Positions 1-49,161 of a stretch of DNA of 49,161 nucleotides are shown here, one piece after another. The translations under genes and the position numbers were made by a program. Numbering within the stretch: the stretch's first letter is position 1; every line of letters starts with the position of its first letter. Source of the DNA: Verrucomicrobiota bacterium (GTDB taxonomy: Bacteria; Verrucomicrobiota; Verrucomicrobiia; Limisphaerales; UBA9464). The stretch lies in NCBI GenBank assembly GCA_947471985.1, contig CANIZL010000047.1, positions 1-49,161 of the forward strand, read 5' to 3'. The notes under the pieces are model-generated. The model ran no database searches and was not told the DNA's origin. It saw only the letters and a list, made by a program, of their open reading frames with translations.

Positions 1-651
1 GACGCGCACATCCGGGCGTCGGTGGAAGCCCGTCAGAGGGATGTCTCGGCCTTCATGAAGGAGTTCAAGCAAAGCTTCAGCCGGTGGTACAATGAACGGA
101 ACGAGCGCTTCGGCACCCTGTGGGCCGAACGCTTTACCAGTCTTCTGGTGGAAGATTCCCCGGCCGCCCTGAAAACGTTGGCGGCGTACATTGATCTAAA
201 CCCCGTCCGGGCCGGATTGGTGTTGGATCCGAAGGACTACCGGCACTGCGGCTACGCTGCCGCTCTGGTTGGCGAAAGTAGGCTCCGGGCGGGATTGATG
301 AGCTTCCTGGAGCCCGAAGACTGGCCGGCGGCCGCGGCCGCCTACCGCTGCCTGCTCTTCGTGACGGCCGGTTCCGCTAATGCGAGCGACAAACAGGTGT
401 TGGACCCGGCCACGATTCGCGCGGAACTGGCCCGTGGCGGAGAATTGGGCGGGGGCCAAGTGCTGCGCCTGCGGATACGGCATTTCAGCGATGGGGTGAT
501 TCTGGGGTCGCGGGAGTTCGTGGATCAGCAGTTCATTCGGTTTCGGGACCGCTTTAGCCCGAAGCGGAAAGATGGGGCCCGCCCCATCCGGGGCGTCCCA
601 CTCCCCGGAATCAGCGTCCTCCGCGACCTGCGCGTCGATACTATCGGCTGA
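1..651 (+). CDS. REP-associated (Y1) transposase, 3' part
   Basis: The reading frame is open from base 1, so the N-terminal part, which would carry the HUH metal-binding motif, lies outside the window. The visible part carries hallmarks of the Y1_Tnp/RAYT family: KEFKQSFSRWYN, then a FGTLWAERF stretch, then AAYIDLNPVRAGLV. After the family core there is a tail of about 130 residues without a domain I recognise, ending in a basic stretch. RAYT proteins are single-strand DNA transposases thought to mobilise short palindromic REP elements and are usually single-copy domesticated genes. A GTG at 22 is an internal codon and not the start. The family call is from motifs; activity cannot be judged without the 5' part. 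Structured repeats at 18.6-19.4 kb might be relevant but no direct link is visible. Confidence 0.75.
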   Translation, partial: DAHIRASVEARQRDVSAFMKEFKQSFSRWYNERNERFGTLWAERFTSLLVEDSPAALKTLAAYIDLNPVRAGLVLDPKDYRHCGYAAALVGESRLRAGLMSFLEPEDWPAAAAAYRCLLFVTAGSANASDKQVLDPATIRAELARGGELGGGQVLRLRIRHFSDGVILGSREFVDQQFIRFRDRFSPKRKDGARPIRGVPLPGISVLRDLRVDTIG

Positions 652-837
652 CGACTCAAAAAAACTACCTTCAACTGGCCGAACCGGCGCAATTCCTGCG
701 TTGGGGTAAGAACTCTGCCTGTAGTCGGCTTGGTAGTGCCGGCGGACGCTTCGTGGCCCGGCAAACGGGCTGACCTACAGTCCCCAATACTCGTTCCGGA
801 ACAACTCCACCGCGATAGCTCATTCCGCCCCGTCTAG

Positions 838-1182
838 TGCATCATCAGCGGCGGTGCCTGCCGCAAGATACAGAGGCTGGCTCCTTATCTGGCGAAAATA
901 GAGAACCTGGTACGATCGCTACCTTAAAGTGCGTCAGAGGCGAAGGTCGAATTTTCCGAGCTGCTGGCGCGTACGCAAGCGGTAGAGGCATTCGTGGTAA
1001 CGTTGAATGGGCAGAGGGTGACCCACTTGTTCAAGGCGACTGAACCCAGCACCACCGAAATTCGGAATTTGATCACCGAGATCAAAACACTCCAGAAGCG
1101 TTGCTCCCAGAATCCCCTCCCCGGGAAATCCTGGGTGAGCCTCCGAAAAATGAGCCGCTTCCCGCGATCGGGTATGGCGTGA
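838..1182 (+). pseudogene. decayed small gene with in-frame stop
   Basis: One frame stays protein-like on both sides of a TAA at 925-927. Before it reads CRKIQRLAPYLAKIENL; after it reads ASEAKVEFSELLA, FVVTLNGQRVTHLFKATEP and IRNLITEIKTLQKRC, ending at the TGA at 1180-1182. Another in-frame stop (TAG, 835-837) closes the frame upstream, so any original N-terminus is gone or shifted. The helical, charged composition looks like a real protein; I do not recognise the family. The short VNG-type beta motif followed by a helix recalls small accessory proteins near transposases, but that is only an impression. The stretch 652-837 before it holds nothing I can support. An alternative is a short intact gene starting at the GTG at 994. 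Confidence 0.35.
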
Positions 1183-1209
1183 TCCTTGTTCGTGCGATGC
1201 CCAGACAGG

Positions 1210-2034
1210 TCAGCCCATGGCCCCATAGGCTTCGTTGTAAAAGGCTTGATTGATATAGTCGACGGTGGCGTACCCAAAGCCACGGTCGCCCCAAAGCGGT
1301 CCCCAACTGTTCCGCAGGATGAATCGATCCTTGGTGTATCCGACTAACGTGACCGCGTGGCCACCCAAGTTTCCTGCGGGATCGGGTTGGTAGCGATCCA
1401 AGTTTCCGGACTTGTCGGCGTTTATCCAGGTGAGATCCACATTGAATGCGACCAGCAGCGGTCGTCCGGCGGCGAGCCAGCGTTTCCATTCGGGAAGGTT
1501 CTTCTGCAAATTGACGTAGCCCGCGATTTTGTTGAGGGAAGCCGCCGCATAGAGATCATCGGGGCGCCCGGTGTACATCAGCGTATGGATGCTCAATGGC
1601 AACATCGTTTCATTGGGTACCCCGTATTTGCGGGCCACATCCATGGCGGATTTAAGCGTGGTCCCGGCCGCTTCGATGAAGGTTTCCGGCCGATCCACAA
1701 TTTCATCGGTTTCCTTGGATGCCATCCAGACGAAACGAGGCGAGAGGTGATCTTTTTTGGCAAGCTTGCCGGTTTTAACCATCTGGTGGCGAACCACCCC
1801 ATCGGCTGTGGCCCAGCCGACGCAGGAACCGGTGTTTCCCTGATCCCCGATATCCCACCACGGCTCGCGGAGATCAACTGATTCCGGCAGATTGGCGTTG
1901 ATGCTAACGGCGCCCGCCGCCACCGCGTTCTCCAGCTTCCAGTCCGTTTGGATGTCGCGCGAGGGCAGAACGTTGAGAATTCGGCCTTGATGGGTGGATT
2001 TGGCGCGAGCGGCTTTCACTGTTCGTGTTTTCAT
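1210..2034 (-). CDS. papain-like (C1) cysteine peptidase
   Basis: A 274-residue protein of the papain superfamily, which cleaves peptide bonds with a Cys-His-Asn triad. All catalytic positions are visible: oxyanion Gln65 in DQGNTGSC, nucleophile Cys71, His226 in GGHAVTLVGY, and Asn242 in the RNSWGPLWGDRGFGYA block that is diagnostic for C1 enzymes. About 50 residues precede the catalytic domain and could act as a short propeptide. There is no hydrophobic signal sequence, so export is not shown. The start is supported by a strong Shine-Dalgarno sequence on the minus strand (AGAGGTGA, complement of 2042-2049), 7 bases before the ATG. It stands alone between a decayed gene and the BlaI module. 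Family call secure, substrate unknown. Confidence 0.9.
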   Translation of the reverse strand: MKTRTVKAARAKSTHQGRILNVLPSRDIQTDWKLENAVAAGAVSINANLPESVDLREPWWDIGDQGNTGSCVGWATADGVVRHQMVKTGKLAKKDHLSPRFVWMASKETDEIVDRPETFIEAAGTTLKSAMDVARKYGVPNETMLPLSIHTLMYTGRPDDLYAAASLNKIAGYVNLQKNLPEWKRWLAAGRPLLVAFNVDLTWINADKSGNLDRYQPDPAGNLGGHAVTLVGYTKDRFILRNSWGPLWGDRGFGYATVDYINQAFYNEAYGAMG

Positions 2035-2365
2035 TATTTAATCACCTCTGGATTTGGTTTTCGCGGACCAAGCAAGGTTTGAATCTCCCCAATATTGGCG
2101 ACCGCTTAAGGAGAGAACGGCGATGATGGATAAACCTTTCAAAAATTTAGAGATATTTGCCTTCCAGTGGTTCCTTCAAGGGAGATGGGTGGGGAGAATT
2201 TGGATGCCGTAGGGTGCTGGCGGTTGTTTTTTGGTTGGGGTATCACCCGCTGGCATTCATCAATTCAAGGCGACCGGAGCCGGCATGGTTTTACTGCCCC
2301 GCCGTGGGCCGGGCCAGCTCCCTGATTAATACCTTCGCCCCGGCACTGCGGCCAACGACAACCGC
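2035..2365. other. intergenic region upstream of peptidase
   Basis: No gene is supported here. The part next to the peptidase (2035-2155) is AT-richer than its surroundings and should hold the peptidase promoter and ribosome-binding site. The remainder, to 2365, is GC-rich with only short frames lacking protein character. Confidence 0.5.
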
Positions 2366-2512
2366 TCACTGCCGCCCCGCGACGTTTGGGGGAGTGGGGG
2401 CATCGACGCACGGGGGGACGCTGATGAGCAAGGGGCGCCAGACTTCCCTGCGTGCGGCATTGTGCAAGAATTCCGCTCCTTCCCCAAGTCGCGCCGGCCA
2501 CAGGCCACACCT
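2366..2512 (-). pseudogene. 3' remnant of a DUF3106-like gene
   Basis: Read on the minus strand, this stretch encodes a degraded copy of the C-terminus of the intact gene at 4783-5799. The remnant reads ARLGEGAEFLHNAAR, then REVWRPLLISVPP, then PPNVAGRQ and a TGA (complement of 2366-2368). The intact gene reads ARLPEAERADFLRNAAR, REAWRRLIVSVPP and PPNVAGRQ before its own stop. The remnant has lost about nine codons between NAAR and the REVW block and is not detectable upstream of about 2512. DNA identity is also visible around the stop, for example the shared CCCGCGACGTT and GGGGGGACGCTGA blocks. This is a dead duplicate in the same orientation as the intact gene, and it lies directly before the BlaI operators. 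Confidence 0.75.
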
Positions 2513-2533
2513 TCCACGGCCTAGTGTTGGCTT

Positions 2534-2575
2534 CTACGAAACTCTTCGTTGACTCTACGAAGGATGTCGTAGATC
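2534..2575 (+). promoter_or_regulatory. tandem BlaI-type operators over promoter
   Basis: Two dyads stand side by side just before the repressor gene. The downstream one, 2555-2572, is perfect: CTACGA, six bases, TCGTAG. The upstream one, 2534-2551, is CTACGAA, four bases, TTCGTTG, with one mismatch in seven pairs. Their centres are 21 bp apart, about two helical turns, so two dimers would sit on the same DNA face. A possible -35 (TTGACT, 2549-2554) and -10 (TAGATC, 2570-2575) flank the second dyad, which would fill the 15-bp spacer. A start about 7 bases further on would put the mRNA end within a few bases of the ATG at 2584, so the transcript could be nearly leaderless. The dyads are seen directly; promoter elements and autorepression are inferred from BlaI/MecI practice. 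Confidence 0.65.
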
Positions 2576-2583
2576 GTTGTCGT

Positions 2584-2955
2584 ATGCCATCGAAGATACC
2601 GCGGCCCACTGAGGCGGAATTGTCCATTCTGCGCATTCTCTGGCGCTGCGGTGCCAGTACGGTCCGGGAGGTGGTGGACGCTTCGGATCCCGGCACGGGC
2701 TATACGACGATTCTGAAAATGCTGCAGATCATGACCGAAAAGGGGCTGGTGCACTGTGACAACAGCCTGCGTACCCACGTGTTTCGTCCCACGCAGCCCG
2801 AGACCCAGACCCAGCGGCAGTTGGTGGATGATTTGATGGAACGGGCGTTTGGGGGATCCGCTCACAAATTGGTGCTTCAGGCGTTGTCCGGGAGCAAACC
2901 CTCCCCTCAGGAACTGGCGGAGCTGCGAAAACTTTTGAATTCCTTGAACAAATAG
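2584..2955 (+). CDS. BlaI/MecI/CopY-family transcriptional repressor
   Basis: A 123-residue winged-helix repressor of the BlaI/MecI family. These bind dyad operators as dimers and are inactivated by cleavage after a membrane M56 protease senses a signal. The family opening is present: PTEAELSILRILWRCG, followed by STVREVVDA, GYTTILKMLQIMTEKGLV and the wing, then a C-terminal dimerisation helix region ending in ELAELRKLLNSLNK. The frame is open further upstream, but the ATG at 2584 gives the normal family length and N-terminus. Farther upstream codons would run through the operators. It lies 10 bp before the M56 gene, so the two are almost certainly one transcript. The target besides its own operon is unknown; no beta-lactamase is in the window. 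Confidence 0.92.
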   Translation: MPSKIPRPTEAELSILRILWRCGASTVREVVDASDPGTGYTTILKMLQIMTEKGLVHCDNSLRTHVFRPTQPETQTQRQLVDDLMERAFGGSAHKLVLQALSGSKPSPQELAELRKLLNSLNK

Positions 2956-2965
2956 CTTCCGAACC

Positions 2966-4645
2966 ATGAACGCTCTTTTTCGCGATCCTTCGCTGCAGTT
3001 GATTGGCTTGACCTTGATCCACTTCCTCTGGCAGGGCGCGCTAATTGCGGCCGCGTTGGCGGTGGTCTTGCGATCGCTCCGCGGTGCTTCGGCTCGGTGG
3101 CGACACAATGCATCGGTGCTCTCCCTGGGACTCCTGATGTTGGCGCCGTTGGCCACCTGGACGATTCTCCAAAGCCCGGGTTCTCAATTCGATGCCCCCT
3201 CCTCCCCGGACCAAACCGCGACCCGATCGAGCCTTCAACCATCGGTCGTGAGATCGCCGGGAGTTGCTGGCCAGGGCAACGGAGACGCGCTGGGATTCGT
3301 CGTGGGTGGTTGGGTGATTGGAGTGGGCGTATTTGCCTTTCGTTTAATGGGCGGCTGGTGGCAGATTTTGCGCTGGCTTCGCCGTGAAGCATCGCCGGTG
3401 GATCCACACTGGCAGGAGCGACTGTCCGAGCTTGGCCGTCGGCTGCAGATCCGGCGATCCATTCGTTTGCTGGAAACCCACCGGGTGTCGGGCCCAGTGG
3501 TTTTCGGTTGGCTCCGGCCGGTAATTCTGATTCCCATGGGAATGCTGGCGGGCCTTCCCTCCATCCAGATTGAAGCGTTGTTGCTGCACGAGTTGGCGCA
3601 CATTCGCCACCATGATTTTCTGATCAACCTGCTCCAGCGCCTCACAGAGACACTGCTGTTCTATCATCCGGCGGTCTGGTGGGTATCGGAACAGATTCGT
3701 CGGGAACGGGAATTGCGCTGCGACGATCTGGTGGTAGCGACTTTGGGAGAGAGTCGCCCCTTGGCGGAGGCGCTCTTGGTACTGGCGGAGGGCAATGGAG
3801 CGTTGCCCGCGATGGCCCTCGCCGCTCAGGGCGGCGGCGTGGCCATGCGAATCCGTCGACTGCTCGGAGGCGCGCCGGATGCTGCTCCACGGATGGGGCG
3901 GCGGATATTCTGGATAGTTGCGGCCGTAGGGTTGATCGCCACGGGGCTCTGGGTTGCGCCAATTTTCACCGCGCCGAAACTGTATCAATCCGGGGTGATA
4001 TTTATGGAGATGCCGCCGAAAGATGTTGGTCGCACCGTGAGTCTCTCGGCCCCGCCAACTCTGGAAGCAAAATTCAAGTGCGACGAGGCGATTACCCTGG
4101 TGCGCGGTGGCGTCATCACCTCGAAAGTAATCCAAAAATTGGCGCTGCGAGAAAAGTGGGGGCTCCCGGACGACCGCCAACTTCTGGCCAAATTCCAAAG
4201 CCGCCTGCACGTCCAAACCTTCGGAACCTCGGCGACGGTAAGAGTGGTGGTGGCCGATGAGGATCCGAAAATCGCCGCCGAAATGGCCAACGATTTGGCC
4301 ACAAGCTTCCTGGAGTATCAACGGCGTCGCGAAGAAGCCCGGGTGGCTCGGCAGCAGGACGAGTTCCGGCGCCAAATTGAGCGCGTGGATTCGCTCCTTG
4401 ATCAGGCCATTGACCGAGTCGCTGTTTTTGCCGCAAAAAACGCGGCCGTTTTGAACGAGCGTGGCATCCTTGAAAGACACAAGGTTCTGACAGACGACGT
4501 GGACAAACTGCGGGAGGTCCGCCAGCAGAAGCGCCAGGCAATGGTGACTGCCCAGATTGAAGATCAGCCAAGCCAACACTGGGCCATCGTAGACCTTGCC
4601 AGTCCCGCGACGCGTCCGACCCGCTGGTACGCTGGGAATAATTGA
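2966..4645 (+). CDS. M56 (BlaR1-like) membrane peptidase with Wzz-like C-terminus
   Basis: A 559-residue protein. The N-terminal half is an M56 metallopeptidase: hydrophobic segments near residues 10-36, 46-68 and 108-130, the zinc motif HELAH at 208-212, an RERELRCDD block at 246-254 supplying the third ligand region, and another membrane segment near 312-333. Residues from about 338 are not a penicillin-binding sensor as in BlaR1. They resemble the periplasmic part of Wzz/GumC polysaccharide co-polymerases: YQSGVIFMEM, a long coiled region, ADEDPKIAAEMANDLATSF at 430-448, and AIVDLASPATRPTR at 540-553. That last block normally leads into a second membrane helix, which is absent here; the protein ends six residues later. 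The likely role is signal-responsive cleavage of the upstream repressor. The M56 call is firm; the Wzz-like assignment is by motif pattern. Confidence 0.85.
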   Translation: MNALFRDPSLQLIGLTLIHFLWQGALIAAALAVVLRSLRGASARWRHNASVLSLGLLMLAPLATWTILQSPGSQFDAPSSPDQTATRSSLQPSVVRSPGVAGQGNGDALGFVVGGWVIGVGVFAFRLMGGWWQILRWLRREASPVDPHWQERLSELGRRLQIRRSIRLLETHRVSGPVVFGWLRPVILIPMGMLAGLPSIQIEALLLHELAHIRHHDFLINLLQRLTETLLFYHPAVWWVSEQIRRERELRCDDLVVATLGESRPLAEALLVLAEGNGALPAMALAAQGGGVAMRIRRLLGGAPDAAPRMGRRIFWIVAAVGLIATGLWVAPIFTAPKLYQSGVIFMEMPPKDVGRTVSLSAPPTLEAKFKCDEAITLVRGGVITSKVIQKLALREKWGLPDDRQLLAKFQSRLHVQTFGTSATVRVVVADEDPKIAAEMANDLATSFLEYQRRREEARVARQQDEFRRQIERVDSLLDQAIDRVAVFAAKNAAVLNERGILERHKVLTDDVDKLREVRQQKRQAMVTAQIEDQPSQHWAIVDLASPATRPTRWYAGNN

Positions 4646-4782
4646 GTCGAGAGCGGGCCTCGCCGTGTACTACATCGCGTCGAGCGCGCGCGGGTTAGTT
4701 ACCTCTCACTTGTTGATCCCAGACGCGCAGCAGGGAAATCAGGTTCCCGGTCCAGCGCCGTCACGCCGGCATTTGGGTCCCC

Positions 4783-5799
4783 TCACTGCCTTCCCGCGAC
4801 GTTGGGGGGGATGGGGGGCATTGGCGGCGGGGGGACGCTGACGATCAGGCGGCGCCAGGCTTCCCGCTCCGCCTGGGTCATGGCTTCCCAACGGGCCGCG
4901 TTGCGCAGGAAGTCCGCCCGCTCGGCTTCCGGGAGACGGGCCAGTCGATCAAAATTCTGAACGCACAGGTCCCGCCGCGCGGGGGGTAACTGGTTGAATC
5001 GGGTCAAGGCATGTTCCATGCGTTGCCGCTCCACACTGGGAAGCCCGCCAATGGCCCGGATCTGCTCGTCCGGCGTGAGATTGAAGAAGCGCTGGAAATT
5101 GCCTTCCCGCCGCGATCGCTCGTCGGGCGAGAGCGCCTGCCAGTGATCCCAGCTTTGGTGCACTTCCGACGACACCACAGGCGTCCGGCCAGCCGTCGTG
5201 GCGTCCGCGACGCCCGGAGGCCGGGAGGCCTGACGGACGAAATGCTGGAGCGCCTGATCACTCTCCAGGACTTCCTGCCGGGTTTCCGCTGGGAGAGTGT
5301 CCCACACCGCGAGCCGGCTCTCCAGGAGCACGCGGTCCTCCTCCGGGGTCGTCGCCAGTAAACGGGCACGCTCCGTGGCAGGGGCTTGGAGCAATGGACG
5401 AAGGAAATAGCGCAATTGCGCCACCCGGAGCTGCAGAATGCGTTGTTCCCGTTCCACTCCGGTCAGCTGATCAAACTGGGAAAGTTCCCGGAGGATCAAT
5501 CCGCGGGCGGCCTCAGTCTTGCCCACCAGTTGATTCGTCCGCTCGGCGGGCGTGGCCCGCAGCAGTTGATTGAATTGCGCCACGGGCGGCAGGGGCGGCG
5601 GATTGATGTGGGGAAAGGTGCGCGATTTTCCGGGAACCTTGCGGGGAGTGGCGGCCGACTCACCGGGTGTCACCGCTGCCGGTGTCTGCGGCGATCCGGT
5701 GAGAGCGATCATTCCGGCACTGCCCAGAATCGCCATCGCCGTCGTCAGGCGTCGGGGTCCCGGCGTGCGGCGGAGCGGTGCGCCAATTCCGCGGTTCAC
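4783..5799 (-). CDS. DUF3106-like helical repeat protein, exported or membrane-anchored
   Basis: A 338-residue protein with a hydrophobic segment near residues 20-36 that could be a signal peptide or anchor, then a proline-rich linker and a mostly helical body. The body repeats a short pattern typical of DUF3106: W/F..L.P.ER..R followed by an arginine-rich helix, for example FFNLTPDEQIRAIGGLP, FNQLPPARRDLCVQNFDRL and WEAMTQAEREAWRRL. It ends in a proline-rich tail and PNVAGRQ. It is the last gene of a three-gene operon; its ATG overlaps the stop of the gene before it by 4 bases (5796-5799). The context of ECF sigma factor and membrane protein suggests a role at the cell envelope, possibly in the sigma-factor circuit; this is inference. 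A broken second copy of its 3' end sits at 2366-2512. Confidence 0.8.
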   Translation of the reverse strand: MNRGIGAPLRRTPGPRRLTTAMAILGSAGMIALTGSPQTPAAVTPGESAATPRKVPGKSRTFPHINPPPLPPVAQFNQLLRATPAERTNQLVGKTEAARGLILRELSQFDQLTGVEREQRILQLRVAQLRYFLRPLLQAPATERARLLATTPEEDRVLLESRLAVWDTLPAETRQEVLESDQALQHFVRQASRPPGVADATTAGRTPVVSSEVHQSWDHWQALSPDERSRREGNFQRFFNLTPDEQIRAIGGLPSVERQRMEHALTRFNQLPPARRDLCVQNFDRLARLPEAERADFLRNAARWEAMTQAEREAWRRLIVSVPPPPMPPIPPNVAGRQ

Positions 5800-6356
5800 G
5801 GGGCCGTCCTTTCCGCCAGCGCCGCGATCAAGGCATCGTCACCGGGTTGCGCCACCGCACCCAGTCGGCGGATGACTTCGTAATCTTCCAGACTGTCGGC
5901 CGAAAGTCCCGGGGACGAAGCCGTCAGTGCCACCGTGGCCACCGAAGCCGCCATTTGGGAACGGTATTGCTGGTTGCGCACGCCCCAGGTGCCGGTAATT
6001 CCGCACACGACCGCGACCGCCGTCAGTGCCCAAGCCGGGTGCGGTCCGAGCCAGCGCCACCACCAGCGCCCTGCCCCGCCGCGTTTTGCTTGTAGCGCCT
6101 GACGATCCTCCGCGGCAATGCGCTGCTGCACCAACGCAGCAAAGTTTGAAGCGGCCCGCGGGGCGCCTGGCCGGGCATCTAACAGCGCATTCAGGGCGAG
6201 TTCCTGCTCCAAACGACGGAGTTCGGCCGGGCGACCCGCCAATTCCCGGCGGCGCCGGGCGACTTCCTCCGGCGCAGGTCGCGCCACCGCGAGCGCCTCC
6301 AGCCAATCCGAATCCATATCCGGATCCACCGGATCAAAGCCATTGTGATTCTTCAT
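5796..6356 (-). CDS. single-pass membrane protein, candidate anti-sigma factor
   Basis: A 186-residue protein with a charged N-terminal part of about 100 residues rich in Arg and Glu, one hydrophobic helix near 108-127 (WALTAVAVVCGITGTWG), and an exported tail of about 60 residues. This topology, and translational coupling to the ECF sigma factor (4-base overlap at 6353-6356), fit a membrane anti-sigma factor. The zinc-binding HxxxCxxC motif of the ZAS class is absent, so it would be a different anti-sigma type or merely an associated membrane protein. It also overlaps the next gene by 4 bases, so the three proteins are probably made in fixed proportion. Gene call firm, function inferred from context. 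Confidence 0.75.
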   Translation of the reverse strand: MKNHNGFDPVDPDMDSDWLEALAVARPAPEEVARRRRELAGRPAELRRLEQELALNALLDARPGAPRAASNFAALVQQRIAAEDRQALQAKRGGAGRWWWRWLGPHPAWALTAVAVVCGITGTWGVRNQQYRSQMAASVATVALTASSPGLSADSLEDYEVIRRLGAVAQPGDDALIAALAERTAP

Positions 6357-7063
6357 GCAGATGCAGTTGGGTTCATCACCAAGGAACGGGGAAAGTTGTC
6401 GGTGGGTTTCGCCGGAGGACGGGCACCCGGGCCAGGCGGTACGGAGTCATGGGGTGTCCAGGAGCCGTCGCCCAGATACGCCTTGAGCCGTCGACGCAGC
6501 ACTTCGCGGGCGCGGAAAATCAGGGACTTGGTGGCCGGCACCGTCAATTCCACCACCACCGCAATCTCTTCGTAGCTCAGTTCGCCATCCCGGCAGAGCG
6601 CCAATGCCAGGCGTTGCTTTTCCGGCAGATCGGCGACGGCTTCATCGACTTTGGAAAACAGCTCGCGGCTTTCCGCCTCCGTGCCCGCACCGCGTTGGGC
6701 GGGATCCTGGTATTGCCGTCCCAGCTCCTCGCCGTCGTCGCCGCTGATGGGAGCGTCGAGGCGATCGGCGGGATGCCGGTTGCGTCGACGCAATTCGTTG
6801 AGGCAGAGATTCCTCGCGATGGTGAAGAGGAAGGTGGAAAAGCGTGCCGCCGGCTCGTAGCGATCCGCGGTGCGCCACAACTGCACAAAAACATTCTGGG
6901 CCAGATCCTCCGCCTCCTCCTGATCAGGAAGCATCCGGTAGATGAAATGGAGAATCGGTTGCTGCCAACGTTCGACCAGCGCGGTGAACGCACCCGTCTC
7001 CCCGCGCTTCACGGCGAGCATGAGCGCAATATCTTCAGCAGCTGAATCGGGACTGGCAGACAT
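6353..7063 (-). CDS. ECF-family RNA polymerase sigma factor
   Basis: A 236-residue sigma factor of the extracytoplasmic-function group. Region 2 runs from about 25 to 97: FTALVERWQQPILHFIYRML, then EEAEDLAQNVFVQLWR, then FSTFLFTIARNLCLNELRRR. Region 4 is at about 146-195: LPEKQRLALALC, GELSYEEIAVVVELT and KSLIFRAREVLRRRL, the helix-turn-helix that contacts the -35 element. A tail of about 40 proline-rich residues follows region 4 and is longer than usual. It heads the operon with the membrane protein and the DUF3106-like protein. No obvious ECF-type promoter was identified in the 107 bases upstream of its start. Which promoters it reads cannot be told from this window. Confidence 0.93.
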   Translation of the reverse strand: MSASPDSAAEDIALMLAVKRGETGAFTALVERWQQPILHFIYRMLPDQEEAEDLAQNVFVQLWRTADRYEPAARFSTFLFTIARNLCLNELRRRNRHPADRLDAPISGDDGEELGRQYQDPAQRGAGTEAESRELFSKVDEAVADLPEKQRLALALCRDGELSYEEIAVVVELTVPATKSLIFRAREVLRRRLKAYLGDGSWTPHDSVPPGPGARPPAKPTDNFPRSLVMNPTASA

Positions 7064-7170
7064 CGACGATGTGCGGAATCAATACCCGCCGCCGCAGGAA
7101 AGTTTCGCGCGAGCCTCGCGGCTAGGCGGATGCAAGGGCGGCTCCGTCCCGGGGGCCCGCCCTCGGCACG

Positions 7171-7533
7171 TCAGCGGGTCACACCGCACTCACAGGTGAA
7201 CCACGCCGGGGCCAGACTCGCCAGGGGTTCCTTGAGTTTGGCCAATTCCGCCGCGGGCCCGTGCACTTCCAGCCGCGTCAGCGCCGCGTGCGAGAGCATC
7301 TTGTCGAGTTCCGGCCCCACGTTGGCCAGGTGCGCCAGGACGCCTTCGGCACTGGTGTACGCTTCCCGGCAAAACACTTCGTCCCCATTCAGGGTGAAGC
7401 CGTACGACAGGTTGGCCGCTTCCCCTTGCGTCTTCGCCACAAAGACCGGCAGCAAGGCCTTCACCGCCGGCAAATGTCCGGGTTGAACCTTGAAATACGG
7501 ATGCAGGCTGACGGCAGAACTAAATGTACTCAT
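7171..7533 (-). CDS. small ABM-like alpha/beta protein
   Basis: A 120-residue soluble protein with no signal peptide. The pattern HPYFKVQPGH, then a helix, then ANLSYGFTLNGDEVFCREAY, a second helix (GVLAHLANVGPELDKML) and a final strand resembles the dimeric alpha+beta barrel (antibiotic biosynthesis monooxygenase-like) superfamily. Several environmental bacteria carry such proteins without known substrate. It follows the DUF1552 gene on the same strand after 49 bp and could be cotranscribed with it. The fold assignment is by sequence pattern only; no enzymatic role can be claimed. Confidence 0.7.
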   Translation of the reverse strand: MSTFSSAVSLHPYFKVQPGHLPAVKALLPVFVAKTQGEAANLSYGFTLNGDEVFCREAYTSAEGVLAHLANVGPELDKMLSHAALTRLEVHGPAAELAKLKEPLASLAPAWFTCECGVTR

Positions 7534-7582
7534 GAAATTTCCTTCCCAATTTCTTCTGGCGCAGATCCGTCGATCACCGTTC

Positions 7583-8932
7583 TCAGGCGAGTTCCTTCAG
7601 CCGGCCGGTGCTGTCACCAAAGCGTTCCCCCTTGGCGCCCATGCGATCGGCCATGGACAGGAACAGGTTCGCCATGGGCGTCTGTTCGCTGAGTTTGATG
7701 TGGCGTCCGGTGGGTACCGTACCGCCGCCGCCACCCGCCAGAATCACGGGCAAATTCGAATGCCGATGGGCATCGCCATCCTCGATGCCGGAGCCATAGG
7801 CGATCAGCGAATTGTCCAACAGCGAGCGACCGTCGGAATCATGCGTGGCCTTCAATTGCTCCAGCCAGGCGGCAAACAGCTGCACGTGGAGCCGGTTGAT
7901 CTTGGCGATGTTCTCCTTCTTTTCCTTCGCGCCGCCGTGATGGCTGATCTCGTGATGCCCTTCCTTGACCCCGATTTCCGGATAGGCGCGGTTGGAGCCG
8001 TCATGGGCCATGACGAAGGTGGCGATGCGCGTGGAGTCCGTGCGGAACGCCAGCGTCATCACCTCGAACATCAGCTTCACGTGCTGGGCAAAATCGGTGG
8101 GCACACCCGCCGGCCGGGTGGCGTCCGAGACTTCTTCGCCGAGCTTGTCCGACCGCTTGAGCCGCTCTTCCAAATCATGCACGGCCGTCAGGTACTCATC
8201 GAGCTTGCGCTGATCGGTGCGACCGAGCTGCTTTTGCAGGGCCTTGGCGTCGGCGTTGACGAAATCCAGGATGCTGAGTTCCCGACGCTCCCTCAGCGCG
8301 CGTGCCTCGGCGGTTTCCGCCGCGCGACCGCTGCCAAACAATCGGTCAAAGGCCTGCCGGGGATCCACCTCGGGCGGCATCGGCTGGGACGGCGTGCGCC
8401 AGGCGATGTTGAAGGAATACGCACAGGAATAGCCGGAATCACAATTCCCGGCGGTCTGGCCGCGGTCCGTGCCGAGTTCGAGACTGGCGAACTTGGTCAT
8501 GCCGCCGACCTGTCGCGCCACGAATTGATCAATCGACTGGCCCACCCGGATGTCCGCACCCTGAGTCTTCTTGGCCCGGACGCCGGTCAAAAACGTCGCG
8601 GAAGCCCGGGCATGATCCCCCGCCCCGTCCGGTCCCGCGGTGGCGTGCTGATGGGCCAGGCCGCTGATGATGTTGACGTGGTTCCGGACCTTGGCGAGCG
8701 GCTGCAGCGTGGCGGGCAATTCGAACTGCGTGCCGACTTCGGCGGGCGTCCAATCGGCCATGTTCTTGCCGTTCGGCACGTAAACGAAGGCCATGCGGGT
8801 GGGCGCCTTGGCCAACGGGCGCGTGGCCGCGCCGAAAGCCCGGTGCCCAAACGACTCCAAATACGGCAGCGCCATCACGGTGCCCAGCCCGCGCAGGAAA
8901 GCGCGCCGCGGAAAGTGAATCGAGGAGCTCAT
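7583..8932 (-). CDS. DUF1552 family exported protein
   Basis: A 449-residue protein of the DUF1552 family, common in planctomycetes and verrucomicrobia. The N-terminus has a Tat-like signal: PRRAFLRGLG followed by a moderately hydrophobic stretch. The body shows the usual family blocks: RMAFVYVPNGKN, NHVNIISGLAH, SIDQFVARQVG, SLELGTD, YSCAYSFNIAW, DEYLTAVHDLEERL, HEISHHG and NSLIAYGSGIEDGDAH. DUF1552 genes are normally next to a gene for a DUF1588/DUF1592-type cytochrome protein; none is present here, so this copy is unaccompanied except for the small ABM-like gene downstream. The molecular function of the family is unproven; resemblance to the DUF1501 arylsulfatase-like fold is often suggested. 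Family call is confident. Confidence 0.92.
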   Translation of the reverse strand: MSSSIHFPRRAFLRGLGTVMALPYLESFGHRAFGAATRPLAKAPTRMAFVYVPNGKNMADWTPAEVGTQFELPATLQPLAKVRNHVNIISGLAHQHATAGPDGAGDHARASATFLTGVRAKKTQGADIRVGQSIDQFVARQVGGMTKFASLELGTDRGQTAGNCDSGYSCAYSFNIAWRTPSQPMPPEVDPRQAFDRLFGSGRAAETAEARALRERRELSILDFVNADAKALQKQLGRTDQRKLDEYLTAVHDLEERLKRSDKLGEEVSDATRPAGVPTDFAQHVKLMFEVMTLAFRTDSTRIATFVMAHDGSNRAYPEIGVKEGHHEISHHGGAKEKKENIAKINRLHVQLFAAWLEQLKATHDSDGRSLLDNSLIAYGSGIEDGDAHRHSNLPVILAGGGGGTVPTGRHIKLSEQTPMANLFLSMADRMGAKGERFGDSTGRLKELA

Positions 8933-9052
8933 AGTAATCGTTAAACCGTTGGGACGAGATTACGCCCGATTGCATTCGCGACAAGTTGCGGATGCCAAAG
9001 AAATGCGGAAAAGCGGCCCGGGGGCCCGTTTCTCCGCGCCTCGCCCGGCGGA

Positions 9053-9550
9053 TCACGCGGCCTGCAACGCCGCGCGGAGTTTGGCGGCGGTCACCCGCAG
9101 GGCCTCGGGCACCACGCTGGTGGCGCCGATCACCGGCATGAAATTGGTGTCGCCCGTCCATCGCGGCACGATGTGCAAATGCAGGTGCTCAACAATCCCG
9201 GCGCCCGCCACCTTGCCGAGATTGACGCCGACATTGAATCCATCCGGCCGCATCACCGACCGAATGGCGGCTTGAACCCGGCGGGTCAGCGTCAGCAATT
9301 CCAGCAGCGCGTCGTCCGCCAAGCCGTCCCAGTCCGGCACCTGCTGATACGGCACCACCATGACGTGGCCGCCGTTGTAGGGATACGCGTTCAAGAGGGC
9401 GTAACAGTGCCGGCCGCGGCAGATCACCAGGTTGGCAATGTCGTCGCTAGATTCAGCGATGGCCGTGAACAGCGAGGCCTGGCCCGGTTGGGCGGGGCTT
9501 TTCGGCGCCAGAATGTAGTCAATGCGCCAGGGCGCGTGCAGGGGATCCAC
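9053..9550 (-). CDS. HIT-family nucleotide hydrolase/transferase
   Basis: A 165-residue protein of the histidine triad superfamily, which hydrolyses or transfers nucleoside phosphates at the alpha-phosphate. The active-site motif HLHLHIVPR sits at residues 122-130, with the middle histidine as nucleophile. NAYPYNGGHVMVVP at about 54-67 is the usual substrate-binding strand region. The N-terminal PLHAPWRIDYI opening matches the longer Ap4A phosphorylase-like branch and not the short HinT branch. It lies 21 bp downstream of hemB on the same strand and is probably cotranscribed. No regulatory site was recognised. The exact substrate (diadenosine polyphosphate or adenylate conjugate) cannot be fixed from sequence alone. 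Confidence 0.92.
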   Translation of the reverse strand: MDPLHAPWRIDYILAPKSPAQPGQASLFTAIAESSDDIANLVICRGRHCYALLNAYPYNGGHVMVVPYQQVPDWDGLADDALLELLTLTRRVQAAIRSVMRPDGFNVGVNLGKVAGAGIVEHLHLHIVPRWTGDTNFMPVIGATSVVPEALRVTAAKLRAALQAA

Positions 9551-9571
9551 GGGACAATTCCTCCAATTTCC

Positions 9572-10579
9572 TCAAGTGCCGGCTTGCAGCGAGCGGGCCA
9601 TTTCCTTGGCAAAATAGGTCAGAATCAGATCGGCTCCCGCGCGTTTGATGGCGAGGAGGCTTTCGTTCCGGGCCTGTACCAGGTCCAGCCAACCGAGCTG
9701 CGCGGCCGCCTGGATCTGGGCGTATTCGCCACTCACCTGGTAGGCGGCCAGGGGCAGCCGGGTTTCACGGCGCAGGGCGCTGATGACGTCCAGATACAAT
9801 CCCGCCGGCTTAACCATCAAGGCATCCGCCCCTTCGGCCTCGTCTTCGAGGGCATCAATGATGGCGGCACGGGGATTGGCCGGATCCATCTGGTAGCTGC
9901 GTTTGTCGAGGGCCCGGGTGCCCGCGGCGGAGGCACTTCCCACGGCTTCGCGGAACGGTCCGTAATAGGCGGACGCGAATTTCGCGCTGTAGGCGAGGAT
10001 GCCCGTGCTGGTGAAGCCCGCGGAATCCAGGGCGCGGCGGATGGCGCCCACCCGCCCGTCCATCATGTCACTCGGGGCTACGAAGTCCGCGCCCGATCGG
10101 GCGTGCAGCAACGCCATTTCCACCAACCGCGCGACGGTGGCGTCGTTATCCACATCCAGGCCATCCGGGGTGAGAATTCCGTCATGCCCGTGCGAGGTGA
10201 ACGGGTCCAGGGCGATATCCGAGAACAACAACATTTCCGGCACCGCCGCCTTCGCGGCCCGCATTGCCCGCAAGACCAGGCACGCCGGATTCATCGCTTC
10301 CGTGCCGGTCGGATCCTTGAGTCCGGGTGGCGTGACGGGAAACAAGGCGACTCCGCGGATGCCGAGTTGCCACAGTTCCTTGATTTCATCGACCAATTGG
10401 CTGGGATTCAGCCGGAAGACGCCGGGCATGGACCCGATGGGGGTGGGCCCCTCCGAACCGCCTTGAATGAAGATCGGGGCGATGAGATCTGCTGCCCGCA
10501 ATTGGGTTTCGCGAAACAGTTCGCGCACCGCCGAGGTCCGCCGCAACCGGCGGTGGCGTTGGGTAATATCAAGAGGCAT
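9572..10579 (-). CDS. hemB: delta-aminolevulinic acid dehydratase (porphobilinogen synthase)
   Basis: A 335-residue enzyme that condenses two 5-aminolevulinate molecules to porphobilinogen in haem synthesis. The two Schiff-base lysines are visible: Lys200 in AYSAKFASAYYGPFR and Lys257 in ADALMVKPAG. The metal-site loop reads SDIALDPFTSHGHDG (120-134), lacking the cysteine triad of zinc-dependent enzymes, so this is the magnesium-type active site. Length and colinearity are normal. The start ATG gives the usual family N-terminus (RHRRLRRTSAVRELFRET). It is followed by the HIT gene after 21 bp and diverges from the rhamnose genes across 319 bp. Haem supply suits the c-type cytochrome-like proteins in the window, but that link is only contextual. 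Confidence 0.96.
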   Translation of the reverse strand: MPLDITQRHRRLRRTSAVRELFRETQLRAADLIAPIFIQGGSEGPTPIGSMPGVFRLNPSQLVDEIKELWQLGIRGVALFPVTPPGLKDPTGTEAMNPACLVLRAMRAAKAAVPEMLLFSDIALDPFTSHGHDGILTPDGLDVDNDATVARLVEMALLHARSGADFVAPSDMMDGRVGAIRRALDSAGFTSTGILAYSAKFASAYYGPFREAVGSASAAGTRALDKRSYQMDPANPRAAIIDALEDEAEGADALMVKPAGLYLDVISALRRETRLPLAAYQVSGEYAQIQAAAQLGWLDLVQARNESLLAIKRAGADLILTYFAKEMARSLQAGT

Positions 10580-10898
10580 GGTAAAAAACGACCGAAGAAA
10601 ATTCGCGGATTAACGGCCAAAAAATCGGAACCGCCCCGCGGGAGGCTCGCGGAGCGACGCCCCGGGTGATCGGGGCGACCACAGTGCATCCCCAAGGGAT
10701 TTCCGTGCCCGCCCGGTGCGGCTCTGGCTGTCGATGCAACGCGCCGATCATGTTCCGAACGTAGCTGAGCGGAGCCCCGACTGGCGAGGCATTCTCAACA
10801 CGGCTTTTGCCGCGGGTGGCCGCCGCGTGAGGCCCGATTTTCCTGACCGGTAACAGTTGCCCCCACCGGGTCCGCGTGGCTCCGTCCGGGCGCAACTC
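10580..10898. other. divergent intergenic region hemB/rhaB
   Basis: This stretch must hold the promoters for hemB (leftward) and the rhamnose pair (rightward). One clear dyad is seen: CGCCCCG (10658-10664), six bases, CGGGGCG (10671-10677). It could be an operator or a hairpin. No AraC-type rhamnose-operator repeats were recognised and no convincing -10/-35 pair can be named. Frames crossing the region lack protein character. Confidence 0.5.
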
Positions 10899-12398
10899 AT
10901 GAAGGATTCCATCCACCTGGCCTTGGATCTTGGTGCCGAAAGCGGGCGTGTCATGGCGGCGCACTGGGATGGGCGGCGTCTGGGGCTCGAGGAAATTCAC
11001 CGTTTTGCCAACGGACCGGTTCCGGTGGCCGACACCCTGCGCTGGGATTTACCGCGGCTTTGGCAGGAACTGGAGTTGGGGCTCGCTGCGGCCGCCGCCC
11101 GACACGGGAGCGGGATCGCCAGTGTCGGGGTCGATACTTGGGGCTTGGACTACGTGCTGATGTCGCGGAGCGACGAGGTGTTGGGCTGGCCCTTTTGTTA
11201 TCGGGACGCCCGGACCCGCGGGCGTGTGGAGGAGATCTGCCGTCGGGTGCCCCGAGCCGAGGTTTTTGCGGCGAGTGGCTGCCAGTTTCTGGAGATTAAC
11301 ACCCTCTGCCAATGGCTCGCCCACGCCGAGCAGAGTCCCGAACTTTTTGTCGCCGCGGAACGTTTTCTCCTCATGCCGGATTGGTTGAACTGGAGCCTGT
11401 GCGGCAGTCACGTCGTCGAGTTCACCAACGCCACCACCACGCAGTTCCTGCATCCGGGGCGCCGGGAATGGTCGCGCGAGTTGTTGGAGCGACTTTCCCT
11501 CCCCACCCATCTGCTGCCCGAGTTGATTCCGCCGGGCACCCGCTTGAACCAGGTGCGCTCCTCCGTCCGCACCCGTACCGGATTGGGCGACATCCCCGTG
11601 ATCGCGCCCGCGACCCACGACACCGCTTCGGCGGTTGCGGCCGTCCCGACGGAGCGCACGGGTGCGCCGGATTGGGCTTACATCAGTTCCGGAACCTGGT
11701 CGCTGGTAGGCATCGAAAGTCCGGTTCCCCTGCTCGGCCCGGATGCCCTCGCCGTGAACGTCACCAACGAAGGCGGGGTGGACGGGACCTGGCGGGTCCT
11801 GAAAAATATCACCGGCCTGTGGTTGGTGCAGCGCTGTCGGCAACGGTTCGCCGAGCACGGCGGGACCACGGACTACGCGGTGTTGGCGGCGCGGGCGGCG
11901 GAAGTCCCGGGGTTGGATTGCTGGGTGGATCCGGACGACCACGGCTTTTTCAATCCCCCGAACATGCCTGCCGCGATTCAGGCGTATTGCCGGGAGACGG
12001 GCCAAAAGGTGCCGGACAGCGAAGGCGCGATTGTCCGTTGTGCCTTGGAAAGCCTGGCGCTGAAATACGGTGTGGTGCTCGATGAACTCGAATCGCTAAC
12101 CGGGCGGCGGATTGAAGTGGTGCACATCGTCGGGGGCGGTTCGCGCAATGAATTGCTCAATCAACTGACCGCCAACGCCACCGGGCGCCCGGTGGTGGCG
12201 GGCCCGGTGGAGGCCACGGCCTTGGGCAATGCCTTGATCCAACTGCGCACCTTGGGGGAATTGGGCTCGCTGACCGAGGTTCGCGCCGCCGCCCGGGCCT
12301 CCGAAGCCCTGCGCCACTTCGAACCCGCGCCCGACCCGGGGCAGCGCTGGCCGGCGGCCCGTGCGCGTTTTCGCCAACTCCTCGGCCGCGCCCGCTGA
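10899..12398 (+). CDS. rhaB: rhamnulokinase (FGGY sugar kinase)
   Basis: A 499-residue FGGY-family kinase that phosphorylates L-rhamnulose with ATP. The phosphate-binding loop LALDLGAESGR is at residues 7-17. Rhamnulokinase-like blocks follow: VGVDTWGLDYVL, GWPFCYRDARTRG, QFLEINTLCQW, LLMPDWLNWSLCG and EFTNATTTQFLHP. The C-terminal domain shows HDTASAVAAVP, YISSGTWSLVGIE, NEGGVDGTWRVLKNI and the nucleotide-site loop IVGGGSRNELLNQ. The ATG at 10899 is chosen because the frame before it has no family similarity. The mutarotase gene follows after 19 bp. Isomerase and aldolase genes for the rest of the pathway are not in the window, so they are encoded elsewhere or the route is incomplete. Confidence 0.95.
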   Translation: MKDSIHLALDLGAESGRVMAAHWDGRRLGLEEIHRFANGPVPVADTLRWDLPRLWQELELGLAAAAARHGSGIASVGVDTWGLDYVLMSRSDEVLGWPFCYRDARTRGRVEEICRRVPRAEVFAASGCQFLEINTLCQWLAHAEQSPELFVAAERFLLMPDWLNWSLCGSHVVEFTNATTTQFLHPGRREWSRELLERLSLPTHLLPELIPPGTRLNQVRSSVRTRTGLGDIPVIAPATHDTASAVAAVPTERTGAPDWAYISSGTWSLVGIESPVPLLGPDALAVNVTNEGGVDGTWRVLKNITGLWLVQRCRQRFAEHGGTTDYAVLAARAAEVPGLDCWVDPDDHGFFNPPNMPAAIQAYCRETGQKVPDSEGAIVRCALESLALKYGVVLDELESLTGRRIEVVHIVGGGSRNELLNQLTANATGRPVVAGPVEATALGNALIQLRTLGELGSLTEVRAAARASEALRHFEPAPDPGQRWPAARARFRQLLGRAR

Positions 12399-12417
12399 AC
12401 TCCAACCCGCGCCCTCG

Positions 12418-12750
12418 ATGATCCGCCGCGCTTTTGTCATGTCGGTCCGGCCCGGCCACGAAGCCGAGTATATGCGTCGGCATCAACCGATCTGGCCGGA
12501 ACTGGAGGCGGTCCTCGCCCGGCACGGCGTCGGCAGTTACTCGATCTTCCTGCACCCCGAGACGCGCCAACTGTTCGCCTACGTGGAGTTTGCCGATGAA
12601 GCCCAGTGGGAGGCGATTGCCACAACGGAGGTTTGTCAGGCGTGGTGGCGCCACATGCGCCCCCTCATGCCCACGCACGCCGACCATAGCCCGGTGTCCA
12701 TCCCCTTGCAGGAGGTGTTCCACCGCGATGCGTCGGGGCCGTTGGCTTGA
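12418..12750 (+). CDS. rhaM: L-rhamnose mutarotase
   Basis: A 110-residue enzyme that interconverts the alpha and beta anomers of L-rhamnose. The sequence starts MIRRAFVMSVRPGHEAEY as in the known family, with His22 and Tyr41 at the positions reported as active-site residues for the E. coli enzyme, Trp64 next to the third, and the family blocks HQPIWPELEAVL, TEVCQAWWRHM, and SPVSIPLQEVF near the end. The start at 12418 was preferred to codons upstream, which overlap the kinase and add no homologous sequence. It lies 19 bp after rhaB and probably shares its transcript. No terminator is evident behind it; the next gene begins 131 bp later. Confidence 0.94.
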   Translation: MIRRAFVMSVRPGHEAEYMRRHQPIWPELEAVLARHGVGSYSIFLHPETRQLFAYVEFADEAQWEAIATTEVCQAWWRHMRPLMPTHADHSPVSIPLQEVFHRDASGPLA

Positions 12751-12881
12751 GCGGGGACTGTCGGCGGGTGGGTGGCGGCGCCGCCCTGGATCGGGAGGGG
12801 TGCTCGGGCTCGGAAAACTATCGGTGCGGTCGTATCCAAGTTCGCCAACCCCGGATTCCCCTTCTAAGTTTTGAGGACTCC

Positions 12882-15800
12882 ATGATATCGCTCCGCTGGA
12901 CCACCGTGTTGGTCGCCCTCGTCGGGTTGCTCCAACTGCAGTTTCGCGCCGCCGCGGATTTCGAAACCGAGCCTCCGGTCATCGACACCGCGTTTCCCGA
13001 GCCCGGAGCCATCCACGATCTGACCTCCGTGGAGCTGCACTTCAGCGAGGCCGTCACCGGCGTGGATGCGGCGGATTTGCTGGCCGACGGCGTGCCTTGT
13101 GTGGCGGTCCGACGGGTAAGTCCGGACGTGTACGTTTTCACCCTCCCGGCGGTGAGTCTGGGGAACGTCAATCTGACCTGGCGCCACGACACGGGAATCG
13201 TGGATCTGGCGGACGTCCCCAATCCGTTCGCCGGCACGGACCGCTTCGAATACACCCTCCTGCCGCCCGCCCGCCCGGGGGGCGTGGTGATTTCCGAGGT
13301 CATGCCGGATAACGGAAAAAATATCCGGGACGAAGAGGGCGACTACGAGGATTGGATTGAACTGCAGAACATCACCGACGCGGATATTGCCTTGGATGGC
13401 TGGCATTTGACCGACGACCCGGATCAACTCACCAAATGGACGCTGCCGGACGTCACCCTGCCCGCCCGCGGATTCCTGGTGGTCTTCGCTTCCGGTAAGG
13501 ACCGCTCGTCGCCCACCAACCGGTTGCACACGAATTTCAAACTCAAGAACGAGGGGGAATACCTGGGCCTGACGGCTCCGGATGGGGTCGTGGTGAGTGA
13601 CTTTGCACCACGGTATCCGGCCGCGGCGGTCAACGTATCCTTCGGACGGGCGAATGGGGCGGTGGATCAACTGGGCTTCTTCAGCACTCCCACGCCGGGC
13701 GCTGCCAATTCCACCTCGGGGGCGGGATTTTCTTCGCCGATTGAGTTTTCCCGGCCCGGCGGGTTGGTCCCCGCCCGCACGCTGGATTTTGTGGTGTCCC
13801 TGGCGTTGAGCCAGCCCACCCCTGACACCCTCGTTCGGTACACGCTGGATGGACGCCTGCCGACGCTCGATACCGTGGGTGTTACCTATACCAATGTGGT
13901 GGTGGTGCGGAGCACCAACGCGGTTATTGTCCGGGCGCGCGCCTTCCGCCCCGGTCACCTCCCGGGCCCGGTGCATTCCGAGACCTACACCCCGATCTTC
14001 GTGTCGACCCTGGGCCCCGTCCTGGGCACCAACGGCAATGGGCTGCCGGTACAACGCGTGGTGAATCCCAACATCCAGCAGTTCCGCTCGGACCTCCCCT
14101 TGCTGGTCATCAATACCTATACCCGGAGTCCCAACGAGAACGCCAACACCGTCGCCAACTTCCAGCTGTTCGATACCAAGGACGGCGTGGCAACGGTGAC
14201 CAATACGCCGGACCTCGTCACCCGCGGTGGGATCAAGATCCGTGGCTCCAGCAGCGCCGGCCTGACGAAGAAGCAATACGCGATCCAATGGACCGATGAT
14301 TTTGAGCAGGACGTCAATCATTCGCCCCTGGGCATGCCCACGGAGTCCGAATGGGTGCTTTACGCACCGAATGATTTCGAACCGGTGTGCATCCACAATC
14401 CCTTCATTCACCAACTGGCCCGCGACATCGGGGCCTACTCTCCCCGCACCCGGTTTGTGGAGGTCTTCATCAATCGCGCCGGCCCGCTGACCACCAATCA
14501 GTATGAAGGTCTCTATGTGCTCATGGAGAAACCCAGCATCGGCAAAAAACGCATCCCGGGACCCAAGTTGCAGCCCGAGGACAACACCCTGCCCGACTTG
14601 AGTGGTCCCTACGCCATGAAGATCGACCGGGTGGATCCGGGCGATTCCGGGCTCAGCATGGGCGGTCAGATCGTGGCCATGCTGTCCCCGAAGGAAAAGG
14701 AATTGAAGCAGGCCGCCCGGGCAGCGCAGAAGAAGTACCTCACGGACTACATCAATGCGATGAACAAGGGCTTTCAGGCGCCCAATCGCCGGGATCCGAC
14801 CAACGGCTACGAAAACTTCGTCGAGATGAATCAGGCGATCGATTACCACATTATCGAAATGCTGTCGGGGAATGTCGATACGATGGTGCTCAGCGCCTAT
14901 TTCTACAAGCCGCGCAATGGCAAGCTGGTCTTTGGACCGCATTGGGATTTTGATCGGGCCCTGGGTTCCACGGACGGACGCGACGCCAATCCGCGCGTGT
15001 GGCTTTGTGGCCCGGTGTTCAGCAGCTGGTTCGCGCCGATGTTCCAGGACGTGGAAGCCTGGCAGCGGTGGGTGGATCGCTATCAACAGTTGCGGACCGA
15101 CAAACTGTCCAATGCCTACACCTGGTCGCTGATGGACCAATTGGCGAATCAGATCCGGCAGGCGGAACGCCGGGATTTCACGCGGTGGAAGATCCCCCGT
15201 CGGGGCGGCAGTTATCAGGCGGAGTTGGACTCCATGAAACGCTGGGTCTCGAACCGCCTCGACTTTGTGGATCGTCAGCTGGCGCAGCGACCGGTGCCGG
15301 ATCAAGCCTCCGGGCTGGTCACGCCGGGAACCACGGTCACTCTGAATCTGGGCCTCAACTCCACGGCAGCGGCGGCCATTTGGTACACGCTCGACGGAAC
15401 CGATCCCCGGGCCTTGGGGACCAGCAACCATACCGCCAGTGCGATCCGCTATACTGCGCCGATCGTGGTGACGGGCAATGTGCGCCTGGTGGCGCGGACA
15501 CTCGACACCGGACGCCGTCAATCCGGCGGCCCGCCCATCAGCACCTCCTGGTCGAGCCCCGTGACTCGTACCTTCGTCACCACCCGGCCGCCGTTGACGC
15601 TCACGGAGATCCATTTTCATCCGGAGGGCGATGCGGATGGATCGGCCTTCAGTGCCGATGATTTTGAATTCCTGGAATTCAAGAACACCTCGGGCGCGAC
15701 GCTGGATTTGAGCAATTTCAAGTTGGCGGGAGAAGTGGCGTTCACCTTTGGCGCCCCCCATCGATCCGTGCAGCTGCCCCCGAATGCCCGGGTGGTGGTG

Positions 15801-16481
15801 GTGGCCAATACAAACGGTTTTGCCCTCCGCTACGGTACCCAGGCGCTGGTGGCCGGGGAATATGCCGGACACCTGAGCGACAGTCGCGGACGCTTGCAGC
15901 TCACGGATCCCTCCGGCGCGGTGGTCTTCGACTTCACGTACGAAGACAATTGGGTCAACCCGGCCGATGGCGATGGCTACAGCATGGTGGTGCGATCCGA
16001 ATCCCTGGCGGCTTACGATCTCGACACTCCCGCGGCGTGGATGGCGAGTGCCACGATTCATGGATCGCCCGGGCAGCCGGACCTGGCTTCGGATGTGGGC
16101 CCCGGCACCGACCTGGATGGCGACGGATTGCCGGACGCCTGGGAACTCCAATACTTTGGGAATCTAAAGCAGGATGGCAGCACGGACTCCGATGGGGACG
16201 GCGCCTCCAATCGCGAGGAATTCCTGGCCGGAACTCACCCGGGATCGGCGGCGAGCTTCCCCCGGCTCGAGTCGGCGTCGTCTCCCTTTGGAGGCAACCC
16301 CGTCCTCCGCTTCCCGCGGGAAGGTGGCCGATCGTACCGCTTGCTCTACCGCGACACGCTGAGTTCGGCGAACTGGAATGAGTTGCTCCGCTTCCCGGCC
16401 CAAGCGGGTTCACCCGTGGGCGAGTTCCGCGATCTCACCACCACCAACGGAACCCGGTTCTACCGCCTCGCTACTCCCTGA
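12882..16481 (+). CDS. exported LTD/CotH-kinase surface protein
   Basis: A 1199-residue protein with a signal peptide (TTVLVALVGLLQLQFRAAA). Order of domains: an Ig-like domain (about 28-130); a lamin-tail domain (from 133, GGVVISEVMPDNG, DWIELQNITDADIALDGWHL); a chitobiase-like C-terminal fold (about 290-380, RYTLDGRLPT); a CotH kinase domain (about 400-780) with AMKIDRVD near 577 and HWDFDRALGS near 686, the expected ATP/metal site; a second YTLDGTDP fold near 830; a second lamin-tail domain from about 905 (LTLTEIHFHPEG); a calcium-type DLDGDGLPDAWELQYFG stretch near 1077; and a terminal beta module ending GTRFYRLATP. CotH proteins phosphorylate protein serines in Bacillus spores; the targets here are unknown. 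The ATG at 12882 places the signal peptide at the N-terminus; upstream codons do not. Confidence 0.9.
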   Translation: MISLRWTTVLVALVGLLQLQFRAAADFETEPPVIDTAFPEPGAIHDLTSVELHFSEAVTGVDAADLLADGVPCVAVRRVSPDVYVFTLPAVSLGNVNLTWRHDTGIVDLADVPNPFAGTDRFEYTLLPPARPGGVVISEVMPDNGKNIRDEEGDYEDWIELQNITDADIALDGWHLTDDPDQLTKWTLPDVTLPARGFLVVFASGKDRSSPTNRLHTNFKLKNEGEYLGLTAPDGVVVSDFAPRYPAAAVNVSFGRANGAVDQLGFFSTPTPGAANSTSGAGFSSPIEFSRPGGLVPARTLDFVVSLALSQPTPDTLVRYTLDGRLPTLDTVGVTYTNVVVVRSTNAVIVRARAFRPGHLPGPVHSETYTPIFVSTLGPVLGTNGNGLPVQRVVNPNIQQFRSDLPLLVINTYTRSPNENANTVANFQLFDTKDGVATVTNTPDLVTRGGIKIRGSSSAGLTKKQYAIQWTDDFEQDVNHSPLGMPTESEWVLYAPNDFEPVCIHNPFIHQLARDIGAYSPRTRFVEVFINRAGPLTTNQYEGLYVLMEKPSIGKKRIPGPKLQPEDNTLPDLSGPYAMKIDRVDPGDSGLSMGGQIVAMLSPKEKELKQAARAAQKKYLTDYINAMNKGFQAPNRRDPTNGYENFVEMNQAIDYHIIEMLSGNVDTMVLSAYFYKPRNGKLVFGPHWDFDRALGSTDGRDANPRVWLCGPVFSSWFAPMFQDVEAWQRWVDRYQQLRTDKLSNAYTWSLMDQLANQIRQAERRDFTRWKIPRRGGSYQAELDSMKRWVSNRLDFVDRQLAQRPVPDQASGLVTPGTTVTLNLGLNSTAAAAIWYTLDGTDPRALGTSNHTASAIRYTAPIVVTGNVRLVARTLDTGRRQSGGPPISTSWSSPVTRTFVTTRPPLTLTEIHFHPEGDADGSAFSADDFEFLEFKNTSGATLDLSNFKLAGEVAFTFGAPHRSVQLPPNARVVVVANTNGFALRYGTQALVAGEYAGHLSDSRGRLQLTDPSGAVVFDFTYEDNWVNPADGDGYSMVVRSESLAAYDLDTPAAWMASATIHGSPGQPDLASDVGPGTDLDGDGLPDAWELQYFGNLKQDGSTDSDGDGASNREEFLAGTHPGSAASFPRLESASSPFGGNPVLRFPREGGRSYRLLYRDTLSSANWNELLRFPAQAGSPVGEFRDLTTTNGTRFYRLATP

Positions 16482-16756
16482 GCAGGGATGGAGCGCGGAT
16501 ACCTGTTCGAAATGCGAACTTGGGATCTGGCCGATTGGGCCAGGTCCGGCGGGTTTTGGAGGCTAGGAAGCTTAAGTTCGAGTTCAGCCGAGCATTGGGG
16601 GACTTAGAAATCGCCGCGGCTCTGGGTCGTGCCTTGGGCGGCTGAAAACTTACGGCGGTGGTAAGGCAAGCGGCGCGGGATGCTCAGGCCCGGCTGACGG
16701 ATCGTTTTTTTCCATGGCCCCTCCTGGTCAGAGGCACCGCCGGATTTTCGTCGACA

Positions 16757-17680
16757 TCAAGGCTTCGGCCGTACGGGGATCGGAACGTTGGCCAATTCCA
16801 CCCGCCCCGCCGGATTTTTGAACCAGCTTTCTCGGCGATTGCGGCGGGCCTCCACCAGTCGTTGAAAAAGCGGCGTATCGGTCCGCAGGATTTCCAAAGG
16901 AGTCCGCTCCGCCACCGGGACGTCCGCCGCAACTTGGACGGAAGTGATCGGAATACGGTCCTCCGGTTTTTCGTAAAACCCCATCGCGCCCTTGCCGCGG
17001 GGCAAGGCGGAGAGGGCCTCCATGCCTTGGATCACCCGGCCCAGGAGGGTGACGTTTCGATCCAGATGCCGGGCGGCGTGCCCGATCACCACGTACAACT
17101 CCGTACCGCCACCGCTATCCGCCGCTTCATCGCGCCCGGCCCCGACCATCCCATAATTGTGCACCAGCCACATGCGGCCCCGGCGCGGATCCCGGGCCAC
17201 CGGAAAGCCTTGGCTAAAACCCACCTCCGGGGCATAGACATCTCCATCCGGCAGCCGGGTGAACGGCACCTTGCGGTCGAGGGCGCGATCAAACTCCGCC
17301 GGCAGGGTCTTTTGCGCGTGCTGCACGGGACGTGCGGTCCCGGCTTTCCCCGCCTCGGGATCGCCCCACTGGGTGACGTAGTTGTCCTGCACCCGGACGA
17401 TCGCGAGTCCGTCGTAGTAGTGCTCGCGCGCCAAGGCTTTGACGTTGGCCACATGGCGGGGAGCGAACAGCGGATTCAGTTCGATGACCACGCGCTGTCC
17501 CGACACCTGCATATACAGGGTGTTTTCGAGATCCAGTGGGCGCCAGTCCCCCGGTTTAGCCGACGCCAGCACTTCGGCCACGGTGGCACCGGTTCGTCTA
17601 ACGGGCGGGGCCTCCGCCCCGGAAAGGCCACTCGCCAAGAGGAACAGACCGCAAACGGCCGCGGCGCCACGCAAATTCAT
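16757..17680 (-). CDS. exported cyclophilin-type peptidyl-prolyl isomerase
   Basis: A 307-residue protein with a signal peptide ([20 protein letters not shown]). The body fits the cyclophilin family: [22 protein letters not shown] near the start of the domain, [20 protein letters not shown], an insert, then [24 protein letters not shown] and the Gly-rich [29 protein letters not shown]. These enzymes accelerate proline isomerisation during protein folding. Some canonical active-site positions are substituted and there is an insertion of about 60 residues, so it is a divergent member whose activity is not assured. The last 60 residues lie outside the fold. It lies 20 bp downstream of the pseudopilin gene on the same strand and may be cotranscribed. 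Confidence 0.85.
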
Positions 17681-17700
17681 AGGACCGGCGCCCGCGGGGG

Positions 17701-18495
17701 TTATTGGCTTTGATCCTTGAACTGGCCGGTGTCCGGGGTCCAGTCGGAAATTTCGCGGTGCGGCTGGTTATCATTGTTCCACCGGCTGCGCCACTCATCC
17801 GACTTCGGATTTACCGCATCGCTGCGGCGGGCGGAGGCCGCATGGCCGTCCGCGTACTGGAGGTTCGTCCGGTTGTTGTGCCGGCGCGACGGCCACTGAT
17901 CCGGTTCTTTGGGATCGATATTTCCATCCCACGACGCATCGGTTTTGCTATCCCCGAGCATGATCATCTCGGACGGCGCCACCACCCGGGATTCCGGCAC
18001 TTCGGTGACGGCTCCGATGTCCCCCCCGAGTCCCAGTTGCCGGGTGCTATCCGTGGTCGGCGCGCCCAGGCCCCAATCGTTGTAGCCGTAGCTGAAGCGC
18101 GTGCCACTGCCGCTCGCGGCGATGAAATCAATCTTCCCATTGAGTGTCTTGTTGTCGTTGGTGCTCCAACGTGAATCGGGCTTGTTCGCGGGACACCAGA
18201 ACGACGCCCGATTGGTCCCCATCTGGGAAAACAGCCGGAGCGGCCAGACGTAGTAGAATTCCGGCACCTTGATCGCGCCCGGGTAGACCTTGTATTCCTG
18301 GACGTACATGATGGTCGCCAGGCCGAGCTGTTTCTGATTGTTGAGGCAGGCGGTGGCGGTGGCCTTGCCCTTGGCCTTGCTCAAGGCGGGCAGCAGCATG
18401 CCGGCCAGAATGGCGATGATGGCGATGACTACCAACAGTTCGATGAGGGTAAAGCCCCCCTTCGAGCGGCGTGACGACAATGCGGCAGGTATCAT
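17701..18495 (-). CDS. pseudopilin, H-X9-DG type
   Basis: A 264-residue type IV pilin-like protein. The N-terminus has the prepilin cleavage site [20 protein letters not shown]: cleavage before Phe, Glu at +5, then a hydrophobic helix that anchors the protein before assembly. After the helix the sequence ends in a globular domain with [12 protein letters not shown], matching the H-X9-DG motif widespread in planctomycete and verrucomicrobial pseudopilins. I take the ATG at 18495 because it leaves a short basic leader; a start at 18525 adds ten residues ([10 protein letters not shown]) without benefit. Such proteins are present in large families per genome and their role is unknown. The next gene, a cyclophilin, is 20 bp away. 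Confidence 0.9.
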
Positions 18496-18622
18496 AGGTG
18501 TGCGAATCCGTGGGCGTACGAACAAAGCCTACACGACGAGCGGCCGGATTGGAATACCCGAGTGCCACCCCGATTTATGCAAAATGCACGTGGACACCCG
18601 TGGATTGAATTAGTCGACCGTG

Positions 18623-18999
18623 CCGAACTGCGAACTGGCCCTGGCCCTAGCTATGCCCAAAGGCGAACCCGGCCCGATCTCGCCCCCTATCCCAAAGGGA
18701 TTGAATCCACCAGCCCGGGGTTGCGCCCGCGCGCTACCCTGGATACGCCCCAAAAAAGTCCCAACCCCAACGGGGTTGCATCACCGACGCCACCAACTCC
18801 GAACCTGCCCCATTCACGTCGCCCTGCTCCCAACCGGATTCCCTTAACCGCCCATCCCAACTGGCAATCGCCCACACCTTCCCCAGCCCCAACGGGGCGT
18901 CATGACTTAGCCCAGGGCAATGCGCCCTGGGTTTCCGCCACCCCCGGTTCCAATCCTCTGGAGGGACGAAACATTAAACTTGTATGCCTTCCACGGCGA
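18623..18999. repeat. structured repeat, copy A (about 377 bp)
   Basis: First of two head-to-tail copies of a non-coding, GC-rich unit. It carries several short inverted repeats: CAACCCC, AAC, GGGGTTG (18762-18778); CCCAGGGC, five bases, GCCCTGGG (18911-18931); and an imperfect dyad GGGTTGCGC...GCGCTACCC around 18719-18739. Blocks such as GGCGAACCCGGCCC and TTAACCGCCCATCCCAACTGG are shared almost exactly with copy B. Open frames run through it on both strands but they are repeat translations, rich in Pro and Arg, with no protein family. Confidence 0.85.
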
Positions 19000-19376
19000 C
19001 CGAACCGTGAACCTGCCCCGAGCCCGGCTATGCCCAATGGCGAACCCGGCCCCATCTCGCCCCCTATCCCAACGGGATTGAATCGACCAGCCCGGGGTTG
19101 CGCCCGCGCGCTACCCCAGGTACGCCCCAGAAATTCCCAACCCCAACGGGGTTGCATCACTGGAGCCACAAACAACGAACCTGCCCCCATTCACGTCGCT
19201 CTGCTCGCAACCGGAGTTCCTTAACCGCCCATCCCAACTGGCAACTGCCTGCACCTTCCCGAGCCTAAACGGGGCGTCCTTCATTGGCGTAGGGCAATTC
19301 ACCTTGGGCTTCCGCCCCCAAGTTTCCCAATCCCCAGTCGGGGCGAAACAATGAACCTGGCACGGCTTCCGACGTA
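19000..19376. repeat. structured repeat, copy B (about 377 bp)
   Basis: Second copy, offset by 376-377 bases from copy A. It keeps CAACCCC, AAC, GGGGTTG intact (19138-19154), the GGGTTGCGC/GCGCTACCC dyad and the TTAACCGCCCATCCCAACTGG block. The CCCAGGGC/GCCCTGGG hairpin is degraded here. Divergence is spread over the unit and stems are partly conserved. The right end is taken where similarity to the end of copy A fades, near 19376; a few bases either way are possible. Confidence 0.8.
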
Positions 19377-19734
19377 GGTCGTCACCCAGATCCGCGGGCA
19401 CTTCTTCGGCACCCACACGTTCAAATTCGAATGTTTGCCGGAACGCGTCCGCCAGGCGCTGTGGTTTGCGCTCCTCTGCAAGGTCGCCAAACGCCTCCAC
19501 CGCCACTTTTCTAAGGTTTCCTGGCACCTCCGGCGGAAAGACGGCGAGACCACCGGCCGGTGTCTTTTCCACTTCCACCTGGCCTAGTTGCCGCCGGACG
19601 CAGTCAACACTCAGACCTGTTTCGGGCCAATGGGCACCTGAGAGAACATCAGTGCCAGAATTGCCCGCATTACCCTTTTTACCCCAAAAAATGAAACGCG
19701 GCGGGCTACCTTCCCAATAGTGGTCAGGGATCAC
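19111..19734 (-). CDS. doubtful hypothetical protein running into the repeat
   Basis: A minus-strand frame of 207 residues. Residues 1 to about 120 (plus-strand 19376-19734) have a protein-like look, for example KVAVEAFGDLAEERKPQRLA and FEFERVGAEEVPADLGDDL. From there on the frame is simply the translation of repeat copy B and the composition changes. Either a short gene lost its original 3' end when the repeat arrived, or the whole frame is non-coding. No domain, signal peptide or convincing ribosome-binding site was seen. Treat as a weak candidate. Confidence 0.25.
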   Translation of the reverse strand: MIPDHYWEGSPPRFIFWGKKGNAGNSGTDVLSGAHWPETGLSVDCVRRQLGQVEVEKTPAGGLAVFPPEVPGNLRKVAVEAFGDLAEERKPQRLADAFRQTFEFERVGAEEVPADLGDDLRRKPCQVHCFAPTGDWETWGRKPKVNCPTPMKDAPFRLGKVQAVASWDGRLRNSGCEQSDVNGGRFVVCGSSDATPLGLGISGAYLG

Positions 19735-19804
19735 CGGACGCCAAGTTCGGCCCCGTCCTTTGAGATCTCATATGGTTCACCATTTTCAGAAGATTTCGAC
19801 ATCG

Positions 19805-20263
19805 CTACATTTCGGTCTCAATATACGCAATCCAATTGTTGGTAATTGGCAATTCCACAAGACTGTAACGTCCGAAGACCACATTTGTGGTGGGAGTTTT
19901 CGATTGGCGTCCCGAAATATAGAACAATCCAGCGGAGCCATTATTTAAATCATGCAAACTCAACCGATACCTTGGCCCATTAGTTCCGCCGTTGAGCCTG
20001 GTAATCGATGACACATGCAGGCCGCGCATCAACTCTCTGAGAGCCGGTATATTATTGGTATAACCACTTGGTTCAGTGGAAAACTCAAAGACGTCACTCA
20101 ATACGGGGTCTGACGACATTAGCCTTACCACGGATTCAAAAGCGGCTTGATTCGTCATGAAATGCAATGCCGCCGGTTCTACTCCGTCAAAGATTGGCGT
20201 CGTCCTCTTACAGGCCGGACCGACACCAAGAACGATTAAAATGTAAATAATAGAGTATCGCAT
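19805..20263 (-). CDS. small putative lipoprotein, low GC
   Basis: A 152-residue protein with a hydrophobic leader (MRYSIIYILIVLGVGPAC) ending in a cysteine that fits a lipoprotein signal, though the bases before it are not an ideal lipobox. The mature part has a helix (FMTNQAAFESVVRLM) and several beta-like segments ending SLVELPITNNWIAYIETEM; no family is recognised. The gene and its flanks (about 19.75-20.4 kb) are clearly AT-richer than the rest of the window and use codons such as ATA, TTA and AGA more freely, suggesting recent acquisition. It stands alone beside the structured repeats. Confidence 0.65.
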   Translation of the reverse strand: MRYSIIYILIVLGVGPACKRTTPIFDGVEPAALHFMTNQAAFESVVRLMSSDPVLSDVFEFSTEPSGYTNNIPALRELMRGLHVSSITRLNGGTNGPRYRLSLHDLNNGSAGLFYISGRQSKTPTTNVVFGRYSLVELPITNNWIAYIETEM

Positions 20264-20400
20264 AAGTTACTTTCGTGGATTTTCACCGATGGCGGAGTGC
20301 CAGCAATGCTGCGCCTCAACTTTGAAGACCGCGAGCGTATGAGTGGGCCAAGCAAACTTGCAATATCACATTCTCGATTTCCGTATTTGGAGCCTTGGAT

Positions 20401-21699
20401 TTAGTCCTCACCCGGGATTCTGATCGGGGCCAATTTGCTAATTTGGCGGGGCAGGAATTGCAGGGGGAGCGGGTTTAACTTCGCGACCGCCAGGGCGGTG
20501 CTGATCGCGTCGATGGCGATGCCCAGCGCTTGGAGGCGGGATTCGAAGTTCCGGGGATCCACGGAGGCGGTGGTCGCAATGATTTGCTCCACCACTGCGG
20601 GCGAATATTTCCCTGCTAAATATGCGCCCAGGTAATCATAAACGGCCTCCGCCGAACTGGGTTGCGCCCATTCACCCAGCAGACGAATTGAGCTAACGGC
20701 GAGGCGAAAGGGCCGATCGTCGAACTCAAACACGGACCACTCCTTTTCGTTCGCACGAATCGCCCGAATATGCTCGCGGTAGTCGGAATTGGAACGGACC
20801 TGAGCGGAGGCATACTGTCGGAGCCAGGATTCGACCGGTCCAGCCGCCGCCGCGGCTCCGGCCGTCCGGCAAGCGTCAATCAAGAATTCGGTCGGCACAG
20901 TCTTCGGTACGGAGTCGCCCAGCAAACCTGCGATCCAACCCGGGTGCGTGGCGCTGTTTCGGCGAATTGCCAGCGCGGGCTTCTCGTATTCCGGCGAATA
21001 CAGCCAGGCGTCGCCAGCGAGCCCATCGAACGGACCGAACTCGCCCATCAGGGCCAGCGCCTTCGCGAAGGCGGGCGAACGGGGCTGGGAATTCTGGAAC
21101 GCGAATTTGAGCGCCTCGATCAATTCAGGCTCGCGCCAAGTGCCCAGTTCTTTGAGCAGATTGATCGGTGGGCTGGAGGGAGACGATCGGAGGTAATCCG
21201 CGAGGAGCCCAACGGAGCCACGGTCCCGGGCCATCGCCAGTGCCTGCGCGGCGGTTTCCTGATATTCACTTCCCACCTCCCGCACCGCGGCGCGAAGAAA
21301 CTCCGTGCCGGCGGATTTTCCATACCGATGCAAGAGCATCGCCAACTGGAACTTCGCGTAGGAGTTCTTGGCTTCGCCAAACCGTTGCGCCGCGAGCGCG
21401 AGCAACTCGGGAGCGAAGGGCTCGTTCCAACTCGTCAAAAGGGACATGGCCAAAGATTCGGGATCCTCTCGGCGCAGGGAGGCCATGGCGCGTTCGTCGA
21501 TGTCGTGGAGTCCGGGGGCCGACCCGAGGCCTGCCAAAACACGGCCTGGCATGGATTTTATTGCGGTCGGCTGGGCCACGGGTTGAGATCGGAGTGCGCC
21601 CTCAGCTGCGTCATCGGTCGGATGATGATTGAGCCGGAGGAGAAGCACCAACCCCAGAGCGAGGCCGGCCAGGATCAGCAGGTACTTTCGGATGGGCAT
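20401..21699 (-). CDS. membrane-anchored helical-repeat (HEAT-like) protein
   Basis: A 432-residue protein. After MPIRK comes one hydrophobic helix (YLLILAGLALGLVLLLRL), then a linker and a long alpha-helical body with HEAT-like pairs, for example EPFAPELLALAAQRFGEA, YAKFQLAMLLHRYGKSAG, YQETAAQALAMARDRGSVG and EPELIEALKFAFQNSQ. The probable topology is an N-terminal anchor with the solenoid outside the cytoplasm. The frame continues upstream for 98 codons, but the ATG at 21699 puts the membrane segment at the usual place and the upstream part has no protein character. It diverges from the MidA-type methyltransferase gene across about 220 bp. Function unknown; HEAT-like solenoids usually bind proteins. 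Confidence 0.8.
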   Translation of the reverse strand: MPIRKYLLILAGLALGLVLLLRLNHHPTDDAAEGALRSQPVAQPTAIKSMPGRVLAGLGSAPGLHDIDERAMASLRREDPESLAMSLLTSWNEPFAPELLALAAQRFGEAKNSYAKFQLAMLLHRYGKSAGTEFLRAAVREVGSEYQETAAQALAMARDRGSVGLLADYLRSSPSSPPINLLKELGTWREPELIEALKFAFQNSQPRSPAFAKALALMGEFGPFDGLAGDAWLYSPEYEKPALAIRRNSATHPGWIAGLLGDSVPKTVPTEFLIDACRTAGAAAAAGPVESWLRQYASAQVRSNSDYREHIRAIRANEKEWSVFEFDDRPFRLAVSSIRLLGEWAQPSSAEAVYDYLGAYLAGKYSPAVVEQIIATTASVDPRNFESRLQALGIAIDAISTALAVAKLNPLPLQFLPRQISKLAPIRIPGED

Positions 21700-21919
21700 A
21701 GTTGTTGGCTGAAGGGAACCCGTTACCAACACCAAGGTCGCCGGGAGGCGAGACTCCTTCAAGGATATGAGGAATGCTTTGCGGCCGGAGGGCCAAGAGG
21801 AGTTGCGAAGAAGGACTATTTCCCGATTGATCCTGGGATGGGCCGGCATGGGTAAACGGCACACTGCCTCCCGGTGGTGAAGCGTTTGGTGACCGGGCGG
21901 TGATCCCCCATGCTGCGGC

Positions 21920-23011
21920 GTGGAAGAATCTGCAGCGCTGGCGGAATTGGCCGATCGCTTGCGCGGGGCCGTCGCGCAGGCGCCGGGGGGCATTTTGCCC
22001 TTTGAGGACTTTATGCGACGCGCCTTGTATGAGCCGGAGCTGGGCTACTACGAGCGCGGTTCGGGTCGCGTGGGACGCGATGGCGATTTCTATACCAGCG
22101 TCAGCGTCGGGCCGCTCTTCGGCGAATTGCTGGGCCATCAATTGGCCGATTGGTTGGGCACCCTGGATTCGCCACCGTGCTTGGTGGAGTCCGGCGCACA
22201 TGACGCCCGCTTGGCCGGGGACATCCTCGCCTGGTTGGAAACCTCCCGGCCTGCGTTGTTTGAGTCGCTGACGTATTGGTTGGTGGAGCCATCTCCGGCC
22301 CGGGAGAGCTGGCAGCGCGAGCGGTTGGCCCGGTTTGGTGAACGCGTTCGGTGGACGGCGTCGATTCCACGAATTCAGGGCATTCACTTCTCGAACGAAT
22401 TGTTGGACGCCTTTCCCGTGCGCCCGGTTCGCTGGAGCGTGGCCCGGCAGGATTGGGAGGAAGTCGGCGTAGTCACGACGGCCGGATCGTTTCACGAAAC
22501 ACCCTTTCAGCGTCGCTCCGACACCCCGATTCCCGATCTGCCGGCCGAGGTGCTCGCCGTGCTGCCGGATGGATTTACCACGGAGTTTTCCCCGGCGGCG
22601 GAAGCCTGGTGGTCTCAGGCCGCCACCCAGGTGACCTCGGGATATCTGCTCGCCATCGATTACGGACTGACCGCGGAGGAATTCCTGGTACCGCAGCGGG
22701 CCCGCGGCACGCGCCGCGGCTATCGGCACCATCGGTGGGTGGAGGATCTGCTGGCGCACCCGGGCGATTGCGATCTGACGGCCCACGTGAATTTCACCCG
22801 CATCCAGACCGCCGGCGAACGTCAGGGGTGGCACACCGAACGATTGGCGGACCAGCGACTCGGCCTCACGGACATTTTCCGCCGAGTGCTGACCGAACCC
22901 CGGGGATTCGGGGAATGGACCCCGGCGCGACAGCGCCAATTCCAAACCCTGACCCACCCGGAACACCTCGGGCGGAGTTTTCGCTGGCTGGTACAATCCC
23001 GCCGCCCGTGA
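21920..23011 (+). CDS. MidA/NDUFAF7-family SAM-dependent methyltransferase
   Basis: A 363-residue protein of the DUF185/Methyltransf_28 family. Human NDUFAF7 dimethylates an arginine of a complex I subunit; bacterial roles are not settled. The family opening is ILPFEDFMRRALYEPELGYYE, then GDFYTSVSVGPLFGELLGHQL. The SAM-binding motif I region reads VESGAHDARLAGDIL in place of the usual glycine-rich loop; I recall similar GAHD forms in related bacteria, so it may be a subfamily trait. Later blocks are GIHFSNELLDAFPVRPVRW, GYLLAIDYGLTAEEF and DLTAHVNFTRI. I use the GTG at 21920; no in-frame ATG lies near. It converges with the DUF1501 gene, only 15 bp away. Confidence 0.88.
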   Translation: MEESAALAELADRLRGAVAQAPGGILPFEDFMRRALYEPELGYYERGSGRVGRDGDFYTSVSVGPLFGELLGHQLADWLGTLDSPPCLVESGAHDARLAGDILAWLETSRPALFESLTYWLVEPSPARESWQRERLARFGERVRWTASIPRIQGIHFSNELLDAFPVRPVRWSVARQDWEEVGVVTTAGSFHETPFQRRSDTPIPDLPAEVLAVLPDGFTTEFSPAAEAWWSQAATQVTSGYLLAIDYGLTAEEFLVPQRARGTRRGYRHHRWVEDLLAHPGDCDLTAHVNFTRIQTAGERQGWHTERLADQRLGLTDIFRRVLTEPRGFGEWTPARQRQFQTLTHPEHLGRSFRWLVQSRRP

Positions 23012-23026
23012 TTCGCCAGGCGGATT

Positions 23027-24481
23027 TCAGCTGAACAAGCCCAGCACGGGTTCCGCCTGCACCAGTTCGCGCGGTTGATTGAGGTGATTCATCACCATCG
23101 TGTGCGGATCAATTCCCAGTGCGTGGTAAATCGTCGCGACGATCTGCGTCGGGTGCACCGGATTCTCCGTCGGGCTGCTCGCCGTGGCGTCGGATTTGCC
23201 GTACAGCGCCCCGCGACTGACCCCGGCCCCAGCCACAAAGGCGGTATAGCAATAAGGCCAGTGATCGCGGCCATCCGGCGCATTGCCGTTGCCACTGGTG
23301 CTGACTCCCAAGCGCGGGCTCCGACCGAACTCTCCCAGCGCCACCACCAGCGTTTCCTTAAGCAAACCGCGCTGATCCATGTCGGCGATCAAGGCGGACA
23401 ATCCAGAGTCCAGCTTGGGACAATGGAGATTGCGCAAGGGACCAAAATTGGCGGCATGGGTATCCCAGGCATCGACCGTGGGATCGCCATTGGCGACGGC
23501 CGGCCAGTTCATCTGGACCACGCGGGTGCCGGCTTCAATCAACCGGCGGGCCAGCAGGCAGCCCTGTCCGAACGTGTGCCGACCGTACGTGTCCCGCAGG
23601 GCGTCGGGTTCCTTGGTGAGATCGAAGGCATCCCGGGCCCGACCGCTGCTGACCAGATCAAAAGCCTTTTGGTAATACGAATCGAGCGCGTATTTGCCCA
23701 CGGCTTTTTCCATGTCGGGCATGGCGTCGTTCACATTCTTGAGCAGGGTGCTCCGCCGCTCCAGACGTTCGCGGGAGACTTCCTTGCGCAGTGTGAGATC
23801 GGCCAGATTGATCTCCTTCGCCGGATCCTGATAGAAATAATACGGATCATAGGCCGCTCCCAAAAAGCCGGCCGTGCCGCCCTTGCCGATCACGTTCGAC
23901 TCCTGCAACGGCCGCGGCAGCATGACGAACGGCAGCATCGGCACTTCGGGCGGACGCAAACGCGACACCTGGGAACCGAGGTGCGGAAAATCATTCGGGG
24001 CGGGCGGCTCCAACTGTCCCGAGGGCGAGACGCGGTCCGGCGTGTACCCCGTCATGATCTGGTAGATGGCCGCCGTGTGGTTGAAGAGACCCACGGGCGT
24101 ATAGCTCATTGAGCGGATGAGCGTCGCCTTGTCCATCTGCCGGGCGAGCTTGGGCATGACTTCGCTGAGGAAGATTCCCGGGACATTCGAGCGGATGGGT
24201 TTGAAATCGCCGCGGACATTCGACGGCGCATCCGGCTTGGGATCCCAGATATCGATGTGGCTGGGACCGCCCTGGAGATAGAGGATGATGACGGACTTCG
24301 CCCGTCCCCAACCGTTCTTCGGCGCGCTCGGCGCGGGGCCGGTACCGGGGGGCTGCGCCGCCTGAATTCGCAGGATGTCCGCCAGACTCAGGCCAGCGAT
24401 GCCGGCGCCGCCGAGGCGGAGAAACTCACGCCGGCTGAAACCGTCACACGTGGCGCCGTAGCGACCGGGAATGGAGATCAT
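23027..24481 (-). CDS. DUF1501 exported protein, set 1
   Basis: A 484-residue DUF1501 protein with a Tat signal ([20 protein letters not shown]). Family blocks: [20 protein letters not shown] near the mature start, [65 protein letters not shown] and a final LGIDPHTM segment. The fold is related to alkaline phosphatase/sulfatase enzymes but the chemistry is not established. It is the second gene after the DUF1549/DUF1553 gene (52 bp gap) on the same strand; such pairs are the standard arrangement and the two proteins are thought to act together at the cell envelope. Family certain, role inferred. Confidence 0.93.
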
Positions 24482-24533
24482 AAAGAAAAAAGCAGGTCGA
24501 AAGTGCGGGCGGGGAGATTCGGGAACAGATGCT

Positions 24534-27077
24534 TCATCGGTTGAACAGGAAGGCCGGACTATTCAATAGAGCCCAAGCCAGGTCCTGAGCGCCCTCCAGT
24601 CGCTTGGGACCTTCGCCCAATTTGATGGCGGCCAGTTCCTTGTCCGTCGGCGGCCGGTTGAGGCAGCTGAGATAGACTTCTTCGACAATCTTCCGATCAT
24701 CGCCGCCCGCGGCCACCAGTTGGGCAAACCGATTGCCCGCATTGCTGACGCATTCGCCCAGAGTGGGGCCATTGATGAGGCTGAGCGCATGCGAGAGCGT
24801 CACGTTGCTCGAACGTTCACATTCGCAGGCGCTCTGGCGTTTGGGCCGGCCAAACAAGGTCAGGAAATCATTTCCGCCCACCATGCCGTCGGGTACTTCG
24901 ACGGCCCGAAAACCCACGGGCAGATCCTTGAATTGCGGGCGATAGCCGGTCGCCACCGCCACCGCATCGAGCATTTGTTCCGCGCTGAGACGCCGCGGAA
25001 GGGCGTGGGAGAAATTGACCGTGTCGTCCTCGTTCCAGCGATTGGGCACGATGCTCAACTGATAGGCCCGGGATTGGCAAAAGGTGCGGAACAACTGGCG
25101 CAGATCATGGCCCTGCTTCACGAAGTCCGCGGTCAATGCGTCCAGCAGTTCGGGATTCACTGCGGGATTACCCGCCCGGATGTCATCCACCGGCGCGATG
25201 ATGCCGCGGCCGAAGAAATAGCTCCAGAACCGGTTTACAGTGGATTTCGCGAAATACGGATTGGTCGGAGCCGTAAGCCAGGTGGCAAAGGTCTCACGTC
25301 GATCCTTGCCGGGCGCCGTTTCCGGGGCCTCGCCATAGGGGACCTTCGGCTTCATGACCGCATCGGTCTTCAGGTGTCGCACCTCGCCCCCGTTGTAATT
25401 GTGGTAAACGATTTCTTCCGACACCTGCTCACTGGCATACGTCTCGTTGCCGCGGATCAAACGGTCGCGTCCGAGCGTGCCGCGCTTGAAGGCCACCTGG
25501 GCAAAGAACGCGCCAAACTCGTAATACTGGGTCTGGGTCCAACGTTCAAACGGGTGGTCATGGCATTTGTTGCAATTGAACCGCACCCCCAAAAACGTCT
25601 GCGAAATATCCTCCGTCATCTTGCCCGGATCCCGCAGGGCGCGGAGATAATTGCCCGCCGGCTGATCGAACGTGCTGCCCTGGGCCAGGATCAGATCACG
25701 CACGAATTGGTCGTAGGGACGATTCGCGACCAATTGGCTGCGGATCCAGTTCCGGAAAACCCAGACGCCTTTCTGCCCGAGGTTTTCCGAATTGCACTGC
25801 AGGAGGTCCGCGAACTTGTTGGCCCAGAAATCCGCGAAGGCCGGGGAGCCCATCAGTTCATCGATCAGCAGCTCCCGCTTGCGCTTCGATTCCGTTGCCT
25901 CCGCCAGAAACGCCCGCACGCGGTCCGCCGTGGGCGGCTGTCCCGTCAGATCCAGAAAAACCCGGCGAATGAATTCGGCGTCGGTGCAGAGTTCGCTCGG
26001 ATTCAGCTTCATCCGCGCGAATTTTGCGTTCAGGTGCCGGTCGACGTAGTTGAACTCCGGCATCGGCTGGAAGGCGAATCCCGAGCGATCCCCCATCACC
26101 GCAACCTCACGCGACGAATAGAGCCCCTCGTAGCGTACCAACACCGCCATCTCGCCGCGTCGCAACGCGGTCAGCGTGCCGTCCTTCACCAGGGCGATCT
26201 CCTCGTTGTTGCTGGAAAGCATCGCCTCACGGGTCACGTCGCGCGTCGTACCGTCGGGATAACTTGCGAGAATGACGAACTCCTGGACCCGCCCGGGCAG
26301 ATCGATGTCCACGCTCGCGGGCAATACTTCGAGACGAGTAGGCCGGTGTTTCGCCGGTGCTTCCATCCCGGCCCCTTGGGTGATCCAATCGCGCAGGACC
26401 TGATGATACCGCGAGCCCGGCTGGATGGCTTGCCGCCCTTCGTGCGGGACTTCGCCGAGGGGCTTCTGCAGGAGCAAGGATTCGTCGACATTGACGCGGT
26501 TGAAGCGGCGTCCGCTGAGATCATCGATCAGCGCCTGGTAATCGAATTCGGGATCGTAGCCGCGCAGCGAGAGTTTGAAGCCGTTCTTGCCCTTGGCGGA
26601 ACCGTGGCACGTGCCGGCACTGCAACCCGCCCGGCTGAGGATCGGTTCCACATCGCGAACGAAATCCACCGCCGGCACCTCGATTCCCGACACTTTTATG
26701 GGGAGCGACGCCCGCAGTGTGCCCACTTCCGCCTGCGCCGAAAATTCGCCGGGTGCTCCGGCGGTGAAATACCGATCCGCACCCTGGCTGACCCCGTTGG
26801 TGGGCAGCGTCCAGTGGGCTTCGCTGGTGACGTCCACGACCGAACCGTCCGGGCGCACACCCAGGACCAGGACCTTTCGCGAATCGCGGGCGCTGGCCAG
26901 CGTCAGGCTGGCGGGTTCGAGGCGCAGACCTTTCAATTCAGGCAAGGCCGGGCGGGGTGGAATCACCTTGTCGGGCGCCCGCTCGGCATGGGCGGCGAAG
27001 CCCAGACACGTCGACAAGATCAGTCCCGTCCAGCCCGGAGGGCGGGATCCAAAAGTAGTCAAAGTGGGCAGGCGCAT
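24534..27077 (-). CDS. PSCyt/DUF1549/DUF1553 cytochrome-like protein, set 1
   Basis: An 847-residue exported protein. After a signal peptide come an Ig-like domain (about 50-130), a segment with [17 protein letters not shown] (CX4CH spacing, usual for this branch), another Ig-like domain (about 240-335), DUF1549 (about 350-560) with [12 protein letters not shown] (a CXXCH haem motif), and DUF1553 (about 615-845) with [31 protein letters not shown] and [15 protein letters not shown]. The cytochrome motifs indicate covalent haem and an electron-transfer role in the periplasm, but no partner is known. It is the first gene of its pair with DUF1501 and stands head to head with set 2 across 203 bp. 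The first Met is used, since it gives a plausible signal sequence. Confidence 0.92.
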
Positions 27078-27280
27078 GTGCGAGGTGAAAGGCGAGCCTC
27101 AGTAAACGTCGATCCCACCCGCATCTCAAGCGCGAATTCCGGGGATTTTGCGGGCGATTGCCCGGCCCGCTCCCGCGGCGGCAGCAGCGCGGCGCACCAA
27201 AATTTCGTCAGCGCGCTCATTCAACGCCTTCGCCGGGCTGGCGGATCGGTGGGAGGCGATCATAGTTCCACCACACTTCC

Positions 27281-29431
27281 ATGCGCATTCGTGGCGAAAC
27301 CTGGCGACAGACCGGGCGGCAAATTGTTGCCGCCGCGGTCGGGGCGGTTTTTGCCGCCACCCTGACGGCAGCCACGAACGCCCCGGCACTCTGGTCCTTG
27401 CAACCGATCCGGGAGGTGGCGCCGCCATCGGTGCAAAAGAGCGGCTGGGTGCGCAATGGCGTGGATGCCTTTATCCTGGCCCGGCTCGAGCGGGAAGGAT
27501 TGACCCCTTCCCCCGAAGCCGAACGCAGCGCCCTGCTCCGCCGCGTGCACCTCGACCTCACCGGACTGCCGCCAACCCCGAAAGAATTGGCGGCGTACCT
27601 CGCGGATCCGTCCGGCGACGCCTACGAGCGCGTGGTGGACCAACTGCTCGCGTCGCCCCACTACGGCGAACGCTGGGCCCGCTGGTGGCTCGATGTCGCC
27701 CGGTACGCCGATTCCAACGGGTATAGCTTTGACGCGCCGCGATCCATGTGGCCCTGGCGGAATTGGGTCATTGAAGCCTTCAATCGCGATCAGCCCTTCG
27801 ACACCTTCGTCATCGAGCAATTGGCGGGCGACCTTTTGCCGGAGTCGACCCTGCAGCAGCGCGTGGCCACGGGCTTTCATCGCAACACCCAGATCAATGA
27901 GGAAGGCGGCATTGATCCGGAACAATTCCGCATTGAATCGGTCCTGGACCGCGTCAACACCACGGGCACGGCGTTGCTGGGGCTCTCGGTGGGTTGCGCC
28001 CAATGTCACGATCACAAATACGATCCGATTTCCCAGCGGGAGTACTTCCAGCTCTACGCGTTTTTCAATCAGCAGAACGAACCGACACTGGAGGTGCCCG
28101 GGCTGCCGGCGAACGAGAGCGAAGTGAAGTCCCGTCGGCGAGAGGCGGAGGCCGAGTTTGATCGGTATTGGGGCACGTTGGGCGGCAAGATCCGTGAGTG
28201 GGAAGCGGGACTGACTCCGGCCGGGAGCGACGCCCTGCCCGGCGAGGTACGGGACGCTTTGGCGGTAGCGCCGGAAAAGCGCTCGCGCTCGCAGAAGCGG
28301 CGGCTCTATCAGGCTTCGGGGCTGGCCGACGCGGGTTATCAGCAACGGGAACAGCGGCTGGCCGATGCGGAGGCGGGACGCGGGATTTGGGCCACCACCT
28401 TGGTGCTCGCCGAACGACCGGAGCCGCGCACGAATTGCGTCTTCATCAAGGGCGATTTCACCCGGCCGGGAGCCGCGGTGACCGCGGGCACACCCGCCGC
28501 CCTGCCTCCGTTGCCGGCGACTCCGGGTCGCCCGCCGAACCGCCTGGATCTCGCCCGATGGTTGATGGATCCCCGGCATCCGCTAACCGCCCGGGTGGTG
28601 GTCAATCGCGTGTGGCAGCAGTATTTTGGGCGCGGACTGGTGGAAACCGAAAATGACTTTGGGACGCAGGGGACTCCGCCGACGCACCCGGAATTACTCG
28701 ACTGGCTGGCCCGGGGATTCCAGGCGGGCCAAGGCTCGCGCGGCGCGGCCCCTGCCCCTTCCGCGTGGCGACTCAAGGCGTTGCACCGGTTGATCGTCAC
28801 GTCGGCGACCTATCGACAGTCGTCGTGGGTGCGGCCGGAATTGGCGTCCATCGATCCCCTGAACCGCTTGAAAGCCCGGCAAAGCCGATTGCGTCTCGAC
28901 GCCGAAGTGATTCGGGACGCCGCGTTGGTGGCCAGCGGACGGCTGGTGGAAAACGTCGGCGGGCCCAGTGTTTTTCCGCCCCAACCCGAAGGCGTCACCA
29001 CCGTGGGGCAGGTGAAACGCGAATGGATTCCCTCCACCGGGGCGGATCGCTTTCGGCGCGGTCTCTACACGTGGCTCTGGCGCGCCACGCCGCATCCGTT
29101 GCTGGCGGTTTTCGATGCCCCCGAAGGGTTCACCACGTGCACGCGGCGCTTGCGATCCAATACGCCGCTCCAGGCGCTCACGCTTTTGAACGATGCCGGA
29201 TTCGTGGAACTGGCCGGAGCCCTGGCCGACCGAATTCAGCGCGAGGCGCCGCCGGCCGAACGCTTGAACTATGCCTGCCAGCTGTGCCTCGGCCGTCCAC
29301 CCCGCCCCGCTGAACGCAGCCGCCTCGAGGCGCTGTGGACGGCGGAACAAAAGGCGGCGGACGAACGGACCGCCTGGTTCAGTCTGGCCCGGGTGCTATT
29401 GAATCTCGACGAGACCATCACGCGGGAATAG
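27281..29431 (+). CDS. DUF1549/DUF1553 protein, set 2, no N-terminal cytochrome
   Basis: A 716-residue exported protein (signal IVAAAVGAVFAATLTAATNA). DUF1549 follows almost directly: VRNGVDAFILARLEREGL, RRVHLDLTGLPPTP, YGERWARWWLDVARYADSNG and VGCAQCHDHKYDPIS (one CXXCH motif). A linker with TNCVFIKGDFTRPGAAV leads to DUF1553: LTARVVVNRVWQQYFGRGLV, HPELLDWLARGF, LHRLIVTSATYRQSS and FDAPEGFTTCTRRLRSNTP. Unlike the usual family architecture there is no PSCyt1 domain before DUF1549, so it lacks the extra haem site of the neighbouring set 1 protein. The DUF1501 gene follows after 16 bp. It shares the divergent promoter region 27078-27280 with set 1. Confidence 0.92.
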   Translation: MRIRGETWRQTGRQIVAAAVGAVFAATLTAATNAPALWSLQPIREVAPPSVQKSGWVRNGVDAFILARLEREGLTPSPEAERSALLRRVHLDLTGLPPTPKELAAYLADPSGDAYERVVDQLLASPHYGERWARWWLDVARYADSNGYSFDAPRSMWPWRNWVIEAFNRDQPFDTFVIEQLAGDLLPESTLQQRVATGFHRNTQINEEGGIDPEQFRIESVLDRVNTTGTALLGLSVGCAQCHDHKYDPISQREYFQLYAFFNQQNEPTLEVPGLPANESEVKSRRREAEAEFDRYWGTLGGKIREWEAGLTPAGSDALPGEVRDALAVAPEKRSRSQKRRLYQASGLADAGYQQREQRLADAEAGRGIWATTLVLAERPEPRTNCVFIKGDFTRPGAAVTAGTPAALPPLPATPGRPPNRLDLARWLMDPRHPLTARVVVNRVWQQYFGRGLVETENDFGTQGTPPTHPELLDWLARGFQAGQGSRGAAPAPSAWRLKALHRLIVTSATYRQSSWVRPELASIDPLNRLKARQSRLRLDAEVIRDAALVASGRLVENVGGPSVFPPQPEGVTTVGQVKREWIPSTGADRFRRGLYTWLWRATPHPLLAVFDAPEGFTTCTRRLRSNTPLQALTLLNDAGFVELAGALADRIQREAPPAERLNYACQLCLGRPPRPAERSRLEALWTAEQKAADERTAWFSLARVLLNLDETITRE

Positions 29432-29447
29432 CCCAACCCACTGGCTC

Positions 29448-30917
29448 ATGAATTCACCGATCTCCGTCCAACACGCGCTCACGCGCCGCCATTTTTTCAG
29501 CCGCTGCGGCGTGGGGCTCGGCTCGATTGCGCTGGCATCCCTGTTGCGACCCGACTCGGCCCTGGCAGCGGCGGCGGGCGCCGGGGTTGCTGGAGGTACG
29601 GCGGCCTCGCCAAAGCGACCGCATTTTCCCGCCCGGGCGAAAAACGTCATCTACCTCTTCATGGCGGGCGGACCGTCCCAGCTCGATCTCTTCGACTACA
29701 AGCCCCGGTTGAACCAGCTCAACGCGCAACCGATTCCCGATTCGTACCTGACCGGAAAACGCTTCGCGTTCATGGACTCGTCGTTCAAGAACAAGAGCAC
29801 CCTGTTGGGTTCGCGTCGGGCCTTCCGCCAACGGGGGGAGTCCGGCATGTGGGTGAGTGAATTGTTTCCGCATATTTCCACGATCGTCGATGACGCGGCC
29901 TTCATTCGGACGTGCGCCACCGACGTGTTTAATCATGCGCCGGCGAAGCTGTTCATGAACACCGGCTCGTCGCAGTTCGGCCGTCCCAGCATGGGCGCGT
30001 GGGTCACGTATGGTCTGGGCAGCGCGGCGCAAAATCTGCCCGGATTTGTGGTGCTTCAAAGCGGTCCGCGGGGCCCGCGGGGCGGCGGTATCAACTGGGG
30101 GAATGGCTTTCTACCGAGCGCCTTTCAAGGTGTGCCGCTGCGCACCCAAGGGGAACCCATCCTTAACCTGAGCACGCCGTCCGGCGTCAGCCAAGCGGGC
30201 CAGCATCGGGTGATTGACGCCGTCCGGGATCTCAATCTGCAGCATCTCGTGGAGACGGGGGATCCGGAGATTGCCGGCCGCATTGCCGCCTATGAGATGG
30301 CGTACCAAATGCAGACCAGCGCGCCGGAAGCCATGGATTTACAGGGGGAATCCGCTGCGACGCTCGCGTTGTATGGCGCCGATCGCAGTCAGTCGTCGTT
30401 TGCCCGCAACTGCCTTCTCGCCCGACGCCTCGTCGAACGGGGCGTTCGTTTCATTCAGCTCTATCACACGAACTGGGACAGTCACGGCGGGCCCGGGGAA
30501 AACCTGGAGTCCGATTTTGAGAAGGTCTGTCAGCAGGTCGATCAGGGCAGCGCGGCATTGGTGAAGGATTTAAAAGCCCGCGGATTGTTGGACGACACCC
30601 TGGTCATCTGGGGCGGCGAATTTGGTCGGACGCCGATGGGTGAAAGTCGGGATAAAACCGGCCGCAATCATCATATTGAAGCCTTCACGATGTGGTTTGC
30701 CGGTGGCGGCGTGCGTCCCGGTCTCATCCTCGGCGAGACCGATGAATTGGGCTTTGGCCCGGCGAACCGGGCGGATCGCGTGCACGTTCACGATCTCCAC
30801 GCCACCATCCTGCACCTGCTGGGCATCGATCACCTGCGGCTGACGCATCACTTTCAGGGCCGCGATTTCCGCCTGACGGACGTCGAGGGCGAAGTGGTCA
30901 CGCGCCTATTGGCCTGA
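29448..30917 (+). CDS. DUF1501 exported protein, set 2
   Basis: A 489-residue DUF1501 protein with a Tat signal (TRRHFFSRCGVGLGSIALAS). Family blocks: NVIYLFMAGGPSQLDLFDYKP, SELFPHISTIVDDAAFIRT, FNHAPAKLFMNTG, SMGAWVTYGLGS, SSFARNCLLARRLVERG, NWDSHGGPGENLE, LVIWGGEFGRTPMGE and LLGIDHLRLTHHFQGRDFRLTD. It belongs to the same family as set 1 but to a different branch: set 1 has [12 protein letters not shown] and set 2 VIWGGEFGRTP. It follows the DUF1549/DUF1553 gene by 16 bp. The 1956-residue surface protein begins 95 bp later on the same strand and could be on the same transcript. Confidence 0.93.
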   Translation: MNSPISVQHALTRRHFFSRCGVGLGSIALASLLRPDSALAAAAGAGVAGGTAASPKRPHFPARAKNVIYLFMAGGPSQLDLFDYKPRLNQLNAQPIPDSYLTGKRFAFMDSSFKNKSTLLGSRRAFRQRGESGMWVSELFPHISTIVDDAAFIRTCATDVFNHAPAKLFMNTGSSQFGRPSMGAWVTYGLGSAAQNLPGFVVLQSGPRGPRGGGINWGNGFLPSAFQGVPLRTQGEPILNLSTPSGVSQAGQHRVIDAVRDLNLQHLVETGDPEIAGRIAAYEMAYQMQTSAPEAMDLQGESAATLALYGADRSQSSFARNCLLARRLVERGVRFIQLYHTNWDSHGGPGENLESDFEKVCQQVDQGSAALVKDLKARGLLDDTLVIWGGEFGRTPMGESRDKTGRNHHIEAFTMWFAGGGVRPGLILGETDELGFGPANRADRVHVHDLHATILHLLGIDHLRLTHHFQGRDFRLTDVEGEVVTRLLA

Positions 30918-31012
30918 CCCTCGGGCGTCGACTGCCGGCGGAGGACGGAGCGAGGGTTTTTAGCCAACGGCAACGACTGGAAGCCTTGCGCAAAGTACGC
31001 TAGGCATTCCCG

Positions 31013-34000
31013 ATGTTGATCCTCCGCAGCCTGTGGGCTGCCTGCATTTGTGGCTGGCTGTTGGGCTTGAGCGGACACGGCGCTCCCCCTGAGGGACCGG
31101 CCCTACCGCTGCAGTATCTGAGGCCTCTGGCCGAGCCGCCCGGCCCGTCCACCCGCCGCGGACCGATCGTGCTGAGCGAGGTCATGTATCACCCGGCGGC
31201 CCGGACCGACGGGCGAAAACTGCAGTTTATCGAGCTGTTCAATTCCCAGGTCTTTTTCGAAGACCTGTCCGGCTGGAGTCTGCGGGGGGATGTGGAATTC
31301 ACCTTTCCCACCAACACGGTTCTGCCGGCGCGCGGCTATCTGGTCGTGGCGGCGAATCCCGTCGATTTGCGCGCCGTTTACCCGGAACTGTCCGCCGCGG
31401 GTGCGGTCCCCGTGCTGGGCCCCTTTGATCGCAATGGCGCGTTATCGCACGGCAGCGGCACGCTGCGACTCCACAATCAACTCGGGGCCGTGGTCTTTGA
31501 ACTGAATTACCGCAGCGATCTACAATGGCCGGTGGCGGCCGATGGCGGCGGACCTTCCCTCGCCCTGGCCCGTCCCAGCTATGGCGAACGACACCCTTAC
31601 GCCTGGGGTCCCAGCGAAGTTCCCGGCGGTTCCCCCGGCGGCCCGGAGCCGGCCCGATCGATCACCGCCCAGGAAGCCATTGTCATCAACGAAATCCTGG
31701 CCCACTCGACACCCCCGGCGCGCGACTTCGTGGAGCTCTTCAACTATTCCGAGGCTCCCGTGGATCTCTCCGGGTGCATCCTCACCGACGATCCCACCAC
31801 AAATCGTTTTGTGATCCCGGCGGGCACGAAAATACCCGCCCGCGGCCACGTTTCGTGGGATCAAAGTGCCCTCGGATTCGGCCTCAGCTCCGCCGGCGAA
31901 CAGCTCTTCCTGTACTCCTCCAACCGCGTGCGCGTTCTCGACGCCATTCAGTTCGATGCGCAGGAGAGCGGGATCGCCTGGGGTCGCTACCCGGACGGAG
32001 CCGCCCAGTTTTTGCGCCTGCAAAGTCCCACGCCGAGTGCACCCAATGCCGCGGCCCTCGTTTCGCCGGTGGTGCTCAACGAAATTATGTATCATCCGGC
32101 CAGTGAACTCGTGGAGGATGAGTACGTGGAGATCCACAACCAAAGCCCGCAGGCGGTCGACCTGGCGGGTTGGCGCATTGAAGAAGGCGCCCACTTCACC
32201 TTTCCGGCCGGCACCGTCATTCCGCCGAACGGCTATTTTGTCATTGCCCGCAATCTGGCGTCGCTGTCGATGAATTACCCCACCTATAATCCCGCCACTT
32301 GGTTCGGCGATTTTACGGGTTCCCTCTCTGGCGCTGGTGAACGACTCACCCTCACCAAGCCATCGTTGACCCTGCAGACCAACCGGTCCGGAACGGTCAG
32401 CACTACCCAATTGAATGTGGTGGTGGACGAAGTGACCTACGGCACGGGTGGACGCTGGGGGCGTTGGGCCGACGGCGGCGGCAGTTCGCTGGAACGGCGG
32501 GATCCGCGGGCGGACGGACGTCAGGCGGCCAATTGGGCGGACTCCGACGAAACCCGGAAATCGCCCTGGGTCACGCTGCAGGCCACGGGCCCCTCCGACT
32601 TGGGAAACAGCTCCGCGGATGCGCTCCAAATCCTCTCTCATGGCGCTGGAGAATACCTCATCGACGATGTCGTCGCTCAGGTGGGAGCCGGCACCAATCG
32701 GGTGGTTAATAGTTCCTTCGATACCGGCACCGCGGGATGGACCTTTCAAGGCAATCACCTGAATTCGATCTGGGAACCGACGGAAGGCTCAAGCGCCCCG
32801 GGTTGCCTGCGCCTGCGGGCCAACGGCGCGGGTACGACGGGACCGAATCGCGCCTATACCCGCGTCACCGCCATCGCCGCCGGCAACACGGTGACGCTCC
32901 GGGCACGGGTCCGGTGGTTGCGCGGTGCACCGGCCATCCTTTTTCGGATCAAGGGGAATTATATGGAAATTCCGGGCTATGCCCTGGCCGCCCGCAATCT
33001 CGGTACCCCGGGTGCGCCCAACACGGCCCGTCTCCCGGCATCCGTGCCCAACATTACCGAGGTCTCCCATTTTCCCATCCTGCCCCGCTCCTCCGAGGTC
33101 GTGCGCATCACCGCGCGGATTCAGGATCCCGCCGGCGTGGAGACCGTCGTGCTCCGATATCACTCGGATACGACCACCACGGCGTTCAATACGCTGACGA
33201 TGACCAATTCCGGGGCCGGCTGGTATAGCGCCGAACTGCCACCGTTGTCCGGTCTGCAGCAATTTCACCTGGTGGTCACCAACTCGCTGGGACGCGTCAC
33301 CCTGTTTCCCTCCGACGCTCCGGACCGGGAGTGCAACATCCGTTACGGAGATCCCCTCCAATCGGGGGCGCTCGGTCAGTACCGGATGTGGGTCAGCAAA
33401 ACCAACGTCACGCGGTGGACCAAACGCCACGCCCTCGCCAACGATCCCTTGGACACCACCTTTGTCTACGGATCCGCCCGGGCCATTTACAATGCCGGGT
33501 CCCAATATTCCGGCAGCCCTTACCACGCGCCCGGCTACAATTCGCCGACCGGTAACAACTGCGACTACGTCGTGGTGCTGCCGCCGGATGATCCCTTCCT
33601 GGGCGAAACCGAACTCAATCTGCTCCAGCCCGGCAATGGCGGGAGCGATCCAACGGTGCAGGGCGAACAACAAGCCTATTGGATCGCCCGCCAGATCGGC
33701 CTGCCGAACTGCCATCGACGCTCCATCCTCGTCTGGTTCAACGGAACCAAGCGCGGCGTGGCCTACGACGACGCGCAACAGCCCAATGGCGACTTTATCC
33801 GGCAATGGTATCCCGATGACGACCAGGGCGATTTGCGCAAAATTCAGCTCTGGTTTGAATTCGAGGCGGACGGCAGCACCTTCAACGCCGTGGGGGCCAC
33901 CCTGGATAATTTTGTCAGCCAGGGAAAAAAGAAGCTGGCCCGCTACCGCTGGAACTGGCCGCGGCGGAGCTACGGCAACGACCCCAATAATTTCACCAAC

Positions 34001-36883
34001 ATCTATGCGCTGGTGGATGCGGTGACGACGAAGGAGGTAACGGATCGCTATACCCGGGTGTTGGAGCAGGCCACGGATGTCAGTGAATGGTTCCGGACGC
34101 ACGTGGTGGAGCATCTCGTCGGCAATAACGACAGCTATAGTTACGGCGGCGGGCAGAATATGTACGCCTACAAACCGGAGCGCGGTCCCTGGCAGCTGTT
34201 GATTTGGGACATTGATTTCGCGTTCGCCTCGGCGGATCCGAGCTCGGACATGACCAGCATCGGCGGCTCCAATGTGGGTCCGGTGAATTCGCACCCGCCC
34301 TTCGCCCGCAAGTACTACCAGGCGATGATCGACGCGTTGCGTGGGCCCCTCGATACCAACCGTTTCAATGCCATTTTGGATGCGCGTTACAACGGTCTGC
34401 GCGCCAATGGAGCCCAGGCAGGCTCGCCCTCCAGCATCAAAACCTTCCTGCGCTCGCGGCGCGATTTCATCTCCCGCCTGATCACCAACAACACCGCCCC
34501 CCTCGCGCTCAATGTGAGCCTGACCAATGGGGTTACTTCAGGAATCAATCTCGTCACCCTCTCGGGCACGGCGCCGCTGGACGCCCGGGCTCTGACCCTC
34601 GATGGGCAAGTCATCCCGGTGACCTGGACCACGCGGTCCGCCTGGACCGCGCGTGTTCCCTTCCCCTCTGGAACCAATGTCGTGACTTTGGGCGGGATCG
34701 ACGGACGGGGTTTGCCGCTGACCAACCCGCCCGTCGCTGTCCGCGTGATTGTAACCGCACCGGATGAATCGCCGGTCGGTCGAATTCTCATCAGCGAAAT
34801 TCTGCCGCAACCGGCCAGTGCCTTGTCGGCGAGTTGGATCGAACTTCAAAACACGTCCTTTAGTTCCGCCTTTGATTTGTCGGGCTGGCGGCTGGAAGGA
34901 TTGAATTACAGCGTCCCGCCCGGCACGGTGTTGGCTGCGGGTGGGCGCCTGGTCATTCCTTCGAGTCGCTATTTGTTCGGGCAGACCTACGGCCCGCAAC
35001 TGCCGGTCGCCGGCGAGTTTGCCGGTCGCCTGGATCCCGCGGGGGAAACCTTGCGCTTGATGCAGCCGGCCAGTGCGGGTACGCCCGAACGGATTATTAA
35101 TGAAATGCGCTATGGCACCGTTGCGCCCTGGCCGGAGATCATTCCGGGGACGGCGCTGCAATTGATCGACACCGCGCAGGACAATCGTCGCCCGGCCAAT
35201 TGGCTGATGGCCTCGAAGACCAGTTTGCCCACCGACTGGCTGCGAGTGTCGGCCACGCTCCCGGCCACCAGTTCGACCGTTTACCTCTATCTGGAGAATG
35301 CCGGAGACGTCTATATCGACGATTGGAGTTTGGTGGCGGGTCCGACGGCGGAAGTGGGCCCCAACCAGCTCGCTGGGGGAGATTTCGAAGGCGCGTTTCC
35401 AGGAGCCTTCCTGGTGGGATCCAATCATGCGGCATCGACCCTCACCACCGGCTTCGCGCACAGTGGCACCCATTCGCTGCATCTTGTAGCCGACAGCCCG
35501 GGAAGCACCCGGGGCTCGGCTCTCACCCTGGATCTGCCCGTGGCCCTGACCAATGGCGCCGAATACACCCTCAGCTTCTGGTATCGCCCCAAAGCGGACG
35601 GAGGCTTGGTGAGTAGTCGGTTTTCGGGTGGAACCGTCAAAGCCACCGCGGAACTTGATGGTGCCGGCATCGTCACGGGCGCGCCGGCGACCCCAGGCAC
35701 AGGTAACACGGGCGCACGTCCCCTACCCCCGCTTTACGCGCTTGCGTTGAATGAAATCATGCCCGTGAACACGGCGACGCTGCGCGATAATCGCGATCGC
35801 TTCCGACCCTGGGTTGAGATTTACAACGCCGGGAACACGGACCAGTCCCTCAGTGATTGCTTTTTGAGTCCCACTCCGGAGAACCTCGCTGCATGGCGTT
35901 TCCCTGCCGGTAGCATGGTGCCGGCCAAGGGATTTCTGGTGGTTTGGCTGGACGGAGACACGACGGCCAGCAGCGCGGCGGTCCCGCATGCCAGCTTCGC
36001 GATCGAACCCGCCGGGACGCTGATCTTGAGCCAATTGCTGGAGGGACGCGTCGGCGCGCTGGATCAGCTCAGTTATGAAGACCCGGGACCCGATCGCTCG
36101 TATGGCGACATCCCGGACGGGGACCTCCTGCGCCGACGGGTTTTCAGCACGCCCACCCCGGGCCGCATCAACTCGGCGGCGGATCCCGCCGCCCGGGTCG
36201 TGATCAATGAATGGCTGGCGGATAATGCCAACGTTTTGGCGGATCCGGCGGACGGTGATTTCGAGGATTGGTTTGAGCTGTACAATTCCGGCACCCTGCC
36301 GGTGAATTTGGGCGGCTACTTTCTGAGCAATTCGCGGGACAATCCCACCCGATTCCCGATCCCGGTCGGACGAATTCTGCCGGCTGGCGGGCATCTCTTG
36401 GTTTGGGCCGACGATGAAGCGTCCCAGAACGGTACGAACCAGACCGATCTCCACGTGGATTTCAAACTGAGCAAGGCGGGGGATACGATAGTCTTTGCCG
36501 GCCCGGATGGAACGATCCTGGACGCGGTCACCTTCGCGGGGCAAAGCCGGAATGTCAGCCAGGGACGGGAACCCGACGGCGGGGCGGCGGTGGGGAATTT
36601 CGCGCAACCGACTCCCGGGTTGGCAAATCCAGCGACCGCTGCGCCGGCCCGCATCACCCGGGTGGAACCGGCGGGCAATCAGGTAGCCTTGGCCTTTGCC
36701 GGCGCGCCGCTGCGCCGGTATGGGCTCCAAGTTCGCACGAACCTCATCGACACGACCGCCGGGTGGCGATTGGAATCGTCGACCCGGACCGACGCGGTCG
36801 GCCAGGGACAGTTCGTGAGTCCCCTCGCCGCCGACGCACCGGTGAATTTTTACCGCCTCGTGCCTTCGCCGGGGGATTTCTGA
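31013..36883 (+). CDS. giant exported protein with six lamin-tail domains and CotH
   Basis: A 1956-residue protein with a signal peptide (LWAACICGWLLGLSGHG). Lamin-tail domains start near residues 50 (GPIVLSEVMYHPA), 222 (AIVINEILAHS), 352 (PVVLNEIMYHPA), 1257 (RILISEILPQPA), 1575 (ALNEIMPVNTATLRD) and 1727 (VVINEWLADNANVLAD). Carbohydrate-binding-like beta segments with D-D-V/W endings occur near 540-650 and 1400-1560. A CotH kinase-like domain spans about 770-1170, with SILVWFNGTKRGVAYDDAQ near 905 and LLIWDIDFAFAS near 1062 as the metal-binding pair. The protein ends in a beta module finishing NFYRLVPSPGDF. It is much larger than most CotH proteins. The likely location is the cell surface or outside; substrate unknown. 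It follows the DUF1501 gene of set 2. Confidence 0.9.
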   Translation: MLILRSLWAACICGWLLGLSGHGAPPEGPALPLQYLRPLAEPPGPSTRRGPIVLSEVMYHPAARTDGRKLQFIELFNSQVFFEDLSGWSLRGDVEFTFPTNTVLPARGYLVVAANPVDLRAVYPELSAAGAVPVLGPFDRNGALSHGSGTLRLHNQLGAVVFELNYRSDLQWPVAADGGGPSLALARPSYGERHPYAWGPSEVPGGSPGGPEPARSITAQEAIVINEILAHSTPPARDFVELFNYSEAPVDLSGCILTDDPTTNRFVIPAGTKIPARGHVSWDQSALGFGLSSAGEQLFLYSSNRVRVLDAIQFDAQESGIAWGRYPDGAAQFLRLQSPTPSAPNAAALVSPVVLNEIMYHPASELVEDEYVEIHNQSPQAVDLAGWRIEEGAHFTFPAGTVIPPNGYFVIARNLASLSMNYPTYNPATWFGDFTGSLSGAGERLTLTKPSLTLQTNRSGTVSTTQLNVVVDEVTYGTGGRWGRWADGGGSSLERRDPRADGRQAANWADSDETRKSPWVTLQATGPSDLGNSSADALQILSHGAGEYLIDDVVAQVGAGTNRVVNSSFDTGTAGWTFQGNHLNSIWEPTEGSSAPGCLRLRANGAGTTGPNRAYTRVTAIAAGNTVTLRARVRWLRGAPAILFRIKGNYMEIPGYALAARNLGTPGAPNTARLPASVPNITEVSHFPILPRSSEVVRITARIQDPAGVETVVLRYHSDTTTTAFNTLTMTNSGAGWYSAELPPLSGLQQFHLVVTNSLGRVTLFPSDAPDRECNIRYGDPLQSGALGQYRMWVSKTNVTRWTKRHALANDPLDTTFVYGSARAIYNAGSQYSGSPYHAPGYNSPTGNNCDYVVVLPPDDPFLGETELNLLQPGNGGSDPTVQGEQQAYWIARQIGLPNCHRRSILVWFNGTKRGVAYDDAQQPNGDFIRQWYPDDDQGDLRKIQLWFEFEADGSTFNAVGATLDNFVSQGKKKLARYRWNWPRRSYGNDPNNFTNIYALVDAVTTKEVTDRYTRVLEQATDVSEWFRTHVVEHLVGNNDSYSYGGGQNMYAYKPERGPWQLLIWDIDFAFASADPSSDMTSIGGSNVGPVNSHPPFARKYYQAMIDALRGPLDTNRFNAILDARYNGLRANGAQAGSPSSIKTFLRSRRDFISRLITNNTAPLALNVSLTNGVTSGINLVTLSGTAPLDARALTLDGQVIPVTWTTRSAWTARVPFPSGTNVVTLGGIDGRGLPLTNPPVAVRVIVTAPDESPVGRILISEILPQPASALSASWIELQNTSFSSAFDLSGWRLEGLNYSVPPGTVLAAGGRLVIPSSRYLFGQTYGPQLPVAGEFAGRLDPAGETLRLMQPASAGTPERIINEMRYGTVAPWPEIIPGTALQLIDTAQDNRRPANWLMASKTSLPTDWLRVSATLPATSSTVYLYLENAGDVYIDDWSLVAGPTAEVGPNQLAGGDFEGAFPGAFLVGSNHAASTLTTGFAHSGTHSLHLVADSPGSTRGSALTLDLPVALTNGAEYTLSFWYRPKADGGLVSSRFSGGTVKATAELDGAGIVTGAPATPGTGNTGARPLPPLYALALNEIMPVNTATLRDNRDRFRPWVEIYNAGNTDQSLSDCFLSPTPENLAAWRFPAGSMVPAKGFLVVWLDGDTTASSAAVPHASFAIEPAGTLILSQLLEGRVGALDQLSYEDPGPDRSYGDIPDGDLLRRRVFSTPTPGRINSAADPAARVVINEWLADNANVLADPADGDFEDWFELYNSGTLPVNLGGYFLSNSRDNPTRFPIPVGRILPAGGHLLVWADDEASQNGTNQTDLHVDFKLSKAGDTIVFAGPDGTILDAVTFAGQSRNVSQGREPDGGAAVGNFAQPTPGLANPATAAPARITRVEPAGNQVALAFAGAPLRRYGLQVRTNLIDTTAGWRLESSTRTDAVGQGQFVSPLAADAPVNFYRLVPSPGDF

Positions 36884-36926
36884 AGTCCCCAGGGGGGCGG
36901 ATCGGCAGGTTCCGCAACCGGTGCCG

Positions 36927-36981
36927 GGTCTGGGTGAATTCGCCCAGACCGGGGGCCTGAACTGGGGCGTCCAACCCCAGT
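36927..36981 (+). terminator. two adjacent hairpins after the giant gene
   Basis: GGTCTGGG (36927-36934), eight bases, CCCAGACC (36943-36950) is a perfect 8-bp stem. ACTGGGG (36961-36967), seven bases, CCCCAGT (36975-36981) is a perfect 7-bp stem. They start 43 bp behind the stop of the giant gene. No T-tract follows either, so they would end transcription with help or protect the mRNA 3' end. Confidence 0.45.
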
Positions 36982-37062
36982 CCCCGGGTGGGCACGGTTG
37001 AGGGAGGAGCGAAAGTCCGCGGAAACGCTTCGAATACTGGGCAGTTTTGGTCTGAATCGAAC

Positions 37063-37078
37063 TGGCATGCCGGTTGCA
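37063..37078 (+). promoter_or_regulatory. sigma-54 promoter
   Basis: TGGCATGCCGGTTGCA matches the consensus TGGCACG-N4-TTGCW at 11 of 12 fixed positions, with the essential GG (37064-37065) and GC (37076-37077) separated by the required 10 bases. The predicted start is near 37089, about 47 bases before the ATG at 37136. Sigma-54 promoters need an ATP-dependent activator bound upstream; no activator gene or clear enhancer dyad was found in the window. Confidence 0.75.
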
Positions 37079-37135
37079 GAGGAAGGTCACAACACCGGTT
37101 AGTCCGGTTCAAAAAGTAACAACTCATTAGGTACT

Positions 37136-37597
37136 ATGAAGAATCTCATCAAACTGACGGCCCTTATGGTGGCTGGTCTTACGTGTGGTCTGGTTACGCT
37201 GGCGGGTCCGGGTCCCGAAGGCGAGAAGCCCGAAGGTGCGGGAAAGGGTGGTCCGGGCGGTGGAAAATTCGAGGTGCCCGCGGTCGGTCATTTGCCCAAG
37301 AATGTCGAGATCCCCGCCACGCTGAAGAAGGCGCTGGAAGAGTACAATGCGCTCCGCCTCAAGCAGAATGAACTCCAGAAGGCGCTGGCCACGACTATGG
37401 GAACGGCCACGGCCGAGGAAAAGACCAAGATCAAGGAACAGCTCAAGTCCAACCGGGATAAGTTCCTGGAAGACACCAAGCAGCTCCGCGCGGACATTCG
37501 CGAACAGATCAAGGCGCTGCGCGCCGCGCTCAAGGACACCCCGCCCGTTGATGGTGGCGACAAGGGTGGCAAGGGCCATGGTCGCAAGGACGGCTGA
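37136..37597 (+). CDS. small secreted helical protein under sigma-54
   Basis: A 153-residue protein with a signal peptide (LIKLTALMVAGLTCGLVTLAG), a glycine/proline-rich linker, and a charged helical core of about 75 residues (ATLKKALEEYNALRLKQNEL, KIKEQLKSNRDKFLEDTKQL, ADIREQIKALRAAL) that should form a coiled coil. The tail is basic and glycine-rich (GGDKGGKGHGRKDG). No domain is recognised; the architecture loosely recalls periplasmic Spy/CpxP-like helical proteins, without their motifs. The codons are well chosen (many AAG, CTG, GGT), hinting at strong expression. It has its own sigma-54 promoter (37063-37078) and its own intrinsic terminator (37661-37700), so it is probably a single-gene unit. 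Cellular role unknown. Confidence 0.85.
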   Translation: MKNLIKLTALMVAGLTCGLVTLAGPGPEGEKPEGAGKGGPGGGKFEVPAVGHLPKNVEIPATLKKALEEYNALRLKQNELQKALATTMGTATAEEKTKIKEQLKSNRDKFLEDTKQLRADIREQIKALRAALKDTPPVDGGDKGGKGHGRKDG

Positions 37598-37660
37598 TCG
37601 GCGAGCGTTATCCGGCCGTCCCGCTCCACTGCATGGGCCTTCGTGACGGACTTTTTCCGC

Positions 37661-37700
37661 GGGCCGGTGGTTGTTTTCCGACAATCACCGGCCCTTTTTT
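37661..37700 (+). terminator. intrinsic terminator
   Basis: GGGCCGGTG (37661-37669) pairs perfectly with CACCGGCCC (37686-37694), extended by GTTGT/ACAAT with one wobble, and is followed by six T (37695-37700). It lies 63 bp behind the small secreted-protein gene and before the barrel gene. Frames that start at 37633 and read through it are therefore unlikely to begin there. Confidence 0.88.
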
Positions 37701-37728
37701 CGTGCCGGGCTTGGCGGGTCGGTGGCGC

Positions 37729-38931
37729 GTGAAGCTCCGCGCGTGGTTCGCGTTGCGGCTCTTTGCCGGACTCCTGATTGCCGGATCGGGCGTTCACAGC
37801 CATGCGGGTGGACATCCCCCGACCGCACCGCTGCCCGGGAATCCCACGGAATCGAGCGGCCTCTGGCAGCCGTTTCTCACCGTGCGCGCCGGCACCGGGT
37901 ATCGCAGTAATCCGCTGTTGGGGAACGCCGCCTTGGGCACCGCCTTTGGTTCCGCGGGAGCCGATCTTTTTCTCCTTCGGTTGCCCACCGATAACACCAC
38001 CTTCACCGCATTTTTCAACGCGGAGGATATCCGGTACTTCACCACGCTGCGACCGGCCACCAACGAGCCGGGCGCGTCCCAGGAGCGGACGTTTCTCACG
38101 GCCGTGCGGGTCGGCCACAGCTTCGGCCAAGCCACCAACTGGACCCTGAAGTTCGAGGGACGACATCTCTACAATGATCAATACCTCAACACGAGTTCCT
38201 TTGATTCCCTCTCCACCAACCTCAGCAGCCTGCGGGCGGTCACGCATATTGGCACGATCATCCCTTCCGTCGCGTGGCAGGTCGCCGAGCCGTGGCGCTT
38301 GGAACTGGGTGTTATCGGCACCCGCCAGATTTATCTAAACGCGGACGCCAACACCGGTCTGTCCAGCACCTGGGAAACCGGACCGCGCCTGACCAGCGCC
38401 TTTCAGACCCGTCGACTGGGTTCCCTGGAGCTGGAATTCACGGGGATCCACCGGGAATTTGACGACCGCGTGCAAAGTTCCGCGCTCGGACTCCCTCTCG
38501 CCGACACCCGCCTTCGTCAGGATGACCTCCGCGCCGAACTCACCTGGCGACGCAACTGGGGCGCGGCGCGCGCCTGGCAGACGACGTGGCGAACCTTCTA
38601 CGTGTGGCGACGCGAGAACGGCGAGGGCTATACGGACTATGATCGACTCGGGCTCGTTGGCACGGTGGGCTATCAAGCCACCCATTGGTCGGCGCGGGTG
38701 ACGGGGCGCTGGTCCACCTACGATTATCCCCGGTCGTTTGTGGTTTATAGCGGCGTCCTGGCCGTGCCTCGGGAACGTGAAACAGTGCAAGCGGAGGCGC
38801 GGCTTGAATACAAACTGAGTTCGAAGGTGCGAATGTATTTGGAATATCAGTGGGACCGCGAGCAGGCCAATCGGCTCAGCGACAACTACGCGGCGCATGT
38901 CGGCACGCTGGGGATGGAATATGATTTTTGA
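37729..38931 (+). CDS. outer-membrane beta-barrel-like protein
   Basis: A 400-residue protein with a signal peptide (LRAWFALRLFAGLLIAG, then GVHSHAGG) and a body of alternating-residue strands typical of outer membrane barrels, for example FLTVRAGTGYRSNPLL, NWTLKFEGRHLYNDQYL, PWRLELGVIGTRQIYL, LGSLELEFTGIHREFDD and KVRMYLEYQWDREQANRL. The last residue is Phe (GTLGMEYDF), the usual barrel-assembly signal. I choose the GTG at 37729 because the earlier ATG at 37633 would translate the terminator; this start puts the signal peptide at the N-terminus. No specific porin or receptor family is recognised. It is followed by a histidine kinase gene on the same strand after 69 bp. Confidence 0.8.
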   Translation: MKLRAWFALRLFAGLLIAGSGVHSHAGGHPPTAPLPGNPTESSGLWQPFLTVRAGTGYRSNPLLGNAALGTAFGSAGADLFLLRLPTDNTTFTAFFNAEDIRYFTTLRPATNEPGASQERTFLTAVRVGHSFGQATNWTLKFEGRHLYNDQYLNTSSFDSLSTNLSSLRAVTHIGTIIPSVAWQVAEPWRLELGVIGTRQIYLNADANTGLSSTWETGPRLTSAFQTRRLGSLELEFTGIHREFDDRVQSSALGLPLADTRLRQDDLRAELTWRRNWGAARAWQTTWRTFYVWRRENGEGYTDYDRLGLVGTVGYQATHWSARVTGRWSTYDYPRSFVVYSGVLAVPRERETVQAEARLEYKLSSKVRMYLEYQWDREQANRLSDNYAAHVGTLGMEYDF

Positions 38932-39000
38932 GTGGTCGGACCGGAGATTCAATGAAGCTGGCAGCGGCAGCGGGTGGGCGACACTGTGGCACCTCGTTGG

Positions 39001-40437
39001 ATGAACGCCGCCACTCCTGCCTCCCCGCCGACACAGCCCCCCCGCCCGCCCGGCGGGTTTCCGTGGCTGGTGGCCGGCAGTTTGTTGATTGCTTTGGGCC
39101 TCCTGGCCAGCGCCATCGTCCTGACGCAGACCCAACTCCGCGCGGAACTGCGCAATCAATTGGCCAATCGCGACGCTCAGGGGCTCGCGGCGATCGTGCG
39201 CAAACAATTGGCGACGCCCTCCGATACCGGGGATCAGGATCCGCTGCCGGCTCTCTTGGAAGCCCTGATTCTGCCCGAACTTCCCGGGATCTGGAGTGTC
39301 GAACTCTACGACGAAACGGGCCGGCTTTCGGTGTCGCTGCTTCGGGATCCCCGGGCGCATCCCCCCACCCCGATGCAATTTGCCACCGTGGCCCGGGCCT
39401 TGAACGAACGGGATTCTGTAGAGAATCCCACCGTCCTGCCGCTGGCGGCGGAATTCAGTGAGCAAGGTGGCCCACAATTAAACGTGCTGCTGCCCGTGGA
39501 AACAACGCCGTCGATCACCGGCCAAGCGCACCGCCCACCCACGCTGGCGGCGATCACGTTGGATGGTTCCGGGCTGGCCGGTGAATTCGTACGCCTCGAC
39601 CGGACGTTAAGCCGTCGCAGTTGGCTGGTGTTCGGATTGCTCGGAACCGTCATGTCGGTGGCCCTCGGATTGGCTTTCCAGCGACTCATGCGGACGGATC
39701 GATTGCTCCGACAACGGACTGCCCACCTGGAGGTGGCGAATCGCGAACTCACGCTCAGTGCCAAGACCAGTGCCGTGGGGGCCGTGACCGCGCACCTCGT
39801 CCACGGCCTGAAGAATCCGCTCGCCGGATTGCAGCAATTTGTCACTCGCCTGGATCCGGGTGGTACCGCGCCGGAACAGGCCGATGCCGCCGACGCCGCG
39901 GCCACCGCCCGCCGGATGAAAGCGATGATCGACGACGTCGTGCGGGTGCTCCGCGACGAACAGGGTGTGACCGCCTTTGAGCTGACCGTGGCGGAATTGC
40001 TGGCCCACGTGCGGCAACGCTCCGCGGGTGTGGCCAGGGATTTGGGCGTGCAGTTGGACTGTTCCACTGACCTGCCCCTTCCCCTATCCAACCGCACCGC
40101 CAATCTGACGGCTTTGATTCTGGAAAACCTCGTGACCAATGCGCTGCAAGTTCTGACCGCGGGCGGCACGGTTTCGGTCACGGCCCGCGCGGTGGACGGG
40201 GCGGTCCTCCTTCAAGTCCACGACACTGGACCGGGTTTGCCCACAGGGATTCGCGAGCATCTGTTTCAACCCGGGTTCAGCACCAAGATTGGCGGCACGG
40301 GACTGGGACTGGCTCTGAGTCAACAACTGGCTCGCTCCCTGGAGGGAGAACTAACGCTCAGCGGCTCCGATTCCCACGGTACCACGTTTACCCTGCGGCT
40401 GCCCACGGGGCGATCGCCTCGGACCAATTCCGTTTGA
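39001..40437 (+). CDS. orphan sensor histidine kinase, NtrB-like H-box
   Basis: A 478-residue membrane kinase. Membrane helices at about 20-42 (WLVAGSLLIALGLLASAIVL) and about 205-225 (SWLVFGLLGTVMSVALGLAF) enclose a periplasmic sensor of about 165 residues with no recognised domain. The H-box is AHLVHGLKNPLAG with the phospho-accepting His near 268, close to the NtrB form. The ATPase domain shows LILENLVTNALQ, VHDTGPGLP, EHLFQPGFSTK and GGTGLGLALSQQLA, followed by LRLP. No response regulator lies beside it, although kinases with this H-box often pair with sigma-54 activators. A GTG at 38974 would add nine residues; I prefer the ATG. The neighbouring sigma-54 unit and barrel protein are context only. 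Confidence 0.9.
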   Translation: MNAATPASPPTQPPRPPGGFPWLVAGSLLIALGLLASAIVLTQTQLRAELRNQLANRDAQGLAAIVRKQLATPSDTGDQDPLPALLEALILPELPGIWSVELYDETGRLSVSLLRDPRAHPPTPMQFATVARALNERDSVENPTVLPLAAEFSEQGGPQLNVLLPVETTPSITGQAHRPPTLAAITLDGSGLAGEFVRLDRTLSRRSWLVFGLLGTVMSVALGLAFQRLMRTDRLLRQRTAHLEVANRELTLSAKTSAVGAVTAHLVHGLKNPLAGLQQFVTRLDPGGTAPEQADAADAAATARRMKAMIDDVVRVLRDEQGVTAFELTVAELLAHVRQRSAGVARDLGVQLDCSTDLPLPLSNRTANLTALILENLVTNALQVLTAGGTVSVTARAVDGAVLLQVHDTGPGLPTGIREHLFQPGFSTKIGGTGLGLALSQQLARSLEGELTLSGSDSHGTTFTLRLPTGRSPRTNSV

Positions 40438-40588
40438 GGTGTTGCGTTGGGGGGATTCCGGCGCTCACCAATGCCGCTTGGGGGCGGTCTTATTTCGCCA
40501 ATTTACCGCACGAGGTTTGACACTGGTTCCCGGGCGGGACAGCCTGAGCGGGTAAGCCAGATTCTTATGGGCCTGGCGCAATTTTTGT

Positions 40589-43500
40589 ATGAGCATGGAG
40601 AACATAATTCCCCCCGCATTTCGCTCCGGCCGTCGGTGGACCGGCTTGGCCCTGGTGGTCGGCCTCGGGGTCGGCGGCCCGGTCGCTGCCCAGGTGCCCA
40701 CGTTTGGCGGCAACGCGCAGCACACGTCGTTGTACTCCGTGCCGGCCCAGCACTTGTCGCGCATCCGCTGGACGGCGGACATCGACTTGAACAATTCGGG
40801 CCAGTTCGCCCACTACGGCGCGCCGCTGATCACCGCTGCCAATACCGTGATCACCCCCGTGAAGACCGCGGGCAACGGCTTCCAAATCCTGGCCCTGCAA
40901 GGCAGCGACGGCGCCGTTAAATATACCCTCAATACCGACTACATCCTCCCGTCCGCCGGATGGATTCCTGTGTATCAGCCCGTTCTGACCACGGGGCCAG
41001 CCGGTCCCCGACTCTACTACCCGGGTCCCGGCGGAATGCTTTGGCACATCGACAACGCTGATTCCGTGACGCCCGGGGCGCCGGTGGGCGAGGTCTTCTA
41101 CACGAGCCGAGCGACCTATGAGGCTGGAGCCGCCGGATATAACAGTACGGTTTTTATCAATACCCCGATCACGGCCGGCACCGATGGCACCGTCTATTTT
41201 GGGTTCCGGGTACAGGGCACGGCGCCCGCACCCTTGAGTACCACACAGAGCGGGTTTGCCCGCGTGGATGCGGCGGGCACTGCCAGCTATGTGCTCGCCA
41301 GCACCGCCGCCAATGATGTCACCATCGGCCGGGATTCGCACAATTCCGCGCCTGCCCTGAGCGCCGATGGCACCACGCTGTATGTGGTGGTCAAACCGCC
41401 CGCCAGCGACTACGGCGGCTATCTGCTCGGTCTCGACACCGCCACGTTGGCGACCAAATACCGGGTCTTCCTGCGCGATCCTCGAAACAACAATCCTGCG
41501 GGCATTCTCGATCTCAGCACGGCGTCTCCGATGGTGGCTCCGGATGGCGACGTGTACCTCGGGGTCTTTGGCAATCCGGGCAATGGATCGCGGGGCTTCC
41601 TGTTGCGCTTCACCGGCGACCTCGCCGTGCAGAAGACCCCGGGCGGCTTTGGTTGGGACTATACGCCGGCCATCGTGCCGGCCGGCATGGTGCCCTCCTA
41701 TACCGGCAGCTCCAGCTACTTGCTCTTCGCAAAATATAACAATTACGCCTATCAGGACGGCGACGGGGTGAACCGCATCGCCATCCTGGATCCCAATGCG
41801 ACCCAGACGGATCCCCATAGTTCGGCCCCGGGCCTGGTGGAGATGCGCGAAGTGTTGACGGTCATCGGACCGACCCGCGACGACGAGCAACCCGCCATTC
41901 CCCTGGCCGTGCGCGAATGGTGCATCAATGCGCCCGCCATCGATTCCGCGCATCAAAGCGTCCTGGTGCCTTCCGAGGACGGGCATATCTATCGCTGGAA
42001 TCTTGCTGAAAATTCCCTGACCGAGACGCTGGTCCTTTCGAACGGGGTGGGACAACCGTACGTGCCCACCGTGATTGGGCCGGATGGCACGATTTATACC
42101 CTCAACGGCGGGACCCTTTTCGCTCTGGGCGACGATGCGGAGGTCAATCTGTCGCTGACGTCTTCGCTGCCGGACCAGCGCCAGGTGGTGGTGGGAACGC
42201 CCATTACGTTCACCGCCACGGTCACCGGTTCTCCGCCGGGTACGCCCACCGGGACCGTCACCTTTCTCAGCATCACCCGGGACGGTCTGAATCCGGTGAG
42301 CAGTGTCCTGGCGGCGGATGTTCCGTTGGATGCCAACGGCCGGGCCACCGTCACTACGGCCGCGTTACCCGCCGGGGGCAATTTCCTGGGGAGCCATTTC
42401 ATTGCCGCCACTTATAGCGGTGACGGCACGTACCCCGGCGCCAGCGCTCAGCGGGTGCAAAAGATCCACGCTCAGGCGACCACCACGGGGCTGTCCACCG
42501 CGGCTCCGGCCAGCTTTGGTCAACCGGTGGCGCTAACGGCAACGGTCACGGCGGCGACGGGGGTACCCACCGGCATGGTGACGTTTTACGAAGGCACAAC
42601 GATCTTGGGCCAACGCCCGCTCAATGGGTCCGGCGCCTGCTCTTTGACCCTCACGGGACTGAGCGCTGGAAGCCATAGCCTCTCGGCGATCTATGCGTCG
42701 GACACCCATAATGCGGCCAGCACGGGCAGCCTCATCCTGCCGGTTGCCGAAGGAACATCGACCACCCTGGCGGTGACTCCCAACCCGGCCGGCTTTGGTA
42801 CACCGGTCAGCGTGACCGCCACGGTTCTCGCTGCGGATATTGCCGCGGGAATTCCCACCGGGACGGTTACGTTTCAGGAAGGCGCCAGCACCTTGGGCAC
42901 CGTTGCCGTCGACGGCACGGGCGTGGCGGTTTTGAGTCTGACGAGCCTGCCGACCGGCGCCCACCCCCTTACCGCGACCTTCACTGGGTCCAGTGGCTGG
43001 GGTAACAGCAGCGGATCGGCTCCCACGCTGAACATCACCGATGGCACCACGACCACCTTGGCTGCGTCCCCGAATCCTGCGGTGTTTGGTCAATCGGTGA
43101 CGTTCACCGCCACCGTTGCTCCCGCGCACGCGGGCGCCGGGATCCCAGCTGGAAGCGTGGCCTTCACGGAAGGCGTCACCACGCTGGGAATTGTTGCCGT
43201 GGATATCACCGGCAAGGCCGTCTTGAATCTTACGAGCCTGACCATCGGTTCGCATGCGCTCACCGCCACGTTCACTGGGGCGAACGGTTGGGGTAATAGC
43301 AGCGGGTCGGCGGTTACCCAGAACATCACCGATGGCACCACGATCACCCTGGCTGCGTCCCCGAATCCTGCGGTGTTTGGTCAATCGGTGACGTTCACCG
43401 CCACCGTTGCTCCCGCGCACGCAGGGGCGGGAGTGCCCACCGGGAGCGTTGTCTTCAAGGAAGGCGTCACCACGCTGGGAACTGTTGCCGTGGATGTCAC

Positions 43501-44503
43501 GGGCAAGGCGACTTTGAACCGCACCAATCTGCCTGCGGGTGCGCACAACATCACCGCCAATTTCACCGGGGCGAACGGTTGGGGTAATAGCAGCGGGTCG
43601 GCGGTTACCCAGAACATCACCGATGGCACCACGACCACCGTGGCCGCGGCCCCCAATCCATCGGCTTTCGGTCAATCGGTGGCGATCACGGCCACGATTA
43701 CTGCCGCACACGCGGGAGCGGGGGTTCCCGCCGGGAGCGTTGCCTTTAAGGAAGGCGCCACCACACTCGGAACCGTTACTGTCGATAGTGCTGGCAAGGC
43801 GATCCTGAATTTGGGCAACCTGATCACGGGCCCGCATGCGCTTACCGCCACGTTCACCGGCGCGAATGGCTGGGGCAACAGCAGTGGGTCGGCCCCCGCT
43901 ATCAATATCACGGACGGTACGACAACCGGACTGGCGGCGTCACCGAATCCCTCCGCCTTCGGGCAATCGGTGACCTTCACTGCGATTGTGGCGGCCGCCC
44001 ACGCGGCGGCGGGGACGCCAACGGGTAGCGTCACTTTCCGACGGGGAACCACCGTCCTGGGCTCCAGCCCACTCAATGCCTCCCGGCAGGCCGCCCTCAC
44101 TCTTTCCACCCTGCCCGCGGGAGCCAACACCATCACGGCGAGCTTTGTCGGCACGGGCGGCTGGGGTAACAGCACGGCAACCCTCAGCCAGACTGTCCGG
44201 CCGGATACCACGCCTCCCAGCGTGCCCGGTAACGTCACAGCGACGACGGGACCGGCACGAAGAGCGATCACACTGGGGTGGACGGCCTCCACCGACGTCT
44301 CCGGCATCGCCCAATACCAAGTGTATCGGAGCACGACTCAGGCGGGCGTTTATTCCCTGATCGGTTCGGTCAACGCCCCGACCACCACGTACGTCGATAC
44401 CCTGGCGAGCTCCGGACAGGTCCGGTGGTATTACGTCGTGGCGGTGGATACCGTGGGGAATCGTTCGGCCGCCTCCGCCAAAGTGCAGGGTCGATCCCGC
44501 TAG
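40589..44503 (+). CDS. exported beta-propeller protein with tandem Ig repeats
   Basis: A 1304-residue protein with a signal peptide (WTGLALVVGLGVGGPVAAQ). Residues of about 35-515 resemble a PQQ-type beta-propeller: repeated segments such as GNAQHTSLYSVPAQHLSRI, PLITAANTVITPV, SPMVAPDGDVYLGVFGN, SVLVPSEDGHIYRWN and PTVIGPDGTIYTLNGGTLFAL. From about 519 to 1206 there are seven bacterial Ig-like (Big_3_5) domains; the last five are near-identical 97-residue units. A fibronectin type III domain closes the protein (IALGWTASTD-like, near 1215-1300, reading TLGWTASTDVSGIAQYQVYR). No sortase, PEP-CTERM or type 9 signal is visible. An adhesin or structural surface role is likely but not shown. Its TAG stop overlaps the GTG of the next gene by one base. 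Confidence 0.9.
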   Translation: MSMENIIPPAFRSGRRWTGLALVVGLGVGGPVAAQVPTFGGNAQHTSLYSVPAQHLSRIRWTADIDLNNSGQFAHYGAPLITAANTVITPVKTAGNGFQILALQGSDGAVKYTLNTDYILPSAGWIPVYQPVLTTGPAGPRLYYPGPGGMLWHIDNADSVTPGAPVGEVFYTSRATYEAGAAGYNSTVFINTPITAGTDGTVYFGFRVQGTAPAPLSTTQSGFARVDAAGTASYVLASTAANDVTIGRDSHNSAPALSADGTTLYVVVKPPASDYGGYLLGLDTATLATKYRVFLRDPRNNNPAGILDLSTASPMVAPDGDVYLGVFGNPGNGSRGFLLRFTGDLAVQKTPGGFGWDYTPAIVPAGMVPSYTGSSSYLLFAKYNNYAYQDGDGVNRIAILDPNATQTDPHSSAPGLVEMREVLTVIGPTRDDEQPAIPLAVREWCINAPAIDSAHQSVLVPSEDGHIYRWNLAENSLTETLVLSNGVGQPYVPTVIGPDGTIYTLNGGTLFALGDDAEVNLSLTSSLPDQRQVVVGTPITFTATVTGSPPGTPTGTVTFLSITRDGLNPVSSVLAADVPLDANGRATVTTAALPAGGNFLGSHFIAATYSGDGTYPGASAQRVQKIHAQATTTGLSTAAPASFGQPVALTATVTAATGVPTGMVTFYEGTTILGQRPLNGSGACSLTLTGLSAGSHSLSAIYASDTHNAASTGSLILPVAEGTSTTLAVTPNPAGFGTPVSVTATVLAADIAAGIPTGTVTFQEGASTLGTVAVDGTGVAVLSLTSLPTGAHPLTATFTGSSGWGNSSGSAPTLNITDGTTTTLAASPNPAVFGQSVTFTATVAPAHAGAGIPAGSVAFTEGVTTLGIVAVDITGKAVLNLTSLTIGSHALTATFTGANGWGNSSGSAVTQNITDGTTITLAASPNPAVFGQSVTFTATVAPAHAGAGVPTGSVVFKEGVTTLGTVAVDVTGKATLNRTNLPAGAHNITANFTGANGWGNSSGSAVTQNITDGTTTTVAAAPNPSAFGQSVAITATITAAHAGAGVPAGSVAFKEGATTLGTVTVDSAGKAILNLGNLITGPHALTATFTGANGWGNSSGSAPAINITDGTTTGLAASPNPSAFGQSVTFTAIVAAAHAAAGTPTGSVTFRRGTTVLGSSPLNASRQAALTLSTLPAGANTITASFVGTGGWGNSTATLSQTVRPDTTPPSVPGNVTATTGPARRAITLGWTASTDVSGIAQYQVYRSTTQAGVYSLIGSVNAPTTTYVDTLASSGQVRWYYVVAVDTVGNRSAASAKVQGRSR
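42752..44206 (+). repeat. five 291-bp in-frame Ig repeats
   Basis: Units start at 42752, 43043, 43334, 43625 and 43916, each exactly 291 bases with no insertion or deletion. Units 2 and 3 share long identical runs (for example the stretch encoding ASPNPAVFGQSVTFTATVAP). Each ends with a GNSSGSA...NITD linker except the last. The exact length and DNA identity point to recent expansion or gene conversion. Confidence 0.92.
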
Positions 44504-45852
44504 TGCACTCTCGAAAGCGCGCTCCGGGTCCGCTGGCTTCGCTGGTCCACGCATTGTGGATCCGGATTTCATTGACGCGTTGGGCGTGGGTGGTGGTGCT
44601 GAGCTTCCTCCCTTCGCCCGGGCTGACCGCTGTTCCGGTGGGCGAAACCATTCTGGGGCCGGCGGAGGAGAGCGTCCTGCGCTACGAAGATTCCGCCGAT
44701 CTCAATGACCCCGTCGCCCGTCTTCAGAGGCGTCTGCAAAAAGGCCAGGCTCGGTTGAGTTATACCAACGGGCACGGGTATCTGCCGTCGCTGCTCCAGC
44801 AGTTGGGCATTTCGGTGACCTCTCAGACGCTGGTCTTCTCGAAGACCAGTTCCCAGGCCGCCCACACCAGTCCGCGGACCCCCCGCGCCCTCTATTTCAA
44901 CGATCAATCCTATGTCGGCTGGGTGCCCGGGGGCGAGACCATCGATGTCGTTGGGGTGGATTCCCGAAAGGGCCCGATTTTTTACACGCTGGAGCAGCGG
45001 CCCGAAGCGTCGCCGCACTTCGTACGCCGCAATGAGTGCCTTTCGCAATGCCACTTGGGTCCCAAGACCCAGAACGTTCCGGGACTTTTTGTGCGCTCGA
45101 TCCTCACTACCGCGGAGGGACGGCCGCGCGATGAGGTGCGGGATTTTGTTTCCGGCCATGGCAGTCCCCTGGAGCGACGTTGGGCGGGTTGGTTTGTGAC
45201 CGGCACCCACTCGGGGGACCAACATCTGGGCAATGCCTGGCTGCCCGCCGGTCGCCCGGCCTCGGCGGTGGATCTCCGTCCCGGGTCGAATGTCACCGAT
45301 CTGCGCCCGTTGACCGAAACCCCGCTTTATCTGTCGCCGCACAGCGACACCGTGGCCTTGATGGTCTTGGATCACTCGGTGCGCCTGCAGAATCTGCTCA
45401 CCCAGGCCACGTATGAGACCCGTCTGGCGCAGGAACTGCCCGGCGGCAGTCCCGGCGATGCCCCAACGCGCATTGCCCGCGCCGGTGACGCCTTGCTGAC
45501 CTACCTGCTCTTCCGGGACGAGGCTCCGCTGCATGGCGCCGTCACGGGCACCTCGGATTTTGCTCGGGATTTTGCGCTTCGGGGCCCCCGGGATCACCAG
45601 GGGCGTTCCCTGCGCGAATTCGATCTGCAACGTCGTCTGTTTCGGTATCCCTGCAGTTACCTGATTTACTCGCCGGCCTTCGACGCCCTGCCCGGTGCGA
45701 TGAAATCGTACCTCTATCCGAAACTCCGACGGATTCTGCGAGGCCAGGAATCGAGCGGACTCTTCGGCTCCCTGACGGCGGCTGATCGAACGGCGGTCGA
45801 GGAGATTCTGCGAGCGACGAAACCGGAATTCCGCGACTGGCCCGCCGAGTAG
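44503..45852 (+). CDS. exported protein with a CX3CH haem-like motif
   Basis: A 449-residue protein with a hydrophobic leader (WAWVVVLSFLPSPGLTAVP). The centre carries RRNECLSQCHLGPKTQNVPGL: two cysteines and a histidine in CX3CH spacing, like c-type haem sites but with one extra residue. The surrounding pattern (haem-like motif, then a VPGLFVRSI block, then GRPRDEVRDFVSGHGSPLERR and GWFVTGTHSG) resembles an uncharacterised cytochrome-like family I have seen in related bacteria. The start is the GTG at 44503, which overlaps the preceding TAG by one base (TAGTG); further upstream codons would overlap the propeller gene. The tight junction suggests translational coupling with that gene. Function unknown; a redox role is inferred only from the motif. 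Confidence 0.75.
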   Translation: MHSRKRAPGPLASLVHALWIRISLTRWAWVVVLSFLPSPGLTAVPVGETILGPAEESVLRYEDSADLNDPVARLQRRLQKGQARLSYTNGHGYLPSLLQQLGISVTSQTLVFSKTSSQAAHTSPRTPRALYFNDQSYVGWVPGGETIDVVGVDSRKGPIFYTLEQRPEASPHFVRRNECLSQCHLGPKTQNVPGLFVRSILTTAEGRPRDEVRDFVSGHGSPLERRWAGWFVTGTHSGDQHLGNAWLPAGRPASAVDLRPGSNVTDLRPLTETPLYLSPHSDTVALMVLDHSVRLQNLLTQATYETRLAQELPGGSPGDAPTRIARAGDALLTYLLFRDEAPLHGAVTGTSDFARDFALRGPRDHQGRSLREFDLQRRLFRYPCSYLIYSPAFDALPGAMKSYLYPKLRRILRGQESSGLFGSLTAADRTAVEEILRATKPEFRDWPAE

Positions 45853-45969
45853 GTCGAAGTCACGCGTTCGTCGACCCCGCAAGGTTCGGGCTGCCAACGC
45901 CGTCGTTCGGACGTTCCATTATTGCCGGACGGTTCCTGACCGTATTACCGTGCCCGCCACTATTGATTC

Positions 45970-47058
45970 ATGAGCACTCTGGGAATTGCCATCGTAGGAA
46001 CCGGCGGAATTACACTGCAAAACCATCTGCCCGGGCTGGCGCTCTGTGGGGATGTGGCTGTGCGGGCGCTTTGTGACGCCAACCCGGCGACCCTCGCTGC
46101 TGCGGCCCAAGCGGTGGGCGGCTCGCCCTTCACCTCCACCCGTTGGGAAGACATCACGCGGCGGGAGGACATCCACGCGGTCATCATCGCGACGCCCAAT
46201 TTCACCCACGCGCCCATCGCCTTGGATGCCATCGCCCACGGCAAGCACGTGCTCTGCGAGAAACCCATCGCGCTCAATGCCACGGATGCCCGGGCCATGG
46301 CTGTGGCCGCGGATCGCGCCGGCGTGCGGCACATGACGGCGTTCACGTACCAATTCGTGCCCGCCATGCGCTACCTAAAACATCTGGTGGATCGCGGGGA
46401 TCTCGGTCAGCCGTATCACTATCGCTCGTGTCGCCTGCAGGATTGGGGCACGCGGAATCTGGGGTGGCGTCAGGTCAAGAAGCTGGCCGGCACCGGCGAG
46501 CTCGGGGACATGCTGAGCCACCGGATCAATTTCGCGTTTCACCTGGTGGGCCCCATTCAGCGTATCGTGGCGAACGTGGGCAATCTGACTCCGGTACGCG
46601 GCGGGGCGCCCAATGACACGGACGATTGGGTGGCCGTGCTGGCTCAATTTGTGAATGGCGCCTCGGGTGTCCTGGAAAGTTCCAAGCTCGCCAGCGGCGT
46701 GAACGAGAGCTGGCGCAGTCCGGATCGCGTGGAAATCAACGGCAGCGCGGCCAGCTTCAGTTTCACCACCGGCACCTGGAACGAACTCATGTACGGCAAA
46801 CAAGGCGGCCCTGGATTGGCCAAACTGGAGGTGCCGAAGGAATTCTGGGTCTGGCCCGGTTCCCGCCGGGATCCTTTGGTCGGCGATCCGTTGGTGTCCT
46901 TCCGCTACGATCAGGCCATCGAATTCATCAACGCCATCCGCGAACAACGGGCCTGTGCCGTCACGTTCCACGATGGTGCCCGCACGCAGGCGGTCATGGA
47001 TGCCGCCCTCGAATCCAGCGAGAAAGGCCAGTGGATCCAACTACCCACGGACTTCTAA
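45970..47058 (+). CDS. Gfo/Idh/MocA-family oxidoreductase
   Basis: A 362-residue NAD(P)-dependent sugar or inositol dehydrogenase-like enzyme. The Rossmann motif is IAIVGTGGI near residue 6-14. The family blocks VIIATPNFTHAPIALDAIAHGKHVLCEKPIALN follow (given here as IIATPNFTHAPIALDAIA and HVLCEKPIALN), with the conserved EKP lysine for catalysis. The second domain has HMTAFTYQFVPAMRYLKHL, GTGELGDMLSHRINFAFHL with the usual catalytic His, and FRYDQAIEFINAIRE. The substrate cannot be fixed; these enzymes often act on sugars from polysaccharide breakdown. No signal peptide, so it is cytoplasmic. A strong hairpin lies 12 bp behind its stop. Confidence 0.92.
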   Translation: MSTLGIAIVGTGGITLQNHLPGLALCGDVAVRALCDANPATLAAAAQAVGGSPFTSTRWEDITRREDIHAVIIATPNFTHAPIALDAIAHGKHVLCEKPIALNATDARAMAVAADRAGVRHMTAFTYQFVPAMRYLKHLVDRGDLGQPYHYRSCRLQDWGTRNLGWRQVKKLAGTGELGDMLSHRINFAFHLVGPIQRIVANVGNLTPVRGGAPNDTDDWVAVLAQFVNGASGVLESSKLASGVNESWRSPDRVEINGSAASFSFTTGTWNELMYGKQGGPGLAKLEVPKEFWVWPGSRRDPLVGDPLVSFRYDQAIEFINAIREQRACAVTFHDGARTQAVMDAALESSEKGQWIQLPTDF

Positions 47059-47070
47059 TTCGGTCCCGGG

Positions 47071-47100
47071 GTGCGGCCCGGCCCGTATTCCGGGCCGCAC
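47071..47100 (+). terminator. GC-rich hairpin behind the oxidoreductase
   Basis: GTGCGGCCCGG (47071-47081), eight bases, CCGGGCCGCAC (47090-47100): an 11-bp perfect stem starting 12 bp after the stop codon. No T-run follows, so it is either a terminator that works without one or an mRNA-stabilising end. Confidence 0.6.
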
Positions 47101-47203
47101 AATGGTCTTGATCGTCTCGCGGTCCGGACGGGACGTCGCGGCAGAGCCCGGTTGATTTGCGGCGCGGGGTGTGGTACTCACGGAGTCAGGCGCACTGCCG
47201 CTT

Positions 47204-48673
47204 ATGATCCGCACAAAATCCTTCCGGGTGGTATTCGCGTCTCTGAGCCTGGCCGCGTGGGGCGGCGGTCCGGTTCAGGCAAATGTAGCGCTCGACTGGA
47301 GCGCCTTGATGATGACCGGGATTCGGGCTGACACCACCGGCCCCACCCTCGCCTCCCGCAACCTGGCCATCCTGCACCTCGCCATCTACGACGCCGTCAA
47401 TTCCGTCGTCCGCTCCCACCAACCCTATCAGTTTCAAATGACCGCTCCCCCGCGCACATCGGTGGAGGCTGCGGCAGCCGGCGCCGGTCATACGGTCCTT
47501 AAAGTTCTCTACCCCAGCCTGAGCGCGCGGGCGGATGGGACGCTGGAATTGTGGCAGGCGACGACGTCGAACGACGCAGCGATCACCAATGGCCTCGCCC
47601 TCGGACGCGCGATTGCGGAGCAACTCGTGGCGGCGCGCACCAGCGACGGATCGGCGACGGAAGTGCCGTATATTCCGAGTGCGGCCCCCGGGCAATGGCG
47701 TCGCACCCCCCCGTTCTTTCGTCCGCCGCTGACCCCGCAATGGCGTTATGTGAAACCCTTTGCCCTGCCGGAGTTGTCGGCCTTTGTCCCGGGACCGCCG
47801 CCGGCCCTGAACAGCGCCGCCTACGCTCAAGACTACAACGAGGTTAAAGTAATCGGGGCGAAAAACAGTCCAGTACGGACCGCGGACCAAACCCAGATCG
47901 CGACCTTCTGGTCGGACTTTTCCTATACAGCGATGCCGCCCGGTCACTGGCATGAAATAGCCGCGACCATTGCCCACACCAAGGGTACCGGACTGCCGGA
48001 GACGGCCCGTTTGATGGCCCTGCTCAGTCTCGCCCAAGCCGACGGCGCCATCGTCTGTTGGGAAACCAAGTTCAATTACAACCTGTGGCGACCGGTGACG
48101 GCGATTCAGCGCGGGAGCGAAGATGACAACGCCGCGACCGAGCCGGATCCGAATTGGGATCACTATCTGGCGTCGCCGCCCTTCCCCGCCTATCCCAGCG
48201 GCCACAGTGTCTTCAGCAAGGCCAGCTCCGAGGTATTGACGGCCATTTACGGCACGGACGCCATCACCTTCACCACGGACTCTGATTCGCTCCCGGGCGT
48301 TTTTCGCACCTTCGACAGCTTGTCGCGCTGCGCGGATGAAGTGGGCATGAGCCGCATTTACGGCGGCATTCATTTCCAATTCGACAACGTCGCGGGCAAA
48401 GCGAGCGGGCAGAAGATTGCGCAGTATGTGTTGGGAAATTGGCTGTTGCCCAATGCCCAACTGCCGGCGGTGCGTCTGGTGAACACGCCCCCGCAAACGC
48501 TGTCCCTGCGGCTGCACGGCCGAACGGGCACGACGCTGATCCTGGAAAGTTCCGCGGACCTGCACGAATGGAATTCCGTGGCAACGAATGCAGCCGTCGC
48601 GGGCGGTGTCGCCTGGCCCGCACCCACCGCGGGCGCGACCCAGCAATTCCTCCGCGTACGGGAAGTGCCGTGA
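47204..48673 (+). CDS. vanadium-dependent haloperoxidase/PAP2-family exported protein
   Basis: A 489-residue protein with a signal peptide (FRVVFASLSLAAWGGGPVQA). The family helices are ASRNLAILHLAIYDAVNSVV and GHWHEIAATIAHTKGTGLP. The vanadate/phosphate site is complete: KFNYNLWRPV (Lys and Arg seven residues apart), FPAYPSGHSVFSKA (SGH), and SRIYGGIHFQFDN (Arg and His). The enzyme could be a haloperoxidase or an acid phosphatase; the motif alone does not decide. A C-terminal module of about 70 residues (TGTTLILESSADLHEWNSV, then QQFLRVREVP) follows the enzyme and resembles the ends of the two LTD/CotH proteins. The ATG at 47204 puts the leader at the N-terminus. It is the last intact gene of the window. 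Confidence 0.9.
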   Translation: MIRTKSFRVVFASLSLAAWGGGPVQANVALDWSALMMTGIRADTTGPTLASRNLAILHLAIYDAVNSVVRSHQPYQFQMTAPPRTSVEAAAAGAGHTVLKVLYPSLSARADGTLELWQATTSNDAAITNGLALGRAIAEQLVAARTSDGSATEVPYIPSAAPGQWRRTPPFFRPPLTPQWRYVKPFALPELSAFVPGPPPALNSAAYAQDYNEVKVIGAKNSPVRTADQTQIATFWSDFSYTAMPPGHWHEIAATIAHTKGTGLPETARLMALLSLAQADGAIVCWETKFNYNLWRPVTAIQRGSEDDNAATEPDPNWDHYLASPPFPAYPSGHSVFSKASSEVLTAIYGTDAITFTTDSDSLPGVFRTFDSLSRCADEVGMSRIYGGIHFQFDNVAGKASGQKIAQYVLGNWLLPNAQLPAVRLVNTPPQTLSLRLHGRTGTTLILESSADLHEWNSVATNAAVAGGVAWPAPTAGATQQFLRVREVP

Positions 48674-48739
48674 TGGCGGGGAAACTGTGAATGCCCAGCC
48701 GCGTGAATCCAAGGCGGCGCGGCGATCGGTTTTGGCGCG

Positions 48740-48874
48740 TTTTGACACAATCGTTGGGAGTTCACCTTTGGAATCGGCAATGGCAACGGCAATCGACTCG
48801 GCATGGACATCAAGGCCGACGTATTTGAAGGTACGTCCAGTAGGTGACGCCTTAACAAGGTTTAATTGGTTGCT
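48740..48874 (-). pseudogene. IS110-family transposase, 5' remnant
   Basis: Read on the minus strand, this short stretch gives SNQLNLVKASPTGRTF and then KYVGLDVHAESIAVAIADSK, the opening of IS110-type DEDD transposases with the first catalytic Asp in GLDVH. Similarity fades after GELPTIV and nothing of the catalytic core or C-terminal domain is found, so it is a fragment. No flanking element ends were identified; the frame simply continues into the haloperoxidase antisense. It marks a past insertion at this place. Confidence 0.7.
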
Positions 48875-49161
48875 GACTCCAGGGAGCGATTCGTCGCGCC
48901 ACAACCCTGTGGCTCTGGGCTGCGCTTCGGCGGATCGCAACCCGCGCAAATGGAACGCGTCTCACACGCTTTCGCCAGCTCTCTGAAGGCAAGCGATCTA
49001 GGAGTCATACGTACCTTAGAGCCCATCTGAAAACTCATTGCTTGAGAATAGTGGGTTAAAATCGTTAAAATACTGAGCAAATCGCGCGTTTATGTTTGAC
49101 ATGAGCCTGAGGTTGAGTTGGTCAACTTTCCGCGGCAGCGGCTGTCGGGGCGATGAAAAAA
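48875..49161. other. window-end region, possible start of a gene
   Basis: No complete gene. The last 140 bases are AT-richer. An ATG at 49153 is followed by two Lys codons, with GGGG just before it, and may be the first three codons of a gene that continues beyond the window. Nothing else can be supported. Confidence 0.3.

Follow-up and report, generated by a model that had tools for sequence, protein, structure and literature searches.

A predicted sigma-54 two-component module with a small secreted protein and an outer-membrane barrel in Verrucomicrobiota

Does the sigma-54-type promoter at this Verrucomicrobiota locus belong to a regulatory system of its own, and do the three genes that follow it work together? 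The window, i.e. the whole stretch of 49,161 nucleotides that was analysed, carries a small gene, a barrel gene and a histidine kinase gene in this order, all on the + strand (37063-40437). An earlier note, made from the letters alone, had described a single-gene sigma-54 unit followed by a barrel-like protein and an orphan kinase. Our preferred reading is a dedicated sigma-54 two-component module that would, as a whole, resemble ZraPSR in its working; we give it a probability of about 0.75, and its predicted circuit is well supported. The features are as follows.

36929..36948, no strand: putative upstream activating sequence 1, TCTGGGTGAATTCGCCCAGA, palindromic TGGG-N8-CCCA (PWM score 14.2; combined pattern search)
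36962..36980, no strand: probable second activating sequence, CTGGGGCGTCCAACCCCAG (read from the sequence)
37063..37078, + strand: sigma-54 -24/-12 promoter element, TGGCATGCCGGTTGCA (sequence and conservation in relatives)
37136..37597, + strand: small secreted protein, 153 aa (signal-like N-terminus, predicted helices; family profile A1)
37661..37701, + strand: intrinsic terminator behind the small gene (stem-loop scan, conservation in relatives)
37729..38931, + strand: outer-membrane beta-barrel protein, 400 aa, likely GTG start (AlphaFold, fold comparison, co-occurrence with the small gene)
38974..40437, + strand: histidine kinase with a ZraS-like catalytic core, possible ATG start at 39001 (domain matches, closest solved chain)

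Promoter, enhancer and terminator

The element TGGCATGCCGGTTGCA has the GG-N10-GC spacing that had been claimed for it and lies close to the consensus TGGCAC-N5-TTGCW, but the distance to the small-gene ATG at 37136 is 57 bases and not 58. By motif alone it was at chance level, with one match at up to one mismatch in the 49-kb window against 0.91 expected, and the motif score could not exclude a chance promoter. This was ruled out by conservation in relatives, and we take the promoter as real because it is conserved across loci, not because of its score. In 34 of 36 loci the 260 bp before the small gene contained the strict pattern TGGCAY-N7-GC, which settles in the positive the question of conservation in orthologous loci on which the earlier note had staked its reading. 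The same pattern occurred in 264 of 14,400 random windows (1.8%) and in 2 of the 409 stretches that precede long ATG ORFs; here, as in all our locus counts, relatives are non-independent samples. Among 40 further genomes of the same order, five of which share a genus with the first set, the promoter was present in 34 and absent in six (random windows, 6%), with the start codon picked by rule and several loci cut by contig ends. Outside the order it was present in 10 of 11 loci (random windows, 7%). The search pattern itself fixes most promoter positions; at a position that it leaves free, 26 of 35 promoters had a T before the invariant GC. The window's genome also contains rpoN.

Further upstream, the palindrome TGGG-N8-CCCA is a putative enhancer to which the AAA+ activator may bind. 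In the window, TCTGGGTGAATTCGCCCAGA lies 114 bases from the -24 element, and the probable second site, CTGGGGCGTCCAACCCCAG, lies 82 bases from it, in agreement with the position of the nearer site in relatives (about 80-92 bases); its half-site spacer is one base longer, which is why it was missed by the PWM. A palindromic enhancer scoring above 9 was found 65-160 bp upstream of the promoter in 34 of 36 loci (random windows, 95/2160). The same threshold was passed in 31 of the 40 further loci, which were not used for the matrix, and nine were without a site (random windows, 110/2000). Outside the order an enhancer accompanied the promoter in 6 of 10 promoter-bearing loci (random windows, 15/550), and in the genus with rearranged gene order four of five loci had no scoring enhancer.

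A large regulon was rejected on the basis of genome-wide counts, as TGGCAY-N6-TGCW occurred 28 times in the genome and 68 times for the reversed control. The combined enhancer and promoter pattern, which is strict and would miss irregular sites, occurred at three places in the genome, namely at the small gene, on contig 73, and on contig 110 inside a 172-codon open frame; the reversed control gave none.

Behind the small gene, the terminator described earlier as textbook has a 15-pair stem (37661-37694) followed by six T. It was the strongest of five terminator-like sites in 36880-40650, where shuffles yield 3.8 of any strength. Of the 36 loci, 26 had a folded terminator 3' of the small gene (control windows, 15/360) and 13 a terminator with a perfect stem (controls, 20/1080). 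The conserved promoter and terminator support the proposed single-gene sigma-54 unit as a sequence-based prediction. The barrel gene is placed 3' of this terminator, and a sigma-70 promoter scan of 36880-40650 found none.

Gene neighbourhood, kinase and activator

Profile A1 of the small-protein family matched 123 of 293 genomes of one Verrucomicrobiota order, and the module is present across this order and in a few families beyond it. The three-gene order that the earlier note had suggested looking for in related genomes, small-barrel-kinase, was kept in 29 of 36 loci, and the commonest order with the activator gene was activator, small, barrel, kinase. Outside the class the order is rearranged, yet all four genes are still together. 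The small and barrel genes had an identical presence pattern, occurring in the same 27 of 35 family genomes. In two related genomes the small gene, the barrel and the periplasmic sensor of the kinase were all absent together, while the kinase itself was kept; this joint absence is probably a single event. One locus, L246 (genome G509), had neither the promoter nor the neighbour genes and is probably not a module member.

It could be argued that the three genes are neighbours by descent, with a real promoter to which barrel and kinase are unrelated. The terminator between the small gene and the barrel would fit this, as would the location of the kinase or the activator on another contig in some genomes. 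However, the neighbourhood is kept in numerous genera of the order and, with its four genes still together in a rearranged order, beyond the class; this and the matching occurrence of small and barrel genes make the explanation very improbable. Comparison among relatives establishes the conserved promoter, enhancer, gene order, co-occurrence and terminator from which the circuit is predicted.

In the 34 loci used for neighbourhood comparison (L078 and L089 excluded), the ORF clusters shared by at least six loci were the module genes, antisense frames and a conserved large secreted repeat protein, located 3' of the kinase in 18 loci. No further cluster was common to at least six loci, and hence there is no conserved transporter or catabolic gene there. 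A promoter shared with a fifth gene was rejected: with 300 bases searched on each side of its ORF start, 3 of 18 cases gave a match, one of them upstream.

The third ORF encodes a histidine kinase, as had been proposed, with the H-box HLVHGLKNPLAG, a HATPase_c match (E 2e-22) and a HisKA score of 25.9 bits, slightly below the cut-off of 26.9. Two hydrophobic segments, assigned by eye, flank a presumed periplasmic sensor. The closest solved chain was ZraS (9jfj, E 2.2e-30), and ZraS was also the best-scoring NCBIfam kinase model, at 101.2 bits against a cut-off of 479.

The orphan status assigned to this kinase did not hold beyond its immediate surroundings. An NtrC-like response regulator, full or contig-cut, lies at most about 1.2 kb away in 23 of 36 loci, and the search for a distant response regulator, which the earlier note had advised, led to an ortholog on another contig of the window's genome; this copy breaks off with its contig where the HTH begins. 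Because this gene is located elsewhere, the kinase-activator pairing in the window's genome rests on orthology. The ortholog from locus L039 has a receiver, an AAA+ sigma-54 domain and a Fis-type HTH. The activator loop, with the L050 activator left out, read GAFTDA in 15 of 17 sequences and GSFTDA in two, with exact GAFTGA in none. GAFTDA is natural in D. vulgaris and active when introduced in NorR; it is thus a loop variant inside the NtrC family and no ground for exclusion.

Small protein, barrel and proposed working

The small protein has a signal-like N-terminus (judged by eye), a disordered Pro/Gly-rich linker, predicted helices at 61-90 and 93-134 in a hairpin-like layout, and a basic Gly/Lys/Arg tail. 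Its family profile gave no convincing match among solved structures (best E 0.03), and its model matched many unrelated helical hairpins in fold comparison. Pfam matched 24 families at E 0.01 among 28 small proteins, most commonly Apolipoprotein (11/28, best E 2.5e-5), which we took as a resemblance of amphipathic helices. ZraP/CpxP/Spy-type families and the PepSY domain were absent from these matches, the LTxxQ motif was absent from the window protein and present as a single copy in 3 of 28 members, and an NCBIfam scan at E 0.01 of the small proteins of the window and L039 gave no match, so no PEP-CTERM tail. Membership in ZraP/Spy/CpxP, PEP-CTERM or PepSY was rejected on these grounds. The predictions point to a secreted helical hairpin outside known families.

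For the barrel-like protein of the earlier note, the AlphaFold model predicts 16 strands with a mean pLDDT of 81. Among the 50 matches listed in fold comparison, porins, BamA and TpsB barrels were tied (Z 17.5-19.6), and Pfam porin models scored below cut-off on the relatives' barrels. The modelled barrel appears porin-like; since it resembles diffusion porins, TpsB and BamA alike, its fold is no pointer to secretion.

The small protein may, by analogy, be a surface or matrix component that is exported through or anchored by the barrel, with the kinase timing its deployment, in the way proposed for PrsK/PrsR and sigma-54 with PEP-CTERM surface proteins. The shared presence pattern of small and barrel genes across the 35 family genomes would fit, as would the repeat protein 3' of the kinase in 18 of 34 loci, the disordered linker and basic tail, and the PEP-CTERM precedent as given in excerpts of PMC1569441 and PMC9850573. 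However, no sorting signal was recognised in the NCBIfam scan of two small proteins, and the predicted barrel, with its likeness to diffusion porins, TpsB and BamA alike, does not point to secretion. We consider this explanation possible, although not probable.

DctBD-type sigma-54 systems work with transporters, and the locus could likewise be a nutrient-sensing module, in which the barrel would serve as porin for a substrate, the kinase would respond to this imported ligand in the periplasm, and the small protein would bind or buffer it. In its favour are the barrel fold near porins, albeit tied with other barrels among the matches listed, and the link of sigma-54 activators to carboxylate and nitrogen-compound transport, as excerpted from PMC3162934. 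Such a module is unlikely, however, as no transporter or catabolic gene is conserved in the 34 loci, the target of sigma-54 is no transporter but a charged helical protein of small size, and the barrel gene is preceded by a terminator, with no promoter in the sigma-70 scan.

In the dedicated module that we prefer, the periplasmic domain of the kinase would detect an envelope signal, and the kinase would then phosphorylate the NtrC-like activator, with which we infer that it forms a pair. The activator would bind a pair of palindromic enhancers that lie about 82 and 114 bp ahead of the -24 element, and remodel RNA polymerase-sigma-54 at one main promoter, giving a tightly switched single-gene transcript that ends at the strong terminator. 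The order of these events is an inference. The secreted helical-hairpin protein and the 16-stranded barrel would then work jointly in the envelope, where the former would probably have a protective or chaperone-like role and signal back to the kinase; the protective function and the feedback are speculative.

The earlier suggestion of a kinase that responds to something connected with the small protein or the barrel gained modest support from the two genomes that are without both and also without a recognisable periplasmic sensor. We tentatively suggest, as a doubtful refinement, a self-monitoring envelope module distributed over Verrucomicrobiota, in which the periplasmic domain reads the state of the small protein-barrel pair (free versus bound or exported) and the GAFTDA activator produces an all-or-none response of sigma-54 at a single target. 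If so, the small protein would be the circuit's output as well as its signal, and thereby a new class of effector in two-component feedback. More generally, an unnamed gene cluster of a poorly studied phylum becomes a predicted circuit of promoter, enhancer, activator, kinase and one main target. It gives experimenters direct access to sigma-54 control in Verrucomicrobiota, provides a natural example of an activator group with GAFTDA, and is a lead to a novel family of helical proteins that are exported and co-travel with a particular outer-membrane barrel.

Comparison with known systems

The earlier note knew of no described system with these three parts. Literature searches agree, although the system has at least four parts: a search combining Verrucomicrobia, sigma-54 and enhancer binding protein returned no paper, and among the matches listed in broader searches no title or abstract opening was on this module.

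PEP-CTERM/PrsK-PrsR systems share with the module a kinase and an NtrC-like regulator and, according to excerpts of PMC1569441 and PMC9850573, an upstream motif followed by a -24/-12 element before single-gene secreted-protein units. The module differs in having one main target, not many, and a target without a PEP-CTERM tail; Verrucomicrobium spinosum is listed without PrsK/PrsR in the excerpted part of PMC1569441. The NCBIfam PrsK model gave 81.8 bits for the window kinase (cut-off 300) and the PrsR model 293.2 bits for the L039 activator (cut-off 502.6). With PrsK and PrsR below cut-off and no tail, the module is not a PEP-CTERM/PrsKR member.

Chlamydia belongs to a phylum related to Verrucomicrobiota. 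Its CtcB-CtcC is likewise a two-component pair that acts with sigma-54, and among the genes it induces is one for a putative outer-membrane protein (PMC7482065, in excerpt). CtcC is without a DNA-binding domain according to the same excerpt, whereas the module's activator has a Fis-type HTH and a conserved enhancer. In DbfQ-DbfR-DbfS of Vibrio cholerae, a small exported protein is also encoded beside a two-component system, and DbfQ binds the kinase sensor (PMC12714742, in excerpt). DbfQ is, however, a PepSY-domain protein, whereas the module's small family has no PepSY match, and the excerpt does not mention sigma-54 for DbfQRS.

The nearest likeness in outline is to ZraS-ZraR-ZraP of E. coli and Salmonella, which shares the ZraS-like kinase core, the NtrC-like regulator and the sigma-54 promoter in front of a gene for a small exported protein. 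The latter, ZraP, is described as a periplasmic chaperone that binds zinc and belongs to an envelope-stress system, in which ZraR drives the divergent zraSR and zraP (PMC4987338, in excerpt); the module genes, in contrast, are mostly co-directional. The module is not a ZraPSR member, as its small protein has no ZraP-family match and its kinase scores below the ZraS cut-off; it also adds a barrel gene, and its activator carries GAFTDA. By analogy, it would follow the outline of ZraS/ZraR/ZraP with an unrelated effector and an additional barrel.

Promoter and terminator of the small gene

The locus in the window comprises the following features:

36929-36948: enhancer 1 (palindromic upstream activating sequence), at a distance of 114 before the -24 element
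36962-36980: probable enhancer 2, at a distance of 82, with one extra base between its halves (by eye)
37063-37078, + strand: sigma-54 -24/-12 element TGGCATGCCGGTTGCA, 57 bases 5ʹ of the small-gene ATG
37136-37597, + strand: small gene, ATG start, secreted protein of 153 aa
37661-37701: 15-pair stem with six T, 3ʹ of the small gene
37729-38931, + strand: predicted outer-membrane beta-barrel protein (barrel), GTG start, 400 aa
38974-40437, + strand: histidine kinase

The earlier note had described a single-gene sigma-54 unit closed by a terminator. The element by itself is ordinary for 49 kb (0.91 matches expected and one observed at ≤1 mismatch), and the case for it therefore hung on conservation. 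Among 36 small-gene loci, one of which is the window's, 34 had the strict pattern TGGCAY-N7-GC no more than 260 bases from the start codon chosen; windows drawn at random from these loci had it in 264 of 14,400 cases (1.8%), and regions 5ʹ of long ATG ORFs in 2 of 409. Conservation of the element in the relatives was thus confirmed. Of the two misses, L062 has C in place of the first T, and L078 lacks the strict pattern within 260 bases. When 35 promoters were aligned, the C variant included, T preceded GC in 26, a position left free by the search pattern, and conservation of the flanks was weak or none. A further 40 genomes of the order were taken from a profile search, 35 representing genera that the first set lacked; TGGC[AG]Y-N7-GC was present within 300 bases in 34 (random windows, 967/16,000). 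Outside the order, 10 of the 11 loci fetched carried the element (random windows, 317/4,400).

The terminator also recurred in the relatives: one was predicted by folding 3ʹ of the small gene in 26/36 loci vs 15/360 controls, and a perfect stem was found in 13/36 loci vs 20/1080 controls.

Enhancer and candidate activator

A search for repeated palindromes revealed TGGG-N8-CCCA upstream of 27 of the 35 promoters; in 20 shuffled sets, no palindrome exceeded a count of 5. A matrix derived from these sites, roughly TTGGGGAATANTCCCCAA, scored >9 upstream in 34/36 loci (random windows, 95/2160), the misses being L078 and L089, and in 31 of the 40 further loci, which played no part in building it (110/2000). 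The sites, frequently paired, group 5ʹ of the -24 element at distances of about 80-92 and 113-126 bases. Among the 10 promoter-bearing loci outside the order, six exceeded this threshold (random windows, 15/550); the four that did not (L237, L238, L243 and L244) come from a single genus, represented by five loci. In these four, the enhancer is either missing or changed: the best sites score low and are of the TGGG-N8-CCCG type, perhaps reflecting an activator of altered specificity. In the window, a gene for a 1956-aa secreted protein (31013-36883) ends just 5ʹ of the enhancer region.

In many relatives, a gene for an NtrC-like response regulator lies directly 5ʹ of the small gene; it was within about 1.2 kb in 23/36 loci, with 2 cases divergent and a few cut by contig ends. 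In L053 and L057, where activator and small gene are transcribed divergently, the two genes share the enhancer region. For the L039 activator, receiver, sigma-54 AAA+ and Fis-type domains were recognised. In the window's own genome, where rpoN is present, we located an ortholog on contig 1, 64% identical to the query, the L048 activator, and running off the contig end. The kinase, considered an orphan in the earlier note, is thus orphan only locally, and a candidate for the distant response regulator that the note suggested looking for was located. The activator would pair with the kinase and bind to the enhancer.

The activator loop read GAFTDA in 15 and GSFTDA in 2 of 17 sequences collected, and among 14 further rows in 12 and 1, respectively, with 1 misread. 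The own-genome copy has GAFTDA; the genome holds 14 other sigma-54 activator matches, and the 8 read have GAFTGA. In NorR, the same glycine-to-aspartate change is described as abolishing repression by the sensor domain while keeping enhancer-dependent activity (PMC2941729), and a natural GAFTDA activator is listed for Desulfovibrio vulgaris (PMC4641369).

The strict combined enhancer and promoter pattern occurred three times in the window's genome, once at the small gene, so that the regulon looks small at the sequence level. The genome of L150 may have a second target: a gene for a secreted repeat protein of 1093 aa is preceded, at about 2518-2634 of the locus (G047:C265:11517-11633), by another perfect enhancer, TGGGGAATGTTCCCCA, and a TGGCAY element.

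Gene order, co-occurrence and spread

The barrel followed the small gene in 33/36 loci (interrupted by a stop codon in L045), and the order small gene-barrel-kinase, described in the earlier note, recurred in 29/36. By protein search, the small gene was found in 30/58 genomes, own included. In the family of 35 genomes (own included), the small and barrel genes occupied the identical 27. An activator ortholog was present in 26 of these (exception, G028), and a kinase ortholog (E below 1e-45) in all 27 and in G017, G025 and G029; in the remaining five it was absent or merely distant. Like promoter, enhancer and gene order, this co-occurrence was established by sequence comparison.

In G017 and G025, the small gene and barrel were not found. 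In their loci (L082 and L081, respectively), the gene immediately 3ʹ of the activator encodes a kinase with no recognisable periplasmic sensor, and in G025, the one inspected, neither a -24/-12 element nor an enhancer lies between the two genes. As both genomes belong to the same genus, the joint absence is probably one event; judged from these sequences, it ties small gene, barrel and kinase sensor together. The G029 kinase retains part of the sensor, but this genome is 70% complete and decides nothing.

The small-protein profile matched 123/293 genomes of the order and 13/288 of a phylum sample (own included); the kinase profile matched 24/387 genomes of a phylum sample (own included). In the 40 further loci, many cut by contig ends, the barrel was 3ʹ of the small gene in 28 and the activator 5ʹ in 20; L231 has its small gene behind barrel and kinase. 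Among loci from outside the order, the arrangement activator-small gene-barrel-kinase was seen in four (L240, L241, L242, L245) and small gene then barrel in L239; the five loci belonging to a single genus (L236, L237, L238, L243, L244) show activator-barrel-kinase-small gene, each with the element 14-52 bases 5ʹ of the small gene. The 15 named small-protein loci are all from metagenome bins, 14 labelled Verrucomicrobia/Verrucomicrobiales and one Akkermansia. The latter, L159 (CAMCFL010000176.1, labelled Akkermansia muciniphila), has activator, small gene, barrel and promoter; its label may be wrong.

In 18/34 loci, a fifth gene was observed 3ʹ of the kinase, about 2.8-3.6 kb beyond the start of the small gene (L042-L046, L048-L051, L055, L057, L058, L060, L062, L067, L072-L074). 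Its product is secreted, about 700 aa long, with repeated 'AVGNQGTVLTSPDG..W' units, and propeller-like by eye. By tblastn, the window has no copy; its place is taken by a gene (40589-44503) for a secreted protein of 1304 aa that contains seven Big_3_5 Ig-like repeats.

Proteins and comparison with known systems

The small protein of the window gave nothing above the Pfam cut-off, and neither it nor that of L039 matched NCBIfam. In the AlphaFold model, residues 61-90 and 93-134 form two confidently predicted helices between disordered ends, and the best structural matches were unrelated helical hairpins. Mature small proteins are cysteine-free in 26/28 members, with net basic tails in 27/28; cysteines do occur in all five from the genus with the altered gene order. 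The barrel was predicted with 16 strands (mean pLDDT 81), resembling porins and, to the same degree, BamA and TpsB barrels. Two hydrophobic segments, identified by eye, flank a stretch of about 160 residues in the kinase; ZraS is its closest relative, both solved and modelled.

We propose that the kinase-activator pair would drive one main sigma-54 promoter, whose product, a secreted helical protein, would act with the barrel in the envelope; a protective function and feedback are speculative. Among the papers listed by our literature searches, none dealt with such a module, and passages of a recent sigma-54 regulon survey mention Verrucomicrobiota only for other genes (PMC12316311). At least one defining feature was tested for each of ZraPSR, PEP-CTERM/PrsKR and DbfQRS, and by these features the module belonged to none. 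As these systems are described, ZraPSR is the closest in working (PMC4987338), PEP-CTERM/PrsKR in regulatory layout (PMC1569441), and DbfQRS in having a small exported protein linked to a kinase (PMC12714742).
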